From NCBI GenBank assembly GCA_945863875.1, contig CAMBBS010000016.1, positions 41,650-105,649 on the forward strand: DNA of 64,000 nucleotides, read 5' to 3'. The notes under the pieces are model-generated. The model was not told where the DNA came from. It saw only the letters and a program-made list of their open reading frames with translations, and made no database searches. Shown in pieces: positions 1 through 64,000 of this stretch (its first letter is position 1; each line of letters starts with the position of its first letter). This DNA is from Desulfopila aestuarii DSM 18488. Lineage in GTDB: Bacteria > Desulfobacterota > Desulfobulbia > Desulfobulbales > Desulfocapsaceae. The position numbers were made by a program, and so were the translations under genes.

Positions 1-111
1 CGGATAGTCAGCATATTTTCCTTTTGTTCTCCCGTTTTTTGTATACTTTTTCCCAGTAGATTCATGTTATACACAAAAAACGATTAAAAGTTATCTTCGG
101 GAGAAGAATAT

Positions 112-759
112 ATGCAGGATAGTGAGACGCATTCGCAGGAAGTCGTCACCCATATTAAAAACCAGGAGCTGGTAAAGGAACGCAGGCGACAGATCGTTGA
201 CGCGGCGGTGAAGCTCTTCATCAAACACGGCTATCACAAAACGACTACCCGTGCTCTGGCCAAGGCAACCGGGCTCTCCATCGGTTCGCTGTATGAATAC
301 GTATCAACCAAGGATGATGTGCTCTACCTGGTCTGCATTGCCATCCATACCGAAGTTGAACAAGGCGTGAAAGAGGCACTGGCCCGGCCGACGGTCGGAA
401 AAGCCGCACTGGCCGAGGTCATCCGCGAGTTTTTCCTGGTCTGCAACCGGATGAGCGACCACGTCCTGCTCATGTATCAGGTGACCCATTTCCTCCCGTT
501 AAAATGGCAGGAAAAGGTTTTGCAGGCGGAACTGCGTATCACCAACCTCTTTATCGAGGCAATGCGCGAGCTGCGTGAGCTGGGAAAACTGCCACAGCTC
601 GACGATGACACCATTAATCTTATCGGCCATAATATTTCGGTGATCGGCCATATCTGGGCCTTCAGACGCTGGTATTTCGCCAAACAGTTTACGATCGAAC
701 AGTATATTGAACAACAGACGGAATTTATCATGAGTTTTCTTGAGGAAAAAAACAAATAA
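112..759 (+). CDS. TetR/AcrR-family transcriptional regulator
   Basis: A 215-residue protein with the TetR layout. The N-terminal helix-turn-helix lies at about residues 25-70 ([18 protein letters not shown], then [20 protein letters not shown]). A helical ligand-binding domain follows, with no motif that names the ligand. The start is the ATG after GGGAGAAGAATAT. It lies 139 bases upstream of icmF in the same direction. TetR proteins beside acyl-CoA genes often sense acyl-CoAs, so control of icmF or of the wider acyl-CoA block is a reasonable inference. The upstream 111 bases carry partly mirrored GTATAC and GTTATAC elements that could be part of an autoregulatory site. Confidence 0.9.
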
Positions 760-898
760 GTGCACTCTTCATCAATGGTTATGCACGATAATTAAATGCA
801 ACATCCGTCTGCACAACACCACAACACGACACACTATCATTCTGGGTGTCTGTCTGCGAACGGCATCCCAGTCACCTTGTAGGAACGAAGGAGTTATT

Positions 899-3800
899 AT
901 GTACGCGGATGTTGAAATTTACCGGCCTGAAAACGTTGTTCGAGTCATCACTGCCACCTCCCTCTTTGACGGCCACGATGCCTCGACAAATATCATGCGG
1001 CGGATCCTGCAGGATTCCGGAGTCGAGGTCATCCATCTGGCCCACAACAGATCGGTCCAGGAACTCGTTGACACGGCGATACAGGAAGATGCCCAGGGGA
1101 TAGCCATGTCCAGTTATCAGGGCGGACATATGGAAGCCTTCAAGTACATGATCGATTTACTCAAAGAAAACGATGCCGCCCATATCAAGGTATTCGGCGG
1201 CGGCGGCGGGGTAATCGTCGCCGAGGAAATCAAGGAGCTCGAAAGCTACGGCGTGGCCAAGATCTACTCGCCTGAAGATGGTGCTTCCATGGGGTTGCAG
1301 GGCATGATCAATCATATGATTAAAATCCTCGATTTCCCGACGCTGCCTTTCCATGATCTTCAGCCGGAAAAGCTCAGCTACGCCAATCCGAAGACGATCG
1401 CCGGTTTCATCTCCGCCGCACAGCTGGCCAAGACAAACGGCAGCGGCAGGCTGCAGGAATTGACGGCAATGCTCACCCCGCTCACAAAAAAACACAACCC
1501 GCCGGTCATTGGCATCACCGGTACGGGTGGGGCCGGAAAATCATCACTCACCGATGAAATCCTGGTGAGATTCCTCCATGACATCAAAGATATACGTATC
1601 GCCGTCATCAGCTGCGACCCATCGCGACGCAAGACCGGCGGCGCACTGCTCGGTGATCGGATCCGCATGAATTCCATCAGCAGCTCCGACAAGGTCTATA
1701 TGCGCAGCCTGGCCACGCAAAATTCGGCAACGGAAATTTCCGAAGCATTACCGGAAGCGATCCTCGTCGCCAAGGCGGCAGGCTTTGACCTAATCATCGT
1801 CGAGACGGCGGGCATAGGCCAGGGAGATTCAAAAATCACCGAACTGGCGGATATATCGCTTTATGTCATGACCAGCGAATTCGGGGCGCCCTCCCAGCTG
1901 GAGAAAATCGACATGCTGGACTACGCCGATCTCATCGTCGTCAACAAATTCGAGAAGAAAGGCAGCGATGACGCCATCCGCGATATCAGGAAGCAGGTGC
2001 AGCGCAACCGTAAACAATGGACAACTGCCCCGGAAGACCTGCCGGTCTTCGGCACCATCGCCTCAAAATTCAATGATGACGGGGTCACGGCCCTCTATCA
2101 TGGCATCATTGAGCAACTGGCCAAGAAAACAGCTCTTACCTTACAGCCAAAGCTGCCCAAGCCGGCACAAAAGATACCCTCTTCGAAATCGATTGTCATA
2201 CCGTCGGAAAGGCTTCGCTATCTCTCGGAAATTTCTGCTGCCCTGCGCAGCTATCATGCAAAATCTGACCAGCAGGGCAAAGCGGTCCGACAAAACGATC
2301 ATGTCCAGTCGACCATTACACTGCTCAGCAGTCAAAAAGGAAAGGACATCGACACGGCTGTGGAAGTTCTCCGATCCGCCGCCGCGGCAACTGCCCAGAC
2401 TATCGACCGCGAGACCTTGGACAGCCTGAACAGCTGGGCAAAAATACAAGAGGCCTATGCCGGCGACGACCTGGTCTATACGGTACGCGGACGGGAAATC
2501 CATGTCCCGCTCCATTCGCAATCCCTGTCCCACTCGAAGATCCCGAAAATTGCCCTGCCGAAATTCAGCGATCCGGGTGATATCTATCGCTGGATGCGCA
2601 AGGAACACCTCCCGGGATATTTCCCCTACACCGGAGGTGTCTTTCCCTTAAAACGCACCGGCGAAGATCCGACCCGCATGTTCGCCGGAGAAGGCGGGCC
2701 GGTGCAGACCAACCGACGCTTCAAACTGCTTTCCTCCAATTACGCCGCCAAAAGATTGTCCACCGCCTTTGACTCGGTGACCCTGTACGGCTGGGATCCC
2801 GCCAGACGGCCGGACATTTACGGCAAGATCGGCACCTCCGGGGTGAGCATTTGCACCCTCGACGACGTCAAACAGCTCTACGACGGCTTTGAACTCTGCT
2901 CCCCCACCACCTCGGTATCCATGACCATCAACGGCCCGGCACCGATCATTCTGGCGATGTTCATGAACACGGCCATCGACCAGCAGGTGGACCAGTTCGC
3001 GGCCGAAAAGAAAAGGCAGCCGGACAAAAGCGAATACGACGAGATGAAGGCCATGGTCCTGACCAATGTGCGCGGCACCGTCCAGGCGGATATCCTGAAA
3101 GAGGATCAGGGCCAGAACACCTGCATCTTCTCCATCGAATTCGCCCTGAAGATGATGGGAGACATTCAGGAATATTTCATTGCCGAGAATGTGAAGAATT
3201 TCTATTCAGTCTCCGTCTCCGGCTACCATATCGCCGAGGCCGGGGCCAACCCGATTACCCAGCTGGCCCTCACCCTGTCCAACGGCTTCACCTATGTGGA
3301 ATATTATCTATCGAGGGGCATGGCCATCGACCAGATCGCGCCAAACCTGTCCTTCTTTTTCTCCAACGGCATGGATCCGGAATATACCGTCATCGGCCGG
3401 GTGGCCAGACGCATCTGGGCGGTGGCAATGAAGGAAAAATACGGCGCATCCACCTCGTCGCAGCGGTTGAAATACCATATCCAGACCTCCGGCCGCTCGC
3501 TGCACAGCCAGGAAATCCAGTTCAACGATATCAGAACCAGTCTGCAGGCGCTCTGTGCCATCTACGACAACTGCAACAGCCTGCACACCAACGCCTACGA
3601 TGAGGCGATCACCACCCCCAGCTCGGAGTCGGTACGCCGAGCCCTGGCCATCCAGCTCATTATTAATAATGAATGGGGCCTGGCCAAGAACGAGAACCCC
3701 AACCAGGGCAGCTTTATTGTCGAGGAACTGACCGACCTGGTCGAAGGGGCGGTTCTCGCCGAGTTTGACCGGATCACCGATCGGGGCGGCGTGCTCGGGG

Positions 3801-4177
3801 CCATGGAAACCGGCTACCAGCGGAGTAAAATCCAGGAAGAATCAATGTACTACGAGCGGCTGAAGCATTCCGGTGAATATCCGATCATCGGCGTCAATAC
3901 CTTCCGCAATCCGGACATTGATTTTGCTCAACAGGCGGCGACCCTTGAACTGGCCAGGTCGACCGACGAAGAAAAAGACGAACAGATTGCCCGTCTCGCT
4001 GATTTTCATAACCGGCACAAGGACGATTGTCCCGCAGCGCTAACGCACCTGCAGGAAGTGGCTCTCAGCGGCGGTAATATCTTTCACGAACTGCTCGAAA
4101 CGGTCAAACACTGCAGTCTTGGCCAGATCACCAACGCCCTGTATGCCGTCGGCGGCCAGTACCGGAGAAATATGTAA
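899..4177 (+). CDS. icmF: Fused isobutyryl-CoA mutase (IcmF): B12 domain, G-protein chaperone and mutase domain
   Basis: A 1092-residue adenosylcobalamin-dependent acyl-CoA mutase, the usual length for IcmF. An N-terminal B12-binding domain has the lower-ligand motif D24-x-H26 and a glycine-rich turn (FGGGGG). A MeaB/MeaI-type GTPase follows, with the P-loop GTGGAGKSS near residue 205. The C-terminal half is the TIM-barrel mutase domain, with [20 protein letters not shown] where methylmalonyl-CoA mutase has its TMYAFRPWTIRQY region. This places it with isobutyryl/n-butyryl-CoA or related mutases rather than methylmalonyl-CoA mutase. The reading frame is open from base 740, but ATG 899 follows GAAGGAG and begins at the family's usual N-terminus. 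No cobalamin riboswitch was recognised upstream. The exact substrate (isobutyryl, pivalyl or isovaleryl-CoA) cannot be fixed by eye. Confidence 0.95.
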
Positions 4178-4220
4178 GGGAAGAGACCGGCGGCGGGGGA
4201 GACCTGAACGTAAGAACAGC

Positions 4221-4244
4221 CACCATTGTTCATGAAAAATGGTG
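4221..4244. terminator. Weak hairpin between convergent icmF and NUDIX gene
   Basis: Inverted repeat CACCATT / AATGGTG with a 10-base loop. It lies just past the icmF stop and touches the stop of the convergent NUDIX gene. There is no T tract, so it is at best a weak bidirectional terminator. Confidence 0.25.
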
Positions 4245-4907
4245 TCAGCTCCAGGCGAAAAAGGGTTGCTCGAAATGGGCGACCCTGGTGTCCTGGCCAG
4301 AAAGAGCCACTTGACGAAATTGATAGAGTATCGCCGCGGTCGGCGTGGCGATGCAGGTGTCGCCGACCGGCATAAAAAGGATCGGCCTCTCGCTTTCTTC
4401 AGTCTCTTGCAGCACAGGGGCGTCCCGGCGAAAGAGTTCCATGCAGGGAATTCGGTGCACGGACGCCACTTCCTGCTCGTTTTTCGTCAACCGCTCTATG
4501 GTGCCGCCCCAGATGACGACCGGCGTGATATGAAAGCCCGAGCGGGTAACAAAATCATCGAGACAGCCAAGCAGCCGATGTGCCGGCAGGGTCAGTCCGA
4601 CCTCTTCGCCCAGTTCCCGGAACGCGGCCTGTACTGGACTTTCTCCCGGATCGATGGCGCCGCCGGGCAAGGCCCATTGTCCGGCATGATTTTTCAATCC
4701 TCCCGCGCGCCTGGTGAGAATGAGTGCCGCACTGCTCTGCGGCACATCGCCCAGGCAAGAGAGACCGCCCTCACCTCGGTAATCAACGATGGTCAGAGCG
4801 ACGGCCGCCCGCCTGAGATTTACCGAATTCAAGGTTGATTTTTCAAACCCGGCCAGGTTGGCGGTGATAAGATTTCTACATTTGGTGTTACAGAGAAAGT
4901 TTTCCAT
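4245..4907 (-). CDS. NUDIX hydrolase, CoA-diphosphatase-like
   Basis: A 220-residue NUDIX hydrolase, which would cleave a nucleoside diphosphate linked to another group using Mg2+ or Mn2+. The complete NUDIX box is visible (GGAIDPGE, then RELGEEVGL). The segment before it, LTRRAGGLKNHAGQWALPGG, resembles the signature that precedes the box in CoA pyrophosphatases of the NudL/YeaB type. A CoA or acyl-CoA substrate would suit the surrounding acyl-CoA genes, but this is inference. It is convergent with icmF and divergent from the crotonase gene, with 222 bases between the two start codons. The N-terminal 30 residues are poorly conserved-looking and the start could be a little further in. Confidence 0.85.
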   Translation of the reverse strand: MENFLCNTKCRNLITANLAGFEKSTLNSVNLRRAAVALTIVDYRGEGGLSCLGDVPQSSAALILTRRAGGLKNHAGQWALPGGAIDPGESPVQAAFRELGEEVGLTLPAHRLLGCLDDFVTRSGFHITPVVIWGGTIERLTKNEQEVASVHRIPCMELFRRDAPVLQETEESERPILFMPVGDTCIATPTAAILYQFRQVALSGQDTRVAHFEQPFFAWS

Positions 4908-4998
4908 AGGAGTCCCGGCTTATTTGCCGTTGGGCGGGTTTATATTTCGCACCGGCTGCTTTATGGCCTCTAACCGGACCATATACTGTAACATTGTC

Positions 4999-5084
4999 TT
5001 GCGCATTGGCAAGCCTTGCCCGCAACGCGCCAGTCCCTTGCTGATATTTTATATAAATTTCCAAGATCCTTGCCAAGATGGCAA
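4999..5084. promoter_or_regulatory. Cluster of TTGCC/GGCAA inverted repeats in a divergent promoter region
   Basis: The divergent gap between the NUDIX and crotonase genes holds three related inverted repeats: TTGCGCATTGGCAA at 4999-5012, GGCAAGCCTTGCC at 5008-5020 and TTGCCAAGATGGCAA at 5070-5084. They flank an AT-rich stretch (5041-5060, TATTTTATATAAA) that could hold a -10 element. The arrangement looks like an operator for a dimeric regulator. The regulator is unknown. Confidence 0.4.
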
Positions 5085-5129
5085 AATGTCCTACAGTTTT
5101 CGCCACAAACTTCAAACCAGGAAACCTGC

Positions 5130-5951
5130 ATGAGTGAATATCACTTTTATCTTGTCGAAAAAAAGCCGCCGCTGGCCTGGGTATTCTTAAATCATCCGGA
5201 AAAGAAAAACGCCATGGGCCCTGCCGCGTGGACCGAGCCGGTGCAGATCTTTGCCGAGCTTGATCGTGACCCGGAGATCAGGGTGGTCATAGTCGCCGGG
5301 AAAGGTGCCTGCTTTTCAGCCGGGATTGATCTTCTGGAAATGGTGCCACAGCTCCCCGAATTAATGGATAAGAACCAGACCGGCGGCACCAAATGGAAAT
5401 TCCTGCCGAAAATCAAACAGCTCCAGGACACCATCTCGGCCATAGAACGGTGCCGCAAGCCGGTTATCGCCGCCATCCACGGCCACTGTATCGGCGCGGG
5501 TCTGGATATGGCGACCGCCTGCGACATCCGCATCTGCTCGGAAGATGCGCTGTTTTCCCTGAAAGAAGCGGCGGTCGGTTTTGTCGCCGATGTCGGTGTT
5601 CTCCAGAGGCTGCCGCTTATCGTCGGCCAGGGTCACGCCCGGGAACTCGCCTATACGGCGAGAAACATCAGCGCGGCACGGGCAAAAGAGATCCAGCTGG
5701 TCAGTGATGTCTACAGTGACATGGCAACGCTCATGGTCAAGGCCGAAGAACTGGCCCGCGAGATAGCCGAAAACTCCCCCCTGGCCGTGCAGGCGTCAAA
5801 AGATGTCCTCAACTACTGTGTCGGCAAATCCATTGACGACGGCTTGAAATATGTCGCTTCCGTGAGCGCAAACATCATTCCATCGAGCGATCTGCTTGAG
5901 GCGATCAACGCTTTCAGGGAAAAAAGAAAACCTCAATTTAGCGGAAACTGA
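5130..5951 (+). CDS. Crotonase-family enzyme, dienoyl-CoA isomerase-like
   Basis: A 273-residue enoyl-CoA hydratase/isomerase superfamily protein. The first oxyanion-hole loop is GKGACFSAGIDL and the second is HGHCIGAGLDMATACD. The segment SLKEAAVGFVADVGVLQRLP matches the delta3,5-delta2,4-dienoyl-CoA isomerase pattern. It keeps the Glu (KEAAVG) and Asp (VADVG) pair used for proton transfer, and GAGLD supplies the further Asp found in that subfamily. It may therefore shift double bonds in unsaturated acyl-CoAs rather than hydrate enoyl-CoA. ATG 5130 follows AGGAAA and starts at the family's N-terminus, although the frame is open from 5016. The transglutaminase-like gene starts five bases after its stop, so the two are probably co-transcribed. 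Confidence 0.88.
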   Translation: MSEYHFYLVEKKPPLAWVFLNHPEKKNAMGPAAWTEPVQIFAELDRDPEIRVVIVAGKGACFSAGIDLLEMVPQLPELMDKNQTGGTKWKFLPKIKQLQDTISAIERCRKPVIAAIHGHCIGAGLDMATACDIRICSEDALFSLKEAAVGFVADVGVLQRLPLIVGQGHARELAYTARNISAARAKEIQLVSDVYSDMATLMVKAEELAREIAENSPLAVQASKDVLNYCVGKSIDDGLKYVASVSANIIPSSDLLEAINAFREKRKPQFSGN

Positions 5952-5955
5952 CAAC

Positions 5956-6630
5956 ATGCATGCAGATGTACAGCTCTACCTGCAACCAACATTTTTTCTC
6001 GATTATAACACGCAGGAAGTGGCCGACTTTGCCGCGGCTGTCTGCGCAGGCCATACAACAGCCGCGGCAAAGGCAACCGCTCTCTATTATGCGGTACGGG
6101 ACCAGATAAAATATGACCCTTACGATTTGCACTATTCTCGAGCCGCCATGCGCGCCAGCTCGATCTTGCAGAAAAAAAGCGGCTACTGTGTCTCAAAGGC
6201 AGTACTGCTAGCCGCGATCGGCCGACAGCAGCAGATCCCCTGTCGTCTTGGTTTTGCCGATGTCACCAACCATCTGTCTACCGCCAGGTTGAGAAAAATG
6301 ATGGGTACCGATCTGTTTATCTACCATGGCTATACCGAGATGTATCTGAACAATCAATGGGTCAAGGCCACGCCGGCCTTCAATCTGTCACTGTGCACCC
6401 GGTTTAACGTACAACCGCTTGAGTTTGACGGCACAGAGGATTCCATCTTCCACGAGAGCAACACTCTCGGGCAAAGACATATGGAATACGTCAGAGATCA
6501 TGGCCATTTCGCCGATCTGCCGTTTGAGGAAATCTTTGCCGCCTACGGAAAGACCTACCCGAAATTTTTTGAGAATTTCGGGGGCAAGAAAACCCACGAT
6601 TTCAGTGCGGAAGCGGCGGCTGAATCCTGA
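5956..6630 (+). CDS. Transglutaminase-like (papain-fold) protein
   Basis: A 224-residue cytosolic protein of the transglutaminase-like superfamily. The core reads KKSGYCVSKAVLLAAIGRQ, then YHGYTEMYLNNQWVKATPAF. This supplies the catalytic Cys (GYC) and His (YHGYTE). The usual third-residue Asp after the tryptophan is not obvious, because the motif has KATP where many members have VDPT. Proteins of this family act as peptidases, or are inactive relatives. The substrate is unknown. ATG 5956 lies five bases after the crotonase stop; a start inside that gene is possible, since the frame is open upstream and there is no strong ribosome site. Pairing with a crotonase is not one I can explain. Confidence 0.8.
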   Translation: MHADVQLYLQPTFFLDYNTQEVADFAAAVCAGHTTAAAKATALYYAVRDQIKYDPYDLHYSRAAMRASSILQKKSGYCVSKAVLLAAIGRQQQIPCRLGFADVTNHLSTARLRKMMGTDLFIYHGYTEMYLNNQWVKATPAFNLSLCTRFNVQPLEFDGTEDSIFHESNTLGQRHMEYVRDHGHFADLPFEEIFAAYGKTYPKFFENFGGKKTHDFSAEAAAES

Positions 6631-6711
6631 TCCGTATCTTGTCGCACCTTGTCCTTTTTCCGAACAGGATCGCAGCAATGCCGACAAGAGGAATGCCAGA
6701 ATCCCCCGGCG

Positions 6712-7542
6712 TTAATAGTGTAAAGACAAGCCGACACCAACCTCTTTGCTCGCAACGACCCGGGCCAGGGCGATTTTCGATTCCAGGTCGGTGCAGTGGC
6801 AGGCATGCATCTGCACCACCTTTACTCCCTTGATATAGTCAAGGGTACCCTGCAGCTGCCGGGGGGATGGTTTTTGCAGGTGTAATCCGCCGAGGACATC
6901 AAAAATGCGGCTGTCATTGCAGACTTCCATGGCGTAGGCAATGATATTGCAGATTCCGGCATGGGAGCAGCCGGTGACAACGACCAGGCCATGGGCGGAT
7001 TTATAGGCGAGCGCCGAATCTTCGATCACCCAGTCATCTTCATCCGAACCTTCCTTTCTGCCGAATCTCAGGCTCGATTCAAAATCATTCCTTCTCGGAA
7101 TCTGCCCTAAAAAAACCAATCGATCCGTCAACCACAAGGGGGTATCAGTGAGGTGCATATGGAAATGTTTCGCCACCTTTTCTTCTGACAGCAAAGAGCC
7201 GAGTTCACCAACAGTGTCATCAATGACACTGACGAATGTCTGGCTGTGGGCGACCAGGGTCGGCTTGGCACAAGAGATCCCGGCAAATCGCATCTCGGTA
7301 TAGTACCTGATGAGAGGATCGAGTCCCCAGGTATGATCCATATGGCTGTGCGACAGGGCCAGAAAATCGAGATGGCGTATATCCACCCCCATTTTCTGAC
7401 TGTTTCGGATAAAAGCATCAGAATACCCGGTGTCGAACAAAATACGACAGCCCTCGTCTTCGATCAAAACAGAGAACCCCGGTTCGGCCAAAAAATATCT
7501 ATCAATGAAGCTGTTATTGTCCACCAGCACATGCACATTCAT
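6712..7542 (-). CDS. Metallo-beta-lactamase-fold hydrolase (COG1237-like)
   Basis: A 276-residue MBL-fold metal hydrolase. The metal-binding motif is LALSHSHMDHTWGL (HxHxDH), with a further ligand in VTGCSHAGICN and a C-terminal His in MHACHCTD. The opening (VDNNSF, then GFSVLIEDEGCRILFDTGYS) and the GCSHAG motif are those of the COG1237 group. Many of these are annotated, on weak evidence, as a dihydropterin-related phosphate synthase. The substrate here is unknown. It is convergent with the transglutaminase-like gene and lies 69 bases downstream of the acyl-CoA ligase start-to-stop unit on the same strand. Confidence 0.85.
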   Translation of the reverse strand: MNVHVLVDNNSFIDRYFLAEPGFSVLIEDEGCRILFDTGYSDAFIRNSQKMGVDIRHLDFLALSHSHMDHTWGLDPLIRYYTEMRFAGISCAKPTLVAHSQTFVSVIDDTVGELGSLLSEEKVAKHFHMHLTDTPLWLTDRLVFLGQIPRRNDFESSLRFGRKEGSDEDDWVIEDSALAYKSAHGLVVVTGCSHAGICNIIAYAMEVCNDSRIFDVLGGLHLQKPSPRQLQGTLDYIKGVKVVQMHACHCTDLESKIALARVVASKEVGVGLSLHY

Positions 7543-7611
7543 CGCTTTTTTTCCTCAATTGAGTAGACGTCTGTGGCAAAAAGTTCCGGGGCTCTGCTGA
7601 AGCCACCGAAA

Positions 7612-9213
7612 TTAACCGATGCGTTTTTTACCCTCCCACTCCTTTTCTCTTAATTTGAATTTTTGAATTTTACCGGTAGCCGTTTTGGGCAGATCGCCGA
7701 ATTCGATGTATTTAGGGGCCTTAAAACGGGCCAGATGCTCTTTGGTATAGGCAATTATATCCGCTGCCGAGGTAGTTTTTCCAGCTTTGAGTACAACATA
7801 GGCCTTGGGAACTTCGCCCCATTTCTCGTCCGGGACCGGAATAACCGCCACCTCCTGTACATCGGGATGGCCGTAGATGACACTTTCCACTTCGACAGTG
7901 GAGATATTTTCTCCGCCGCTGATAATGATATCCTTTTTTCTGTCCATGATCTGCGCATAGCCGTCCGGATGCATGACCGCGAGATCGCCACTGTGGAACC
8001 AGCCACCTTCAAAGGCCTCGGCGGTGGCCTCCGGATCCTTGTAGTAGCCGGTCATGACATTGTTGCCACGCATGACAATTTCGCCAATTGTCTTGCCGTC
8101 CCGGGCAACCGGCTTCATGGTGACCGGATCGACCACATCCATGAAATGGGTAATAATGTACGGCACGCCCTGGCGCGATTTGGCGACGGCCTTTTCATCA
8201 TCGGACATCGTCTCCCAGGCCGGCTGCCAGGCACAGACACTGTGGGGGCCATACACCTCGGTGAGACCATAGGTGTGGGTAATATCCGCGCCGATTGCTT
8301 CCATATTGCGGATAATCGCCGGTGCAGGCGGCGCGCCCGCCGTCATGATCTTCAGTTTGCGCCTCATCTTCACTTCAGACGCCCCCGGCCAGGTGCTCAT
8401 GGTGATAAGTATCGTCGGCGCGGCACAAAGGTGCGAGACATCTTCTTTTTCAATCAAACGGTAAATGTCTTCAGCAACCACTGCCCGGAGACAGACGTGG
8501 GTCGCGCCAACCGCGGTGACACCCCAGGTAAAGCACCAGCCGTTGCAATGGAACATGGGCAATGTCCAGAGATAGACGGAAGACGCAGTCAAGCCGGATT
8601 CCAGAACCTCGCCGATGGCGTTCAGATAAGCACCACGATGATGGTACATGACGCCTTTTGGACGGCCGGTCGTGCCGCTGGTATAATTGATGGACAGCAG
8701 CTGGTCTTCAGAGTCGATGTTTGCCGCAACCGGCTCGGGAGATCCGGTCGCCAGAAATGCCTCATACTCCATGCCGTCAAGCGACAGGGTGTCGCTGACA
8801 TCACAGACCGTCACATAGGTGGTGACCTTTGGCAAATCGCTCGGCTGCACCAGATGGGCAAATTCACTGTCGGCAACGACCAGTTTGGCATCCGAGTGAT
8901 CGATGATATAGGAAACCTCGCCGGAGGAAAGTCGAATATTGACACTGACCAGCACCCCGCCAATAAGCGGTACGGCATAATGCGCTTCGAGCATGGCCGG
9001 GATGTTAGGACAGATAAAGGCTACCTTGTCATCCTTGCCGATACCTTTTTGCTGCAGTGCACTGGCCAGGCGATAAATCCTTTCGGAAAATTCCTTATAG
9101 GTAAAGCGTTTATCGCCATGGACGATCGCAGTCTTATTCGGGTAGACGAGGGCACTTCTGGTCAAAAATTCCACAGGCGTCAGGATACTTTTATTTACGC
9201 TTGGTGTTTGCAC
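7612..9213 (-). CDS. AMP-forming fatty acyl-CoA ligase (AlkK-like)
   Basis: A 533-residue ANL-superfamily enzyme that would activate a fatty acid with ATP and CoA. The adenylate-forming P-loop is INYTSGTTGRPKGVMYHH. The hinge motif is GWFHSGDLAVMHPDGYAQI followed by DRKKDIIISGGENIS. The C-terminal catalytic Lys lies in TATGKIQKFKLR. The opening (FLTRSALVYPNKTAIVHGD) is typical of the AlkK medium/long-chain group. The start is GTG 9213, seven to eight bases after AAGGAGA; no ATG is better placed. It probably feeds acyl-CoAs to the neighbouring pathway. A strong hairpin separates it from the membrane protein gene upstream on the same strand. Confidence 0.93.
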   Translation of the reverse strand: MQTPSVNKSILTPVEFLTRSALVYPNKTAIVHGDKRFTYKEFSERIYRLASALQQKGIGKDDKVAFICPNIPAMLEAHYAVPLIGGVLVSVNIRLSSGEVSYIIDHSDAKLVVADSEFAHLVQPSDLPKVTTYVTVCDVSDTLSLDGMEYEAFLATGSPEPVAANIDSEDQLLSINYTSGTTGRPKGVMYHHRGAYLNAIGEVLESGLTASSVYLWTLPMFHCNGWCFTWGVTAVGATHVCLRAVVAEDIYRLIEKEDVSHLCAAPTILITMSTWPGASEVKMRRKLKIMTAGAPPAPAIIRNMEAIGADITHTYGLTEVYGPHSVCAWQPAWETMSDDEKAVAKSRQGVPYIITHFMDVVDPVTMKPVARDGKTIGEIVMRGNNVMTGYYKDPEATAEAFEGGWFHSGDLAVMHPDGYAQIMDRKKDIIISGGENISTVEVESVIYGHPDVQEVAVIPVPDEKWGEVPKAYVVLKAGKTTSAADIIAYTKEHLARFKAPKYIEFGDLPKTATGKIQKFKLREKEWEGKKRIG

Positions 9214-9329
9214 TATAATTCTCCTTTCAGGCAGAGTGTCAGGGTATGACCGTTTCTCGAAACAGGGCAGAAACTGGCGGGGTAGAGGGGATTCCCGGAA
9301 ACTATTTTTAGCGTTGGTATGTTAAGGAA

Positions 9330-9371
9330 GTGCTGGTGGGGGAATGCCGAAAACGCAATCCCCACCAGCAC
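9330..9371 (-). terminator. Hairpin after membrane-protein gene, before acyl-CoA ligase
   Basis: A perfect 12-base-pair stem (GTGCTGGTGGGG / CCCCACCAGCAC) with an 18-base loop. On the minus strand it is followed by CTTCCTTAAC, which is only partly T-rich. It lies between two same-strand genes, so it may be a full terminator or may reduce read-through into the ligase gene. Confidence 0.55.
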
Positions 9372-9392
9372 CTGACAGCAATGACAGGTTAG

Positions 9393-10604
9393 TTATTTTT
9401 CGTGGACATAAAACGGCCATTTATGAAAAAACCACTCATTCCAGAGCAGGGGAATAATCCACCAGAAATTCCAGACCAGTGACTCACCGTGCGCAAACCG
9501 GTGTGAGAGCTCGGTCATGTGATGATTCCCCAGGGCCCAGTGACCAAAATTGCCGTAATAGAATACCCAGTAGCTCGCAGCGGCAAACAGTAACACCCCG
9601 ACCGTTCGCACGAAAAAGGCCGACCAGGCGTCCTTGTCCAAACCAAAGGCGATGTCATCGAAATAATGATGCCATATCAAAAACGGTATCAAGGTAAATC
9701 CGGCAATTTCTGCCGAGTGAATCCAGAAAAATCGTTGAACTTCGGCAAGTCCCTTGGCTTCTTCCAAAAGTTTGAACGTTTCCGCCGGGACCCACATGGG
9801 GATGATTGATTTACAGAAAAGAGCTAAGAGATAGGCGAGAATAAAGGAAAGAATGACGGAGACAATCCCTTTCCACGGCTGCGGAAGAGTAATGAGCGTC
9901 CAGGGCTTCATCCGCCAGACGTTAGGCGTCATAAAGAGAATGACAATTGCCCATTCCCACCAGCCAAAAACCCAGTGTACATGCGAAGTTCCGCCGATAC
10001 CAACCCACCAGGACGGATTGAGCGCCGGTCCGGGCAAGACTGAACCAAAAAAAGGCACGATGAGCACCGCATAACAAAATACCGTTAACAAAGAGCCCCA
10101 GCCGAGCTCGGCAAAGCCGGCTGCAGGTTGCGGGATATTACTCGGCTGTACAGGCCATTTGCCGAAAAAGATTGTCGAAACAGGATAGGTATAAAAGCCT
10201 ATCAGGACAAAACAGACTACGGCGACCTGCCCTAATATTACCGGTTTGCCGATGGCCTCAAGGCCATAATAGCTCATAAAATTGAGCCCTATCCCCAGAA
10301 CGCGGTAAAAGAGCACATCTATGACGAACCAGACGAGGATTAAATTGACTATGGTCATGATGATTCCGCGCTTGGGCTGCTCAATATTCTGAAAAGGCCA
10401 GTCGGCGAGAAACATATGTTGCCATATACCTACCAGGATCATCATCGCGAGATACATGACGAAAGGATAGGGAAACCATTTGATCGGCCCTCGCGGATCA
10501 CTGAAGATGAACCAGGTCACCAAGGCAATGGCCAAGAACACGCCAAACGAAATAATTCCCGTGAGAGGTTGACCCCATCTCGGTTTTAAAGCACCTGCTG
10601 CCAT
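9393..10604 (-). CDS. Polytopic membrane protein with internal repeats, function unknown
   Basis: A 403-residue integral membrane protein with about ten hydrophobic segments, rich in Trp and His. I do not recognise the family. The short motif x-Q-P-x-x-G, leading into a transmembrane segment, occurs four times: GQPLTG at residues 11-16, EQPKRG at 75-80, PQPAAG at 158-163 and PQPWKG at 241-246. Three of these are preceded by a hydrophobic segment and a short polar WP or KPW stretch. This looks like an ancient duplication of a two-helix unit. The C-terminal third has conserved-looking charged and His-rich spots (WHHYFDD, GNHHMTELSHRF). The ATG follows a strong AGGAGG. It lies upstream of the acyl-CoA ligase on the same strand, so a role in uptake of an organic acid is possible but unproven. 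Confidence 0.85.
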   Translation of the reverse strand: MAAGALKPRWGQPLTGIISFGVFLAIALVTWFIFSDPRGPIKWFPYPFVMYLAMMILVGIWQHMFLADWPFQNIEQPKRGIIMTIVNLILVWFVIDVLFYRVLGIGLNFMSYYGLEAIGKPVILGQVAVVCFVLIGFYTYPVSTIFFGKWPVQPSNIPQPAAGFAELGWGSLLTVFCYAVLIVPFFGSVLPGPALNPSWWVGIGGTSHVHWVFGWWEWAIVILFMTPNVWRMKPWTLITLPQPWKGIVSVILSFILAYLLALFCKSIIPMWVPAETFKLLEEAKGLAEVQRFFWIHSAEIAGFTLIPFLIWHHYFDDIAFGLDKDAWSAFFVRTVGVLLFAAASYWVFYYGNFGHWALGNHHMTELSHRFAHGESLVWNFWWIIPLLWNEWFFHKWPFYVHEK

Positions 10605-11143
10605 ACGCTCCTCCTATTCTATTCATGGTTGGAACAACATATAAGTTCCGGAGAATTTGCCGGAAAACACCTCTTCCGACCAACCGTCCAGACCGCCAAT
10701 ACTCGAATTCATCATTCAACCAGCACACTCCGACTGATCGTTCGGTCGTTTTTTTTACCGTGCCCCCTCCATTCCGGGAAATACTCACAGCGCCAAACCG
10801 ACCAAGCGCTCAATCGCATTGACGATCTTTATTTAATACAGGCAGTTTGTCAATATCTTTTCTTCTTTTCTTCAATACTTCCGAACTATTTTTCATCTTG
10901 GAATTTGCTAATAATTATCAGGAAGTCTCGAATAACCGAGAAGCGCTGAAAACGACGTTCTTCTGGCAATTAAAGGCGGAAGGACAAAAAAAAGGCATCA
11001 GCTAAAGAAGCAGGTGTCATGCGCAGAACCGCACGCCGCAGACGAAGCGGGCAATTTTGCCTGCCCCGCCTGAGCACATTGAGCCCGTCCCCGCAACATC
11101 AGGCAATCGGAGTGTTAGGTGAAGACGATGCAACGGGCAGTCG
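10605..11143. other. 539-base non-coding region upstream of the membrane protein gene
   Basis: No convincing gene. The small open frames on both strands have no ribosome site or recognisable motif. On the minus strand a perfect -35 (TTGACA, complement of 10848-10853) has only a poor -10 about 16-17 bases on. The same stretch is bounded by ATTGAC/GTCAAT (10818-10823 and 10849-10854). Nearer the gene is the partial palindrome at 10731-10748. A run of eight T on the minus strand near 10985-10995 has no clear hairpin in front of it. Confidence 0.5.
10731..10748. promoter_or_regulatory. Possible TetR-type operator palindrome
   Basis: CGACTGATCGTTCGGTCG is an imperfect 18-base palindrome; 14 of 18 positions match its reverse complement. 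It lies about 127 bases before the start of the membrane protein gene. Several TetR regulators of acyl-CoA metabolism bind GACCGA-TCGGTC-like sites, which this resembles. The link to the TetR gene at 112-759 is inference, and I did not find a second clear copy in the window. Confidence 0.3.
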
Positions 11144-12094
11144 TCAACTGACCAGCACGACAGTCCTGTCCTTACAGCGATGGATAAAATCACTGCTCAC
11201 CGAACCAAGAACAATTTCGGCAAGTTTCGATCTGTTTCGCCGGCCGACATAGCACATGGTCGCCGCGCAGGCCTGGGCATGTTTATGCAGCATCTCGCCT
11301 GGTTTGCCAAAAAGCACCGTGGCAACAATTTTCGATTTTTCCACGCCGTCCCGCACGAGAATATTCTCCGCCTCCAGCATGGCGTCATACCCGTTCTCAA
11401 TCATCAGTTGACAATCCAGACCTTTTTTTTCCTGTAAACACGAGGGATCCATGACGTTGACCAGCGACACTTCCTCTATTGCTTCAGTGTTCCTGGCCAG
11501 GAGCACACCCGCCTCCTCGACGGCGCGCAGACAGGTTGAAGATCCATCAATGCCGATCATGATCCGAGCCACAGGAGAGATGCCGCCGGTAAAACCTTCT
11601 TCGCCGACTATATAAAAACCGGCACGAATATGGCGGCCTATTACCCCGTTAAGAACCGTGCCGAAAAAGACGCCCTCCTCCTCGCCTTTTCTGCGGCTCA
11701 TAATCAACGTTGTATATCCTTCACTCTCGCAGATAGCGCTGATTTTTTTTACCGGGTCACCATCTTCGACCCTGACCTTGGCCTTGAGAACAACACCGCT
11801 TTTTTGCAGCAGCTGCTGAATCTTCGCCAGCAGAGGATCGACTTTCTCCTGATAGTGTTTGTCCCGTAGACGCCGCATGACATCAGACGAAAGCACATGA
11901 CCGGCACGAAAATCTATATTGTTGAGATGGGTACTCAGAAAAGATCCGCCGACAACGTGCAGCAGATCAACTTTTTTCAATTCACCGGCCATTGAACTGG
12001 ATATCAGTTCAACAAGCGGCAGGATATTTTTCAAAAGCGCAGAATCTTTTACCGGGAGAAGCAGACAGGTAAAAACCGGAATACTCTTGTCCAT
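11144..12094 (-). CDS. Tandem-domain universal stress protein
   Basis: A 316-residue protein made of two UspA-like domains. The first starts FTCLLLPVKDSALLKNIL; the second starts ARIMIGIDGSSTCLRAVEEA at about residue 180. The second domain keeps IGIDGS, but I do not see a clean G-x2-G-x9-G-S/T ATP-binding signature in it; the closest is CYVGRRNRSKLAEIVLGSVS. The first ends in MSRRKGEEEGVFFGTVLNG. Nucleotide binding is therefore uncertain. The start follows AAAGGAGTTTTGCC. It begins 29 bases after the stop of the NhaD-type transporter on the same strand, so it is probably in that operon and may modulate the transporter, as other Usp proteins beside transporters are proposed to do. Confidence 0.88.
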   Translation of the reverse strand: MDKSIPVFTCLLLPVKDSALLKNILPLVELISSSMAGELKKVDLLHVVGGSFLSTHLNNIDFRAGHVLSSDVMRRLRDKHYQEKVDPLLAKIQQLLQKSGVVLKAKVRVEDGDPVKKISAICESEGYTTLIMSRRKGEEEGVFFGTVLNGVIGRHIRAGFYIVGEEGFTGGISPVARIMIGIDGSSTCLRAVEEAGVLLARNTEAIEEVSLVNVMDPSCLQEKKGLDCQLMIENGYDAMLEAENILVRDGVEKSKIVATVLFGKPGEMLHKHAQACAATMCYVGRRNRSKLAEIVLGSVSSDFIHRCKDRTVVLVS

Positions 12095-12123
12095 GGCAAA
12101 ACTCCTTTATTAGCCAACACCAG

Positions 12124-13923
12124 TTAATAGGCGAGCAGCAGCCACACATTGGCGACACCAACGCTGAGCAGCATAAAGGGAAAGGCCGCCTTCATAAATT
12201 GAAAGAAGCGAATCGGATATCCGGCCGATTCGGCGATGCCCAGGGTAACCACATTGGCGCTGGCGCCGATCATCGTCCCATTACCGCCGAAGCAGGCACC
12301 AAAGGCCAGGGCCCACCACAACACGCCGGATTCCGCCCCGGGAATAACCTGGGTCAGGTAGGCAACAATCGGCAGCATGGTTGCGGTAAACGGAATATTG
12401 TCGACAAAGGCACTCATGATTGCCGACACCCAGAGAATCAGGCAAATGGAGGCCACCAGATTGCCGTGGGCCAGGTAGAGAACCCAGTCGGCGACGATAT
12501 CGAGCATTCCGGTCTCTTCAACCCCGCCGACAAGGATAAACAGAAACATGAAAAACAACAGCGTCGTCCATTCGATGTCTTTTTCGATCAACTCAAGCAT
12601 ATCGATTTTTTTGGTCAACAGGCCAAAACTGAACAGTAGCGCGGCACCGAACAGCGCCGCGATACTGACCTCCATATGCCAGAAACCATGGGTGAGGAAG
12701 AGCGCAACAACAATGGCCATGATCACTATACCAACCCCAAGGAGGGTGGCATCGGTGATTTTATATTCCGCACGCAACTCGATGATAAACTGCTGGATAT
12801 CGTCCACCTTGGCTTTGTTGAATTCCTTACCGAAAAGGTATTTGGAAAAAACGAACAGGAGCACCATGACTATTGCACAGGTCGGCGCGAGATTTTGCAC
12901 AAATTCGACGAAGGTGAGGTTTGCGTAGGAACCGATCATGATATTGGGCGGATCACCGATAAGGGTCGCCGTGCCGCCGATATTAGAGGCGAGAATCTCA
13001 GGAATAAGCAGGGCCAGCGGTGTGATCCCCAACGAGACGGCAATCTGAATAGTCACCGGGGTGAGCAAAAGCATGGTGGTGACATTATCGAGAAAGGACG
13101 AGGCGATAGCGGTAAAAGCCATGAGGATGACGGCCAGCAGCGAGATATTGCCGCGGGCCAGCTGATAACACTTATAGGCGCACCATTGAAAGATCCCGGT
13201 ATGTTTAAGAATACCGACGATGATCATCATGCCCATCAACAAAAAAATGACATTCATATCGATGGCTTTGATGGCGCTTTCGTAGGAAAGGATATGGTAT
13301 TCCGGATTCAGCGTCCCCAAGGTATAAGAAATAACCAACATGGTCGAGGCGCCGAGCATGGCCGCCATTGTTCGGTGCAGCAGCTCGAAGGAAATGAGTA
13401 TATAGGCCAGAACAAAAACGATCGTGGCAATCCAGAAGGCGGGCCCGGCGGTACGCTGAATCTGAATTTCTGCCAGGCCGATGAGGTTTCCGCCATCCTT
13501 GGTCAGTTCATAACCTTTTATTTGATAACTTTTCTTTATAAAACTGGGCTTGTAAGCGGTTATCTCCAGTGTACTGTCATCGGTCACCAGGCCCGCCTGC
13601 AACCATAACCGAACCTGATAACTCCCGTCACTCTCGGTTGTGAGGGAATCGTCCGGCTGACCGTTGCCATTGGCACGAGATATTTTCAGCGGCGTTCCGT
13701 CCAGCAATACCTGAATGTGCGCGGCACCGACGCCGCTGTGGTGCGAGTCGAGAACCTTGCCAAAGAGGTCCACCCGGACTTGTCCCCCAGGATCAACTTT
13801 TTTTTCCGCAGCGACACTCTGCGAACCCAGCAAAGAAAAGAGCATGACCAAAAGAACCAAGACTCGCACCAAAACTCCAGGTGTCACGCGCCGTCGCCGG
13901 CCTCTCATAACCTGCAAAACCAT
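12124..13923 (-). CDS. NhaD/ArsB-type ion transporter with N-terminal extracytoplasmic domain
   Basis: A 599-residue protein. A signal-like hydrophobic stretch (VLVLLVMLFSLLGSQSVAA) is followed by a domain of about 120 residues (GGQVRVDLFGKVLDSHHSG to YKPSFIKKSYQIKGYEL) that resembles a carboxypeptidase-regulatory or Ig-like beta domain. The rest is an ion-transporter-superfamily permease with about 11-12 helices. It has the paired signatures SSFLDNVTTMLLLTPVTIQIA and SAIMSAFVDNIPFTATMLPI seen in NhaD Na+/H+ antiporters and ArsB relatives. Na+/H+ exchange is the most likely activity. Classical NhaD lacks such a beta domain. The start at 13923 is preceded by a G run; ATG five codons further in is an alternative. 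Co-directional with the tandem Usp gene. Confidence 0.85.
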   Translation of the reverse strand: MVLQVMRGRRRRVTPGVLVRVLVLLVMLFSLLGSQSVAAEKKVDPGGQVRVDLFGKVLDSHHSGVGAAHIQVLLDGTPLKISRANGNGQPDDSLTTESDGSYQVRLWLQAGLVTDDSTLEITAYKPSFIKKSYQIKGYELTKDGGNLIGLAEIQIQRTAGPAFWIATIVFVLAYILISFELLHRTMAAMLGASTMLVISYTLGTLNPEYHILSYESAIKAIDMNVIFLLMGMMIIVGILKHTGIFQWCAYKCYQLARGNISLLAVILMAFTAIASSFLDNVTTMLLLTPVTIQIAVSLGITPLALLIPEILASNIGGTATLIGDPPNIMIGSYANLTFVEFVQNLAPTCAIVMVLLFVFSKYLFGKEFNKAKVDDIQQFIIELRAEYKITDATLLGVGIVIMAIVVALFLTHGFWHMEVSIAALFGAALLFSFGLLTKKIDMLELIEKDIEWTTLLFFMFLFILVGGVEETGMLDIVADWVLYLAHGNLVASICLILWVSAIMSAFVDNIPFTATMLPIVAYLTQVIPGAESGVLWWALAFGACFGGNGTMIGASANVVTLGIAESAGYPIRFFQFMKAAFPFMLLSVGVANVWLLLAY

Positions 13924-13968
13924 ACCGCCCCCCCGGGCATAAAGATCTGCCCAACAACTCGATAGTCC

Positions 13969-14712
13969 CTACAGATGAACAAGAAATTTCTTTGCTACAT
14001 CGGCAATTTCATGCGCCTTGTCGTTGCCGTTGATACATCGCCTGGCACCTACGAAATCGGTTTTCGTTTCATCGAGATAGTCGGTAATCCTGCGACCGGT
14101 AAATGTTCCGGTTTTGAAGCCATGGACAAGGACAAACAACGCCACATTGGGCCGCATGGCAATATCCGGTTCATTGACCAGATCAAGGTCGAGCATACTG
14201 GAATATTGCTCGTAGTTGTTCTTCCAGGTCAACTGCACGTAGCCGCGACCATAAAAAGGGTAGTAAGGGAAATGACTCCTGCGCCAGTCCTCGTCCAGCC
14301 AATAGGCTTCCCGTACCGGCTCAAAGGTCTGATTCGTTTCCCATTGCGTTGTCGCCAGGACATAGGCTATCTGGCTATTCATCCCGATGCCCATTGCCCG
14401 GCACGCAGACTTGATTGCCTCAATTGTCCCTTCCTTGCTGGAAAAATCATGATCTTTTCTATCTACGATACCATCAAGTTTTTCCTGCAGTGCCACGACG
14501 GACTGCTTCCCCACAAATTCAGGGTTACCCGAGTAGACGTCGGTTTTGAACTCCGACCAGGAACTCCGCGTCTTCGGGCCGATTAAGCCATCTATTTTCC
14601 CCACCGGGTAGCCAAGAAGGCTCAAGGCTCTTTGCATCTCCTTGAGTTGCTCTTTTGATAATTGCCGAAGCGGTATAGGTCCTGCGATGGACAGCAGTTC
14701 TGCCAGTTTCAT
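13969..14712 (-). CDS. GH19/lysozyme-like muralytic enzyme with peptidoglycan-binding domain
   Basis: A 247-residue protein. Residues 18-60 form a PG_binding_1-type domain (LKEMQRALSLLGYPVGKIDG, then IGPKTRSSW). The rest is a glycoside-hydrolase-19/lysozyme-like domain: TTQWETNQTFEPVREAYW carries the likely catalytic Glu near residue 125, FYGRGYVQLTWKNNY is the family's GRG-QLT motif, and INGNDKAHEIA is the C-terminal substrate-loop motif. It would cleave peptidoglycan or a chitin-like polymer. ATG 14712 follows AGGAGG at ideal spacing; the frame is open to 14775 but lacks such a site. No signal peptide is visible, so it would need a phage-like or secretion-system route to reach the wall. It is 67 bases downstream of the peptidase/hydrolase gene, on the same strand. 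Confidence 0.85.
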   Translation of the reverse strand: MKLAELLSIAGPIPLRQLSKEQLKEMQRALSLLGYPVGKIDGLIGPKTRSSWSEFKTDVYSGNPEFVGKQSVVALQEKLDGIVDRKDHDFSSKEGTIEAIKSACRAMGIGMNSQIAYVLATTQWETNQTFEPVREAYWLDEDWRRSHFPYYPFYGRGYVQLTWKNNYEQYSSMLDLDLVNEPDIAMRPNVALFVLVHGFKTGTFTGRRITDYLDETKTDFVGARRCINGNDKAHEIADVAKKFLVHL

Positions 14713-14779
14713 GGGTTTGCCTCCTGTCAAAAATTTCCCGGTTGATTGTACCTGGCGATATTTTCCAGGTGACAAGACA

Positions 14780-16672
14780 TCAATAGCCCTTCATCTCATC
14801 CTTGGTGAACGGATGTGGCGGATCTGCCTTCAATATCTGCGCCATGATCGTGTTCATTGTCTTGACATCATTGTCGAATCCACCATGCGAAGTACTGGTG
14901 GTTACGCCTTTTTTGCCGTCCGAGTAATGCATCGACAAACCTGGATGCTTGGATAATTTTTTCGCATAGCGCTGCATCCCTAAAAGCGGCATGTCGGTTT
15001 TTCGCTCAAGAGCCCGGGACACCAGATAAAGCAACGATTTTCGGTAGACAAGCGCAACATTGTCATCCAGTTCCAGCTGTTCCGTCAGGTTGAAAATGGA
15101 CAGGGCCGGCAGTTTCACCCTGGTTGTGCCGCTCTTCTCCGCCTGCAGCCGCGGTTCGTAGTGCTCCCGATAAAAATCAATCGAGCAGGCGGGCGCCATC
15201 AAAGAACAACTCTCGATGAGATCGGGACTATCCAGGATATCAAGGGCATTAAGCAGGTGACCAAGCAAAACGGCCCCCGTGCTATGCCCCGCCAGATGGA
15301 TCTTCAAGGGGGTATTCTTCAATACCTCGACAAAGGTCTCGATGACGAAGAGGCCGTCGCTTATTGTATTCTTCTTTTTTTCTGCAAACGGCAGAAAGGC
15401 ATCGCTTTTCATCTCTTCCCAGATGGGTGTAACCGGCTTGCGGGCAAAATCTTCTATCAACAGGTCACTTCGTTCGATCAAGGCGTCCTGCAAATCTCGG
15501 AAAAACCCCCTTGTCCGCACACCACGGAAAGCACGGACAACGGCATCCTTGAGTTCTTCAACCAGGCCGGTGTCATACATGATATGAAAGGGATAGATGC
15601 CGTTACGCTTGAAGCCTTCTTTTAAGGCTCGGATACGTTTTGCCGATGCGGCGGGGTTATTCAAACCACCGTGGGCATAGATGAGCAGGTGGTCATATTT
15701 TTTTTTCTCGGCGTATTCTCTTATAAGCTCAGCAGTTTTCACAATGTCATCGGCCGTACTCCAGTAATCCCCCCGCTGCTTGAATTTGCCGTCATCGAAA
15801 TGGACGAAATGACCGGCTATTTCCAGCCTTTGCGGCGCAGCCTTGGCCGATTCCGCGTCAAAGGTGATCTGACTGCGGGCGGAAAGCCCAAAGATATCCG
15901 GCGTCGGAATGGCCAGCCGAAAGACCCAGCCGTCACTGATGTTTTGCAGCCAGTCTTCATAGAGCCAGATGGCGTACCCCTGTTGACCCCATTTCGGGCC
16001 CCAGGAATTCTGCACGATGAACCCCTGCCTGTTGTAGCCGACAAGAGCGAAGGCGTGACCTCCTTCAATAGTACTCGAAGGGCTTATGACCGCCGGCTCA
16101 TTGCTCTTTGCCGCCTTCGGGCTGAACCAGCCGGAATGAACATCGGCTGAAACAAAGATAGCACCGACCTCATTGAGCGCCGTGTGGTAGTCGTTGATTT
16201 CCGGCCGAAGACGGTAATAGGCGCCAACGGTGCAGTACCTCGCCGCCTTGGCCCGCTCAATGGTCAAGTTTCCCGGGTCGTCGGCGGCATAACGCCAGTC
16301 GCTCTCGCTGCAGACGCCCATATTTTTCCAACCGCGTATTGCACCGCGGCAGCTGGAACCCGCATAATCCTCCCCCGGCCACTCGTCATGCTTTTTGGCC
16401 ATTTCATAGAGCATCCGCGGGCTGGCCTTAAAGTGCAGATCCCTTTTATTGACATTTAAATAATTAATGACCGCTGCCAGACCGAAACCGGTACAGGCGC
16501 CTTCCGTACCCTGGTTGAGAATATCCGTCCCTCCGCGGTTATCGATTTCCGGCTGCAGTTGAATGAGGGCCGGCTCGTACATCCGGTCACGAATATCCGG
16601 GGTATCTTTCCGGGCGTTGAGAATACGTTTTTCACCGGCCACCTTTACACTTGGAAATGAATTTCCTGCCAT
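14780..16672 (-). CDS. Fused papain-like (C1) peptidase and alpha/beta hydrolase
   Basis: A 630-residue two-enzyme protein. Residues about 20-260 form a C1-type cysteine peptidase: oxyanion Gln54 and catalytic Cys60 in LNQGTEGACTGFGLAAVINY, His206 in GGHAFALVGYN, and Asn222 in VQNSWGPKWG. Residues about 325-600 form an alpha/beta hydrolase: oxyanion region LIYAHGGLNN and nucleophile elbow GHSTG with Ser464. His596 in SHGGFDND is a possible catalytic base. The PDIRDRMYEP opening is seen in other C1 peptidases that follow a short propeptide. ATG 16672 follows AGGAGG; the frame is open to 16711. No signal peptide or membrane segment. Its partner gene encodes a wall-degrading enzyme, so a toxin/effector or remodelling cassette is possible. 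The substrate is unknown. Confidence 0.85.
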   Translation of the reverse strand: MAGNSFPSVKVAGEKRILNARKDTPDIRDRMYEPALIQLQPEIDNRGGTDILNQGTEGACTGFGLAAVINYLNVNKRDLHFKASPRMLYEMAKKHDEWPGEDYAGSSCRGAIRGWKNMGVCSESDWRYAADDPGNLTIERAKAARYCTVGAYYRLRPEINDYHTALNEVGAIFVSADVHSGWFSPKAAKSNEPAVISPSSTIEGGHAFALVGYNRQGFIVQNSWGPKWGQQGYAIWLYEDWLQNISDGWVFRLAIPTPDIFGLSARSQITFDAESAKAAPQRLEIAGHFVHFDDGKFKQRGDYWSTADDIVKTAELIREYAEKKKYDHLLIYAHGGLNNPAASAKRIRALKEGFKRNGIYPFHIMYDTGLVEELKDAVVRAFRGVRTRGFFRDLQDALIERSDLLIEDFARKPVTPIWEEMKSDAFLPFAEKKKNTISDGLFVIETFVEVLKNTPLKIHLAGHSTGAVLLGHLLNALDILDSPDLIESCSLMAPACSIDFYREHYEPRLQAEKSGTTRVKLPALSIFNLTEQLELDDNVALVYRKSLLYLVSRALERKTDMPLLGMQRYAKKLSKHPGLSMHYSDGKKGVTTSTSHGGFDNDVKTMNTIMAQILKADPPHPFTKDEMKGY

Positions 16673-16910
16673 ACCCGCCTCCTTTTTTTGATTTTCCAAC
16701 CAAAGCATCAACAGTACGGGGCATTATTGCCATTTTCTATGCGGTCGTTTTTTTAAGTATACTGGAGAGTACCGAAAAAGATTTCTGTTTAACTATCAAT
16801 AGAGGTTATTGTTACAACGAGTTGCAGAAAAATCAAGGAGATGATCAGTAAACGGTCATCAGAACCACATCTGCTTTATTATTGACCTTTACCGAGGGAA
16901 AAATTCGGCC

Positions 16911-17828
16911 TTACAAAGCAGAAAGCCACCGGCTGACAGCTTCACTCACCCCGCCGTTATCGTTTGACGCGACACTCTGAAAAAGTGCTTTTAAAGACGG
17001 CGGACCGTTGGCCACAAGAAAGCCTTGTCCGGCCCAATGGAGCAGGTCTTCGTCATTATAATCGTTGCCGACGGCGCAGACCACCTTCCGCTGCAGGCCA
17101 AGGTTGTCGATGAGCCATTCGACCGCCTGACTTTTGGAAACGGTTGGCGGGAAGATCTCGATCCACATCGACTGACCGTCCAGCGGTGAAGTGGCCTTGA
17201 TGACATTGCACTGTCTGCAGGCAGCGGCAATCGCCGCGGCAACCTCATGGCCGTTATTGCCGTTACGGCTATTCAGGTCGTTATGGCCGGGTACGATACA
17301 GATGATTTCGGTGGCGTCGCCAAAATTAAGCAGGGTTTCAGGGGTTAAAAGTGTGGCGAAATCATTGTAAATTTCCAGTCTCCGGTAAAAATCGGGGTTA
17401 TCGCTGCCATTGTGGCTGTAGTGAAAGTACCGCGTGTCCGGCACCGGTCTGTGGATCATGAAATCGAGTCCGGCATTCTCCAGATAGGCAGCCGCACTGC
17501 GAACGTCGCTGGAACCGAGGGAATTTTTTTTCAAGAGTCTGTTGCCACGGTAATCGAGTATTCCAGCTCCGGTGGAGAAAATAACGTAATCGACGGGAAA
17601 CAAGGTATCGCCCTCCCCATAGCCGAGTTCTTCCATGAGCAGCGCAAAGGAATGGTTCGATCTGCCCGTGGCTGCGGCTACGAGAAAACCCTTCTGCCGC
17701 AGGCGGAAAAGTGCAGCCAGGTCAATCGGCGCAACCCTCTTCTCCGAGGTCAGCAGCGTCCCATCCAGGTCGACGACAAACAACCCCTGGTAACTCTTCA
17801 GGTCATCTCTTTTATTCAACTCGCTCAA
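16911..17828 (-). CDS. Cof-type HAD-superfamily phosphatase
   Basis: A 305-residue haloacid-dehalogenase-superfamily phosphatase. Motif I is VVDLDGTLL, with the nucleophile and acid/base Asp. Motif II is AAATGRSNHS. The motif IV region is AVGNDYNDEDLL. A cap domain sits between, as in the Cof/YbiV subfamily that acts on sugar phosphates and similar metabolites. The substrate cannot be read from sequence. The start is TTG 17828, preceded by GGAGGA at good spacing; no ATG is nearby in frame. It begins 24 bases after the recD stop, so it is probably the last gene of the recCBD operon, though it has no obvious link to recombination. Confidence 0.85.
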   Translation of the reverse strand: MSELNKRDDLKSYQGLFVVDLDGTLLTSEKRVAPIDLAALFRLRQKGFLVAAATGRSNHSFALLMEELGYGEGDTLFPVDYVIFSTGAGILDYRGNRLLKKNSLGSSDVRSAAAYLENAGLDFMIHRPVPDTRYFHYSHNGSDNPDFYRRLEIYNDFATLLTPETLLNFGDATEIICIVPGHNDLNSRNGNNGHEVAAAIAAACRQCNVIKATSPLDGQSMWIEIFPPTVSKSQAVEWLIDNLGLQRKVVCAVGNDYNDEDLLHWAGQGFLVANGPPSLKALFQSVASNDNGGVSEAVSRWLSAL

Positions 17829-17852
17829 AAATGCTCCTCCGGTGTAACTTGT

Positions 17853-19526
17853 TTACTCGTTCAATCGAACCGACTTCCCGTACTTTTGTGTCTGTTCCTG
17901 CAGCAAATCGGCCAGGCCACTGCAACGCTCAATTTTCCTCGACAGCGCCTGGGCAAAGACCTGCCGTCCGGCGACGAGCTTGACCATCTTTCTCGCCCGG
18001 GTGAAGGCGGTATAGAGCAGCTCCCGGCTAAGAATTCGATTGTCTTCTTCGGGCAGGACGACAACCACTTCGTCAAATTCCGAACCCTGACTTTTGTGGA
18101 TGGTCATGGCAAAAACCGTCTCGCAGCCGGGCAAACGATACGGTGAATAGCTGCGCAGACTGCCGTCCGACCGCTCGAACCAGACTCTGCTTGTGCCATC
18201 GGCAAAGTCCGGCAGACAGATGCCGATATCGCCGTTAAAAAGGTCCAGGCTGTACTCATTTCTGGTGATCAGCACCGGCCGTCCCGGATACCAGCTATCC
18301 GGCCGGCAGTCAAATCCCCGCCGGGCAAGAAACGTTTCAACCCCGCGGTTAATCCCGGCAACACCTCGATTGCCATAATGGATGGCGCAAAGAACCTGAA
18401 AACGATGAAATGCGGCGAAGATCTCCCTGACGCCCGTCTGTGGATAGCGATACACAGAGGCCATATACCCGGTGTATTGCCGGCCGATAAAGTCAAGCAG
18501 TTCTGTCTGCAAAACCGTGACGTTTACCCTGTTCGGATCGGACAGGCAGGCCCAGGCCCCGTCACTGTCACCGGCATTGACACTTTCCGCGAGAAACTTG
18601 ATATTATCATCAAAACGATAGGTTTTTTTCAATTCAATGGTATTGTCCGGCAGGCTTTGGATAAAATCCCCGAGCACCGCTCCCGATTCCACCGAGGCCA
18701 ACTGGTCCTTGTCACCAAGCAGCAGCAGCCTGGCACCGGGTTTGAGCGCATCGACGAGCTTGCTCATCATGGCCAGATCGACCATCGAGGCCTCATCGAC
18801 CACCACGACATCCCAGCCCATCGGCTGTTGCCGGTTATGGCGAAACTGCGGGGAATGGCGGATAAAGCCCAGCAGGCGATGCAGGGTCTTCGCCTCGGTG
18901 GGTATGGCCGCTTTCACTTCTACCGGAAGCGGCAGCCGGTCGAGGCTGCCGCCGATGGATTGACTGAGGCGCCTGGCCGCCTTGCCGGTGGGTGCGGCCA
19001 GCGCCACATCGAGTTTACGATCCGTCGTCATAAACAGCAGGGCGAGAATGTGCACCACCGTCGTCGTTTTTCCGGTCCCGGGCCCGCCGCAGATGATCGT
19101 CAAGGCTTTTTGCAAGGCACTCCCTGCCGCCTCTTTCTGCCGGTTCAATCCTGGCAATCCTGGTTCATCATCATCGAAAAAGGCATCCAGCAGCTTTTCG
19201 TGCCCTTTTCCCGGAAAGCACACCGCCGCTAAGGTACGAATCTGTTCAGCCAGCCGGGTTTCGTAATGGAAATAGCGGTGCAGATACAGCTTGTCATCAT
19301 GCAGCACAAGCGGCGTCTGCCCGCCGTCCGAGACGAGATGGAGCGTTCGCAGGAAACGTGACTCCATCTCCGGTACCGGCAGACAACTATGTCCGGCCTC
19401 ATGGGCAGCGGTCAGTTTTTTCACCAGCTGGCGAAATCTTTCTTTCTCGACACCGGACAGGCCGGACCGTTCAGCCAGGAACCTTGAAAAATAGCTGTCA
19501 AGGAAGGGCGCGCCCTGCTCAGTCAT
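17853..19526 (-). CDS. recD: Exodeoxyribonuclease V alpha subunit (RecD helicase)
   Basis: A 557-residue superfamily-1 helicase, slightly shorter than the 608 residues of the E. coli subunit. The Walker A motif is CGGPGTGKTTTV. The DExx-type motif is VVVDEASMVDLAMMSKL. The GDKDQLASVESG and GSEFDEVVVVLP segments, then LLYTAFTRARK (motif VI), complete the SF1 set. In RecBCD it drives 5'-to-3' unwinding. ATG 19526 overlaps the recB stop by eight bases (ATGACTGA), which implies translational coupling. The longer frame to 19784 only reads recB in another frame. Confidence 0.93.
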   Translation of the reverse strand: MTEQGAPFLDSYFSRFLAERSGLSGVEKERFRQLVKKLTAAHEAGHSCLPVPEMESRFLRTLHLVSDGGQTPLVLHDDKLYLHRYFHYETRLAEQIRTLAAVCFPGKGHEKLLDAFFDDDEPGLPGLNRQKEAAGSALQKALTIICGGPGTGKTTTVVHILALLFMTTDRKLDVALAAPTGKAARRLSQSIGGSLDRLPLPVEVKAAIPTEAKTLHRLLGFIRHSPQFRHNRQQPMGWDVVVVDEASMVDLAMMSKLVDALKPGARLLLLGDKDQLASVESGAVLGDFIQSLPDNTIELKKTYRFDDNIKFLAESVNAGDSDGAWACLSDPNRVNVTVLQTELLDFIGRQYTGYMASVYRYPQTGVREIFAAFHRFQVLCAIHYGNRGVAGINRGVETFLARRGFDCRPDSWYPGRPVLITRNEYSLDLFNGDIGICLPDFADGTSRVWFERSDGSLRSYSPYRLPGCETVFAMTIHKSQGSEFDEVVVVLPEEDNRILSRELLYTAFTRARKMVKLVAGRQVFAQALSRKIERCSGLADLLQEQTQKYGKSVRLNE

Positions 19527-22500
19527 TTTCGCCTCCGCCTCCGCCGAGAACCAGGTCCAGCCGCAGCACTGTATCGTACTCAGGCAAGGCGGCATAGACG
19601 CCGCTGCCGGGAATGCCCGGGTCCATGCCGCGCACAAAAAGATAGCGTACGCCGCCGAAATGGTGCGCATAGCTATAATCAGGCACGCTGTTCTGCAGGT
19701 GACGATGCAGCACCAGGGTGTAAATCCAGTACTGCAGGCCATAATTGTGCGACTGCATGGCCGCAACCAGCTGGCCCGGCGCATAGTCGCCCATCAATTC
19801 GCCAAGAAAATTGGTTTTATAATCGAGAATATAATATTTCCCGGCGTAGGCACAAATAAGATCGACAAAGCCGGTCAAATAACCGCACATCACTTTATGG
19901 CCAAGAGGAACAAAGGTCGGTTCCTCCGCCAGAAGGTCATTGATCCGGTCGGTTGCCAGGCGACTGAGATGGAAGTAAAAGCCCATTTCCTTCAGACACA
20001 GCTCGTCGGCCAGCATGGCAAGGGCATAGCTTCCAGCCGTCAAGGGGGTGGCCACCACCAGCTCGAGCATCTTTTTTATCTCCTCGGCCGCTGCCTGCAC
20101 CCCGTGACGTGCACACTTCTGTCTGACCAAGTCAAGCACCTCCGCGTCATCCTCCTGCCGGGCAATGGCGGAAAACGACAGGCTTTCAAGCAGGTCATGG
20201 ATAACATTACCGAAGTGCGGCCCTGCCGGCAGGCCGGTCACGGGAATCCGTTGCCGCCCATCGCCCATCCGATCCTCCAGAACAACAGATTCATGTGCAT
20301 AATCACTGAGCCCAGCCATGGCCGAATAACTCGACATCTGCCACTCGGTCTGCAGAGACCGACCGGACGCCTGCCGGGGCTGCAGCGCGGTTTCCCCATG
20401 ATCGTTCCGGTAATCGACACCAGGTTCATCTGCAGAAACAATCAGGTGCTGCACCGATTTTTCCAGCGCCAGCTGATGAAATTTTTCCTGCTGCACCTGA
20501 TACTCGACATTGGCGCCGGCAAAGAGCAAATAGCCGAGGGCGGATTGAAAGGAATCACCGACACTGCCGCCCGGCTTCACATCCGCCCAGCCGGTGTAAC
20601 AGCGGATTTGCGCCCGGGTCACGGCGACATAGAGCAGTCGCAGGTCTTCGGCCATCTCTTCCTGTGCGGCCTGTTCCCGGCGGGCGGCAAAGAGGTCGGA
20701 ACCCAGATCGAGGAGCGACCGGTGCTCCTCGTCATGGCAGCTTATCTGATATTTTTCTCCTTTGCTCCGGTTGCCGGCATACCAGAGGTAGGGGCAGAAC
20801 ACCACCGGATATTCCAAGCCCTTGGCGCTGTGCATGGTGACTATGCGCACCGCTTCTTCGTCGCTCTCCAAAAGCAGCTCGGCATTTTCCGCACTCTGGC
20901 TGCCCTGCATCATCTTGCGCAGCCACTGGAGGAGCTGGCCGATGCCAAGCTTTTCTTCGTTTTCCTGTTCGCCAAGGAGCCCGGTCAGATGTGAAATATT
21001 GGCAATGGCCCGCTCGGCCAGCTGCCCGGAGGCTAAGGTGGGCAGGACCTCTTCGGCTACCAGCAGCCCCATCATCATGGGCAGCACCCCCTGCTCCTGC
21101 CAGCGTTGATTGTACTGCAGGAAACGGCTATGGTAGCGGCTCAACTGTTCCTCATCCTGCCACAGCTCGTGGAGGCGGTTCCCGGTGAAGCCGAACCAGG
21201 ATATGGTCATGGCCGTTTTCAGATGTCCGGTATCGCCCGGTGCGGCGATGGCCTGAAGCAGAAGAAACAACTCCCGACACTCACGGGTCTGGTAGACGGA
21301 CTGCCTGCTCCCCACCACCGCTGGAATTGCCGCCTCGGCCAGGGCCTGGCGATATTCCTCCGCCTGCCTGTTGCTGCGCACGAGGATGGCGATATCATGG
21401 GTTGCCAGCGGCCGCTGCTGAGGGACCTGGCCGGCCGTCTGCAGGAAAACTGGACTTGTCGGATCAAGAAGGCGGCCCAGCTCGGAGGCGACAAACCGGC
21501 GGAACTGCTCGGCCGCTTTGCCGGAGGTCCAGCGGCCGTTTTTATCTTCCGGCTCGCTGTCCAGGGTACAATAGACCATCCCAGCCAGTGACCGGCCGCC
21601 TTGTATTAGGTCTATATCGCCAGCCTTTTTGGCCGCCAGCACCGGCCGATACTGCAAAGTGCTTTCATCAAAAAAGAAGGGCCTGCTTCTTGAACTAAAC
21701 AGCCGGTTCACCTCCTCGACTAAAAAAGGATGGGACCGATAATTTTTCTCCAGCGTCAGCAACCGGCCCGCCGATTCCCTGGCCAGAAAATAGGAGTGGA
21801 TATCAGCGCCGCGAAATTTATAGATCGCCTGTTTCGGGTCGCCGATCAGATAGAGATAATGGCTGCCGCCGCCAAAAAGTGTCGAAAAAATATGCCATTG
21901 GCTGTTGTCGGTATCCTGAAACTCATCAATCAGGGCGACGCTGAACCGCTCGGCTAAAGTCTGCCGCAGGCCATGGCCCGGTTCGCCCATGTCCCTCTTC
22001 AAGGCCGCGGACAACCCCAGGATCAGATCATGAAAGCCCATGGTCCCCTGCTCAAGAAGACGACGGCTCACTTCACTGTATAATTCCTCGGCAAGCTTGA
22101 CACGAAAGGTCAGGAGCAAACCGGCAACCGCCTCAAGCAGCTGATCAATTTTACTCTCCGGCAGCGGCCAGTCGGCGAGAAAAAGGTTTTTTTTCGCATC
22201 ACCACGGATTTTTGTGCCATGCAGTTGACCAACAAGCGACTGCCGCTGCAGCAGGCCGATATTGTCCGGAACAGACAGGCTCGTTCCGCTGAAAAACCCT
22301 CCCAGAGCGGCATACCAACACTCGAAATCAGCACGAAACGTTTTTTTGAAGTAGCCCCCCGCCAGGCTGCCGGAAAAAAATTGGTACAGCCCGCCGCTGT
22401 TTTCCCGCCACCAGAGAGTCATTGCCGTCATTGCCCTTTGCAGCTCGACCAGCACCTCGTCAATGGTACCGACCCGCGGCTCAATCCGGCCCTCTCCGTT

Positions 22501-23097
22501 AAACACGCGGGAGACGCTGGCGAGCAATTTATCAGGGGAAGAAAAGCTGCCGGTGAGCAGGGCACAGGGCAGCGGCGCCAGCGGATATATCCGCTGGCGC
22601 CAGAAGTCGTCAGCCACCTGACTGCGGATATGATTGATATCGGTGAGCAACTCGACGTCAAAGAGCTGCCCGCTCTCCAGAGCCTGTTCGACCAGCATGC
22701 GTTGACAAAAACCGTGGATGGTAAAGATACCGGCCCGGTCGATGTCATAAAGGGCCAGCTGCAGCAGCTGGACGGCCGCCTGGCGATCCTCGATGGTGCC
22801 GGCCCAGTCAAGAAGCGTCTGGTCGGTCTTTGTGTTGCTCATGTCCGCCTTGCTGCCCAGCAACTCTCTGGCCTCGACCAGTCTTGCCCGGATGCGGCTT
22901 TTCAGTTCCTCGGTAGCGGCTTTGGTGAAGGTGACAATGAGAATTTTTTCAATGGGCTGGCCGAGCTCGACCAGTGCCCGCAAGACGAGCATGCCGATGG
23001 CATAGGTCTTGCCGGTCCCGGCGCTCGCTTCAACCAGATTGACACCTTTTTGCAGCGCAACCCGGGCGGCATCAAATATTTCATAACCGCTATGCAT
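19519..23097 (-). CDS. recB: Exodeoxyribonuclease V beta subunit (RecB helicase-nuclease)
   Basis: A 1192-residue subunit with an N-terminal UvrD-like helicase (Walker A ASAGTGKTYAIG; IDEFQDTDNSQWHIF; IGDPKQAIYKFRGAD; VRIVTMHSAKGLEYPVVFCP; LLYVAVTRAQIRCY). A C-terminal RecB-family nuclease domain has the catalytic LDYKTNF segment after a Phe-Val-Asp-Leu-Ile strand. It is the 3'-to-5' motor and the sole nuclease of the complex. ATG 23097 overlaps the recC stop by eight bases and follows a G run that can act as ribosome site; the extra frame upstream reads recC out of frame. The length is similar to the 1180 residues of the E. coli protein. Confidence 0.95.
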   Translation of the reverse strand: MHSGYEIFDAARVALQKGVNLVEASAGTGKTYAIGMLVLRALVELGQPIEKILIVTFTKAATEELKSRIRARLVEARELLGSKADMSNTKTDQTLLDWAGTIEDRQAAVQLLQLALYDIDRAGIFTIHGFCQRMLVEQALESGQLFDVELLTDINHIRSQVADDFWRQRIYPLAPLPCALLTGSFSSPDKLLASVSRVFNGEGRIEPRVGTIDEVLVELQRAMTAMTLWWRENSGGLYQFFSGSLAGGYFKKTFRADFECWYAALGGFFSGTSLSVPDNIGLLQRQSLVGQLHGTKIRGDAKKNLFLADWPLPESKIDQLLEAVAGLLLTFRVKLAEELYSEVSRRLLEQGTMGFHDLILGLSAALKRDMGEPGHGLRQTLAERFSVALIDEFQDTDNSQWHIFSTLFGGGSHYLYLIGDPKQAIYKFRGADIHSYFLARESAGRLLTLEKNYRSHPFLVEEVNRLFSSRSRPFFFDESTLQYRPVLAAKKAGDIDLIQGGRSLAGMVYCTLDSEPEDKNGRWTSGKAAEQFRRFVASELGRLLDPTSPVFLQTAGQVPQQRPLATHDIAILVRSNRQAEEYRQALAEAAIPAVVGSRQSVYQTRECRELFLLLQAIAAPGDTGHLKTAMTISWFGFTGNRLHELWQDEEQLSRYHSRFLQYNQRWQEQGVLPMMMGLLVAEEVLPTLASGQLAERAIANISHLTGLLGEQENEEKLGIGQLLQWLRKMMQGSQSAENAELLLESDEEAVRIVTMHSAKGLEYPVVFCPYLWYAGNRSKGEKYQISCHDEEHRSLLDLGSDLFAARREQAAQEEMAEDLRLLYVAVTRAQIRCYTGWADVKPGGSVGDSFQSALGYLLFAGANVEYQVQQEKFHQLALEKSVQHLIVSADEPGVDYRNDHGETALQPRQASGRSLQTEWQMSSYSAMAGLSDYAHESVVLEDRMGDGRQRIPVTGLPAGPHFGNVIHDLLESLSFSAIARQEDDAEVLDLVRQKCARHGVQAAAEEIKKMLELVVATPLTAGSYALAMLADELCLKEMGFYFHLSRLATDRINDLLAEEPTFVPLGHKVMCGYLTGFVDLICAYAGKYYILDYKTNFLGELMGDYAPGQLVAAMQSHNYGLQYWIYTLVLHRHLQNSVPDYSYAHHFGGVRYLFVRGMDPGIPGSGVYAALPEYDTVLRLDLVLGGGGGEND

Positions 23098-26000
23098 CGG
23101 TTGCCCCCCATATCGGACACATGATCTCCCGGCAGAGCCGCTCAAATTCGACCATAAATTGACAGTTTTTCCCGCTGCCGCCAAGCAGCAGTTCCCATTC
23201 CGGCTCATAACCCTTAGCCAGACGGCCGTTCAGCTCCTGCAGCGCTTTCTCGAGCGGCGGGGTTCGACCTTGATCGCTCGCCTCTTGCCGGGCATAGCTG
23301 AGGGCGGGTTCGACAAAAAACGATGAGGGGCCGCGGCAGCCTGCGTCAAAATGAGCAAGCAGGGTCGCCAGATCAGCGCCATCCCCCGCACCGTTGAAAG
23401 CGGCCAGACCATCGACGGCGACCAGCCGGGTTTGCGCGGACGGCGTGAGGGCCCCGAGCACCAGATGATGTATCCAGCCGGCCAGGAGATCGCGCCCCCG
23501 CAGATTGCCGAAACGCAGCAGCATCACCCCCTTTTCGTAGAGGTTGGTGAGCGAGCCCAAGAGACGATAGTTGCCTGCGTTGAAATCAAACGGCATATCG
23601 ACACGCTTTTCGCCCATCTGCTGCTCGTTTACCCGGTCAACAAACCTGGCCACTTCGCTTTGTTTTTCGGCAAAGGCCAGCTGCCCAGAGGTACCCAGCG
23701 GCCAAAGGCCGGCGGTCTGCATTTTTTTGAGCAGATCGGTTGTTTTTCCGGAGAGCACCGCACGCACCATTTCCTCTTCGACATAATATTTACCGAGACC
23801 GGTTACGGCAAATATCTCCCGATCTTCCGGCAGCTCTTCCCCGCTGTCCAGGCGGATGCCCAGACAATCCCTGACAAAGTATTTCTGGGGATTGACATAA
23901 AAACGCAGCAGATCGGCAAAAGCGACTGTCTCTCTTTTTTCAGTGAGCTGTCCCTGCCACCAGGGGACAGCCGGACGAGGCCCCCGCTGCAGAATTTTCG
24001 CGGTGGTGCAGGCATAGTCATCATAGCTGAACAATTTTGCATCGTTTTCTCCCCGGAAATATTTTCTGCTGAAGGGATGAAGAGGATGGCGGACGACAAT
24101 GTCTTGCACGCCATACCCGTTGTCGAGCACTTCGAGCAATTCCGTCACGACAACCGAGGGTGGAATCAGTTCATTGGTGCGGATCGACTGGCCGATATAG
24201 CTGAGATAGAGATGCGATCTTGCCGCCAGCAGCGCCTCGAGGAACTGGTACCGATCGTCCCCCCGCGGCGAGCGGTCGCCTGGCCGGAAGCCGGTGGTCA
24301 TCAGATCAAAGGTGTCGTGGCTATCGTTTTTTGGAAAGACGCCGTCGCAGAGGCCTATCAGGCAGACCACCTGGAAAGGTATGGACCGCATCGGCAGCAT
24401 GGAGCAGAAGGTCAGCTGCCCACGCAGAAACCCGGTGCTCGACCGGCGCTCTTTCGCCGATTGCATAAACCATTCACGGATGACCTTATACCCAACCTCC
24501 GCTGCATGAAACGGGCGGATTGACTCGCTCAGCTCGGCAATGAACGTACGCAGTTCCACCAGCTCCTGTTCGTTTCCGTCGCCGAAAAGCTGCTGCACGA
24601 TCCTCTGCAGCAGCTTCGACCAATCGTCAAGCGGGCGATTCTGCAAAAAATCGTCATGCGCATCTTCCACCAGTTCCATAAACCGGCATAGGCCGCCGAG
24701 GGCCAGCGCCCCTCTCCCTTCGATATCAGCAAAAGGCAGCACCCCATCGATATAGGCATCGGCATCGATGGCATAGCCCATGAGGAGTCGGTCAAGTCCG
24801 GCCCGCCAACTGGTCTCCTCAAAGCCGGCCAGACCGGCTTCGCTCCTTTGCCGACCGGATAACCCCCAGCGGATTCCGGCCCGGGTAACCCATTGCTGCA
24901 GGCTATCGAGATCGGACAGGCAGAGCTGGAACTGCGGGAAGACAACCGGCTGGCGCAACAGATCGAGCAGTTCACTCCAGCCGAATCTGCCGTTGAAAAG
25001 ATTGAGAAAATTGAGAAAGGAGGCGATTATCGCGTTACGGCCGCGGATACTGCGATCGGCGATGGAATGTTGTATGTCATCAAAGACGGCGGGGATCAGC
25101 GGGGCATAGTCCTGGATATCCGGAGCCATGACGATGATGTCCCGCAATTCGAGCAGAGGGTTGCGGTGCAGCAGATGCAGCAGATGATCCTTCAGAACGG
25201 TAATTTCCCGCAGTTTGGCATGACAGGAAACCACCTGGATCGAGTCATCATCCGCCGCTACCTCGACCGGCGATCCGTCCGGCAAACAGCCTGCGAGCAG
25301 ATCCGCCTGGAGGCGCTGCAACAGTTTCCCGGCAGCAGGGTCTTGGCCGTCAAGGGGATCAGCGTAGCTGGCAAACTCCAAGGCAAAACCGGCCCCCTCA
25401 AGCATCATATTCTGCAGATCACGCCCCTGCCCGCCAAGAGAGGCCAGCAGCGGATGGTGCTCCTCTGCCATAAGCTCCCTGCGGTCAACACCTTCTTGTC
25501 CGACGCGTTTATACTGCATTCTCTTGCTCTGCACATTGCCCCAGTAGCTGCGACAAGGGGAAAGGAGAAAGAGATGGACATCCATGTGGTTTGACAAGCT
25601 GTTGAGGTAACTTAAAAACACCGGCGGCATGGTATGCAGGCCGAGAACGGAAATGCGCTTTGGCAGCTGTTCGGCGAGGTTTTCCCCGCTTTTCAGCCGC
25701 TCTATCACTTGTCGAAAAAGCATACCGCGATGCACCTCACCGCCTGGCTGAACAAGCAGTCTGCGCCACAGCGCCATCTGCCAGGGTTCCGCCGGGTGGC
25801 CGGTCCCGAGGAGGCCACGCTCCCATTTTTCCAGCATATCCGGGCGCATGAGCTGATACTGGTCAAAGATGTTCGCCAGGCGACGAGCCAGCTGAAAACG
25901 CTTCAGGGCGGAATTTTCTCCGGCGAGATAGCCGGTCAGCGGCTGGTACACCTCCCCGCCAAGATCCCGGAGCAGGCCATCGAGTCGCCAGGCAAGAGTC

Positions 26001-26263
26001 TGCCGCTGAAAACCGTCCGGGGTGATGCCCATGCCCAGGTTCCGGGCGACAAATCCGAGGAAATCGAGGGGCAGGAAAAACTTGAAATTACAGAAGCTGC
26101 CAAACGCATCGGCCAGGCTTTGCCCGATCATCCGCTCCATGCCCTGACTCTGGATGAGGAACAACTCCGCGGCAAAAAAATCCTCCTGCCGATCCGTCCG
26201 TATGACCTCGGCCAGGTGACGCAGCAGGTTTTCCGTGCGATTTGAGACGTGGAGATAAAACAT
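23090..26263 (-). CDS. recC: Exodeoxyribonuclease V gamma subunit (RecC)
   Basis: A 1057-residue subunit. The opening MFYLHVSNRTENLLRHLAEV and the later LIQSQGMERMIGQSLADAFG and FLPLDFLGFVARNLG match the RecC N-terminus. The dead-helicase segments include FCSMLPMRSIPFQVVCLIGL and GVFPKNDSHDTFDLM. RecC scans single-stranded DNA for Chi and splits the strands. The frame is open two codons further to a TTG, but ATG 26263 aligns with the family start. No good ribosome site precedes either codon. Order recC-recB-recD with overlaps, followed by a HAD phosphatase gene. Confidence 0.93.
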   Translation of the reverse strand: MFYLHVSNRTENLLRHLAEVIRTDRQEDFFAAELFLIQSQGMERMIGQSLADAFGSFCNFKFFLPLDFLGFVARNLGMGITPDGFQRQTLAWRLDGLLRDLGGEVYQPLTGYLAGENSALKRFQLARRLANIFDQYQLMRPDMLEKWERGLLGTGHPAEPWQMALWRRLLVQPGGEVHRGMLFRQVIERLKSGENLAEQLPKRISVLGLHTMPPVFLSYLNSLSNHMDVHLFLLSPCRSYWGNVQSKRMQYKRVGQEGVDRRELMAEEHHPLLASLGGQGRDLQNMMLEGAGFALEFASYADPLDGQDPAAGKLLQRLQADLLAGCLPDGSPVEVAADDDSIQVVSCHAKLREITVLKDHLLHLLHRNPLLELRDIIVMAPDIQDYAPLIPAVFDDIQHSIADRSIRGRNAIIASFLNFLNLFNGRFGWSELLDLLRQPVVFPQFQLCLSDLDSLQQWVTRAGIRWGLSGRQRSEAGLAGFEETSWRAGLDRLLMGYAIDADAYIDGVLPFADIEGRGALALGGLCRFMELVEDAHDDFLQNRPLDDWSKLLQRIVQQLFGDGNEQELVELRTFIAELSESIRPFHAAEVGYKVIREWFMQSAKERRSSTGFLRGQLTFCSMLPMRSIPFQVVCLIGLCDGVFPKNDSHDTFDLMTTGFRPGDRSPRGDDRYQFLEALLAARSHLYLSYIGQSIRTNELIPPSVVVTELLEVLDNGYGVQDIVVRHPLHPFSRKYFRGENDAKLFSYDDYACTTAKILQRGPRPAVPWWQGQLTEKRETVAFADLLRFYVNPQKYFVRDCLGIRLDSGEELPEDREIFAVTGLGKYYVEEEMVRAVLSGKTTDLLKKMQTAGLWPLGTSGQLAFAEKQSEVARFVDRVNEQQMGEKRVDMPFDFNAGNYRLLGSLTNLYEKGVMLLRFGNLRGRDLLAGWIHHLVLGALTPSAQTRLVAVDGLAAFNGAGDGADLATLLAHFDAGCRGPSSFFVEPALSYARQEASDQGRTPPLEKALQELNGRLAKGYEPEWELLLGGSGKNCQFMVEFERLCREIMCPIWGATDA

Positions 26264-26386
26264 AAGCAACCAGGGAGATATTCATGGCGGCCACCCCCCG
26301 ACCAGGGGAGACCGCTGCGATGGTGGATCTTTTTCCGGCTGTCGATTCTTCCATTTACCGGGTGACAGAGTGCCTACGTCCAGGTA

Positions 26387-26686
26387 TTATTTGCTGCCGG
26401 CACCTACGCCGGCGTATTCATATATGCCATACACAAGTCCGGCCATGATACCGATTGCAAAAAACAGGCGCAACCGCCGGTCCCAGGGCAGTTTTTCACC
26501 GTCGGCCATATACTGCAGAAGGGCGATTATGACATAGGTGACGCCGGCGACATAGGGCGCGGTCTGAGCGATCTGCCAGAAGGTCGCCTGCAGGGTTGCA
26601 CTGCTTTCTGTTCCCAGGCGCAGATTAAACAGTACATAAACCGCGGCTGAAAGATACAACGAAACTTTTCCTTTGATACGTGCCAT
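26387..26686 (-). CDS. Small membrane protein of unknown function
   Basis: A 99-residue protein with about three hydrophobic segments (VSLYLSAAVYVLFNL, APYVAGVTYVIIALLQYM, LRLFFAIGIMAGLVYGIYEY). No family recognised. It lies 120 bases upstream of recC on the same strand and may share its transcript. Its start codon is immediately back to back with the start of the divergent gene (palindrome CATATG at 26684-26689), so the two upstream regions necessarily overlap the opposite gene. Confidence 0.6.
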   Translation of the reverse strand: MARIKGKVSLYLSAAVYVLFNLRLGTESSATLQATFWQIAQTAPYVAGVTYVIIALLQYMADGEKLPWDRRLRLFFAIGIMAGLVYGIYEYAGVGAGSK

Positions 26687-27790
26687 ATGAACTCACTGAA
26701 TGCTCTCTATTTTCCGGTAACGGATCTCTACTCGATACGCCAGTATCCGATATTTCTGTTATTTCAGAAGATGCACCTCATCAGGCCGGTGGAAGAAGAT
26801 CCCGCCGGCTCGGGTGAGCAGCAATCCTCCGATAGTTTCATTAAATCAGGATTCTGTCAAGTACATACTCCCTGTCCACTCTCCGCGAACCGAGATCGGT
26901 TTGTCCATCTGGTGGCCGATATCCGCAGGAGAAAAGACGATTACGCCGCCCAGTTGAGCTCTCTTATTCTCGCCGGCACACCCAGTACATCTGCCAGGGA
27001 TGACGATTCCGAACGGGCCATCAGGAGCTCTTTATTTACCCCGGATACCGAGAAGGCTAAAGTGGAGCAGGAGGATAAAGACGGCAAACTCTGGCAAGCT
27101 CGACTGGTGCTGGCCATCGCTGAGATCCTCGACCGGGAAGAAGAAGAAATTGCCCGCAACCTGGCCATGTTCGAAGACGATCAGGCGGCTCTTTTCAAGG
27201 AACTGCATGGCGACATTGACGAGCTGGAAGAAGAGAATCCCTTTGCCGAACTCAGCCGGCTCGAGAGCAATCTCGGCGCGGCCAATTCGGGAAATATGAA
27301 AAAAAGATGCAAGGCCTGGAAGACCCTCTTTCTTGAAGGTGACATGCGGGAGGGCGAGATATTTCTGACGATCAGCCAGGACGCCGGGGATTTCCTCCTG
27401 GAAGCTTACGAGCAGAGAACCAACCAGCCTGGCCTGCTTGCGGCAACGCTTGCGCTTCCAGGTCTTATCGGCTGGAACAGCGCGGAGGCGTATCACGCGG
27501 TAATCGATTTTCGTGACCGAAACAGTGAACTGCTCTCACGCCTACATGGGTGTCTTGCCGATCTTATGCAAAAAGATACCTGCACGGAACTGACAACAGG
27601 AAGCGCTGCCATTACAGCCCTCACCGAGCAATGGAATGGACAGCTCGAGACCACTTTTCCGGCGGACCAGTTCGGCAGAATTCCGGCCAAATGCTATGTT
27701 TTCCCGGGTCTGTCCTGTGCAACGCTCATCGGCACCAGGCAACCTGAAAACACCGCAGCAAAAAACGGCCTGTTGATCGTGGTGGACTGA
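26687..27790 (+). CDS. Acidic, helical protein of unknown function
   Basis: A 367-residue protein with no family I recognise. The middle (about residues 100-200) is strongly acidic and helical, with coiled-coil character (ILDREEEEIARNLAMFEDDQ, ELHGDIDELEEENPFAELS). The C-terminal half has several short helices and ends in FPGLSCATLIGTRQPEN. No signal peptide or membrane segment. ATG 26687 abuts the divergent gene's ATG and has no ribosome site; ATG 26771 is an alternative start, preceded by CAGAAG. It converges with the Usp gene downstream. It could be a secreted-system or contact-dependent component, but nothing in the sequence shows that. Confidence 0.65.
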   Translation: MNSLNALYFPVTDLYSIRQYPIFLLFQKMHLIRPVEEDPAGSGEQQSSDSFIKSGFCQVHTPCPLSANRDRFVHLVADIRRRKDDYAAQLSSLILAGTPSTSARDDDSERAIRSSLFTPDTEKAKVEQEDKDGKLWQARLVLAIAEILDREEEEIARNLAMFEDDQAALFKELHGDIDELEEENPFAELSRLESNLGAANSGNMKKRCKAWKTLFLEGDMREGEIFLTISQDAGDFLLEAYEQRTNQPGLLAATLALPGLIGWNSAEAYHAVIDFRDRNSELLSRLHGCLADLMQKDTCTELTTGSAAITALTEQWNGQLETTFPADQFGRIPAKCYVFPGLSCATLIGTRQPENTAAKNGLLIVVD

Positions 27791-27831
27791 TCGATTCGAC
27801 CGTTTTTCCTGCCCTGCGCCTGCCGGGCCTG

Positions 27832-28311
27832 CTATCTGCAGCAGGTGTAAGGATTAATAGTCATGACCGGACAGGCAGCGGCCCGCACGACCTTATCGGC
27901 AACGGAGCCGAACATTATCTTCTCCAGGCCTTTATACCCATGGGTGCCCATGACGATAAGATCGGCCTCGATCTCGTTGGCATATTCGACAATTTTTTCA
28001 CCGACATCGCCCATGAAAACCTTGTAGTTCAACTCCTTGACCCCTGCTTTTTCACAGAATGCAACCATCTCTCCGCAAAATGAGGCCATTTTTACCTCAG
28101 CGCTCTCGGCAAGTTCCCCTTCCAGGGTCGGCAGGGTCATCTGGGGTACAAAAAACCCGGAATAATCCTCGAAGTTCTGCACGATGAAGACAAGATACAT
28201 CGATGCGGCAAATTTTCCGGCCAGATAGCCAGCGGACTCAGCGATCAATTTAGAATTATCAGAGAAATCAACCGGTACGACAACTCTCTTAATTTCATTC
28301 ATAAAACTCAT
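27832..28311 (-). CDS. Single-domain universal stress protein
   Basis: A 159-residue UspA-family protein. It opens VVVPVDFSDNSKLIAESA and ends with GTHGYKGLEKIMFGSVADKV, which is the complete G-x2-G-x9-G-S nucleotide-binding signature, so it probably binds ATP. The start follows GAGGGGG. The 250 bases upstream, shared with the divergent LpxL-type gene, must contain its promoter; I could not pick a convincing one. Confidence 0.92.
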   Translation of the reverse strand: MSFMNEIKRVVVPVDFSDNSKLIAESAGYLAGKFAASMYLVFIVQNFEDYSGFFVPQMTLPTLEGELAESAEVKMASFCGEMVAFCEKAGVKELNYKVFMGDVGEKIVEYANEIEADLIVMGTHGYKGLEKIMFGSVADKVVRAAACPVMTINPYTCCR

Positions 28312-28586
28312 ATATCCCCCTCCCTGTTATAATTAGAAAACGAACTGCGCCTAAAAAAACTGCTCTTCTTGTTCAATTGTCTCGTGACCTCCCGATGGAT
28401 GCACATTTTTCACGTCTCCCGGCGCCGGTTCAGAGCCCATATCACACTCTATTTACCCGTGGCAAACGGAAAACAAGTCAGGGCTCTTTTTAGCGCTTTA
28501 AATCCCTGGACGAGTGGTGTAGTTTAGCTACCTTTTCTTTCGAGATTTCTCGCCATCCCTCAATGAACGGCTGCCTCCACTTCACT

Positions 28587-29510
28587 ATGCAACTTAAATA
28601 CAAGCTCGAATACACTTTACTCAGAAGTACGATATTTTTCATCAATCTCCTGCCTGTTCCGGCAATTCTCTTTCTTTGCACCACTATCGGCTACTGTGCC
28701 TGGGTTGTGTTCCCGTTTCGTCTCAAGGTCGCCTACAAAAATCTTTCCACCGTTTTCCCTGAGCTGGACCATGCCGCGAAAATACGCCTGCTGCGGCGAG
28801 TGTACCTCCAGTTCACCAGAACCTTCGGCCTGGTATTTATTCTCCATCGAAAAAGCTTCAAAACGTTGATCCAAAACGCCCGGGTCTCCGGCCGAGACAA
28901 ACTTGAAGAGGCGCTCGGTCAGGGAAAAGGGGTGATTCTCACGACAATCCATGCCAGTTGGTTTGAAGCATATTTTGCCTGGTTCAATATGTCCGGACTA
29001 CCGACGACTCTTATCTACAAGAAACAGAGCAATCCCCTTTCCGACCAGTTTTTTGTTCGCCAGCGCAGACACTACGGCACCAGCCTGCAGCAGGTGAGCA
29101 GCCGTGATGGCATGAAGGTTTACCAACAGGCTCTGACGGACAACAGAATACTTATCGTCAGTCTTGACCAGCGATATTCCGGCACCGGTATCAGTATCAA
29201 TTTTTTCAACCGGCCGCTCTCCTGCGCCAAAGGATCGGCTATACTGCATCTGAGATCAGGGGCGCCGGTTATGACCAGCGTCTATTACATGCAAGACGGA
29301 GAGTTGCATATTGATTTTGACACCGTCAATCTCCCCAGCTATGAGGAAATAAACGACGACAACATTAAAGATATCTGCAGACGATCCATGCAGAGGTATG
29401 AACCCTTCATCAGGCAATATCCGGAACAGTGGTTCAGCCTCTTTCATCGCCTCTGGTGTAAAAAGGGGTATTCCGCAGTAAAAAGATCCTTCCGGCAGAT
29501 ATTTTTTTAA
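28587..29510 (+). CDS. Lipid A acyltransferase, LpxL/HtrB family
   Basis: A 307-residue inner-membrane acyltransferase of the LpxL/LpxM family, which adds a secondary acyl chain to lipid A. After a hydrophobic anchor (STIFFINLLPVPAILFLCTT) come the catalytic motif ILTTIHASWFEAYFAWF (H-x4-E) and LIVSLDQRYSGTGISINFFN and GSAILHLRSGAPVMTSVYYM, all typical of the family. Two ATGs are possible, 28563 and 28587, and neither has a clear ribosome site; the later one fits the usual short N-terminus. MsbA, which flips lipid A across the inner membrane, is encoded next on the same strand, 254 bases on. Confidence 0.88.
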   Translation: MQLKYKLEYTLLRSTIFFINLLPVPAILFLCTTIGYCAWVVFPFRLKVAYKNLSTVFPELDHAAKIRLLRRVYLQFTRTFGLVFILHRKSFKTLIQNARVSGRDKLEEALGQGKGVILTTIHASWFEAYFAWFNMSGLPTTLIYKKQSNPLSDQFFVRQRRHYGTSLQQVSSRDGMKVYQQALTDNRILIVSLDQRYSGTGISINFFNRPLSCAKGSAILHLRSGAPVMTSVYYMQDGELHIDFDTVNLPSYEEINDDNIKDICRRSMQRYEPFIRQYPEQWFSLFHRLWCKKGYSAVKRSFRQIFF

Positions 29511-29764
29511 TGACCAGGGAGGGATTTTTTCCGGTTCATGAAAAATCATTGCGTCAAGGAAGGCCTGCCGGACCAGAGGCCACTGAACCGAGCCCCGCTC
29601 TTTGCAGGCGGTTAAATAGTGCTTCAGTAATTGTCGACACTGGTGTATTACTAGGAACGTTTTGCACTCAACAACCGGATAACCTTCGGCAGTGAAGGCA
29701 CTTACCCCGTTTGCCCGGGTCAGTTTCTCTCTGCCTTTTTTCATTGCCACCGCCCATCACCCCC

Positions 29765-31492
29765 ATGACCAACAAAGATATTTTCAAGCGATTATATGAA
29801 GTTATACATCCCTATCAGGTAAAACTCATCGTTGCCATGCTGGCCATGATCTGTGTTTCAGCCGGAACCGGCGCGCAGACCTGGCTGGTGAAGGACGTTC
29901 TCGATAAAATATTTATTGAGAAGAACACTTTTTACCTGGAACTCCTGCCCCTGGTTCTGCTGCTTATTTTTTTCCTGAAAGGTGTCGTCTATTACATTTA
30001 TTCCATTCTGCTGGAACAGGTGGGGCAGTCGGTTATCCGTGATTTTCGGCTGGATATCTTCAACCACATCCATAAACAATCCCTCTCCTTTTTCAACAAG
30101 ATGCCCACCGGCACGCTGATGTCCCGGGTAATTTCCGATGTAGCACTTATCCAGCAGGCGGTATCAAAGGCGCTTGTCGGCGCTGTCCGCGATTTTTTTC
30201 AGGTGATAATTCTGCTCGGGGTCGTCTTTGTTATGAACTGGAGGCTGGCGATGATCACCTTTATCGTCCTGCCGATCGCCGCCTATCCAATCGTGAAGTT
30301 TGGTCGCTTATTCAGAAAAATAAGCACGTCAACCCAGGAAGAGGTCGCCCACGTCTCCAATATCCTCCATGAGACAATCACCGGTAACCGCATCGTCAAG
30401 GCGTTCACCAAAGAGGCATATGAGGGCAAACGATTTCAGGGCCAGGTTACCCGCCTCTTTGTTTTGACCATGAAAGACGCCAAATACCGCTGCCTGCAGC
30501 ATCCAATGATGGAATTTATCGGCGGCGGCGCCATTGCCTTGATTATCTGGTTTGGCGGCAAAGAGGTTATCGGCGGAGACATGACTCCCGGAACGTTTTT
30601 TGCCTTTCTGACGGCGCTTATTGCCGCCTACGAGCCGGTTAAAAACGTGACAAAAATCAACTCGACAATCCAGCAGGGACTGGCCGCCGCGGCCCGTGTT
30701 TTTGATATTCTCGACATTGAACCGGAAATCCGCGATAAAAAAGACGCCGTCACCCTGCCGCCCTTTTCCGACCGTATCGAATGTAAAAATATACGCTTTT
30801 GTTACAACGAGGAAGAACCTATTTTGTCGAATATAAATCTCACCGTGCCGGCCGGTCAGGCCCTGGCCATTGTTGGCCCGAGCGGCGGCGGCAAGACGAC
30901 ACTGACCAACCTGATTCCCCGCTTTCTCGAGCTAAAGGAAGGAAGCATTGTCATCGACGGAAGAGATATCAGAGATATCACCGTGGCGTCACTGCGAAAT
31001 CAGATCGCCATGGTGACCCAGCAGACCATCCTCTTCAACGACACCGTACGCAATAATATCGCCTACGGCGATCAAGAGGCGCCGGAACAGAAGATCCATG
31101 ACGCGGCAAAAGCGGCTTATGCCTATGACTTTATCAAGGCACTGCCCCAAGGTTTCGACACCATGATCGGCGAAGGCGGGGCGCGTCTGTCCGGGGGGCA
31201 ATGCCAGCGCATAGCCATAGCCAGGGCTCTTCTGAAAAATGCACCCATTTTGATACTCGACGAGGCGACCTCCGCCCTCGATACCGAGTCGGAACGCGAA
31301 GTACAGAATGCCCTGGAAAATTTGATGAAAGACCGCACGACCCTGGTTATTGCCCATCGTCTGTCGACAATTAAAAATGCCGACAGAATCATCGTCATCA
31401 AGGACGGCGTCATCGTCGAACAGGGCACCCACGATTCCCTCATTGCCCAAAAGGGTGAATATGAAATGCTGTATACGATGCAATATACCTAG
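29765..31492 (+). CDS. msbA: Lipid A export ABC transporter (MsbA-like)
   Basis: A 575-residue half-transporter: six-helix ABC exporter domain (residues 1-310) fused to an ATPase. ATPase motifs: Walker A VGPSGGGKTTLTNL, Q-loop AMVTQQTILFNDTV, signature RLSGGQCQRIAIARALL, Walker B ILILDEATSALD, and H-loop VIAHRLSTI. It would work as a homodimer moving lipid A or a related lipid from the inner to the outer leaflet. Placement after an LpxL-type gene supports the MsbA assignment over a drug exporter. ATG 29765 is chosen because it matches the family start (MTNKDIFKRLYEVIHPY); the frame is open to 29711 and no ribosome site is obvious. Confidence 0.92.
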   Translation: MTNKDIFKRLYEVIHPYQVKLIVAMLAMICVSAGTGAQTWLVKDVLDKIFIEKNTFYLELLPLVLLLIFFLKGVVYYIYSILLEQVGQSVIRDFRLDIFNHIHKQSLSFFNKMPTGTLMSRVISDVALIQQAVSKALVGAVRDFFQVIILLGVVFVMNWRLAMITFIVLPIAAYPIVKFGRLFRKISTSTQEEVAHVSNILHETITGNRIVKAFTKEAYEGKRFQGQVTRLFVLTMKDAKYRCLQHPMMEFIGGGAIALIIWFGGKEVIGGDMTPGTFFAFLTALIAAYEPVKNVTKINSTIQQGLAAAARVFDILDIEPEIRDKKDAVTLPPFSDRIECKNIRFCYNEEEPILSNINLTVPAGQALAIVGPSGGGKTTLTNLIPRFLELKEGSIVIDGRDIRDITVASLRNQIAMVTQQTILFNDTVRNNIAYGDQEAPEQKIHDAAKAAYAYDFIKALPQGFDTMIGEGGARLSGGQCQRIAIARALLKNAPILILDEATSALDTESEREVQNALENLMKDRTTLVIAHRLSTIKNADRIIVIKDGVIVEQGTHDSLIAQKGEYEMLYTMQYT

Positions 31493-31945
31493 CGCCAAGC
31501 CTCGAATATGCAAAAGAGCGCGGCACAATGCCGCCGCGTCTTTCCGGCAACTGTGGAAACCAACAGGAAACAAAGAGATATTTGGAACAGATGCACCAGA
31601 ACTGACATTCTGTCCATTACCACCTGCTTTTTCCAGGGAACTTTCCGCCTGGGTTGAGCGTTGACAGCACGCATGCATGCCTTGCCGTTTTCTTGTACCC
31701 AACAACCACACGCCTTCCTGCCGAAAACATGGCCAGGCCTGTAAACAATCCTGGCAATGAACCACACGCGCTGCACGCATCTGCCTGCTTTTCTGTCATT
31801 AGATGAGGCGCATTGGAGAGCGGCACCCCTTCGACACCCGGGCCAAGTCGTCGTTTCCGTCTTGTAAACTTACATTGTTATTTGTATACAGAATGTAAAC
31901 GATGACCGGCACGTTACATCTTGACAATGGCCGGGCAGGCATCGG
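31493..31945. other. 453-base gap between convergent msbA and sensor kinase genes
   Basis: I see no gene here; small open frames on either strand lack ribosome sites and recognisable motifs. The first 50 bases hold the terminator candidate at 31519-31543. From 31863 to 31903 there is an AT-rich stretch with direct TGTAAAC copies and TTACATT/AATGTAA mirror elements. Long gaps between convergent genes are unusual in this window. Confidence 0.5.
31519..31543 (+). terminator. Candidate terminator after msbA
   Basis: Stem CGCGGC (31519-31524) / GCCGCG (31533-31538) with an 8-base loop, followed by TCTTT. It lies 27 bases after the msbA stop. The short stem and short T tract make it a moderate candidate. 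Confidence 0.4.
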
Positions 31946-33793
31946 TCATGCGCCATCTTCAGTCAACGGCAAAATCACCCGAACCTCCGTATACCGGCGG
32001 GCAACACTGCTCAGCTCCATCCATCCGCCATGTTCCTCAACAATTTTTGCTGACATGGCCAGACCTAATCCGGTCCCATTGTTTTTGGTTGTAAAATATG
32101 GATCAAATACCCGGCCCAGGTTTTCCGGCACGATTCCCACCCCGTTATCCCGGACTGTTATGATGATTCTTCGTGCAGCATGCTCCGTCGCCACGAGCAA
32201 CTCGCCGCCATCTTCCATGGCCTGAATGGCATTCAGGAACAGGTTGAGAAAAACCTGATTCATCTTATCTTTGTCAAGCACAACCTGGGGCAGATCAGCG
32301 GCCATTTCCAGACGCAGAGTAATGCCAAAAGACTCTGCATCGACCTGCACCAGCGAGACGGTCTTTTCGATGATTTCGGTAACGGATGCCCTCTCCCGCC
32401 TCAACTGGCCGGGCTTGGCATAATCGAGCAGTTCTCCGATGCTGCGGTTGAGCCGTTCCACCTCCTTGACAAGAATATCGGCGGTCTCCGCCTCCTTGCT
32501 GGCATGGGAGAAATTTGACTTCAATACTACCGCGAGCCCTTTGATAGAACTCAGCGGATTGCGCAGTTCGTGGGCGACCCCTGCGGCCATTTTCCCAAGA
32601 GCCGCCAGCCGTTCGCTGCGCCGCAGTTCTTTTTCAAGCCGCTTCACCGTCGTCAGGTCCCTGATAAGCAGGACCTCCCCGGCAAAACCGCCACTATCGT
32701 CCAAGACCACCATGGAGGCAAGCTGCAAGGTCTTGTCTTTTTCGGGCAGACGAGGCAAATGGATCTCGGTCTGACGGACGATGGGGCCGTCCATTTCCTT
32801 GCCGGAAAACATCTGCGCCAGTTTTGCCGGCAGACAAACCCGCGGCCTGCCGCCGATGACCCTGTCCGCATCAAGGCCAATGAGCTCTTTGGCAGAAGCA
32901 TTATAGACCTGAATGACATCACTGCTATCCGTGGCAATCAAGCCTATCGGCAGAGACGAAACGAGCATATCGGTGAACGCCCTCATTTTGCCGAGACGCA
33001 GCTGGGAACCTTTTAATCCTTTCAAGGTTGCAAACGATAGCGTTCCGCCTAGGCCGACAAGAAAAATAACGACGAGCAATATAATGATCTGCAGCAACTG
33101 ACGATTCAGCGGAGAATTGAACTGCTCGAAATCCAGCTGGACGATATAGATGGGTTGCATGTCAAGCAGTCGATCCATCTCCTCCTGTACCAGACGAAAT
33201 TGAGGATGCTGGCTCAATCCGCGCATCATCATCTGGCCTCTACGGGGAGGCGCATCGGCAGGACCATGCAGGGCATCTCGCATGCTTGGCGGCATATACC
33301 ATGAGGCTATCTGGAACTTTTTCTTGTCTCCGTCTGCATCTTTGACTAGGCGCGTGACAAATCGACCGGCATCATCGGCACGCAGAACACCGGCAAAAGC
33401 CAGGCTGCCCGGATCAACGGTGTTCTCCGGCAGATTTTTTCCAGCGCCCGACAAGACGGTGCCCGCGGCGTCGATGAGCAAAACAAATTCCACCCCTGGC
33501 TGCTCAACCGCCTGCTCCATTGCCGCCTGCATGTGATCTTGCCAATGATCCCACTGCCGGGAGGTGCGCAGGTTGACCCGGATCGATTCTCGCACGGAAC
33601 TGTTGATAAACCGCATGAGGGTCAGCCCTTTTTGAGCAATCGCCTCAACGATCAACTCTTTTTCCCGCTGGTAGTTGCTCGCGGCAAAGATGGTCAGGAG
33701 AATCAGCAAGAAGGTGCAGGCGATTGCCAGCAGCCAGGGAGAGAAATTGTACAGCAGATTGCCTTTGTTTTCAGCCTTTTGCCGTGTCGTCAT
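31946..33793 (-). CDS. Membrane PAS-domain sensor histidine kinase
   Basis: A 615-residue kinase. Transmembrane segment 1 is at about residues 18-38, a periplasmic sensor region at 40-230, segment 2 at about 232-256, and a PAS domain at 265-385. HisKA follows with phospho-acceptor His408 in AAGVAHELRNPLSSIKG. The HATPase has NQVFLNLFLNAIQAM, TVRDNGVGI and TGLGLAMSAK. The layout resembles ZraS/NtrB-type kinases that act with sigma54 activators. No response regulator gene is adjacent; the nearest candidate is the sigma54 activator at 45774-47237, and that has a degenerate receiver. Its start overlaps the end of the phosphorylase-like gene by 23 bases, so the two are translationally linked. Confidence 0.92.
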   Translation of the reverse strand: MTTRQKAENKGNLLYNFSPWLLAIACTFLLILLTIFAASNYQREKELIVEAIAQKGLTLMRFINSSVRESIRVNLRTSRQWDHWQDHMQAAMEQAVEQPGVEFVLLIDAAGTVLSGAGKNLPENTVDPGSLAFAGVLRADDAGRFVTRLVKDADGDKKKFQIASWYMPPSMRDALHGPADAPPRRGQMMMRGLSQHPQFRLVQEEMDRLLDMQPIYIVQLDFEQFNSPLNRQLLQIIILLVVIFLVGLGGTLSFATLKGLKGSQLRLGKMRAFTDMLVSSLPIGLIATDSSDVIQVYNASAKELIGLDADRVIGGRPRVCLPAKLAQMFSGKEMDGPIVRQTEIHLPRLPEKDKTLQLASMVVLDDSGGFAGEVLLIRDLTTVKRLEKELRRSERLAALGKMAAGVAHELRNPLSSIKGLAVVLKSNFSHASKEAETADILVKEVERLNRSIGELLDYAKPGQLRRERASVTEIIEKTVSLVQVDAESFGITLRLEMAADLPQVVLDKDKMNQVFLNLFLNAIQAMEDGGELLVATEHAARRIIITVRDNGVGIVPENLGRVFDPYFTTKNNGTGLGLAMSAKIVEEHGGWMELSSVARRYTEVRVILPLTEDGA

Positions 33794-35471
33794 GATTGGT
33801 TATTTTTTCCAGAATTACTTTGGATATCATATAGGTGGAGACAATACCTTCGTCGCCCATCGGCCCCGAGGCCAAGGTCTCGCCGGAGACCATCGGGTTA
33901 TCCGATGCATAATAGGCATATCTGGTTTTCATATCGGCGGGAATGTGTCGCTGAATTATCGCCCCGCTTATCGCTCGCTGATAATGCCCCCCTTCCATTT
34001 CCAGTCCGACCGCCCGCCAGCTCGAAGAATAAAACCGCTCCAGGACATCACGATTTTGCAGCGAAGTACCGAGCACCGTTACCATCGGACCGGTATGGAC
34101 ATCGACGGAGCCATCAAAATCGGCGGCGGTGAGATCGTTTTGCACGATATAATTGTCGGCGGTTCCCTCCATGACATGCGCCGAAGCAAGCATGATATCG
34201 CCCTTTTTACCAGGCAGGACCCCGGCTTTGCCCATGATGGAAATCGATTTGACATTCAACGAAACCTCCTCGCCGTTAAAACGAAAGGGATTGAGTAATT
34301 TATCCATAATATCAAAAGCCTGAGTACCAAAAGCATAATCGATAACGAGCAGAACCGGTGCCGTCTCCTTGATGAAATCACAATTGAGGTGCAGCGATGG
34401 ATGGATATGTCTCCCGTCGAGGAGGGAAAGATCAATAATATTCACATCAATATTTGAGCCTGATTCGTCTTGCTGGTAGACAAAGCCCGGCTCCGCAGTG
34501 AATGTCTCGAGAGAAAATTCTTTGTCCCGAACGGCTCTGACCATGTCATATATATTGTCAGGGACACGTTCTCCTACGTCCGCCAGCACCTTCGGTCCAA
34601 AAAGCAAATTCCGCATCGAATGCATGTTGGCACTGATCACATGAACCGGCCGCCCCTGATAGTGCAACCGCCCTAATGATTCTTTCAATTTTTCGGCCCA
34701 GAGGCTTGCATACTTCTGGTGATCGATCATTTCGTGTAAAGACGGCGTGAAATAGACGGTCAGTTCATTATTAACAACGGTCCGCTCAGCCATAACTCTT
34801 TTGCCGATACCATATATTATGTTAAAAAGACCGTTGTTGGTGTTGTGTTCTATCCTGTTTTTTTCTAGATAATCGTATGTTTCCCGTGTCTCTTTGTAGG
34901 TTCGTCCCAGAACAATCGACAGGTTCCAGATGGCCTGCTCCAGTTCCTCGTTGTTCAGGATCTTTTCCTTGGCAACAATTCGCTCAAGTTCCAGCCATTC
35001 CGAGCTCACTTCGTCGACTCTCATCCGCGCCTGGCGATAGATCTTTTGCGCCTCTATATTAAGAAATGTTATATGCGTCAGGATGTCGTAGATTTCGCTC
35101 TTTCCCGTAGTGATAACAAAACAGACTTCATTTTTTGAAACGGCATAGGAGACTCTGCGCCTTTTGAGAGGAACAATTTTTGTAAAGGAGGTTTCCTTAA
35201 AATCTTCCTGGGCAGTGAGAATAATTCTGCTGCAGTTCTCAATACCTTGAGGCATTCTGTCGATGACATATTCCAGTCCTTTCAGTTCGACAATTCTCGC
35301 ATCCGTCATCGAACCATAGATTTCCGGGCTGAGCTGCTTTAAAGCCTCGGTCAATTTTTCGCCAATCCTCCCGGATGGCCGATACGATCCCTGGAGTGAC
35401 AGGGAATCAGCTAAAATTTTAAAGGTTCGTATGGCGTGTCGTGCTTTCTGTGATTTCGACAATTCCTGCAT
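33771..35471 (-). CDS. Large protein with nucleoside-phosphorylase-like C-terminal domain
   Basis: A 566-residue protein. The first 350 residues are helical and match nothing I recognise. The C-terminal 200 residues look like the PNP/UDP-phosphorylase fold: SIMGKAGVLPGKKGDIMLAS resembles the early glycine loop, VHTGPMVTVLGTSLQNRD the middle strand, and VGLEMEGGHYQRAI (EMEGG at residues 491-495) the purine/ribose-binding Glu-Met-Glu motif. YYASDNPMVSGE follows where these enzymes have an S-D motif. It may bind or cleave a nucleoside or nucleotide-like ligand. The start follows AAGGAGACGCG. It overlaps the sensor kinase gene by 23 bases, suggesting a shared signalling function. Confidence 0.75.
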   Translation of the reverse strand: MQELSKSQKARHAIRTFKILADSLSLQGSYRPSGRIGEKLTEALKQLSPEIYGSMTDARIVELKGLEYVIDRMPQGIENCSRIILTAQEDFKETSFTKIVPLKRRRVSYAVSKNEVCFVITTGKSEIYDILTHITFLNIEAQKIYRQARMRVDEVSSEWLELERIVAKEKILNNEELEQAIWNLSIVLGRTYKETRETYDYLEKNRIEHNTNNGLFNIIYGIGKRVMAERTVVNNELTVYFTPSLHEMIDHQKYASLWAEKLKESLGRLHYQGRPVHVISANMHSMRNLLFGPKVLADVGERVPDNIYDMVRAVRDKEFSLETFTAEPGFVYQQDESGSNIDVNIIDLSLLDGRHIHPSLHLNCDFIKETAPVLLVIDYAFGTQAFDIMDKLLNPFRFNGEEVSLNVKSISIMGKAGVLPGKKGDIMLASAHVMEGTADNYIVQNDLTAADFDGSVDVHTGPMVTVLGTSLQNRDVLERFYSSSWRAVGLEMEGGHYQRAISGAIIQRHIPADMKTRYAYYASDNPMVSGETLASGPMGDEGIVSTYMISKVILEKITNHDDTAKG

Positions 35472-35713
35472 CGCGTCTCCTTCTCCTGTCCACCACTGCT
35501 GCTGCCGGGCCTGCCGTTTTTATTTCATGCAGCAGCCAGCTCAACTCGAAAAACGGGTTCGTCATCATCTCATTATCTTATATCACGACCAGGCCTATCG
35601 GCACAAAAAAAATGCCCACTTTTACAAGCAGGCAACATGACGGGAATGGCGGGAATTACGTTTAAGGCAGCAGGCTGTCCCCTGTTGAAGAACAAGCCGC
35701 CGGTTTTCCTCGA

Positions 35714-36298
35714 CTAGGCGCTGAGAAACCTCGTCAGAGCAGCGACGAGCTGTTCTCGTCCCTGGCCGGTTTTTGCCGAAAACAATATTCTCTCCTCGGC
35801 GTTAAAAGTGTGGCCGGCATCAAGGAGCCTGGCATTTTTTTCTCTGATGCTGCCGGAAACCTTGTCTATTTTCGTATACACCGGCAGGCAGGGAATGGAA
35901 TTCTGCTTCAGCCATTGAATCAATTGGGTATCCTGGGTCTTCGGTTCATGGCGAATGTCCATGATGACGACCACACAGCGCAGGGTTTCCCGCTTTTCCA
36001 GATAGGTCGATATCAAAGCCTGCCAACTGTTCTGCATAACCTTGGGAACCTTGGCAAAACCATAGCCGGGAAGGTCCACCAGGAAAAAATGATCCCCTAC
36101 CCGGAAATAGTTCAGCCCCTGGGTTTTCCCGGGCCGGGCACTCACCTTAACCAGGCTTTTCCGTCCGGTCAGTTTATTGATAAGACTCGATTTACCGACG
36201 TTCGATCGACCGGCAAAGGCTATTTCCGGCAACTCGAGCGGAGGCAGCTGTTTCAGACTATGCACGCTCAGGAGAAACTCTATTTTGGAAAAATCCAT
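35714..36298 (-). CDS. engB: Ribosome-biogenesis GTPase EngB/YsxC
   Basis: A 194-residue TRAFAC GTPase. G1 is AGRSNVGKSSLINKLTG, the G2 region follows as KVSARPGKTQGLNYF, G3 is LVDLPGYGFAKV and G4 is VYTKIDKVSG. This is the typical EngB (YsxC/YihA) protein that helps assemble the large ribosomal subunit; it is essential in many bacteria. The start follows AAGGAGAAGAGT. It is 21 bases downstream of hisG on the same strand. Confidence 0.95.
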   Translation of the reverse strand: MDFSKIEFLLSVHSLKQLPPLELPEIAFAGRSNVGKSSLINKLTGRKSLVKVSARPGKTQGLNYFRVGDHFFLVDLPGYGFAKVPKVMQNSWQALISTYLEKRETLRCVVVIMDIRHEPKTQDTQLIQWLKQNSIPCLPVYTKIDKVSGSIREKNARLLDAGHTFNAEERILFSAKTGQGREQLVAALTRFLSA

Positions 36299-36319
36299 AC
36301 TCTTCTCCTTGGAGGAAGA

Positions 36320-37201
36320 TCACGAAATAATTTTATTCAGGGGGTATTCAATAATGCCTTCCGCACCCATTTTCTTTAACCGGGGGATAAGATCCCTGAC
36401 GATATCTTCGGAAACCACGGTCTCAACGGAATACCAGTCTTGATTATACAGGCTCGCCACCGTCGGGGCATTGAGTGACGGCAGAATGGCGACAATATCA
36501 TCAAGTTTGGCACTGGCCACGTTCATTTTCAGGCCGACAATTCGATCGGCATTCAGTGCCCCCTGTAACAGCAAAGCGATGTTTTCGATTTTTTCCCGTT
36601 TCCACGGATCATTCCAGGCCTGTTTATTGGCGATGAACTGGGTGTTGGACTGCATCAATTCGTGGATAATGCGCAGCCCGTGCGCCCGGATGGTGCTTTC
36701 CGTTTCAGTCACCTCGACAATGGCGTCGGCGAGACCTGCCACCACCTTCGCCTCGGTTGCTCCCCACGAGAACTCTATGGTGACATGAATGTTCTTCTCT
36801 TCGAAAAAACGTCTGGTGACATTGACCAGCTCGGTGGAGATCTTTTTCCCTTCGAGATCCTCAATGGTTTTGATGGCAGAATCCCCGGCCACGGCGATAA
36901 CCCATCTGGTCGGCCTCCTGCTCACCTTGGAATAGACCAGGTCGCAGACCAGCACGGTATCCGACATGTTTTCCATGGTCCAGTCCTTCCCGGTGATCCC
37001 CGCATCAAGCATCCCGTCTTCCACGTAACGGGACATTTCCTGGGGTCGACAAATCGAGCAATCCAGCTCGGGATCGTCGATTTTCGGAAAATAGTTCCTG
37101 GCTGCGGGCTTAATGAGCCAGCCGGCTTTTTCAAAAAGCTCAATCGTCGCATTTTCCAGACTGCCCTTCGGTAAACCCAATTTCAACTGCTGCATCGTCA
37201 T
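36320..37201 (-). CDS. hisG: ATP phosphoribosyltransferase, long form
   Basis: A 293-residue HisG, first enzyme of histidine synthesis, joining ATP and PRPP. It opens [20 protein letters not shown] and shows [21 protein letters not shown]. It has the C-terminal regulatory domain of the long form ([20 protein letters not shown], then [20 protein letters not shown]), which binds histidine as inhibitor, so it does not need a HisZ partner. The start follows GGGAGAT; ATG 37201 and the ATG two codons later are both possible. It lies 43 bases downstream of hisI. Confidence 0.95.
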
Positions 37202-37244
37202 ATCTCCCGCGACTTCAAATCCTTATTTTTAAAACGCTAAGCGC

Positions 37245-37628
37245 TCACTTTGTACCGTAGACTGCCGCCGGGTCAAATATTTTTTCCCCCTGGACAACCA
37301 GGTCGTTGCCCTGCAGCCGGCGGAAAAAGCAGGACCGATGACCGGTATGACAGGCCGCACCACCCAGCTGTTCAACCTGATAGATGACGGTATCATCGTC
37401 ACAATCGACCAGAATCGCCTGGATAATCTGCACATGACCAGAGGTTTCACCTTTTAGCCACAGTTGATTTCTTGAGCGACTCCAGTAATGTGCCTTGCCG
37501 GTTGCCTGGGTTTTTTCCCATGCCTCTTTATTTATATAGGCGAGCATCAGTACTTCCCTTGTCTGATAATCCTGCACGATTGCCGGCAGAAGCCCATCGG
37601 TTGTTTTGGCGAAATTTAAGGATATCAT
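37245..37628 (-). CDS. hisI: Phosphoribosyl-AMP cyclohydrolase
   Basis: A 127-residue HisI, which opens the purine ring of phosphoribosyl-AMP in histidine synthesis. The family signatures are ARE-like [36 protein letters not shown], and the metal-binding [14 protein letters not shown] followed by [12 protein letters not shown], which gives the Cys ligands and the HTGHRSC motif. No HisE domain is fused. It is the first gene of a minus-strand unit hisI-hisG-engB; the other his genes are not in the window. Confidence 0.95.
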
Positions 37629-37937
37629 GAAAATTAACTCGTAATTCTGCTTTGATTAATGGTTTTGTTCGGCTTCATTGTGCAGATTTCTTCCTTTCTT
37701 CTCCGGCCGCTTCGACAAGCTCCACCCCTGACGGAAAAAACGAGCAGCGACAGAAAGCGAAAAGATGCATAAACTAGACAGCTCTTTCTGCTTTGTCAAG
37801 GTACACTGACAGATTTTGCAGTTTTTATGCTATCTCCTTGCATAAAGTTGTTCATCTCCTATATTATGCCACTCAATTTTCTTCCTCTTCAATCATGTTG
37901 TATTTTTTCAGTTCGTACTAAAAACAAGGAGTTTGTT
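37629..37937. other. 309-base divergent promoter region between hisI and FKBP gene
   Basis: No gene seen. It must hold promoters for hisI (minus) and the FKBP gene (plus). The plus-strand promoter is at 37838-37865. An inverted repeat TTATGC/GCATAA (37825-37830 and 37840-37845) overlaps its -35 and could be an operator. No convincing minus-strand promoter was found. Confidence 0.5.
37838..37865 (+). promoter_or_regulatory. Candidate sigma70 promoter of the FKBP gene
   Basis: TTGCAT (37838-37843), 16 bases, TATATT (37860-37865), located 73 bases before the FKBP start codon. Confidence 0.5.
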
Positions 37938-38387
37938 ATGTCACACCCCACGCAAAAAGCCATGGTATCCCTTGCACTCGTAGGAAAACTGGACAATGGC
38001 GAAATATTTATCTCTGTCGAAGAGCAGGATCCCCTTCGTACCCAGATCGGCAACAGCGATCTCCCGCCGACCGTCGAACAGACGCTGCTCGAGATGACGG
38101 TCGGGGAACGTCGAAAAATCCGCATTCCTCCGGAGGAGGGCTTTGGTCCCCGCCAGAAGGATCTTCTGCAGACCATCGACAGTCAAAAAATGGTCGATGC
38201 GCTGCAGCCGAAACCAGGCATGGTTCTCGCATTGAAAATCGACAAAGACGGCGTCGAGCAGAAGGTTCCGGCTACGGTTATTTCCGTTGAAGGCTCACTC
38301 ATCACCGTTGACTATAACCATCCACTCGCCGGACATCACCTGACCTACGAACTGACGCTCCTTGACATCGAGCAGGGCGCGGCATAG
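37938..38387 (+). CDS. FKBP-type peptidyl-prolyl isomerase (SlyD-like)
   Basis: A 149-residue FKBP-family isomerase. It has the SlyD-like order: VSLALVGKLDNGEIF, then LLEMTVGERRKIRIPPEEGFG, an insert-in-flap region (LQPKPGMVLALKIDKDG), and the closing DYNHPLAGHHLTYELTLLDI. It would speed proline isomerisation and act as a folding chaperone in the cytosol; no signal peptide. The His-rich metal tail of E. coli SlyD is absent. ATG 37938 follows AAGGAG; the frame is open to 37827 but has no ribosome site there. Confidence 0.9.
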   Translation: MSHPTQKAMVSLALVGKLDNGEIFISVEEQDPLRTQIGNSDLPPTVEQTLLEMTVGERRKIRIPPEEGFGPRQKDLLQTIDSQKMVDALQPKPGMVLALKIDKDGVEQKVPATVISVEGSLITVDYNHPLAGHHLTYELTLLDIEQGAA

Positions 38388-38427
38388 GCACCACCTGCTT
38401 TTCTCCACCCGCAGCTTCACCAACAAC

Positions 38428-38480
38428 AAGACGGTTTGAAAACAGGCTTTGCCGAACGCTTGTTTTCAAACCGTTTTTTT
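38428..38480 (+). terminator. Strong intrinsic terminator after the FKBP gene
   Basis: A perfect 14-base-pair stem ACGGTTTGAAAACA (38431-38444) / TGTTTTCAAACCGT (38461-38474), extended by flanking A-T pairs, and followed by a T tract. It insulates the FKBP gene from cheA. Confidence 0.85.
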
Positions 38481-38600
38481 GCCCGCCTTTCAGCTGCAAC
38501 GTCAACCATATCGTTCCCTTTCACCGCGATTATAGGCTTTTTTCAGCCGGTTTTTTTCAGGCGGCCCCCGGGGTCCGATTATTTTTTTCAAAAAACCCCT

Positions 38601-38626
38601 GTACATACAATTGGCTCTATGTATAA
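38601..38626 (+). promoter_or_regulatory. Candidate cheA promoter with mirrored TACATA/TATGTA
   Basis: TGTACA, 16 bases, TATAAC, about 50 bases before cheA. Inside it TACATA (38602-38607) and TATGTA (38618-38623) form an inverted repeat. Pattern match only. Confidence 0.3.
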
Positions 38627-38672
38627 CCTTTAATAGTGAACTGGATTATAATTCAAATGCAGGGAGTGCTTT

Positions 38673-41585
38673 ATGGAAATAGAAGACGACGAAATATTGC
38701 AGGGATTCATCGAGGAGTCACTGGAACACCTCGCAGATATTGAAAATGACCTTTTGGCCGTTGAAGAAGGCGGGGCCAACATCGATGAAGACCTTGTCAA
38801 CAAGGTTTTTCGTGCAGCCCACTCCATAAAGGGCGGCGCTGGATTCATGGGTCTGACGACCATTCAGGATCTATCGCATGCGGCAGAGAATGTCCTTGGG
38901 ATGATTCGCAGCAAGAAGCTTATACCCACGCCGGAAATAATCAACGTTCTGCTGATCGCCGCAGATCAACTGCAGAGCTTGATTGAAGATGTGCAAAACA
39001 GCAATGCGGTGGACATTTCATCACACCTCACCCCATTGAACGCCATAGCGGACGGCACATTTTCCCAGCCGGCCGACGAGAAGCAGTCGAGACCACAAAG
39101 AGAGCCCGCGGCAGTGGCGGAAGCCCCTGCAAAAGTGCCCGCTGAGAAAAAGACCGCACCGAAACCGCTACTCACCCTTGATGAAGAAGACGAGACTTTT
39201 ATCGAAGAAGTAGAAGACAGCTTGCTGCCGGACGATGAATTCGAAGCGGAAACAGAGGCGCAGGCGATGGGGGATCAATCTTTTTCCGCCATCGAGCCGG
39301 CCGCGTTAAACAATCTGCCGTCAGGCAAATCGCCCCAGGCGCCACCGGCAAAAGCGGAGGCATCGCTCCGCGTCCATGTCAGCCTGCTCGACTCTTTGAT
39401 GAACCTGGCCGGAGAACTGGTACTCAGCAGGAATCAACTGCTGCAGACCATCGGGTCAGACGATCTGCGCAACGCAGAGGCGGTCGGTCAGCGCATCGAC
39501 CTTATCACCTCCGAGCTGCAGGAAGCGATCATGCTGACCCGTATGCAGCCGATAGGCAATGTCTTCAGTAAGTTTCCCCGGGTTGTCCGGGACCTCTCCA
39601 AAAAACTGAAGAAAAAAATTGATCTGACTATCGTCGGGAAAGATGTCGAGCTCGATAAAACCATCATTGAGGCAATAAACGATCCGTTGACGCATCTGGT
39701 GCGAAATTCCGTCGACCATGGCATTGAGATGCCTGCCGAACGAAGGAAAATCGGCAAGGCGGAAACGGGTCTTGTCGTCCTGAAGGCCTATCATGAGGCC
39801 GGACAGGTTGTCATCGAAATCAGTGATGACGGTAAAGGTCTCGACGGTGATGCACTTGCCGCGAGCGCCGTCAGCAAGGGTCTTCTCTCCAGCGAGCAGG
39901 CCCAGATCATGTCGGACAAGGAAAAGGTCAATCTTATTTTTCTGCCCGGTTTTTCCACGGCCAAGGAAGTGACCGATGTATCCGGCCGCGGCGTCGGCAT
40001 GGATGTCGTCAAAACGAATCTTGACCAGCTTGGCGGCAATGTCGATATCATTTCCGAGAAAGGTTCCGGTACGACAATTTCCATCAAACTGCCCCTGACC
40101 TTGGCGATTATCCCCTGCCAGATTATCGAAACAGCCGGGGAAAGGTATGCTATCCCCCAGGTGAACCTGGAGGAATTACTGCGTATCCCCGCCGGTCAGG
40201 TGAAAGACCGAGTCGAAAGAGTCGGCGACGCGGAGGTCGTCCGCTTGCGGGGCGTGCTGCTCCCCCTTATCCGACTGGCCGATGTCATCGGCATCAAGCG
40301 AACCTATTATGATCGCGGTACCGACGAAGTAAAACCGGACAGAAGAGAAAAGATATTTGATCGGCGGGGCAAGGACTCACCCCTCTTTAACAGTGACGAG
40401 GAGTCGAGAAATGATACACCACCGAGTCGAAACGATCGCCCCCGGTCGGTACTCGACCGCCGTTTCGCCGCCTCCAGCGCGCTGAATATCGTCGTCGTCT
40501 CCACAGGCTCGATGAAGTACGGCCTGATCGTCGATAGACTGCAGGATTCCGAAGAGATCGTCATCAAGCCACTCGGCAGGCATCTGCAGCAATGTAAAGG
40601 ATATGCCGGCGCCACCATCATGGGCGATGGGCGTATCGCGCTGATCCTCGATGTCAGCAATCTTGCCCGGATGGCCCACCTTACCTCCGTTGACGGCTCA
40701 GACCGGGCATCGGAGGTGGCCAGGGCGGCCGAGGCGGCAATCAAGGCGATAAAGGACAAACAATCTCTGCTCATCTTCAAGAATTCCGAGGTAGAACATT
40801 TTGCGGTTCCTCTCAACCAGGTCGAACGGATTGAAAAAATCAAACGGTCGGACATAGAAGAATTCGGCGGCAGGCGCGTCATGAAATACCGTGGCGGCAG
40901 TCTCAGTCTCATCCGTGTCGATGACCTGGCCATGGTGCAGCCGATTGCCGATCACGACAGTCTTCTGGTCATTGTTTTTACCATTGCCAAACGATCCGTC
41001 GGCCTGCTTGCCGTTGGGCCGATAGACGCCCTCGAGGTGAGCGCCGACATTGATGACACGACCCTGAGCCAGCCGGGAATAATGGGCTCGATCATCATCG
41101 ACAATCAAACGACAATGCTCGTCAATGTCTTTGAAATGGTCCAGACTCTATTTCCCCACTGGTTTCTCGAACAGGAAAAATTCGAGCTTGCAAATGTCGA
41201 GACAGACGTTTTACCAACCATCCTTATCGCCGAGGATTCCAAATTTTTTCGCAATCAGGTCAAAGGCTACATGACCGAAGTCGGCTATAATGTCATAGAG
41301 GCTGAGGACGGCCTCGAGGGCTGGCATAAATTGATGGAGCACGGGGATGAAATTTCCATGCTGGTCACGGATATAGAGATGCCGAACATGAACGGTTTTG
41401 AGCTCACGCAAAAAATCCGCAGTGACCGCAAGTATTCCGACCTGCCGATCATCGCCCTGACAACCCTGGCCTCGGCGGAGGATGTCGCCAGGGGGAAGGC
41501 AGTCGGAGTAAATGAGTACCACATTAAACTGGACAAGGAACGGCTCATGGTCTCCGTCCACGATTACATCAAGAGAAGACACTGA
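38673..41585 (+). CDS. cheA: Hybrid chemotaxis kinase CheA with two CheW domains and a receiver
   Basis: A 970-residue kinase, longer than ordinary CheA. In order: HPt domain with phospho-acceptor His50 (RAAHSIKGGAGF), acidic linker 130-230, dimerisation domain about 231-300, HATPase (THLVRNSVDHGIE near 341, GRGVGMDVVKTN at 438-449), and a first CheW-like domain from about 475. This is interrupted at about 547-600 by an Arg/Asp-rich insert. A second CheW-like domain lies at about 695-830 and a REC domain at 848-970 with Asp900 and Lys952. No P2 CheY-binding domain is evident. The start follows GGGAG. It heads a cheA-cheW-cheB-cheR unit and would relay receptor signals to CheY and CheB. Confidence 0.95.
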   Translation: MEIEDDEILQGFIEESLEHLADIENDLLAVEEGGANIDEDLVNKVFRAAHSIKGGAGFMGLTTIQDLSHAAENVLGMIRSKKLIPTPEIINVLLIAADQLQSLIEDVQNSNAVDISSHLTPLNAIADGTFSQPADEKQSRPQREPAAVAEAPAKVPAEKKTAPKPLLTLDEEDETFIEEVEDSLLPDDEFEAETEAQAMGDQSFSAIEPAALNNLPSGKSPQAPPAKAEASLRVHVSLLDSLMNLAGELVLSRNQLLQTIGSDDLRNAEAVGQRIDLITSELQEAIMLTRMQPIGNVFSKFPRVVRDLSKKLKKKIDLTIVGKDVELDKTIIEAINDPLTHLVRNSVDHGIEMPAERRKIGKAETGLVVLKAYHEAGQVVIEISDDGKGLDGDALAASAVSKGLLSSEQAQIMSDKEKVNLIFLPGFSTAKEVTDVSGRGVGMDVVKTNLDQLGGNVDIISEKGSGTTISIKLPLTLAIIPCQIIETAGERYAIPQVNLEELLRIPAGQVKDRVERVGDAEVVRLRGVLLPLIRLADVIGIKRTYYDRGTDEVKPDRREKIFDRRGKDSPLFNSDEESRNDTPPSRNDRPRSVLDRRFAASSALNIVVVSTGSMKYGLIVDRLQDSEEIVIKPLGRHLQQCKGYAGATIMGDGRIALILDVSNLARMAHLTSVDGSDRASEVARAAEAAIKAIKDKQSLLIFKNSEVEHFAVPLNQVERIEKIKRSDIEEFGGRRVMKYRGGSLSLIRVDDLAMVQPIADHDSLLVIVFTIAKRSVGLLAVGPIDALEVSADIDDTTLSQPGIMGSIIIDNQTTMLVNVFEMVQTLFPHWFLEQEKFELANVETDVLPTILIAEDSKFFRNQVKGYMTEVGYNVIEAEDGLEGWHKLMEHGDEISMLVTDIEMPNMNGFELTQKIRSDRKYSDLPIIALTTLASAEDVARGKAVGVNEYHIKLDKERLMVSVHDYIKRRH

Positions 41586-41605
41586 CCCCGGAATGCATAA
41601 ATCGC

Positions 41606-41636
41606 TCGAGGAGGCCGGAGCAAAAACCCTCCTCGA
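41606..41636 (+). promoter_or_regulatory. Hairpin at the cheA-cheW junction
   Basis: Perfect 9-base-pair stem TCGAGGAGG (41606-41614) / CCTCCTCGA (41628-41636). It contains a GAGGAGG that matches a ribosome site but lacks a start codon at a usable distance. There is no T tract, so it may affect cheA-cheW read-through or message stability rather than terminate. Confidence 0.3.
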
Positions 41637-41649
41637 ACCTTGCGGCAAC

Positions 41650-42132
41650 ATGAAACACTCCAACGGAATGGACATGACAGATACCAGCTCAAGAACAGAC
41701 AGCAAAAAGATTGTTGAACTCGCGACTTTTTATATCGGCGACGCCCTGTGTGGCATGGATATTTTAAAAATCCAGGAAATCAATAAACTTATGCAAATGA
41801 CCAAGGTGCCTCAGGCCCCGGAATATGTCCTTGGTATACTCAATCTCCGGGGACAGATTGTCACTATCATCGACCTGGGACGAAAACTCGGACTCGGGGA
41901 AACGGATATCACCCAGGATCCTCGCAATATCATTGTTAATTCGACAGGTGGACATGTCGGCTTGCTGGTGAGAAAGATCAGCGATGTCGTTTCAGCGGAC
42001 ATGGATAAAAAGGAGTCGGCACCGGCGAACATGCGTGGCATTCAGGGGGAATATTTCAATGGGGTCTATAAAACTGAGACCAACCTCATTGGCATCCTGA
42101 ACGTCGACAAGGTACTCAGCATAGAGGATTAA
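41650..42132 (+). CDS. cheW: Chemotaxis coupling protein CheW
   Basis: About 160 residues. The CheW core begins VELATFYIGDALCGMDILKI, with KVPQAPEYVLGILNLRGQIV as the family's receptor/CheA-binding strand and IGILNVDKVL at the end. It bridges receptors and CheA. The start is uncertain: ATGs at 41593, 41650, 41668 and 41674 are in frame and none has a strong ribosome site. The frame is open even earlier, into cheA. The cheB gene starts nine bases after its stop. Confidence 0.9.
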   Translation: MKHSNGMDMTDTSSRTDSKKIVELATFYIGDALCGMDILKIQEINKLMQMTKVPQAPEYVLGILNLRGQIVTIIDLGRKLGLGETDITQDPRNIIVNSTGGHVGLLVRKISDVVSADMDKKESAPANMRGIQGEYFNGVYKTETNLIGILNVDKVLSIED

Positions 42133-42140
42133 GTGGCTGC

Positions 42141-43274
42141 ATGATCGGCAGAAAAAACCTCCGCGTTCTTGTTGTTGATGACACTATTGTCTACCGCAAG
42201 GCAATCTCGGATATTATCGAGGAAATCCCGGGTGTTGAACTGGTGGGCGTGGCCCACAACGGTAAAATTGCCCTGGCAAAAATCACTTCCCTTAAACCGG
42301 ATATTCTCACTCTTGACATAGAAATGCCGGAGATGAACGGCATAGAGGTGCTCGAGGAAATACAGAAACATCACCTCGGGGTCGGGGCAATCATGGTCTC
42401 GACCTTGACCGCCGAGGGCAGTGATATGACCCTGCGCGCCCTCGAGCTGGGCGCCTTTGATTTCATCCTGAAGCCGCAAAGCAAAAATCAGACGGAAGGC
42501 AAGCGGGAAATCAGAGCGGCTCTGCAACCGATACTTCAGGCCTATGCACGCTCTCGGCTGGGTTCGTCGCTGCTGCATAAAACCGGGCGTATCCCCCCAG
42601 GCAAGACCACTTTCAGCACACCGCCCCCGCGGCCGGCAGCCGGTCAAGGCATGACAGTCCGTCCCACTCCGTCCGGATCGCCGGCAGTACGGCGGGGAAA
42701 ATCGGAAATCATTGCCATTGGTATTTCCACGGGCGGACCAAACGCCTTGACCCAGATGCTGCCGAGGCTCCCCGGCGACCTGGGCGTCCCCGTTCTCATT
42801 GTCCAGCATATGCCGCCGGTATTCACCAAATCCCTCGCGGCAAGTCTTGACAAAAAATGTCAGCTTACCGTCAAGGAAGCGGAGAATGGGGAAAATATTT
42901 TGCCGAATATCGTCTATATTGCCCCAGGCGGTAAACAAATGAAACTCGTTGCCGGTACCGATGGCCTGCACCGGCGGATTAAAATTACCGACGATCCTCC
43001 GGAAAATTCCTGCAAACCTTCCGTGGACTATCTGTTCAGGTCCGTCGGCGATTACTATGTCGGCCGGACAACGGCAGTAATCATGACCGGCATGGGTTCG
43101 GACGGCACCAAGGGCCTGGGCATACTCAAAAGCAAATCGGCATTTATCATCGGGCAGGACGAAGCATCCTGTATCGTCTATGGCATGCCGAAAGCCCCCG
43201 CAGAACACGGGTACCTTGATGTCGTGGCACCACTCGGCAAAATTGCAGACGAAATAGTCAAGAGTGTGAAATAA
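42141..43274 (+). CDS. cheB: Chemotaxis methylesterase/deamidase CheB
   Basis: A 377-residue protein. An N-terminal receiver has the phospho-acceptor Asp59 (TLDIEMPEMNG). A linker follows, then the methylesterase with Ser196 (GISTGGPNAL), His in IVQHMPPVFTKSLA, and Asp in MTGMGSDGTKGL. It removes methyl groups from receptors and is switched on by CheA phosphorylation. A typical full-length CheB, with the cheR gene one base after its stop. Confidence 0.96.
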   Translation: MIGRKNLRVLVVDDTIVYRKAISDIIEEIPGVELVGVAHNGKIALAKITSLKPDILTLDIEMPEMNGIEVLEEIQKHHLGVGAIMVSTLTAEGSDMTLRALELGAFDFILKPQSKNQTEGKREIRAALQPILQAYARSRLGSSLLHKTGRIPPGKTTFSTPPPRPAAGQGMTVRPTPSGSPAVRRGKSEIIAIGISTGGPNALTQMLPRLPGDLGVPVLIVQHMPPVFTKSLAASLDKKCQLTVKEAENGENILPNIVYIAPGGKQMKLVAGTDGLHRRIKITDDPPENSCKPSVDYLFRSVGDYYVGRTTAVIMTGMGSDGTKGLGILKSKSAFIIGQDEASCIVYGMPKAPAEHGYLDVVAPLGKIADEIVKSVK

Positions 43275-43275
43275 G

Positions 43276-44109
43276 ATGATTAAGATCGCTCCCGCAGAGT
43301 TAACACTGATTTCACAATATATTCAGACCATCACCGGCATATATCTTGATCAGAGCAAATCATATCTGTTTGAAACCCGTCTCAGCTCGATCGCCGAAGC
43401 ACAGGGCTGTGCTTCCTACCAGCAGCTGGTCCACAAATCCAGGCAGGATCCAAGCAAGAAAATCGAAAAGGACATCATTGACGCCATCACCACCAATGAA
43501 ACCCTTTTTTTTCGAGACAAGGGGCCATTTGAACTGCTGCAACATAAAATCCTCCCTGAAGTCATCGACCTGCGGTCAGCACAAGCCCCTCTCAAGACGC
43601 GAATAAAAATCTGGAGTGCCGCCTCATCAACCGGCCAGGAACTCTATTCGATTGCCATAGTTATCAAGGAATTACTCAGAGAATTATCAAATTATTCGTT
43701 CACGCTTTTTGGCACCGATATCTCCGATGCGGCCATAGCCCAGGCGAGTTACGGCAAATACAACCGGTTCGAAATCGAAAGGGGGCTGGACAAAATATAC
43801 CTGCAGAAATATTTCACGCTCTTTGGCGATTCATGGAAAATCAAGGATGAAATCAGGGGCATGGTCAATTTCAAAAAACTTAACCTGATGCAACCGTTCA
43901 CTTCTCTCGGCAAATTTGATATAATATTTTGTAGAAACGTCGCTATCTATTTCACCTTAGAGGATCGCAAAAAACTCTTCAACAAACTGGCCGACAGCCT
44001 GGCCGATGATGGATATCTCGTCATAGGATCAACCGAGTCACTGACCGGGGTCTGCCCCAGGTTCGTAGCAAAACGCCATCTGCGATCGATTTTTTATCAA
44101 AAGAAATAA
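43276..44109 (+). CDS. cheR: Chemotaxis protein methyltransferase CheR
   Basis: A 277-residue S-adenosylmethionine-dependent glutamate methyltransferase. The N-terminal helical domain (ISQYIQTITGIYLDQSKSYL, then TTNETLFFRD) precedes the SAM-binding motif WSAASSTGQELYSIA, which has two substitutions from the common SAGCSTGEEPYS. FDIIFCRNVAIYF and GYLVIGSTESLTG follow. It methylates receptors, opposing CheB. The start lies one base after the cheB stop. Confidence 0.95.
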   Translation: MIKIAPAELTLISQYIQTITGIYLDQSKSYLFETRLSSIAEAQGCASYQQLVHKSRQDPSKKIEKDIIDAITTNETLFFRDKGPFELLQHKILPEVIDLRSAQAPLKTRIKIWSAASSTGQELYSIAIVIKELLRELSNYSFTLFGTDISDAAIAQASYGKYNRFEIERGLDKIYLQKYFTLFGDSWKIKDEIRGMVNFKKLNLMQPFTSLGKFDIIFCRNVAIYFTLEDRKKLFNKLADSLADDGYLVIGSTESLTGVCPRFVAKRHLRSIFYQKK

Positions 44110-44124
44110 CCGAGAGGCCCGCCC

Positions 44125-44694
44125 ATGAAAAACCCTTCCATCCTTGCTGTCGACGACGATCCGGTCATACGACATCTGCTGGAACAGCGCTTGAAAAAAG
44201 CCCATTACCGTGTCCAGGTTGCCGAAGACGGCTATGTCGCCGAGAAAATGCTGCGCACACATACCTACGACATCGTCTTGACCGATTTGATGATGCCCGG
44301 CGACATTGGTGGCATAGAGGTGCTGGAAATTGCCAAGGAGATAAACAGCCGGATCGAGGTCATCCTTATCACCGCCCATTCTTCCGTGGATACCGCAGTC
44401 GCCGCGATGAAAAAAGGGGCCTGTGATTATCTGGAAAAACCAATAAATTTTGACGAACTCTTTCTGCGCATAGACAAGATCGCCAACATGCAGACTATTT
44501 TACGAAGTGCCCAGGACCTGCAGGTGGCGATGGATACCACGGAAAATGTCGCCTCGTCGACCATACAGAACCTGGAGATGCAGGTTACCGGGCTCCAGAA
44601 CTCACTGGACAGAATCGAAAATATACTCCGGGAAGATCACGTCCCCGACGACATAAAAATCCACCATGCATTGGATATTATAGCTGAATCCTGA
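44125..44694 (+). CDS. Response regulator with coiled-coil tail
   Basis: A 189-residue protein. Residues 1-120 are a complete receiver: acidic pocket DDD at 10-12, phospho-acceptor Asp54 (LTDLMMPGD) and Lys105 (YLEKPINF). It has no DNA-binding domain. Residues about 130-175 form a probable coiled coil (ASSTIQNLEMQVTGLQNSLD). Last gene of the che unit, so it is probably a CheA target or a scaffold for signalling rather than a transcription factor. The exact output is unknown. Confidence 0.85.
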   Translation: MKNPSILAVDDDPVIRHLLEQRLKKAHYRVQVAEDGYVAEKMLRTHTYDIVLTDLMMPGDIGGIEVLEIAKEINSRIEVILITAHSSVDTAVAAMKKGACDYLEKPINFDELFLRIDKIANMQTILRSAQDLQVAMDTTENVASSTIQNLEMQVTGLQNSLDRIENILREDHVPDDIKIHHALDIIAES

Positions 44695-45234
44695 GCCGAA
44701 TGAAACGGCCGGCGCAGTTTCCGGCGGTACTGCGAAACCGATGCACTCTGTGCTCGGTTGCCATGCTTGCCTCTCTTCCCATGTCCAGGGAGATAGTGGT
44801 TGTGCCGCACTGCACAGCCCTCAATCGTCACCCCTTGCCGTATCTTCTGTTTTTTGCCAGGATTGACAAATAAATGCCGAAAAAAGAACCACGAAGCAGA
44901 GGAGGAAGTTTCCGACTTTCAAAGGCAGCAGCTGTTGAGGGTGCAATTGATTGGAGCCGGTGGTGCATGCAAGATAGCCAATGCAACACCAGGGGAAAAG
45001 CGGTATTGATCTTTTGTCTCGTTTAGGGGAGTATGGGTGGCAAGGAAGCCGGCGAACCGTTTTTACCACGCCATCACTATTGTTTTTATTCCTTTTGATG
45101 TGATATGCTAGTGGGTAGAGAGACATCACGCGCAAGATAAGTCTCAAGCAAACGATCTCTCCATACTGGGCCCGGTCAACGGAAAAAAACCAGAACCCTC
45201 TTAAAATGAAAGCATGTAACGAGCACGCCAGGTT
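44695..45234. other. 540-base non-coding region before the cNMP-fold gene
   Basis: No gene recognised. It has a weak hairpin just after the response regulator (GCCGG/CCGGC near 44709-44727), and a TGGTG/CACCA arm pair around 44961-44991 with TGCA bulges. A possible promoter is TTGTTT, 18 bases, TATGCT just upstream of 45112. I looked for a GEMM c-di-GMP riboswitch here and did not find its conserved core. Confidence 0.45.
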
Positions 45235-45723
45235 ATGCCGCCAAAAGAAATGAGTGACAGCGAAGAAGAGACCAGATCTTTTCTGATTAATCTGCCTATT
45301 TTTTCAAGCTTCAATGTAGACGAACTTTCGGTCTTTGCCAAACATATGAGCTTTATTCATTTGCAGCGTGGAGAATACCTTTTCATCGAAGGCGATCAGG
45401 GAACGTTTATGGGTTTTGTCGTAACCGGTATTCTGGAGGTGCAGAAAAAAGCCGAGACCGGTGAAAATATCACCCTGGCCCGGCTCACGAAAGGCAGTTC
45501 CATAGGCGAGATGGCACTTATTGACAGGTCACCGAGATCAGCAACCGTCATAGCCAGACAGGCCACTACCATGGTAACACTTACCGACAAAGGGTTCGAG
45601 ATCCTGGCGGAGAAATATCCGTCTCTGGGCATCAAGGTGATTCAAAAAATTGCCCGCTTACTCAGCCTCAATATGCGAAGAACCTCCAGCAAACTTGCTG
45701 ACCTGATGCAATCTTCTCTCTGA
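45235..45723 (+). CDS. Stand-alone cyclic-nucleotide-binding-fold protein
   Basis: A 162-residue protein with a single CNB/CRP-like beta-barrel. It opens FLINLPIFSSFNVDELSVFA, then YLFIEGDQGTFMGFVVTGIL, and the phosphate-loop region is KGSSIGEMALIDRSPRSATV. That keeps the GE, the SPRSA and the Arg positions often used for cNMP. There is no HTH. The last 30 residues are helical. It is probably co-transcribed with the sigma54 activator 50 bases downstream. The ligand (cAMP, cGMP, c-di-GMP or none) is unknown. ATG 45235 or ATG 45250 could be the start. Confidence 0.85.
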   Translation: MPPKEMSDSEEETRSFLINLPIFSSFNVDELSVFAKHMSFIHLQRGEYLFIEGDQGTFMGFVVTGILEVQKKAETGENITLARLTKGSSIGEMALIDRSPRSATVIARQATTMVTLTDKGFEILAEKYPSLGIKVIQKIARLLSLNMRRTSSKLADLMQSSL

Positions 45724-45773
45724 GAAGATCTCCGGAAACAAATCAAAAAACACGCGTCCGCCTGAATAATTAC

Positions 45774-47237
45774 ATGGTATCTCCCCCGACAATACTTTTT
45801 GCAGACAGGCAGGCAGATGGACTCTCCGCCGTGGCAGATACGCTCGATTTACAGTTCACCTGCACCATTGATCATGTGTTCACCGAGCAGGATCTTGACG
45901 CGGCATTACGGACACATTCGATCACCATCCTGGTCATTGATCTCTACTTTGCCGGCAACGACAATGAATTATCACTTATCACCGCACTGAAGAAAAGCCA
46001 TCCGGACACGCTTATAGTTCCTATCATTCCTGCCGGATGTCCACACTTCATCAGACAGGTGCTGGACCTCGATCTCTTCCACTTCATTCATCGGCCGATC
46101 GACCCGGTGGAAACGACTTTGGCGTTAAGAAGAGCATACGAGGCGCTGCCATCCGCCGGGAAGCTACAAAAACAACCGGACAAGCCGAAACATGTACCGT
46201 TTCACGGAATGATCGGGGCCAGCCGGCCGATGCGCCAGCTCTTTGACCTGATTACCCGGGTGGCCGAAGATGATATTTCCACCGTTCTCATCAGGGGGGA
46301 ATCAGGAACCGGCAAAGAGATGGTTGCAAAGGCCATCCATGCAGAGAGTAAAAGACGCGGCAAAAATTTTGTGCCGGTAAACTGTGCGGCGATACCCGAT
46401 GACCTTCTCGAGAGCGAGCTCTTCGGCTACACGAAAGGTGCTTTTACCGGGGCAACAGCCAACAAACCCGGCAGAATCCAGTATGCCGACCAGGGAACAC
46501 TCTTTCTCGATGAAATCGGCGACATGAAATCAGCCCTGCAGGCCAAACTGCTGCGGGTCATCCAGGAAAAAGAATTTGAGCCGGTTGGTGCTTTTCAAGC
46601 CGTTCCGGTCAATACCCGTATTCTCGCGGCGACCCATTGCGACCTCGAGAAAATGGTCAGTGAAGGGCGGTTCAGGGAGGACCTCTACTATCGTCTCAGT
46701 GTCGTTCCTCTGCATATTCCCACACTGAGAGAAAGACCCGAAGACATTCCCCTTCTGATCGATGCTTTTTTTGAAAAATTCGCCGAAAACCGCGGTAGAG
46801 AACGGTTCACTTTTGCACCCCGGGCGCTGGCGGCAATTCTTCATTACCAATGGCGCGGCAATGTGCGGGAGCTCGAGAACCTCATCCAGCATATGACCAT
46901 TCTCTACAGCGGCAGGCAGGTCGAGTTGAAAGATCTCCCGGAAAAATTCCATGGTGTCGTCATTCCGGAGATGGAGGACGTCACTCTCGAGAATGGCGCC
47001 ATGGAGCAAGCCACAGGCCAAGCCGGCCAGCAGGCGGCTGTACAGCATGTTGCCTGGGAAAACGGCACGATTGATTTCAACGGGCTGATCAATGATTTTG
47101 AGACCCAGCTCATTGTCCAGGCCCTGAAATTCACCGATGGCAACAAGAAAGAGGCCGCCCGTTTATTAAATCTCAAGCGAACAACCCTGCTGGAGAAGAT
47201 AAAGAAAAAAGATATCGCCGGCGACTGGGACAAATAA
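45774..47237 (+). CDS. Sigma54-dependent activator with degenerate receiver (FleQ/FlrC-like)
   Basis: A 487-residue bacterial enhancer-binding protein. The first 120 residues have receiver topology; Asp56 (LVIDLYF) is kept, but the acidic pocket reads ADRQAD and the conserved Lys is Arg107 (IHRPID). Control by phosphorylation is therefore doubtful. The AAA+ domain is complete: Walker A GESGTGK at 175-181, sigma54-contacting GAFTGA at 222-227, and LFLDEIGDM as Walker B. A FIS-type HTH ends the protein (KKEAARLLNLKRTTLLEKIK). Its place in the flagellar/chemotaxis region suggests it drives flagellar promoters. No sigma54 promoter was identified by eye. Start ATG 45774 has no clear ribosome site. 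Confidence 0.9.
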   Translation: MVSPPTILFADRQADGLSAVADTLDLQFTCTIDHVFTEQDLDAALRTHSITILVIDLYFAGNDNELSLITALKKSHPDTLIVPIIPAGCPHFIRQVLDLDLFHFIHRPIDPVETTLALRRAYEALPSAGKLQKQPDKPKHVPFHGMIGASRPMRQLFDLITRVAEDDISTVLIRGESGTGKEMVAKAIHAESKRRGKNFVPVNCAAIPDDLLESELFGYTKGAFTGATANKPGRIQYADQGTLFLDEIGDMKSALQAKLLRVIQEKEFEPVGAFQAVPVNTRILAATHCDLEKMVSEGRFREDLYYRLSVVPLHIPTLRERPEDIPLLIDAFFEKFAENRGRERFTFAPRALAAILHYQWRGNVRELENLIQHMTILYSGRQVELKDLPEKFHGVVIPEMEDVTLENGAMEQATGQAGQQAAVQHVAWENGTIDFNGLINDFETQLIVQALKFTDGNKKEAARLLNLKRTTLLEKIKKKDIAGDWDK

Positions 47238-47239
47238 AC

Positions 47240-47265
47240 GCCGGGAAAAAACCCTTTTCGCCGGC
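47240..47265. terminator. Candidate bidirectional terminator between sigma54 activator and triple-CheC gene
   Basis: Inverted repeat GCCGGGAAAA (47240-47249) / TTTTC-G-CCGGC (47255-47265), with a one-base bulge and a five-base loop. It lies between convergent stops. No following T tract. Confidence 0.35.
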
Positions 47266-47267
47266 TG

Positions 47268-49790
47268 TCAGGCGGCAAGTTCAAGCAAATTATTGTTCAG
47301 ATTTTCTGTAATATCCCCTTCCGAGGCAGGTGTCAGCAATATATCCCGGACACCATATTTAACGGCCTTGATCACCTTCGTTCTCGTCCAGCCCGGTCCG
47401 GCGGCTATCAGCGGTACGGAACATGCCGAACTGACTTTTATCGCCACCCCAAAGGCCTGCTCATTGACATCGCGCATTACCAGATAGATTGCTCTCAGGT
47501 TACCGGGAATGTAGTTGTGCAGATTGTCCTTAAAAGAGAGCGTCTTGACGAAATATCCGGCATTGCCGAGAACCGCTGCAATCTTTGCCACTTCTGGTTC
47601 ATCGTCGCCGACCACAAGAATATCTAACGATTTCCGATCATTTTTTTCAATTTTCTGCGCGGACCGGCTGTCGGTCTGTTCTTCATCCGAGCCTGCCTGG
47701 CCAATGGCGGCTGTGTCTTCTTTGTCGCCGACAGGAACACTGCCCGGTCTCAGCCCGCCGAGCTGCAGCAGCTCAGCGGGGAAAAGGAGGTTTACCTTGC
47801 CAAGTGCGGCACCGCCAAGGGTCAGGTCCATCCGGCTCAGGTAGTAGTCCTGATCCGGTATCGGTTTATCGGCAGCAATGTCGACTTTCATGGGGGCGAC
47901 CTGCTGCAGGCCGGTTTTTACGAAACGAATGCGTTTGGCGTACTGCTCTTCAAAAACCGCCGTATACACCCCGGCAATGATGTTGGCGATTTCGCCGTAG
48001 GCATCCTGCGTGTCCGCACTGAACTCTTCCTCACCAACCACCGATTCAAGTTCGCCGGCAGGAAGCATAATGAGTGTGCCACCGATTCGGATGGCATCGC
48101 GCAGACCAACCGACAGATAGCTTGTTCCTTCAAGCTCACCAACCACATCCAGGTCGGCAATGATCTGCCTGCCGGACACCTCATCAAAAAAGAACTGTTC
48201 TTTACTGACAAGGATGTTTTCAAGATGGGTCAATGTAACGTCGGTGCCGAGAAGAGCGCTTACCTCCTCGGCCATTTTGTCCTTACAGGAAGAGAGGATC
48301 TTATCTACCCGTATTTTATGCTTCTTGACATCCGGTTGCGCCACCTTGACCGAAGCGTCCTTCCCCGATCCGCCGGCAGCTGCACCTTCTAAGTTTTGCT
48401 CTTTTTCGGGTGGGGCCTGGCTCCCTGCAGCAGAGCCACTTTCGATTGATTTGGCGGCGGGTGTTTCCTCTTCTGTTTTTTCCAGCAGTGCCTCAAGGCG
48501 GAGCATTTCTGCCGGAAAAAGCATATGCATCTTGCCAAGCGGCTTTCCGGATACCGCCATGGCCATACTGCTCGTGTAATATTTTTTATCCGGCAGAGGT
48601 TCGTCGGAGGCGGTATCGACCTTGGCCGGAACCACTTCGCTGAGTCCCTTGCGGATGAATCTGAGTTTCTGGTTGTACTGTTCTTCAAAAACGGCAGTAT
48701 ACACACCGGATATAATGTTGGCTATTTCTCCGTAGGCATCGCGGGCATCTTCACTAAAATCTTCTTCCTTGATGACATTTTCCAGTTCGGCCGGGGGAAG
48801 CATGATGAGTATGCCGCCAAGGTGGATGGCGTCTTTCATACTGACCGCCAGATAACTTTTCCCCTGCACCTCGCCCGCCACTTCCAGCTCGGCCAGGACC
48901 TGACGTCCGGCAACATGGTCGAGAAAAAATTCTTCCTTGCCAAGGAATTTATTTTCCGGAGCACTCAGGGTGATGTCTGCGCCGATGAGTGCGGATACCT
49001 CGGCGCCTATCTTCTTCTGACATTCAACGAGAAGACTATTGACCTTTTTCCTCTGTTTCTCGACATCAAACCGTGGCCCGACGGGTGCTTTGCCTTGTGG
49101 TTCAGTACCTTGTTTTTCCTCTGATTGCGACCGGAAGCCATCTGGCTCTTTCAAACCGCTGTCTTTGGCAACAGCCTCGGGTTCACCGGGGGCGACGTCC
49201 GCCTCGTCCGGCTTGCCTTCTTCCTGCAGACCGAAAATGGCGGCCGGCATGAGCATGACCATGTCGCCCATCTGCTTTCCATCAAGAACCATGGAACTGG
49301 AGACCTGGTAATATGTCTGGTTTTCTACCGGGCTGTCCCCGGCAATATCAACCTTGGACGGGAGGAGGAGTTCCTGTTCCTTGCGGACAAAGCGACAGGA
49401 TTTCGGATACATCTCCTCAAAATCCTTGGTGAAGGAACCAGCAATGATATTGGCTATCTCACCATAAGAGTCTTCAACCTCCTCACTGTATTCCTCTCGG
49501 CCGATCACCTCTTCCAGTTCGCCGGCGGGCAACATGATAAGCGTACCGCCGAGACGAATAGCATCCTTGACACCCAGCAGCAGACAGCCTTTTCCGGTTA
49601 TTTCGCCGGTTATATCCATCAGGGCACAGATCTGTTTTCCCTGCCGGCCTTCAAAGGCGGCTTCTTTCGTTACTACTTTATTGTCTCCACCAATCAGCTT
49701 GAAATCAGCGCCGAGCAGGGCGCCGACCTCGTCCTGTATTCTCGCCTCAACAGCCTTGATTATCTTGTCTATGCGTTTTTGCTGATTCAT
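47268..49790 (-). CDS. 840-residue protein with three CheC/CheX-like units and a degenerate receiver
   Basis: Three tandem repeats of about 190 residues (roughly 1-188, 245-432 and 490-677) are separated by acidic linkers. Each has the D-x3-E-x2-N motif of CheC/CheX/FliY phosphatases at almost constant spacing: DSYGEIAN 107-114, DAYGEIAN 351-358, DAYGEIAN 596-603. Each also has an LGG-LIMLP turn before it (for example 80-88). The Pro that usually follows about 22 residues later is not at that place in any copy. Residues 720-840 look like a receiver: LDILVVGDDEPEV opens it and LVMRDVNE gives the Asp position, but the conserved Lys is missing. No signal peptide. The start has no clear ribosome site. 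Its neighbours are cheX, cheX and cheY, so a role in removing phosphate from CheY or in sensing is likely, not shown. Confidence 0.8.
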   Translation of the reverse strand: MNQQKRIDKIIKAVEARIQDEVGALLGADFKLIGGDNKVVTKEAAFEGRQGKQICALMDITGEITGKGCLLLGVKDAIRLGGTLIMLPAGELEEVIGREEYSEEVEDSYGEIANIIAGSFTKDFEEMYPKSCRFVRKEQELLLPSKVDIAGDSPVENQTYYQVSSSMVLDGKQMGDMVMLMPAAIFGLQEEGKPDEADVAPGEPEAVAKDSGLKEPDGFRSQSEEKQGTEPQGKAPVGPRFDVEKQRKKVNSLLVECQKKIGAEVSALIGADITLSAPENKFLGKEEFFLDHVAGRQVLAELEVAGEVQGKSYLAVSMKDAIHLGGILIMLPPAELENVIKEEDFSEDARDAYGEIANIISGVYTAVFEEQYNQKLRFIRKGLSEVVPAKVDTASDEPLPDKKYYTSSMAMAVSGKPLGKMHMLFPAEMLRLEALLEKTEEETPAAKSIESGSAAGSQAPPEKEQNLEGAAAGGSGKDASVKVAQPDVKKHKIRVDKILSSCKDKMAEEVSALLGTDVTLTHLENILVSKEQFFFDEVSGRQIIADLDVVGELEGTSYLSVGLRDAIRIGGTLIMLPAGELESVVGEEEFSADTQDAYGEIANIIAGVYTAVFEEQYAKRIRFVKTGLQQVAPMKVDIAADKPIPDQDYYLSRMDLTLGGAALGKVNLLFPAELLQLGGLRPGSVPVGDKEDTAAIGQAGSDEEQTDSRSAQKIEKNDRKSLDILVVGDDEPEVAKIAAVLGNAGYFVKTLSFKDNLHNYIPGNLRAIYLVMRDVNEQAFGVAIKVSSACSVPLIAAGPGWTRTKVIKAVKYGVRDILLTPASEGDITENLNNNLLELAA

Positions 49791-49898
49791 AAAAGAAAGG
49801 GGTCAGAGATCGTTGGGTACCTGCAATCAGTTGTACTCAGTACTTCTTATCGGCGGCAAGGCACGAAGGATTTACCTCAAGAAGCACATTTATCAGGC

Positions 49899-50372
49899 TT
49901 ATGCGTTAACAACATACATGAGTTCCACCCAAAAGATCGCATCGGCCATTTTCAAGGGAACAATTATTCTCTTTGCATCGGCAATGCCACTGACATAGAA
50001 TGATTCCCCGACAATAGATGTCGGGATGGCCAGTTCAACGTTGATACCTATTTTCGCATAGGAAACCTTCAAGTTTCCAGCGACCATATTGGCAATTTCT
50101 CCAATGGCATCCTTCACATCATCGTTGAGTTCATCGACATCCATGCCGAGAAACGCGCCGGTAATCGCTTTAGCCACCGACGCAGGACAGTGAATGGCCA
50201 GCAAGCCGCGGATTCCACCGCCAAGCCCAATCATGCTCGTCAGATTGGATTGAATGGCGCATTTTTTATTCTCGATAACCGCTTCACTTTCAAGATCGAC
50301 CATCAGCATGGTGGAAAACACGTCCTGCGTCCCGCTGATAATTTCATTTCCTATACTGAACATCTCGGCCAT
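49899..50372 (-). CDS. cheX: CheX-like phosphatase, second copy
   Basis: A 157-residue single-domain CheX-like protein. The motif DAIGEIANMVAGNLK gives D-x3-E-x2-N and P follows 22 residues after the Asn (NVELAIP), as in active CheX. The rest (IISGTQDVFSTMLMVDL, LTSMIGLGGGIRGLLAIHCP, GAFLGMDVDELN) matches the CheX fold. It would dephosphorylate CheY. The start follows AAGGATC. It is between the first cheX and the triple-unit gene, all minus strand. Confidence 0.88.
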   Translation of the reverse strand: MAEMFSIGNEIISGTQDVFSTMLMVDLESEAVIENKKCAIQSNLTSMIGLGGGIRGLLAIHCPASVAKAITGAFLGMDVDELNDDVKDAIGEIANMVAGNLKVSYAKIGINVELAIPTSIVGESFYVSGIADAKRIIVPLKMADAIFWVELMYVVNA

Positions 50373-50456
50373 AATTCTGATCCTTGGCGTTAAAAAAGAA
50401 ACAGGCAGAATCTAAAATTTTGACACTGCCCGTTCCTTTTTACCTTTTAACTATTT

Positions 50457-50912
50457 TTATTTTTCCAGTTGCAGGTCGATGGCAAATTCTCCGGCAGCAC
50501 AGTGGAAAGGAATAATAATTCTTTCAGCCTCTTTGGTCGGTTGGAAATCATAGTTCTGTCCGGTAATCGTTGAGGGCAGGGAGAGACTTATGTCTCTGCC
50601 GTTTTCCGAGAGAATCGACTTCACATTGCCACCGAGCATATTGGCCAGCTCCCCGACAGCATCCTCGACATCTTCATTCATTTCAATGACATCCATTCCG
50701 AGAAAGGCACTGGTGATGGCCATGGCGACCTTGTTGGGTATATGTATTGCCAGGACCCCTTTATGGGTGCCTGCCAGTCCGATAACGCCCGAGATACTCT
50801 CCTTCAAGGCCATGCTTTTGGTCGTCTGTTCACCATGTACAGCGATTTCCATCATCATCATTGAGGAAAATATTTCTTTCGCGGACTCGATGATTTTTTC
50901 ACTTAGTTCCAC
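50457..50912 (-). CDS. cheX: CheX-like phosphatase, first copy
   Basis: A 151-residue CheX-like protein. DAVGELANMLGGNVK gives the D-x3-E-x2-N motif and the Pro follows 22 residues after the Asn (ISLSLP). The GVIGLAGTHKGVLAIHIP and TSAFLGMDVIEMN segments parallel the second copy. The start is set at GTG 50912, six bases after AAGGAG; the TTG two codons earlier sits directly against that site. It begins 58 bases after the cheY stop. Confidence 0.88.
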   Translation of the reverse strand: MELSEKIIESAKEIFSSMMMMEIAVHGEQTTKSMALKESISGVIGLAGTHKGVLAIHIPNKVAMAITSAFLGMDVIEMNEDVEDAVGELANMLGGNVKSILSENGRDISLSLPSTITGQNYDFQPTKEAERIIIPFHCAAGEFAIDLQLEK

Positions 50913-50970
50913 ACCCAACTCCTTTATATCCCATGTGATTTACAGTTTTCTTACAGTGACTTACAGTGAC

Positions 50971-51342
50971 TTACAGTAAAGGCCCAAGCACCTCATTGAC
51001 CTTATCCGGGGTAAAGGGCTTCTTGATGGCGCCGACGGCGCCAAGGGATTTCGCCTCGCCGATAATATCGTCACCGGTTTCAGTGGAAATCATCAACACC
51101 GGAATGTTTTTTATGCCGGGACGGTTCGCCTTTTCTCTGAGAAAGGCAATACCGTCCATATTGGGCATGTTTATATCACTCAACACAATATCAACATGTT
51201 GATTTTCAAGGACATCAAGCGCTTCCAGACCATCAGCCGCCTCAAAAATGTTATCGAAGTCAATACCGGCCTGCCGAAGTGACCGGCCGATAATTTTTCT
51301 CATTGTGCTTGAATCATCGACTAACAGTACGTTCTTTCCCAT
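50971..51342 (-). CDS. cheY: Chemotaxis response regulator CheY
   Basis: A 123-residue single-domain receiver. Acidic pocket VDDSSTMRK, phospho-acceptor in VLSDINMPNMDG, Thr/Ser in VLMISTE and Lys in AIKKPFTPDK are all intact. It would carry the signal from CheA to the flagellar motor. ATG 51342 follows ACAGGAGAAACAC, so the longer open frame upstream is not used. It heads the minus-strand cheY-cheX-cheX-triple-CheC unit, divergent from the flagellar genes. Confidence 0.93.
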   Translation of the reverse strand: MGKNVLLVDDSSTMRKIIGRSLRQAGIDFDNIFEAADGLEALDVLENQHVDIVLSDINMPNMDGIAFLREKANRPGIKNIPVLMISTETGDDIIGEAKSLGAVGAIKKPFTPDKVNEVLGPLL

Positions 51343-51626
51343 GTGTTTCTCCTGTATTAATATGATGCATAGATCATTCCCAAAAATTGTTCTCATCATA
51401 GTATCAAGAAGTCATTCAAAAAATCAAATAACTAATGGAGAAAAGAAGGCTCTCGGTGTTTTTTTGTTATCAATTGCTTTCGTGTGCAATCACCCGTGTG
51501 TCATTATTTTGTCACCTGGCGGCGTTTTCCATCAACAAACTGTCACGCGTTGGCGCCCGGCCAGAACAACCGGAGAATTGGGACAAAAAAAAGATGCATG
51601 GAATATTTTTTGCATATAGTTTTACC

Positions 51627-54035
51627 ATGAAACGATTACTTGCATGCATACTCCTCTGGCTCACCGTTCTCCACTGTACAGCTGACGCGTCCGAGCTCAT
51701 CAAGGTGTCAAGAATAGACAGAAAGGATATCGTTCAGTTCTATTTCACCTTTGATGTCCCCCCCGAGTTCAGCAGTATCAGAAGCGAGAGACGTATCGAT
51801 CTTGAGTTTTTCAAAACCACCAGCGCGCCTTCCGTGTCCCTGGGCAGCCCCGACAAGGACATTGTCAAAATATTGCCACGCCCGGCAGAAGACAAATTTA
51901 TTTTATCTCTTTTCTTTCGATATCGACCACAGGACCATAAACTGACGAGAAGCAGCGACGGCAAATTGGTCTTTGAGGTAGTGCTTGGCAATGAATACAG
52001 TAATTCCTATCAAGACCTGGCCGACAGGCTCAAAGGGCTGACGGTTCTAGAATCAGCCCCGCTCGATGCCTTAAACCCTTATCTGCAATCGCCTTATGCC
52101 AAAGACTGGCCGTCGTTTTTTTCTCGATACGAATCACCGGTTGCAATAGACATCCCCGTCAAATTCAGTTATCCGCCGTTTCCGCTTATCAGCTTGCTCC
52201 CCCCGGGAGGAGAGACAAACCTTCAGCTCCTCACTGCTGAAATGCTTGATTTGGCCAGGCTGAATCTTTGGGATGATCTGGCCAAGAAATTACTGGAATC
52301 GGTACAAAACAGTCAGGATGTCGAGGCAAAAAAACTCCTCGCTCTGACCTATGGCGAAGTATTGAGCAGAACCGGAAATTTTGCCGATGCATTCAGACAA
52401 CTCTACCTGCTGAAAGAGCAATACGGCAACGAGCTCCTCGGCACCTATGCCAAATATCTGTTAATTCATCTGGGGTCTGTGCACGAAGATCCCTATTTAG
52501 CCGAAAGCAACTACACATTACTGGAACCATCGATCAGCAATACCCTTCCCCTGGCGCCATACTTTCTCCTGTCCCAGATCGAGACAGCCCTGGCCACCGC
52601 CAATTATGCACGGCTCAACCATCTGTTACTGAGAGAGGATGTCGCCTTGCCACAACAGGTTGCGGAAATAGTCCAAATTCGGCAGGCCGATTACTGGTAT
52701 GCCATTCATCAGCCGATAAAAGCCAAAGCGGCATATCAGCTCCAGGCGGCTTCCCAGATGCTGCAGACCATGCCCTATTCGCTCGCCGCCTCCTGTCATA
52801 TTTATTATGACCTGCAGAAATTCGCCGAGGCCGCCACCTGCTACAACACCCTGTCGACATTGGTCTCCGACGAGACCCTGCTTGGTCTCATCGACTACAG
52901 AAAAAACATGTCGAAGCTTCACACCCCTGGCCAGACTGCACTCATTGACGAATTTTCCCGCATTGAAAAGAACTTTCCCGGCACGGAACCAGCATATCGG
53001 GCAGCATTAAAGAAAAACGACCTGCTCTTTCTGCAGGACAGGACCTGGGGGCTGGAGGCAACAGCACATTACGCCGGCATAGCGCAAAAGGCCAATTCCC
53101 GTCCCCTTCGTGAAGAAGCCTTGTTCAAACAGGCCCTGGTACATGCGCTCCTTGATGACAAGACCACGTCTGTTCAGCTGCTCCAGCTATTTCTGCGTGA
53201 ATTTCTGACGGGGGATGTCAGAATATCGGCGCAGGCCCTGCTCATCGACCTGCTGCCGGGCGAAATAAAACGGCTGGTTGACAACCAGGAATATATCCAG
53301 GCACTTGTTCTGGCCAAAAAAAACAAGGATCTTTTCCAGAAAAAATGGATCGACAATACGTTTCTCGTCGATATTGCCAAGGCCTATAACCGCATAGGCA
53401 TTTATGATGAAGCCCAGAAACTGTATCTCTATCTCATCGAAATAATGCCCGTCGACCAGAGAGAAGATCTTTTTTTACCGATGATTCAGGCAACTTTTGA
53501 TCACGGCAACTATTCTTTAGTCGACGACTACGCGGCCCAGTACAGCTACACCTATCCGGCTGGCCGGCACACCGACCAAGTGCTTTTCTTCCGCCTGCAG
53601 TCTTTGGTCGCCGATGAACGGCTGAGCGATGCCCTGCGAATTTTACCCGAGCCCCTTCCGGAAAACATTGCCATCTATGAACTGGCGGCCGCACTGTTTT
53701 TCAGAACGGACGACTACGAAAAATGCCTTGATGTCGCAAAAAGACTCGCTCGCCTAAAAAACCCCCTCTCGCATACAGAACAGTATATGCTCGCCGAAAG
53801 CCTCTGCCGGACAGGTTTATTTGCCGAGGCGGAACAGGCCTTTATGGCCATCGGCAAAGAAAGTGGCTTTTACCAGCAGAGCCTGTACCGGCTGGCCGAA
53901 CTTGCCCGCCGGGATAAAAACGAGAAAAAAGCGCTAAGCCTCTTTGAGAAACTTGTCGAAACAGAAGAAAACAGCCTGTGGAAACAATATGCGGAACGAG
54001 AATTGCAGCTCGCCTTGCAGGCGGCCCGCCTGTAA
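51627..54035 (+). CDS. Periplasmic TPR-like repeat protein preceding flgB
   Basis: About 802 residues with a Sec signal peptide (MKRLLACILLWLTVLHCTADA). The N-terminal 150 residues are beta-rich (VSRIDRKDIVQFYFTFDVPP). The remainder is a long all-helical array with tetratricopeptide-like repeats: LTYGEVLSRTGNFADAFRQL, AKAYNRIGIYDEAQKLYLYL and YMLAESLCRTGLFAEAEQAF. No lipobox (VLHC). The frame is open to 51435; ATG 51594 is an alternative start. First gene of the plus-strand flagellar cluster and 53 bases before flgB, so it may scaffold or assemble the basal body or stator. I do not recognise a named family. Confidence 0.75.
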   Translation: MKRLLACILLWLTVLHCTADASELIKVSRIDRKDIVQFYFTFDVPPEFSSIRSERRIDLEFFKTTSAPSVSLGSPDKDIVKILPRPAEDKFILSLFFRYRPQDHKLTRSSDGKLVFEVVLGNEYSNSYQDLADRLKGLTVLESAPLDALNPYLQSPYAKDWPSFFSRYESPVAIDIPVKFSYPPFPLISLLPPGGETNLQLLTAEMLDLARLNLWDDLAKKLLESVQNSQDVEAKKLLALTYGEVLSRTGNFADAFRQLYLLKEQYGNELLGTYAKYLLIHLGSVHEDPYLAESNYTLLEPSISNTLPLAPYFLLSQIETALATANYARLNHLLLREDVALPQQVAEIVQIRQADYWYAIHQPIKAKAAYQLQAASQMLQTMPYSLAASCHIYYDLQKFAEAATCYNTLSTLVSDETLLGLIDYRKNMSKLHTPGQTALIDEFSRIEKNFPGTEPAYRAALKKNDLLFLQDRTWGLEATAHYAGIAQKANSRPLREEALFKQALVHALLDDKTTSVQLLQLFLREFLTGDVRISAQALLIDLLPGEIKRLVDNQEYIQALVLAKKNKDLFQKKWIDNTFLVDIAKAYNRIGIYDEAQKLYLYLIEIMPVDQREDLFLPMIQATFDHGNYSLVDDYAAQYSYTYPAGRHTDQVLFFRLQSLVADERLSDALRILPEPLPENIAIYELAAALFFRTDDYEKCLDVAKRLARLKNPLSHTEQYMLAESLCRTGLFAEAEQAFMAIGKESGFYQQSLYRLAELARRDKNEKKALSLFEKLVETEENSLWKQYAERELQLALQAARL

Positions 54036-54088
54036 GGCGAGCTTTTAATTGCAAATGAATTTCCAGAACACCACAGCCGGGAGGACAA

Positions 54089-54505
54089 ATGGATCCATTA
54101 AGACCTTTTGACAGCAACATGCAGCTTCTGAGCAAGGTCTTGGATCTGCGGGCGGAAAAAGCCCAGGTGATTTCCTCGAACATTGCCAACGCCGAAACCC
54201 CCGGATATTCGCCGTCGAGATTTGCTTTTGAAGAAGATCTGGCCCATGCCATCGGCAGACCGAATAGTCTCCCGCTCGCCACCTCTGACGAAGTGCATAT
54301 CTCGCTTGGCCCGGCCAATTTCAATTCGGTCAGCGGCAAAATACGCACCGTCGAAGACCAGTCGGGCCTTGGCGACGGCAACGGCGTGAGCGTCGACCAG
54401 GAAATGCTCGCCCTTTCGGAAAATGAACTGCTGTATGAGACAACCGCCCAGCTCCTGAAAAAGAAACTTACCCTTCTCAAACATGTCATATCCGGTGGGC
54501 AATAA
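54089..54505 (+). CDS. flgB: Flagellar proximal rod protein FlgB
   Basis: A 138-residue rod subunit. It starts with the flg-family N-terminal helix (LLSKVLDLRAEKAQVISSNI, then ANAETPGYSPSRF), has the SVDQEMLALSENELLYETT helix and ends in the C-terminal helix. No signal peptide: it is exported by the flagellar type III apparatus. The start follows GGGAGGAC. First of a run of rod genes, flgB-flgC-fliE. Confidence 0.94.
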   Translation: MDPLRPFDSNMQLLSKVLDLRAEKAQVISSNIANAETPGYSPSRFAFEEDLAHAIGRPNSLPLATSDEVHISLGPANFNSVSGKIRTVEDQSGLGDGNGVSVDQEMLALSENELLYETTAQLLKKKLTLLKHVISGGQ

Positions 54506-54542
54506 TACCGGTACCGGGCAATAACTCTCACGAGGAATTTTC

Positions 54543-54974
54543 ATGGATATTTTGAACACCTTTCGAATCAGCGGCTCCGCACTGCAGGCCCAGAGCATCC
54601 GGCTGAACACCATCAGTGCCAACCTTGCCAATGTCGAGACTACCTCGACTCCCGAAGGCGGTCCTTACAAAAAAAAGTCCGTCAATTTTCAGTCCGCTCC
54701 GCTCAGTTTCCAAGAGGAGCTTGCAGGAAACATGAAAAAAGGAGTGCAGGGGGTACAGGTGACGAAAATTACCGAGGACACCACACCGCCAAGAAAAGTA
54801 TACAATCCATCACATCCTGACGCCCAGGAAGACGGCTATGTGGAAATGCCCAATATCAGCGTGCTCGAAGAGATGGTTGACATGATGTCCGCCACCCGGT
54901 CCTATCAGGCGAATGTGACGAGTATAAAAATGGCCAAGAGAATGGCAATGAAGGCCCTGGAAATCGGGAGATAA
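54543..54974 (+). CDS. flgC: Flagellar proximal rod protein FlgC
   Basis: A 143-residue rod subunit. The N-terminal motif (ISGSALQAQSIRLNTISANL, then ANVETTSTPEGGPYKKK) and the C-terminal PNISVLEEMVDMMSATRSYQ are the family's two signatures. The start follows CACGAGGA. It sits between flgB and fliE with short gaps. Confidence 0.95.
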   Translation: MDILNTFRISGSALQAQSIRLNTISANLANVETTSTPEGGPYKKKSVNFQSAPLSFQEELAGNMKKGVQGVQVTKITEDTTPPRKVYNPSHPDAQEDGYVEMPNISVLEEMVDMMSATRSYQANVTSIKMAKRMAMKALEIGR

Positions 54975-54980
54975 CCGACA

Positions 54981-55280
54981 ATGACCACAATAGACAGTCC
55001 AAACAGTATTACCCTTATGCCGCCAGAGACGAGAGACACCAGTGCAATCAGCAAAAGCGCGGCAGGTTTTGGCGACATGCTGACATCGATGTTGGGCAAG
55101 GTCAATGAGGCACAGATTACCGGTGATGAGGCGGTGACAAAACTGCAGAGCGGTGAGGCGAGACACCTCCATGAGGTCATGATTGCCGTGGAGGAAGCGG
55201 ATGTCTCTCTGCGCATGCTCGTGCAGATGCGCAACAAGGCGCTGACGGCTTATGAAGAAATTATGCGCATGCAGATTTAA
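54981..55280 (+). CDS. fliE: Flagellar hook-basal body protein FliE
   Basis: A 99-residue MS-ring/rod junction protein. The typical FliE region is GFGDMLTSMLGKVNEAQITG, then LHEVMIAVEEADVSLRMLVQ and NKALTAYEEIMRMQI. Length is usual for the family. The start lies six bases after the flgC stop. Confidence 0.94.
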   Translation: MTTIDSPNSITLMPPETRDTSAISKSAAGFGDMLTSMLGKVNEAQITGDEAVTKLQSGEARHLHEVMIAVEEADVSLRMLVQMRNKALTAYEEIMRMQI

Positions 55281-55376
55281 CAAAACCCTGCAGGGGGCAC
55301 TCAGCCGCTGTCAAAAAATAACATGGCCCGTTTATCGCGCAACGCCTCCTAAGAATTTTTAAAGGAACTGGTAAAA

Positions 55377-56999
55377 ATGGATGTAGCAGAGAAAGGAGTA
55401 ACAACCACAACACGACCGAATCCCCCTGATGTTTTTCGACCAGAACGAAAAAATGTCATTACCCTGGTGCGGGAATGGCCTCTGTCGAAAAAAATTGCCA
55501 CGGTGACAGTTCTTCTTGTCTCGGTTGTCCTCTTTGCTTTTTTGATTCTTCAGGCGCGAACTGCCGACCAGCAGCTTCTTTATGCCAATCTACCGATGAG
55601 TGATGCCTCGCTGGTGACAGATTGGCTGAAAAGCCAGAAAATTGACTACACCCTGAAAAACGGCGGCAAAGACATCTGGGTTGCCGCCGACAAAATCTAC
55701 CAGTCCCGTCTTGATCTGGCGGCCAATGGTCTGCCTACTGGTGGGGATGTCGGCTTTGAGGTCTTTGACAAGCAGAGTTTCGCCCTGACCGACTATGTGC
55801 AAAAAGTAAATTACACCAGGGCCTTACAAGGGGAACTGGCGAGAACGATTACCTCGCTCGCCCCGGTGGAGTCGACCCGGGTACATCTCGCCCTGCCGGA
55901 AAAACGGCTTTTCAAAAATCAACAAAAAGACGGCACCGCCTCGGTGATTGTTACCCTTGTCCCGGGCAAGGGACTTGATCAGGCGCAGGTTCAGGGCATC
56001 ATCCATCTGGTCGCCGGCTCCGTCACCGACCTAAGCCCTGAAAACGTCAAGATAATTGATTCCAACGGTGTTGTGCTTGAGGCGGAGGAAAAATCTTCTG
56101 AAGACGAGCTTCTTTCCGTCGACAGGCTGGCCTTCCAGCAGGAGGTGGAACACCGCATGGAAATGCGTGCCCAGGATCTGCTCGATAAAACCATGGGTAC
56201 AGATAATGCCATGGTCCGGGTCTCCGCCACCTTGGATTTTGCTAAAGTCGAAAAGACCGAAGAGCTCTATGATTCCGAGGAGCCGGTTATCAGAAGTGAA
56301 CAAATTAATGTCGAAAACAGCGGCTCGGAAACAACCGGAGGGGTCCCTGGGGTCGAATCGAACATGCAGGGAAATCAATTGGCCGAGAAGAATGCCGCCA
56401 TACCGGCAAACAAAAACTCCCGCATAACCAATTATGAAATCAGCAAGACCATCAGCAAGATTGTCAATCCTATCGGCAGCATAACGGCTCTTTCGGTCTC
56501 CGTACTTGTTGCCGACAAAATACAGCTTGATGCTGACGGCAACCTCATCTCGGCGACTCCACGCTCCCCCGAGGAATTGAAGTCCATTGAAAACATGGTC
56601 GCCTCGGCGATCGGCCTGGTGGCCGAACGGGGAGACATTATCAACGTCCTGTCCATGCCCTTTGTTGATCCGAAACAAACTGCCGCTGCCGGAGAACCGG
56701 CGGCGGACAATCTTCTCTACCAGTATATGCCGCTGATAAAATATGGACTGATCGGCCTGGGCCTGTTTCTTATCTACCTGATCCTGCTCCGACCTGTTCT
56801 CAAGACGGTGAAAAGCGATGTGCAGCAGCATAATAAAACGGTCGACCAGCTGGAACGGGAACAACGCCTGCTGCTCGAAGCTGAACCGGTCGAGCCGCCG
56901 CAGCCGATAGACGATACCATTACCGCCCTGCGCAGAGAAGTGCAACACAATCAGGTTCCGACAGCCTTTATATTGAAAAACTGGATTCAGGAAGGTTGA
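55377..56999 (+). CDS. fliF: Flagellar MS-ring protein FliF
   Basis: A 540-residue protein with two transmembrane segments: about 37-57 (VTVLLVSVVLFAFLIL) and about 458-478 (YGLIGLGLFLIYLILLRPVL). The ring-building region between has the YscJ/FliF signature (ALQGELARTITSLAPVESTR, then HLALPEKRLFKNQQKDGTAS). The C-terminal tail ends ILKNWIQEG, the FliG-binding helix. The start follows AAAGGAACT. The fliG gene is six bases downstream. Confidence 0.95.
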   Translation: MDVAEKGVTTTTRPNPPDVFRPERKNVITLVREWPLSKKIATVTVLLVSVVLFAFLILQARTADQQLLYANLPMSDASLVTDWLKSQKIDYTLKNGGKDIWVAADKIYQSRLDLAANGLPTGGDVGFEVFDKQSFALTDYVQKVNYTRALQGELARTITSLAPVESTRVHLALPEKRLFKNQQKDGTASVIVTLVPGKGLDQAQVQGIIHLVAGSVTDLSPENVKIIDSNGVVLEAEEKSSEDELLSVDRLAFQQEVEHRMEMRAQDLLDKTMGTDNAMVRVSATLDFAKVEKTEELYDSEEPVIRSEQINVENSGSETTGGVPGVESNMQGNQLAEKNAAIPANKNSRITNYEISKTISKIVNPIGSITALSVSVLVADKIQLDADGNLISATPRSPEELKSIENMVASAIGLVAERGDIINVLSMPFVDPKQTAAAGEPAADNLLYQYMPLIKYGLIGLGLFLIYLILLRPVLKTVKSDVQQHNKTVDQLEREQRLLLEAEPVEPPQPIDDTITALRREVQHNQVPTAFILKNWIQEG

Positions 57000-57005
57000 T
57001 AAACA

Positions 57006-58010
57006 ATGGGTATTGAGACACTTACCGGAATCAACAGGGTCGCTGTTTTACTTATATGTCTAGGGGAGGAGGCGACGGCAAAGGTTTTTGAGGAGCTCTC
57101 CGACGATGAAATACGCCAGGTAACCAGGGCGATGTCGACCATCGACCATATTCCCATCGATATCAAAGAAAAAGTTTTCTCTAGTTTTCGTGAATCCCAG
57201 AATCGATTTGCCGGTCTTTTTGTCAAGGGGGGAGATTTTGCCCAAAAGGCCATCGCTGCCACCTCAGGGGACAAAAGGTCGAAATTTCTTATGGACCAAT
57301 TCCTGTCCGGCACCGAGACAAAATCGCTCGAGACCATCGCCTTAATGGCGCCTCTGATGGTCGCCGGTCTGCTGCAGCAGGAGCATCCCCAGACCGTCGC
57401 CCTGATTCTCTCGACACAGCATGTCGAGCACGCTGCCGAAATCTTAACCCATTTACCGGAGGAAATCCGTGCCGATGTCGCCTATCGTATTTCAAAGATT
57501 GAAAAGGTCTCTCCGGTCGTACTGAGCAGAATCGAAGATGCGCTCCATCTTGAGATAGGTCTGGTCTCGGGAAAAACACACAAAAAGGTTGGCGGAGTTG
57601 ATGCGATAGTCGGTATCCTCAACCGCATGAAAAACAAGCTCGATGTGGATATTCTTGAAGACATGGAACAGACGGATCCGGATATGGCGGAAGAGATCCG
57701 CAAGAAAATGTTCACCTTCGAGAACCTTGTCGCTCTTGACGGCAGGTCGTTACAGATGATCCTGCGCGAAGTCAACAACGACTCCTTGACCCTGGCGCTG
57801 AAGATTGCCTCCGAACAGATGCGGGAAAAAATATTTGCCAACATGTCCTCCCGGGCGGCGGATATGATTCGTGATGATCTGGAAGCCATGGGTCCGGTAC
57901 GACTTTCCGAGGTGGAGCTTATGCAGCAGTCCATCGTCAAGATCGCCATGAAACTCGAAGAAGAAGGCAAACTGGTGCTCGGTTCCGGAGGTGGGGATGA
58001 GCTTGTCTAA
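57006..58010 (+). CDS. fliG: Flagellar motor switch protein FliG
   Basis: A 334-residue switch protein, normal length. It has the N-terminal FliF-binding domain (INRVAVLLICLGEEATAKVF), the middle domain (LLQQEHPQTVALILSTQHVE with the EHPQT motif) and the C-terminal torque domain (FTFENLVALDGRSLQMILRE, then DLEAMGPVRLSEVELMQQSI). It overlaps fliH by 14 bases. Confidence 0.96.
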   Translation: MGIETLTGINRVAVLLICLGEEATAKVFEELSDDEIRQVTRAMSTIDHIPIDIKEKVFSSFRESQNRFAGLFVKGGDFAQKAIAATSGDKRSKFLMDQFLSGTETKSLETIALMAPLMVAGLLQQEHPQTVALILSTQHVEHAAEILTHLPEEIRADVAYRISKIEKVSPVVLSRIEDALHLEIGLVSGKTHKKVGGVDAIVGILNRMKNKLDVDILEDMEQTDPDMAEEIRKKMFTFENLVALDGRSLQMILREVNNDSLTLALKIASEQMREKIFANMSSRAADMIRDDLEAMGPVRLSEVELMQQSIVKIAMKLEEEGKLVLGSGGGDELV

Positions 58011-58815
58011 ATATTATAAAGATTCCACTTCTTTTCAGCCTGAAGACCTGGTTAAGCGCGAGGTGCATCCCCCCCCGGGATGGCAGTCACTGCAGTCTAA
58101 GGCGGGTCTCCCATTTCAGTCACAGCAGCTTCCGCTGGTTGCCGACCCCAAAGATCTCGCCCGGAATCCAATGATTGACACCACCGTCCCGGCAGATACT
58201 TCCACGAAGAAGACCGCGGCGGCGGTTCAGAAAGAGAAGCAGCCGGCGGCCCCTGCCCCCCCGGTTCCTCCAGCGCCCCCGAAGCAGGAAATCGATCTAA
58301 CCAACTACCTCGAGCTCGCCGTGGCGGAGAAAAAAATCGAACAGGCATACCAAAGAGGCATCAAGGCGGAAAAGGATAGAATCGAACAGGACTTTCAGGC
58401 CGCGACAAGGGCTCTGCTCAGCACATGCCAGCAACTTGACACGATACGCGAGACGATTATCAGCAACAGCGGCGAAGAAATACAGCAATTTGTCCTGGCA
58501 ATAGCCGAAAAAATTCTGCGTATTTCCGTCCGTGAGCAGGACAGCACGATTATCGCCACCATTGAAGAAGCATTGCAACGGGCGGTAAAATCCGATGAAT
58601 TCACCCTCTATATTCACCCGGATGATTACACGACCGTAACGGAAAACTCCTCGGAAATCGTCGCCGGGCTGACCGGACTCAACAAAGTTGTTATCAAAAG
58701 AGACAAGAGCGTCGAGCGGGGCGGGGTAAAGATTGAATCTGACAACTGTACCATTGATGCGACCATCGCCAGCCAGTTCGAGGTGATCAGAGAGGAGATA
58801 AAAAAGAATCTGTAA
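57997..58815 (+). CDS. fliH: Flagellar export regulator FliH
   Basis: A 272-residue protein. The N-terminal 100 residues are low-complexity, rich in Pro and Ala. The C-terminal half is the HrpE/YscL/FliH-type domain (KAEKDRIEQDFQAATRALLS, then LAIAEKILRISVREQDSTII and IKRDKSVERGGVKIESDNCT). It holds FliI at the export gate. ATG 57997 sits five bases after GGAGG, so the upstream GTG is not the start. It overlaps fliG by 14 bases. Confidence 0.9.
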   Translation: MSLSKYYKDSTSFQPEDLVKREVHPPPGWQSLQSKAGLPFQSQQLPLVADPKDLARNPMIDTTVPADTSTKKTAAAVQKEKQPAAPAPPVPPAPPKQEIDLTNYLELAVAEKKIEQAYQRGIKAEKDRIEQDFQAATRALLSTCQQLDTIRETIISNSGEEIQQFVLAIAEKILRISVREQDSTIIATIEEALQRAVKSDEFTLYIHPDDYTTVTENSSEIVAGLTGLNKVVIKRDKSVERGGVKIESDNCTIDATIASQFEVIREEIKKNL

Positions 58816-58899
58816 TGTCTTCGGCCACACTCTTCATCAACATTTCTTTGTGTAAGAAAAGGTGCATCAAACACTCCACTTAATCGGAATCACCGACGA

Positions 58900-60255
58900 A
58901 TGTCATTTGATCATAGCCAGCTCAGTCGCCTCAATGTCATTAAAGTATGGGGAAAAATCACCCGGATTGTCGGCCTGGTCATTGAAGGCTACTGTCCCCA
59001 TGCCAGCATTGGTTCGCTCTGTGAGCTGACCACTGTCGCCGGGGATCTAAAAATTTATGCGGAAATTGTCGGTTTCAGAGATGGCAGGGCCCTGCTCATG
59101 CCGCTCGGAGATTTGCGCGGGCTTGGCCCGGGAAGTCTGATCAGGGTCATTCGCAACAGTGCCACCATAAAAGTCGGCAACAGTCTTCTCGGCCGGGTCA
59201 TAGATGCGATGGAGGTTCCCCAGGACGGCCATCCCCCGCCGCACCTCAGCGAGGAAAAAGATCTCTATTCCCTTCCCCCGGGGCCGATGGAACGGCAAAA
59301 TATCACCGAGACCCTGGACCTTGGCATACGGGCCATTAACGGCCTTATAACCTGCGGCATGGGCCAGAGAATGGGCATTATGGCCGGCTCGGGTATCGGC
59401 AAAAGCGTCCTTCTCGGCATGATGTCGAAATATGCCAAAGCGGATATTAACGTCATTGCCCTGATCGGCGAACGTGGCCGGGAAGTGCGGGAATTTATCG
59501 AACGCGATCTCGGCAAGGAGGGTTTAGCCAGATCAGTGATTGTTGTCGTCACCTCCGACCAGCCGCCGCTGCTGCGCATGCGCGGCGCTTTTGTGGCCAC
59601 CGCCATAGCCGAATTTTTCTGCAATCAGGGGAAAAACGTCCTGCTCATGATGGACTCCGTCACCCGTTTTGCCATGGCCATGCGGGAGATCGGGCTGGCC
59701 ATCGGGGAACCGCCGACAACTAAAGGATACACCCCGTCCGTTTTTGCCACCCTGCCGAAACTCCTCGAACGGGCCGGCAGATTTCAAGGCAAGGGGTCGA
59801 TAACCGGTTTGTATACGGTACTCGTCGATGGCGACGATATGACCGAGCCGGTGGCCGATTCCGTCCGGTCAATCCTTGATGGTCATATCGTCCTTTCCAG
59901 GGCAATGGCGGCAAAAAATCATTTCCCGGCGATAGATATCCTCAACTCTGCAAGCCGGGTGATGCGCGATATTACCTTTCCCAGGCACCTGGAGCTGGCC
60001 GGAAAAGCTCGAGGGGTGCTGGCCAGTTACAGCGAGGCGGAAGATCTGATAAATATCGGCGCGTATGCAAAAGGCTCTAATCCGAAGATTGATTACGCTC
60101 TCAGCAAAATTGACGCAATCAATGATTTCTTACGGCAAAATTACGATGAGACAACAACCTTAAAGGAATCTATTGAACGCCTGGGGACCGTGCTCAGCGA
60201 CCGCCGGGACGAAGAACCCCTGAAAAAGAATCGCCGGCAGACCGATAGAGGTTAA
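58900..60255 (+). CDS. fliI: Flagellum-specific ATPase FliI
   Basis: A 451-residue export ATPase related to the F1 beta subunit. Walker A is MAGSGIGKSVLLGMMSKY, Walker B is VLLMMDSVTRFAMAMREIGL, and the IGERGREVREFIERDL and LASYSEAEDLINIGAY signatures follow. It powers or primes export of flagellar substrates. The start follows CCGACGA with no strong ribosome site. Confidence 0.96.
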   Translation: MSFDHSQLSRLNVIKVWGKITRIVGLVIEGYCPHASIGSLCELTTVAGDLKIYAEIVGFRDGRALLMPLGDLRGLGPGSLIRVIRNSATIKVGNSLLGRVIDAMEVPQDGHPPPHLSEEKDLYSLPPGPMERQNITETLDLGIRAINGLITCGMGQRMGIMAGSGIGKSVLLGMMSKYAKADINVIALIGERGREVREFIERDLGKEGLARSVIVVVTSDQPPLLRMRGAFVATAIAEFFCNQGKNVLLMMDSVTRFAMAMREIGLAIGEPPTTKGYTPSVFATLPKLLERAGRFQGKGSITGLYTVLVDGDDMTEPVADSVRSILDGHIVLSRAMAAKNHFPAIDILNSASRVMRDITFPRHLELAGKARGVLASYSEAEDLINIGAYAKGSNPKIDYALSKIDAINDFLRQNYDETTTLKESIERLGTVLSDRRDEEPLKKNRRQTDRG

Positions 60256-60298
60256 TGCGCCATGAATTTTCGTCCATTTTGATGGGATACCCCATCCT

Positions 60299-60739
60299 AT
60301 GAAACCGTTTAGTTTACAAACAGTGCTTGATTACCGTAAACGCCTGGAAGACCTCGCCCAGCATCGTTTTATCGAAGCAAAAAAAATCCAGGAAACTATT
60401 CAGAAAAAATTAAATGAAGAGGTTCATGGCCTTGCCCTGTTCATCGATGAAATTGAAAAAATGCAGGCCGAAGGCATAGGCATAACGGAACTGATGCGAT
60501 TCGAAGAAAGAATTACCGCCCGGAAAAGCAACGTTGAAGCGATCAAGAAAAATCTCACGGAAAAATCCGCACTGGTAAAAAAAGAACAGCAAAGCCTTCT
60601 CGACCGGAGCAAGGAAAGGCAGATAATGGACCAACTGAAAGATACTCAGAACAGGGCCTGGCACCTTTATCTCAATAAAAAGGAAGCGGCCATGCTCGAC
60701 GAGATAGCCACCACTCGGCATGAGCCGGACACCTTCTAA
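60299..60739 (+). CDS. fliJ: Flagellar export chaperone FliJ
   Basis: A 146-residue coiled-coil protein of the FliJ family. The opening is FSLQTVLDYRKRLEDLAQHR, followed by a long coiled coil to LKDTQNRAWHLYLNKKEAAM. It acts with FliI in export. An ATGGGATACCCCAT hairpin sits just before its start. Placed directly after fliI, as in most flagellar operons. Confidence 0.9.
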   Translation: MKPFSLQTVLDYRKRLEDLAQHRFIEAKKIQETIQKKLNEEVHGLALFIDEIEKMQAEGIGITELMRFEERITARKSNVEAIKKNLTEKSALVKKEQQSLLDRSKERQIMDQLKDTQNRAWHLYLNKKEAAMLDEIATTRHEPDTF

Positions 60740-60751
60740 GCACACCTCCAT

Positions 60752-61270
60752 ATGATACTCTACCGCAAACATCTCCTCCTCTTTCTCTCTCTAGCTCTTT
60801 TGCCGCAGAACCTTTTTGCCGCCGAGACGGATCCTGCAAAAAATTACGGTTCGGTAGAAGAGAGAAGAATCGATACATCAATTTTGCAGGAACGTGAAAA
60901 TATCAGAAAAGAGCAGGAAGAAATCTCCCTGCGCAAAAAGGACCTAAAGACCCTTGAAGAGGGGGTCGATAAGAAACTAACCGAAATAGACGGGAAACTC
61001 GAAGAGCTCAAAAAATTACACGACAAGATTGAGACCCTTCTCGCCGATAAATCGGCAAAAGAAATAAAAAAGCTGCAGGAACTGGCGAATATTTATCAAA
61101 AAATGTCGCCGGATAAAGCTGCCCTGGCCATAAACGGCTTAGATCAGCAACTGGCGGCGGACCTGCTGGCCAACATGAAAGTGAAGGCCGCGGCAAAAAT
61201 TCTCGATCAGATATCTCAGCAGAAAGCGGCGGAACTCAGTACGACTTTTTCAACCCTGCAACTTGAGTGA
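60752..61270 (+). CDS. MotE-like periplasmic coiled-coil protein (MgtE-N-like tail)
   Basis: A 172-residue protein. A signal peptide (LLLFLSLALLPQNLFAAE) is followed by a coiled coil (KDLKTLEEGVDKKLTEIDGK, then LEELKKLHDKIETLL) and a domain resembling the N-terminal MgtE or FliG-middle fold (IYQKMSPDKAALAINGLDQQ, then LAADLLANMKVKAAAKILDQ). This is the layout of MotE, a stator-assembly chaperone. The gene follows fliJ by 12 bases and fliK begins seven bases after it. Function assigned by position and fold only. Confidence 0.8.
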   Translation: MILYRKHLLLFLSLALLPQNLFAAETDPAKNYGSVEERRIDTSILQERENIRKEQEEISLRKKDLKTLEEGVDKKLTEIDGKLEELKKLHDKIETLLADKSAKEIKKLQELANIYQKMSPDKAALAINGLDQQLAADLLANMKVKAAAKILDQISQQKAAELSTTFSTLQLE

Positions 61271-61276
61271 AACATT

Positions 61277-62776
61277 ATGCCACAAATGGTCTCTATCCAG
61301 CCGGTCATTGCACAAGGCCCGCCTCCAGGCACACCAGGCAAAAAAGAACAAGACCAGTTCTCACCCCACCTCGAAAAAGCACTCTCCAGCAACAAATCAC
61401 AACAGCAAGGTGCCGACGACAAGCATCTTGAAAAAACGTCACGCTCAAACGACCAAAACGTATCGGCAGACGGAGAGAGTCCAGCACCGGCAAGAGAAGG
61501 TTCTGAAGCCCTTATGACAATAGCCGGGGAAGATCCCGGAGACAGCCCTCAAGAAAATCCTGCGTCATCCGGCCTGGCATATTTTCTGGAAGGAACAGCA
61601 CGGACCATACCGGCAACATCCATTTTTTTTAATTCTCACCAGGTTGAATCTAGAACAAATCGGCTTCAAAATGCATCAGCGGTGATCGATACTATGGCAG
61701 CTAATGCCAAGACGCCGCCCGGCCCCGTCGCAATTCATTCAGAACTGTCTGCAATGACGACAGAGGCAGAAGGTTTGAATTTCATCAAACCAGGTGTCGC
61801 AAACAAACAAGATGCCCTCCTGAACCAATTGCAGCAGATTATCGACAGCGCCAACGAAACCGGTTCAGTAGCAATAACGAAGGCAACGAAAAACTCCTCG
61901 CCCCATGGTCTCAGAAACAACATGCATGGTTTGTCCACGGCGCTGTTTGCTGTCACTGCAGAACCAGTTACTGCGAGCCCAGCCGGGGAGACAAATGACC
62001 TGACACTCGGCAGCTTACTCGTGGCCGGTGGCGACGGCATGGAGAAGACTGCCGGCAAACCGGCGCAGAACTGGACGGGAAGCAGGCAGGATATGCAGCA
62101 GCAATATTTCAATGCCAAAAATACGATGCAAAATTCTGCTGAAAACAATCAAAATTTTCAAAATAATCAGCAGGGAGAAGAATTCTCCCAGCAAACGATG
62201 AGCAGCGGCCCGCAGAGTACTGCCTTGGGTGCAACGGAGCCGACAAACACTTTTTCTCAAGTTTCTGCGACAGTGCAGCCGGGGACCGCACAACCTGTCA
62301 GCGAATCACCAAAACCGATCCTCTTGCCCTCAGGGACGATAGTCCATGAAGACGAAGTCATCCGGCAGCTGAGTGAACGGTTTCAGATCTCCAGCCGGCA
62401 GATGGATTCGCGGATAAATATAAAGCTCCATCCGGCGGAACTTGGCGAACTGAAAATCGATTTAACCGTTAAAGAGGGGTCCATCCGCGCAAATGTTGTC
62501 GCCCAGAGTCAACACACGCTGGAGATTTTAGAAAAAAATATTCAAAAATTAAAAAACATGCTCGAACAACAAGGCTTTACCGTCGAGCAGATATCGCTCA
62601 CCGCCGAGTCCGAATCGGTCGGTGACTTCGATCTTTTCGATCGGCAGCTTTTCGGCAAAAATGACTATATCCCCAACACCGCAAAAAATCGCCGTGGAGA
62701 TGGGACCACTTTTTCATTAGCTGACCATGCAATTGCTGCCCCGGTGTCAAACACCGGGGTCAATGTAAAAATTTAG
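61277..62776 (+). CDS. fliK: Flagellar hook-length control protein FliK
   Basis: A 499-residue protein. The first 370 residues are low-complexity and poorly conserved, as usual for FliK. The C-terminal Flg_hook domain is clear: INIKLHPAELGELKIDLTVK, then GSIRANVVAQSQHTLEILEK and MLEQQGFTVEQISLTAES. It measures hook length and switches export specificity. It is followed by flgD. Confidence 0.92.
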   Translation: MPQMVSIQPVIAQGPPPGTPGKKEQDQFSPHLEKALSSNKSQQQGADDKHLEKTSRSNDQNVSADGESPAPAREGSEALMTIAGEDPGDSPQENPASSGLAYFLEGTARTIPATSIFFNSHQVESRTNRLQNASAVIDTMAANAKTPPGPVAIHSELSAMTTEAEGLNFIKPGVANKQDALLNQLQQIIDSANETGSVAITKATKNSSPHGLRNNMHGLSTALFAVTAEPVTASPAGETNDLTLGSLLVAGGDGMEKTAGKPAQNWTGSRQDMQQQYFNAKNTMQNSAENNQNFQNNQQGEEFSQQTMSSGPQSTALGATEPTNTFSQVSATVQPGTAQPVSESPKPILLPSGTIVHEDEVIRQLSERFQISSRQMDSRINIKLHPAELGELKIDLTVKEGSIRANVVAQSQHTLEILEKNIQKLKNMLEQQGFTVEQISLTAESESVGDFDLFDRQLFGKNDYIPNTAKNRRGDGTTFSLADHAIAAPVSNTGVNVKI

Positions 62777-62784
62777 GAGTTCCG

Positions 62785-63498
62785 ATGAGCAGTTATATCG
62801 AATCCATCAGCCAGGCTACCGCCGCCTCCACGGGAACAAGCACCGCAAAAAGCACCAAGGATGCGGTCATGGGAAAACAGGATTTTTTAATGCTGCTTGT
62901 CGCCCAGCTGCAAAACCAGGATCCGCTCAGTCCCGACGACCCGACTGAATTTACCGCGCAGCTCGCTCAGTTCAGCTCTTTGGAACAGCTATTCACCTTA
63001 AATGAGAGTATGGAAAATCTTGCTGCATCGAATGCCAATTCCGACCTGTTTTCCACCCTGAACACCATCGGCAAGGACGTCGCTTACTACGGCAGCAGTT
63101 TTACTTTTACCGGTGAGCCGGTGGAAATAGGCTACAAGCTGGATGGGCAGGCCTCACAAGTCACTTTGTCCTTACAGCAGAATGGGGTGACCCTGGCAAT
63201 ACTGAAGGGAAAAGAACTTGGGACCGGGAGTCATTATTTCACCTGGGATGGTCTCCTGTCGGGCGGCAAAAAGGCACCCCCGGGTGACTATACAATTATC
63301 ATTGAAGCACAGGCCGCAGCCGGGGAAAGTGTTGGGGTCGCCCCTCTCGTCAAATCAGAGGTAACCGGTGTTGATCTGCAGGGAGATTACGGCGGCATAC
63401 TTAAGACCAAAGCCGGTGAAATCGCCTTTCACTCTATCCTCGGTGTCTACGAACCCGGCAGCTCATCTGCGGGAACAGCAGAAGAAGACGCCCCGTAG
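62785..63498 (+). CDS. flgD: Hook assembly scaffold FlgD
   Basis: A 237-residue hook cap. The N-terminal signature MGKQDFLMLLVAQLQNQDPL followed by DPTEFTAQLAQFSSLEQLF is diagnostic. An Ig-like/FlgD domain follows (GEPVEIGYKLDG, then FTWDGLLSGGKKAPPGDYTI). The start follows TTAGGAGTTCC. FlgD caps the growing hook and falls off when filament starts. Confidence 0.95.
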   Translation: MSSYIESISQATAASTGTSTAKSTKDAVMGKQDFLMLLVAQLQNQDPLSPDDPTEFTAQLAQFSSLEQLFTLNESMENLAASNANSDLFSTLNTIGKDVAYYGSSFTFTGEPVEIGYKLDGQASQVTLSLQQNGVTLAILKGKELGTGSHYFTWDGLLSGGKKAPPGDYTIIIEAQAAAGESVGVAPLVKSEVTGVDLQGDYGGILKTKAGEIAFHSILGVYEPGSSSAGTAEEDAP

Positions 63499-63632
63499 GC
63501 TGCCGACGAAAAATGGCCCACGCCAGGGTCGGCCGCCTACTGACCGTCAGCTCTGTTGCATAAGAAATCGATAGCTTATACACAATAACGCAAGTCGTTG
63601 TATCAAACGGACTTTGAGGAAAAGGAGAAAAA

Positions 63633-64000
63633 ATGGGTATTTCGAGTGCATTATACAGCGGAGTCAGCGGTCTGAACACCAACGGCCAGGCCATGACTGT
63701 CATTGGTAATAATCTTGCGAACACCAATACACTGGGTTTTAAAAGTTCCCGAACTATCTTTGCCGATCTCCTCTCCAGCTCGATAAATGGTTCGGGCGGT
63801 ATATCCCAGGTTGGGCGCGGCGTCGGTATGTCCAAGGTTGACCAGATTTTCAGTCAGGGCACCTTTGAATCGACCGAGTCAAATCTCGATGTCGCCATTG
63901 AAGGCGACGGTTTTTTTATCCTCAAGGAACCCGGCAATGCAACCGCCTACTACTCACGGGCCGGTTCTTTCCGGTTTGACCAGGACGGCTTTCTCATCAA
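63633..64000 (+). CDS. flgE: Flagellar hook protein FlgE, partial (runs off window)
   Basis: The first 122 codons of a hook/rod-type protein. It opens GISSALYSGVSGLNTNGQAM and VIGNNLANTNTLGFKSSRTI, the flagellar basal-body rod signature, then GEFESTE-like QGTFESTESNLDVAIEGDGF with FFIL. The position after flgD and the ISSALYSGVSGL start favour FlgE over FlgF/FlgG. The ATG follows AAAGGAGAAAAA. The rest lies beyond base 64000. Confidence 0.88.
   Translation, partial: MGISSALYSGVSGLNTNGQAMTVIGNNLANTNTLGFKSSRTIFADLLSSSINGSGGISQVGRGVGMSKVDQIFSQGTFESTESNLDVAIEGDGFFILKEPGNATAYYSRAGSFRFDQDGFLI

What the first reader, a model, noticed from the sequence alone, without database searches (positions are those of the whole stretch)
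47268..49790. Triple CheC/CheX-like protein with a degenerate receiver
Seen: three copies of D-x3-E-x2-N (residues 107-114, 351-358, 596-603) spaced 244 and 245 residues apart, inside about 190-residue repeats, plus a C-terminal receiver-like region lacking the conserved Lys. Known: this motif belongs to CheC, CheX and FliY phosphatases, which are normally one- or two-motif proteins. Inference: it may be a multivalent CheY-P phosphatase, or a scaffold or sensor whose units differ in activity, tuned by a pseudo-receiver. I do not know a described protein of this layout.
Basis: partly seen in the sequence, partly recalled or inferred. Interest (0 to 1): 0.78.

Follow-up and report, generated by a model that had tools for sequence, protein, structure and literature searches.

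The report
Three-headed CheY-P phosphatase, dead receiver
Beside the flagellum genes, this bacterium carries a gene for a protein with three copies of a domain related to ones that elsewhere erase the swimming signal CheY-P, plus a receiver-like domain that lacks the usual phosphorylation site; it is likely a multi-headed off-switch for swimming control, from a conserved family in which the number of heads varies from one to three and of which our literature searches found no description.

Summary
An 840-aa gene on the minus strand (47268-49790) has three ~190-residue units, each with D-x3-E-x2-N, and a C-terminal receiver without the usual phospho-Asp or Lys. It is not a one-off. Of 120 listed homologues (own protein included), 118 have three units; relatives have two or one. 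The motif is in register with CheX, but the predicted unit fold is closest to FliM-middle and FliY, then CheC, then CheX. Upstream lie cheY and one or two cheX in 55 of 59 informative loci, beside flagellar genes. In the other four, cheY and cheX are gone (at least two events): three have fewer units than their nearest kin, one has lost both catalytic Asn, and the receiver remains. A third unit was gained at least twice from different parent units. Best reading: a multi-headed FliY/CheX-type phosphatase of the cluster's CheY, with the pseudo-receiver as a dock. Activity and docking are untested. New variant of a known superfamily.

The parts
47268..49790 (-). Gene of the triple-unit protein (840 aa), here called CXPR: three CheX/FliY-like units plus pseudo-receiver
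49221..49790 (-). Unit 1, residues 1-190
49449..49472 (-). Motif of unit 1 (D107, E111, N114)
49065..49220 (-). Linker 1, residues 191-242, predicted mostly disordered
   Evidence: residues 191-240 pLDDT under 50; composition
48492..49064 (-). Unit 2, residues 243-433
48717..48740 (-). Motif of unit 2 (D351, E355, N358)
48330..48491 (-). Linker 2, residues 434-487, predicted mostly disordered
   Evidence: residues 434-486 pLDDT under 50
47748..48329 (-). Unit 3, residues 488-681
   Evidence: (pLDDT 97.2, pTM 0.92)
47982..48005 (-). Motif of unit 3 (D596, E600, N603)
47631..47747 (-). Linker 3, residues 682-720, predicted disordered
   Evidence: pLDDT under 50
47271..47630 (-). Pseudo-receiver, residues 721-840: M772 at the phospho-Asp position, T820 at the Lys position; conserved W801-T802-R803 to G813
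49899..50372 (-). CheX gene a (157 aa), same cluster
   Evidence: PF13690, 83.9 bits
50457..50918 (-). CheX gene b (153 aa), same cluster
   Evidence: PF13690, 90.6 bits. A profile of 36 CheX neighbours, both of these included, finds CheX of known structure at E 4e-31
50971..51399 (-). CheY of the cluster, the proposed substrate (likely start codon at 51342)
   Evidence: PF00072, 90.6 bits; 80-89% identical orthologues in 4 genomes; (sequence)

Best explanation
The gene encodes a protein with three copies of a unit that is predicted to fold like FliY, FliM and CheC and that carries the E-x2-N helix of CheX-type phosphatases, followed by a receiver-like domain without the usual phosphorylation site, and it is likely a three-headed phosphatase of the CheY made by the same gene cluster. 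Each unit would insert its Glu and Asn into the CheY-P active site, the Glu meeting the active-site Lys of CheY and the Asn placing the attacking water, as shown for CheX of other species. Disordered linkers would let the heads act independently and raise the local phosphatase concentration. The pseudo-receiver is predicted not to be switched by phosphorylation and would serve as a docking domain through its conserved beta4-alpha4-beta5 side, most likely at the flagellar switch or another fixed site of the pathway. Shown: layout, motif conservation, altered receiver site, cluster, repeated unit gain, fewer or damaged units where cheY is lost. Inferred: fold (predicted), activity, substrate, docking.
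Against: No activity was measured. Unit 3 alone scores below the Pfam CheX cut-off (21.4 against 27 bits). The closest fold, the FliM middle domain, is a structural relative. The gene is kept in four loci whose cheY and cheX are gone, in one of them with both Asn lost, so at least part of its role does not need this CheY. Conversely, in three of these four every remaining unit keeps Glu and Asn (L073, L077, L080), so the decay is mostly in unit number. Two ordinary cheX genes stand next to it, so phosphatase need alone does not explain it. The genome has at least 150 receiver domains (150 of 202 candidates scored), so other substrates are possible. An acidic residue two places after the usual acceptor position (Asp774) is often kept (Asp or Glu in 171 of 210; Asp in 118 of 124 of the Geobacter type), and no residue-level structural alignment was made. 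Docking at the switch has no direct evidence.
Confidence: 0.6

Rival explanations
1. It is mainly a CheY-P binder and scaffold at the motor: FliM-like units bind CheY-P or switch proteins, three copies give avidity, and catalysis is minor.
For: Units are structurally closest to the FliM middle domain and FliY. The gene lies beside flgB-fliF and, in the order sample, occurs only with FliM. It persists where cheY is gone.
Against: Glu and Asn are near-invariant in every unit, which pure binding would not obviously need. Separate FliM and FliN are present. No SPOA (FliN-type) domain was found in the protein.
Confidence: 0.2
2. It is an autoregulated phosphatase: the pseudo-receiver mimics CheY and sits on its own units until CheY-P or a partner displaces it.
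For: A receiver fold joined to receiver-binding domains in one chain. The beta4-alpha4-beta5 side is the most conserved part of the receiver.
Against: The Lys that meets the catalytic acid (PMC3035606 passage) is absent from 210 of 210 receivers outside the Geobacter type (and from two far ones); it is kept in 121 of 124 of the Geobacter type, where this rival is stronger. The full-length model shows no fixed arrangement (pTM 0.32), which is inconclusive. The pseudo-receiver outlives units with intact Asn (L081).
Confidence: 0.12
3. Its main role lies outside CheY dephosphorylation, for example in flagellar assembly or in feedback to the convergent sigma-54 activator gene.
For: The NtrC-type gene follows in 70 of 79 loci; in 9 no further gene was recognised. 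The gene is kept without cheY and cheX in four loci.
Against: Convergent neighbours can persist by inertia. Units are fewer or damaged where cheY and cheX are lost, which ties them to the CheY pathway.
Confidence: 0.08

Closest known systems
FliY (Thermotoga maritima, PDB 4hyn; CheC/FliN fusion of the flagellar switch)
   Same: Best Foldseek match of the unit (E 1.6e-11) and the best sequence-profile match in the PDB (E 3.8e-4); a flagellar protein.
   Different: FliY shows two E-x2-N motifs in one domain (visible in the alignment) and is a FliN fusion by its PDB name. Here there is one motif per unit, one to three units, no FliN-type domain, and a pseudo-receiver.
CheX (PF13690; PDB 1squ, 1xko, 3hzh, 3hm4)
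   Same: One D-x3-E-x2-N helix per domain, in register; the whole protein passes the Pfam CheX cut-off.
CheC (PDB 1xkr, 2f9z)
   Different: CheC has two active motifs (recalled); each unit here has one. No CheC gene was found in this genome beyond a match inside CheX b.
CheC/CheX domains fused to CheA in Leptospirae (PMC10542144, passages seen)
   Same: A phosphatase domain of this superfamily fused into another chemotaxis protein.
   Different: Fused to a kinase there; no tandem units and no pseudo-receiver in the passages seen.

Membership tests
CheC/CheX/FliY/FliM superfamily (domain level) | Shared fold | tested here: met
CheC/CheX/FliY phosphatases | E-x2-N catalytic pair on the conserved helix | tested here: met
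   three of three units in this protein.
CheC/CheX/FliY phosphatases | Hydrolysis of CheY-P | not testable with these tools
   Needs purified proteins.
CheX proper (PF13690) | Score above the Pfam cut-off | tested here: inconclusive
   Whole protein 60.7 bits against 27. Unit 3 alone 21.4 bits; 50 of 51 chosen units match at E up to 0.1.
CheX proper (PF13690) | Small single-domain protein of about 155 aa | tested here: not met
   840 aa, three ~190-aa units plus receiver. So it is not filed as CheX.
CheX proper (PF13690) | Homodimer as functional unit | not testable with these tools
   Feature as stated in PMC8235581 (passage). No complex prediction was available.
CheC and active FliY | Two E-x2-N motifs per domain | tested here: not met
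   One motif per unit; the first-helix motif of FliY 4hyn aligns to profile positions without E/N. That two motifs define CheC is recalled.
FliY / FliM / FliN switch proteins | C-terminal SPOA (FliMN_C) domain | tested here: not met
   No FliMN_C match in the protein at E up to 1; the genome's own FliM and FliN have it.
Phosphorylatable response regulators | Phospho-acceptor Asp and conserved Lys | tested here: not met
   0 of 336 receivers have Asp at the aligned position; Lys in 121 of 124 of the Geobacter type and in 0 of the other 212. By sequence alignment only; Asp774 two places on is noted.
Pseudo-receivers | Receiver fold without the usual phosphorylation site | tested here: met

The most novel reading that the evidence does not exclude
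A separate class of modular chemotaxis phosphatases: a permanently unphosphorylatable receiver is the ancestral motor-side anchor, and evolution sets how fast the swimming signal is erased by adding or removing FliY-fold heads, so that head number is an evolvable gain control and the anchor can outlive the CheY it served.
Probability: 0.3. Interest if true: 0.8.

Novelty: new variant of a known kind. Interest (0 to 1): 0.62.

Why it matters
CheY-P phosphatases set how quickly a swimming bacterium forgets a stimulus. Here their catalytic domain has been strung into one, two or three heads on a conserved receiver without its usual phosphorylation site, with repeated gains of heads and fewer or damaged heads where the cluster's CheY is lost. 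That makes the value of phosphatase valency and placement testable by natural comparison and by simple head-deletion series. It also gives a likely function to hundreds of proteins labelled 'hypothetical', 'CheX', 'CheC' or 'response regulator' in sulphate reducers and Geobacter relatives, and it offers a case of a receiver domain kept under strong selection apparently without phosphorylation.

Tried and rejected
Single-sequence search of the PDB found only a weak receiver match. NCBIfam gave nothing above its cut-offs for this protein. The full-length model gives no inter-domain arrangement (pTM 0.32), so it neither supports nor excludes docking of the receiver on the units. Promoter scans were uninformative: the sigma-54 pattern had 26 matches against 34 expected in the whole window, the sigma-28 pattern none; sigma-70-like and terminator-like sites were 9 (4.9 expected) and 6 (5.0 expected).

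I considered that loss of cheY would go with loss of the CheY-binding motif of FliM (E-I-D-A-L, passage of PMC6946799). It does not: E-[I/L]-x2-L-L is kept in a FliM of each of the four cheY-less genomes (the second FliM match of G395 was not read). Either another CheY serves there, or another partner uses that motif.

I considered that the family marks one divergent lineage of FliM. That holds in the order sample only. In the phylum sample the six Geobacter-type genomes have ordinary scores (E 4e-47 to 2e-53), and several genomes with low FliM scores lack the family.

I rejected 'chance motif', 'ordinary CheX' (size, fold, layout), 'FliY' (no SPOA domain, one motif per unit) and 'active response regulator'. 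I also rejected the idea that only one unit works: all three are intact in this clade. Exceptions in the wider set: P0024 unit 2 (Glu to Gln), L073 unit 1 (Asp to Asn, Glu and Asn kept), L081 and its repeat L133 (Asn lost in both units) and L129 (Asp to Ala, Glu and Asn kept).

Limits. One search scored only the 7997 best candidates and listed 120; one search kept 80 of 110 loci. The 56, 51 and 36 rows of alignments A1, A4 and A5 and the 95 units were chosen by me from larger sets (56 of 120 listed homologues; 48 of 66 located units plus the window's three; 34 of 66 listed neighbour stretches plus the window's two). Loci L115-L134 repeat some genomes of L006-L084, so the counts are not independent events. 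Several cheY-less genomes are metagenome assemblies of untold completeness: the local absence is on contiguous sequence, the genome-wide absence is weaker. The trees were quick searches with SH-aLRT support only and midpoint roots; exchange between units of one protein could mimic recent duplication (notably L016), and L019 and L050 are long branches. Park 2004 was not looked for, and Pazy 2010 and Muff and Ordal 2008 are not held; they are known here only through citations.

Full report

What the receiver is. In 336 receiver domains found by profile, no sequence has Asp at the aligned acceptor position: Met (198), Thr (10), Leu (1) or Phe (1) in 210 of the Desulfobulbales and allied set, Ser (123) or Val (1) in 124 of the Geobacter type, Phe in two far ones. 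Lys is kept in 121 of the 124 and in 0 of the other 212. Against a simple 'dead' reading, an acidic residue two places later is common, and the positions rest on sequence alignment. W801 is invariant in 334 and T802 and G813 in all 336, with [R/K]803 and K/R811 equally constant. Alpha4 has a mean entropy of 0.03 bits (Geobacter type) and 0.49 (others), beta5 0.35 and 0.33, against 1.64 and 2.27 for alpha1 and 1.12 and 1.76 for alpha5. A domain that has lost its acceptor site but keeps one side fixed is most simply a docking domain. That is inference.

The family. A search of 5.8 billion proteins gave 751 homologues among the 7997 best candidates scored; of the 120 listed (own protein included), 118 have three units and two have two. 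A scan of genome contigs gave 110 relatives, of which 79 distinct loci were kept; their titles name Desulfobulbales genera or families, one Desulfoarculaceae, or unplaced delta- and proteobacteria and other uncultured bacteria, and the proteins have three, two or one unit. In an even sample of 395 genomes of the phylum, 26 matched, one of them (G189) in the receiver part alone. These include one-unit proteins in families f28 and f104 (here 'Geobacter type'; three f28 contigs match by length records named Geobacter or Trichlorobacter), and two genomes of family f41 in which a unit-like stretch is joined to CBS domains instead of a receiver. D, E and N are intact in nearly every unit (three-unit database proteins 118, 117 and 118 of 118; one-unit 118 of 118; in loci, one-unit 14 of 15, two-unit 65 and 66 of 68, three-unit 15 of 15 each).

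Gene neighbourhood. In the window the order on the minus strand is cheY, cheX, cheX, this gene. A divergent TPR-like gene and flgB-flgC-fliE-fliF lie on one side, and a convergent sigma-54 activator, then cNMP-domain, receiver, cheR, cheB, cheW and cheA genes, on the other. Of 59 loci of L006-L084 in which both the TPR-like gene and this gene are recognised, 55 have cheY and one or two cheX between them (three with one cheX, seven with a CheA match as well). In 6 of 6 Geobacter-type loci cheY, cheX, this gene and the flgB cluster stand in that order. The window's genome (98.5% complete) shows no other CheX-domain gene, no CheZ, no CheC match beyond CheX b, one FliM and a short FliN without a phosphatase domain. 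In the order sample of 146, 41 of 108 genomes with FliM match this family and 0 of 38 without FliM do (Fisher p 4e-7, not corrected for relatedness). Some of the 41 are partial: G451 is a 61-residue match at E 7.7e-4 and probably not real, G503 matches in the receiver alone, G427 lies in two frames, G450 holds stops. In the phylum sample 25 of 26 have FliM; the exception is G189. In the order sample 40 of the 41 have a low-scoring FliM (E above 1e-40; one, G530, only a fragment), against 3 of 67 others, two of those being split matches; this does not extend to the Geobacter type.

Two natural experiments. (1) Gains. In a tree of 95 chosen units, the middle unit of the window's clade falls among second units of two-unit proteins (SH-aLRT 98), whereas the middle unit of the Desulfocapsa clade and of L019 falls among first units (96). 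On an independent tree of FlgB, FlgC, FliE and FliF (43 rows), three-unit proteins stand in three places and unit number changes at least five times. A third head has thus been gained at least twice, from different parents. (2) Losses. In L073, L077, L080 and L081, cheY and both cheX genes are missing between their usual neighbours on contiguous sequence. Their genomes show no other CheX and no close CheY, while 4 of 4 control genomes do (CheY 80-89% identical). The flagellar tree puts these losses at two events at the least; L073, L077 and L080 form one clade beside the window's seven-member three-unit clade. There the protein has two units (L073, with Asp to Asn but Glu and Asn kept in unit 1) or one (L077, L080, motif intact); in L081 it has two units and both have lost the Asn. 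A fifth case outside that count, L129, has one unit with Asp to Ala and no cheY or cheX recognised in its 16 kb, while its congener L125 has two units with cheY and both cheX; its genome was not searched for cheX or cheY. The receiver and the FliM CheY-binding motif remain in the four.

Reading. Heads are fewer or damaged where their CheY is gone, and are otherwise kept intact and repeatedly multiplied: this supports phosphatase heads acting on that CheY. The receiver survives: this supports a second, anchoring role. The most economical account is a multi-headed CheY-P phosphatase on a fixed dock. Results that cut the other way are the missing assay, the FliM-like overall fold, the survival of the gene without cheY, the intact Glu and Asn in three of those four survivors, and the two ordinary cheX genes next door.

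Known or new. The chemistry and the fold are known; the layout, as far as nine literature searches tell, is not described. Passages found by term in papers on Geobacter (PMC2577667), Desulfuromonas (PMC8235581), Campylobacterota (PMC9321776), the C. jejuni switch (PMC6946799), CheA fusions (PMC10542144) and D. vulgaris CheA3 (PMC3944678) do not mention it; none of these was read whole. I file it as a new variant of the CheC/CheX/FliY phosphatases, not as CheX, CheC or FliY itself.

Noticed in passing
45774-47237 (+): NtrC-type sigma-54 activator whose N-terminal ~130 residues read like a receiver without a Pfam receiver match (likeness by eye); it follows this gene convergently in 70 of 79 loci.
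   Followed up: partly
L073, L077, L080, L081: Relatives with flagellar genes that lost the cluster's cheY and both cheX genes but kept a FliM with the CheY-binding motif; who drives their switch is open.
   Followed up: partly
L129: One-unit relative (Asp to Ala) with no cheY or cheX recognised nearby, while its congener L125 has both and two units: a possible third co-loss.
   Followed up: no
L135:1342-2322 and order sample: FliM of this lineage scores far lower than that of most relatives in the order (E about 1e-25 to 1e-38 against 1e-44 and better) and marks genomes with this family there, but not among Geobacter-type genomes.
   Followed up: partly
L108:1471-2649, L109:1492-2649: A unit-like stretch with the motif joined to CBS domains instead of a receiver: possibly a nucleotide-sensing phosphatase.
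   Followed up: no
38673-41585 (+): CheA with three CheW-like stretches and its own C-terminal receiver. PMC10542144 reports that 811 of 871 genomes with a single receiver-bearing CheA lack phosphatases (passage); whether this genome has a single CheA was not checked.
   Followed up: no
51435-54035 (+): Large protein with weak TPR matches, divergent from cheY and found between the cheY cluster and flgB in most loci; function unknown.
   Followed up: no
L017:3759-6296: The gene is split over two frames in this relative; left as it is.
   Followed up: no
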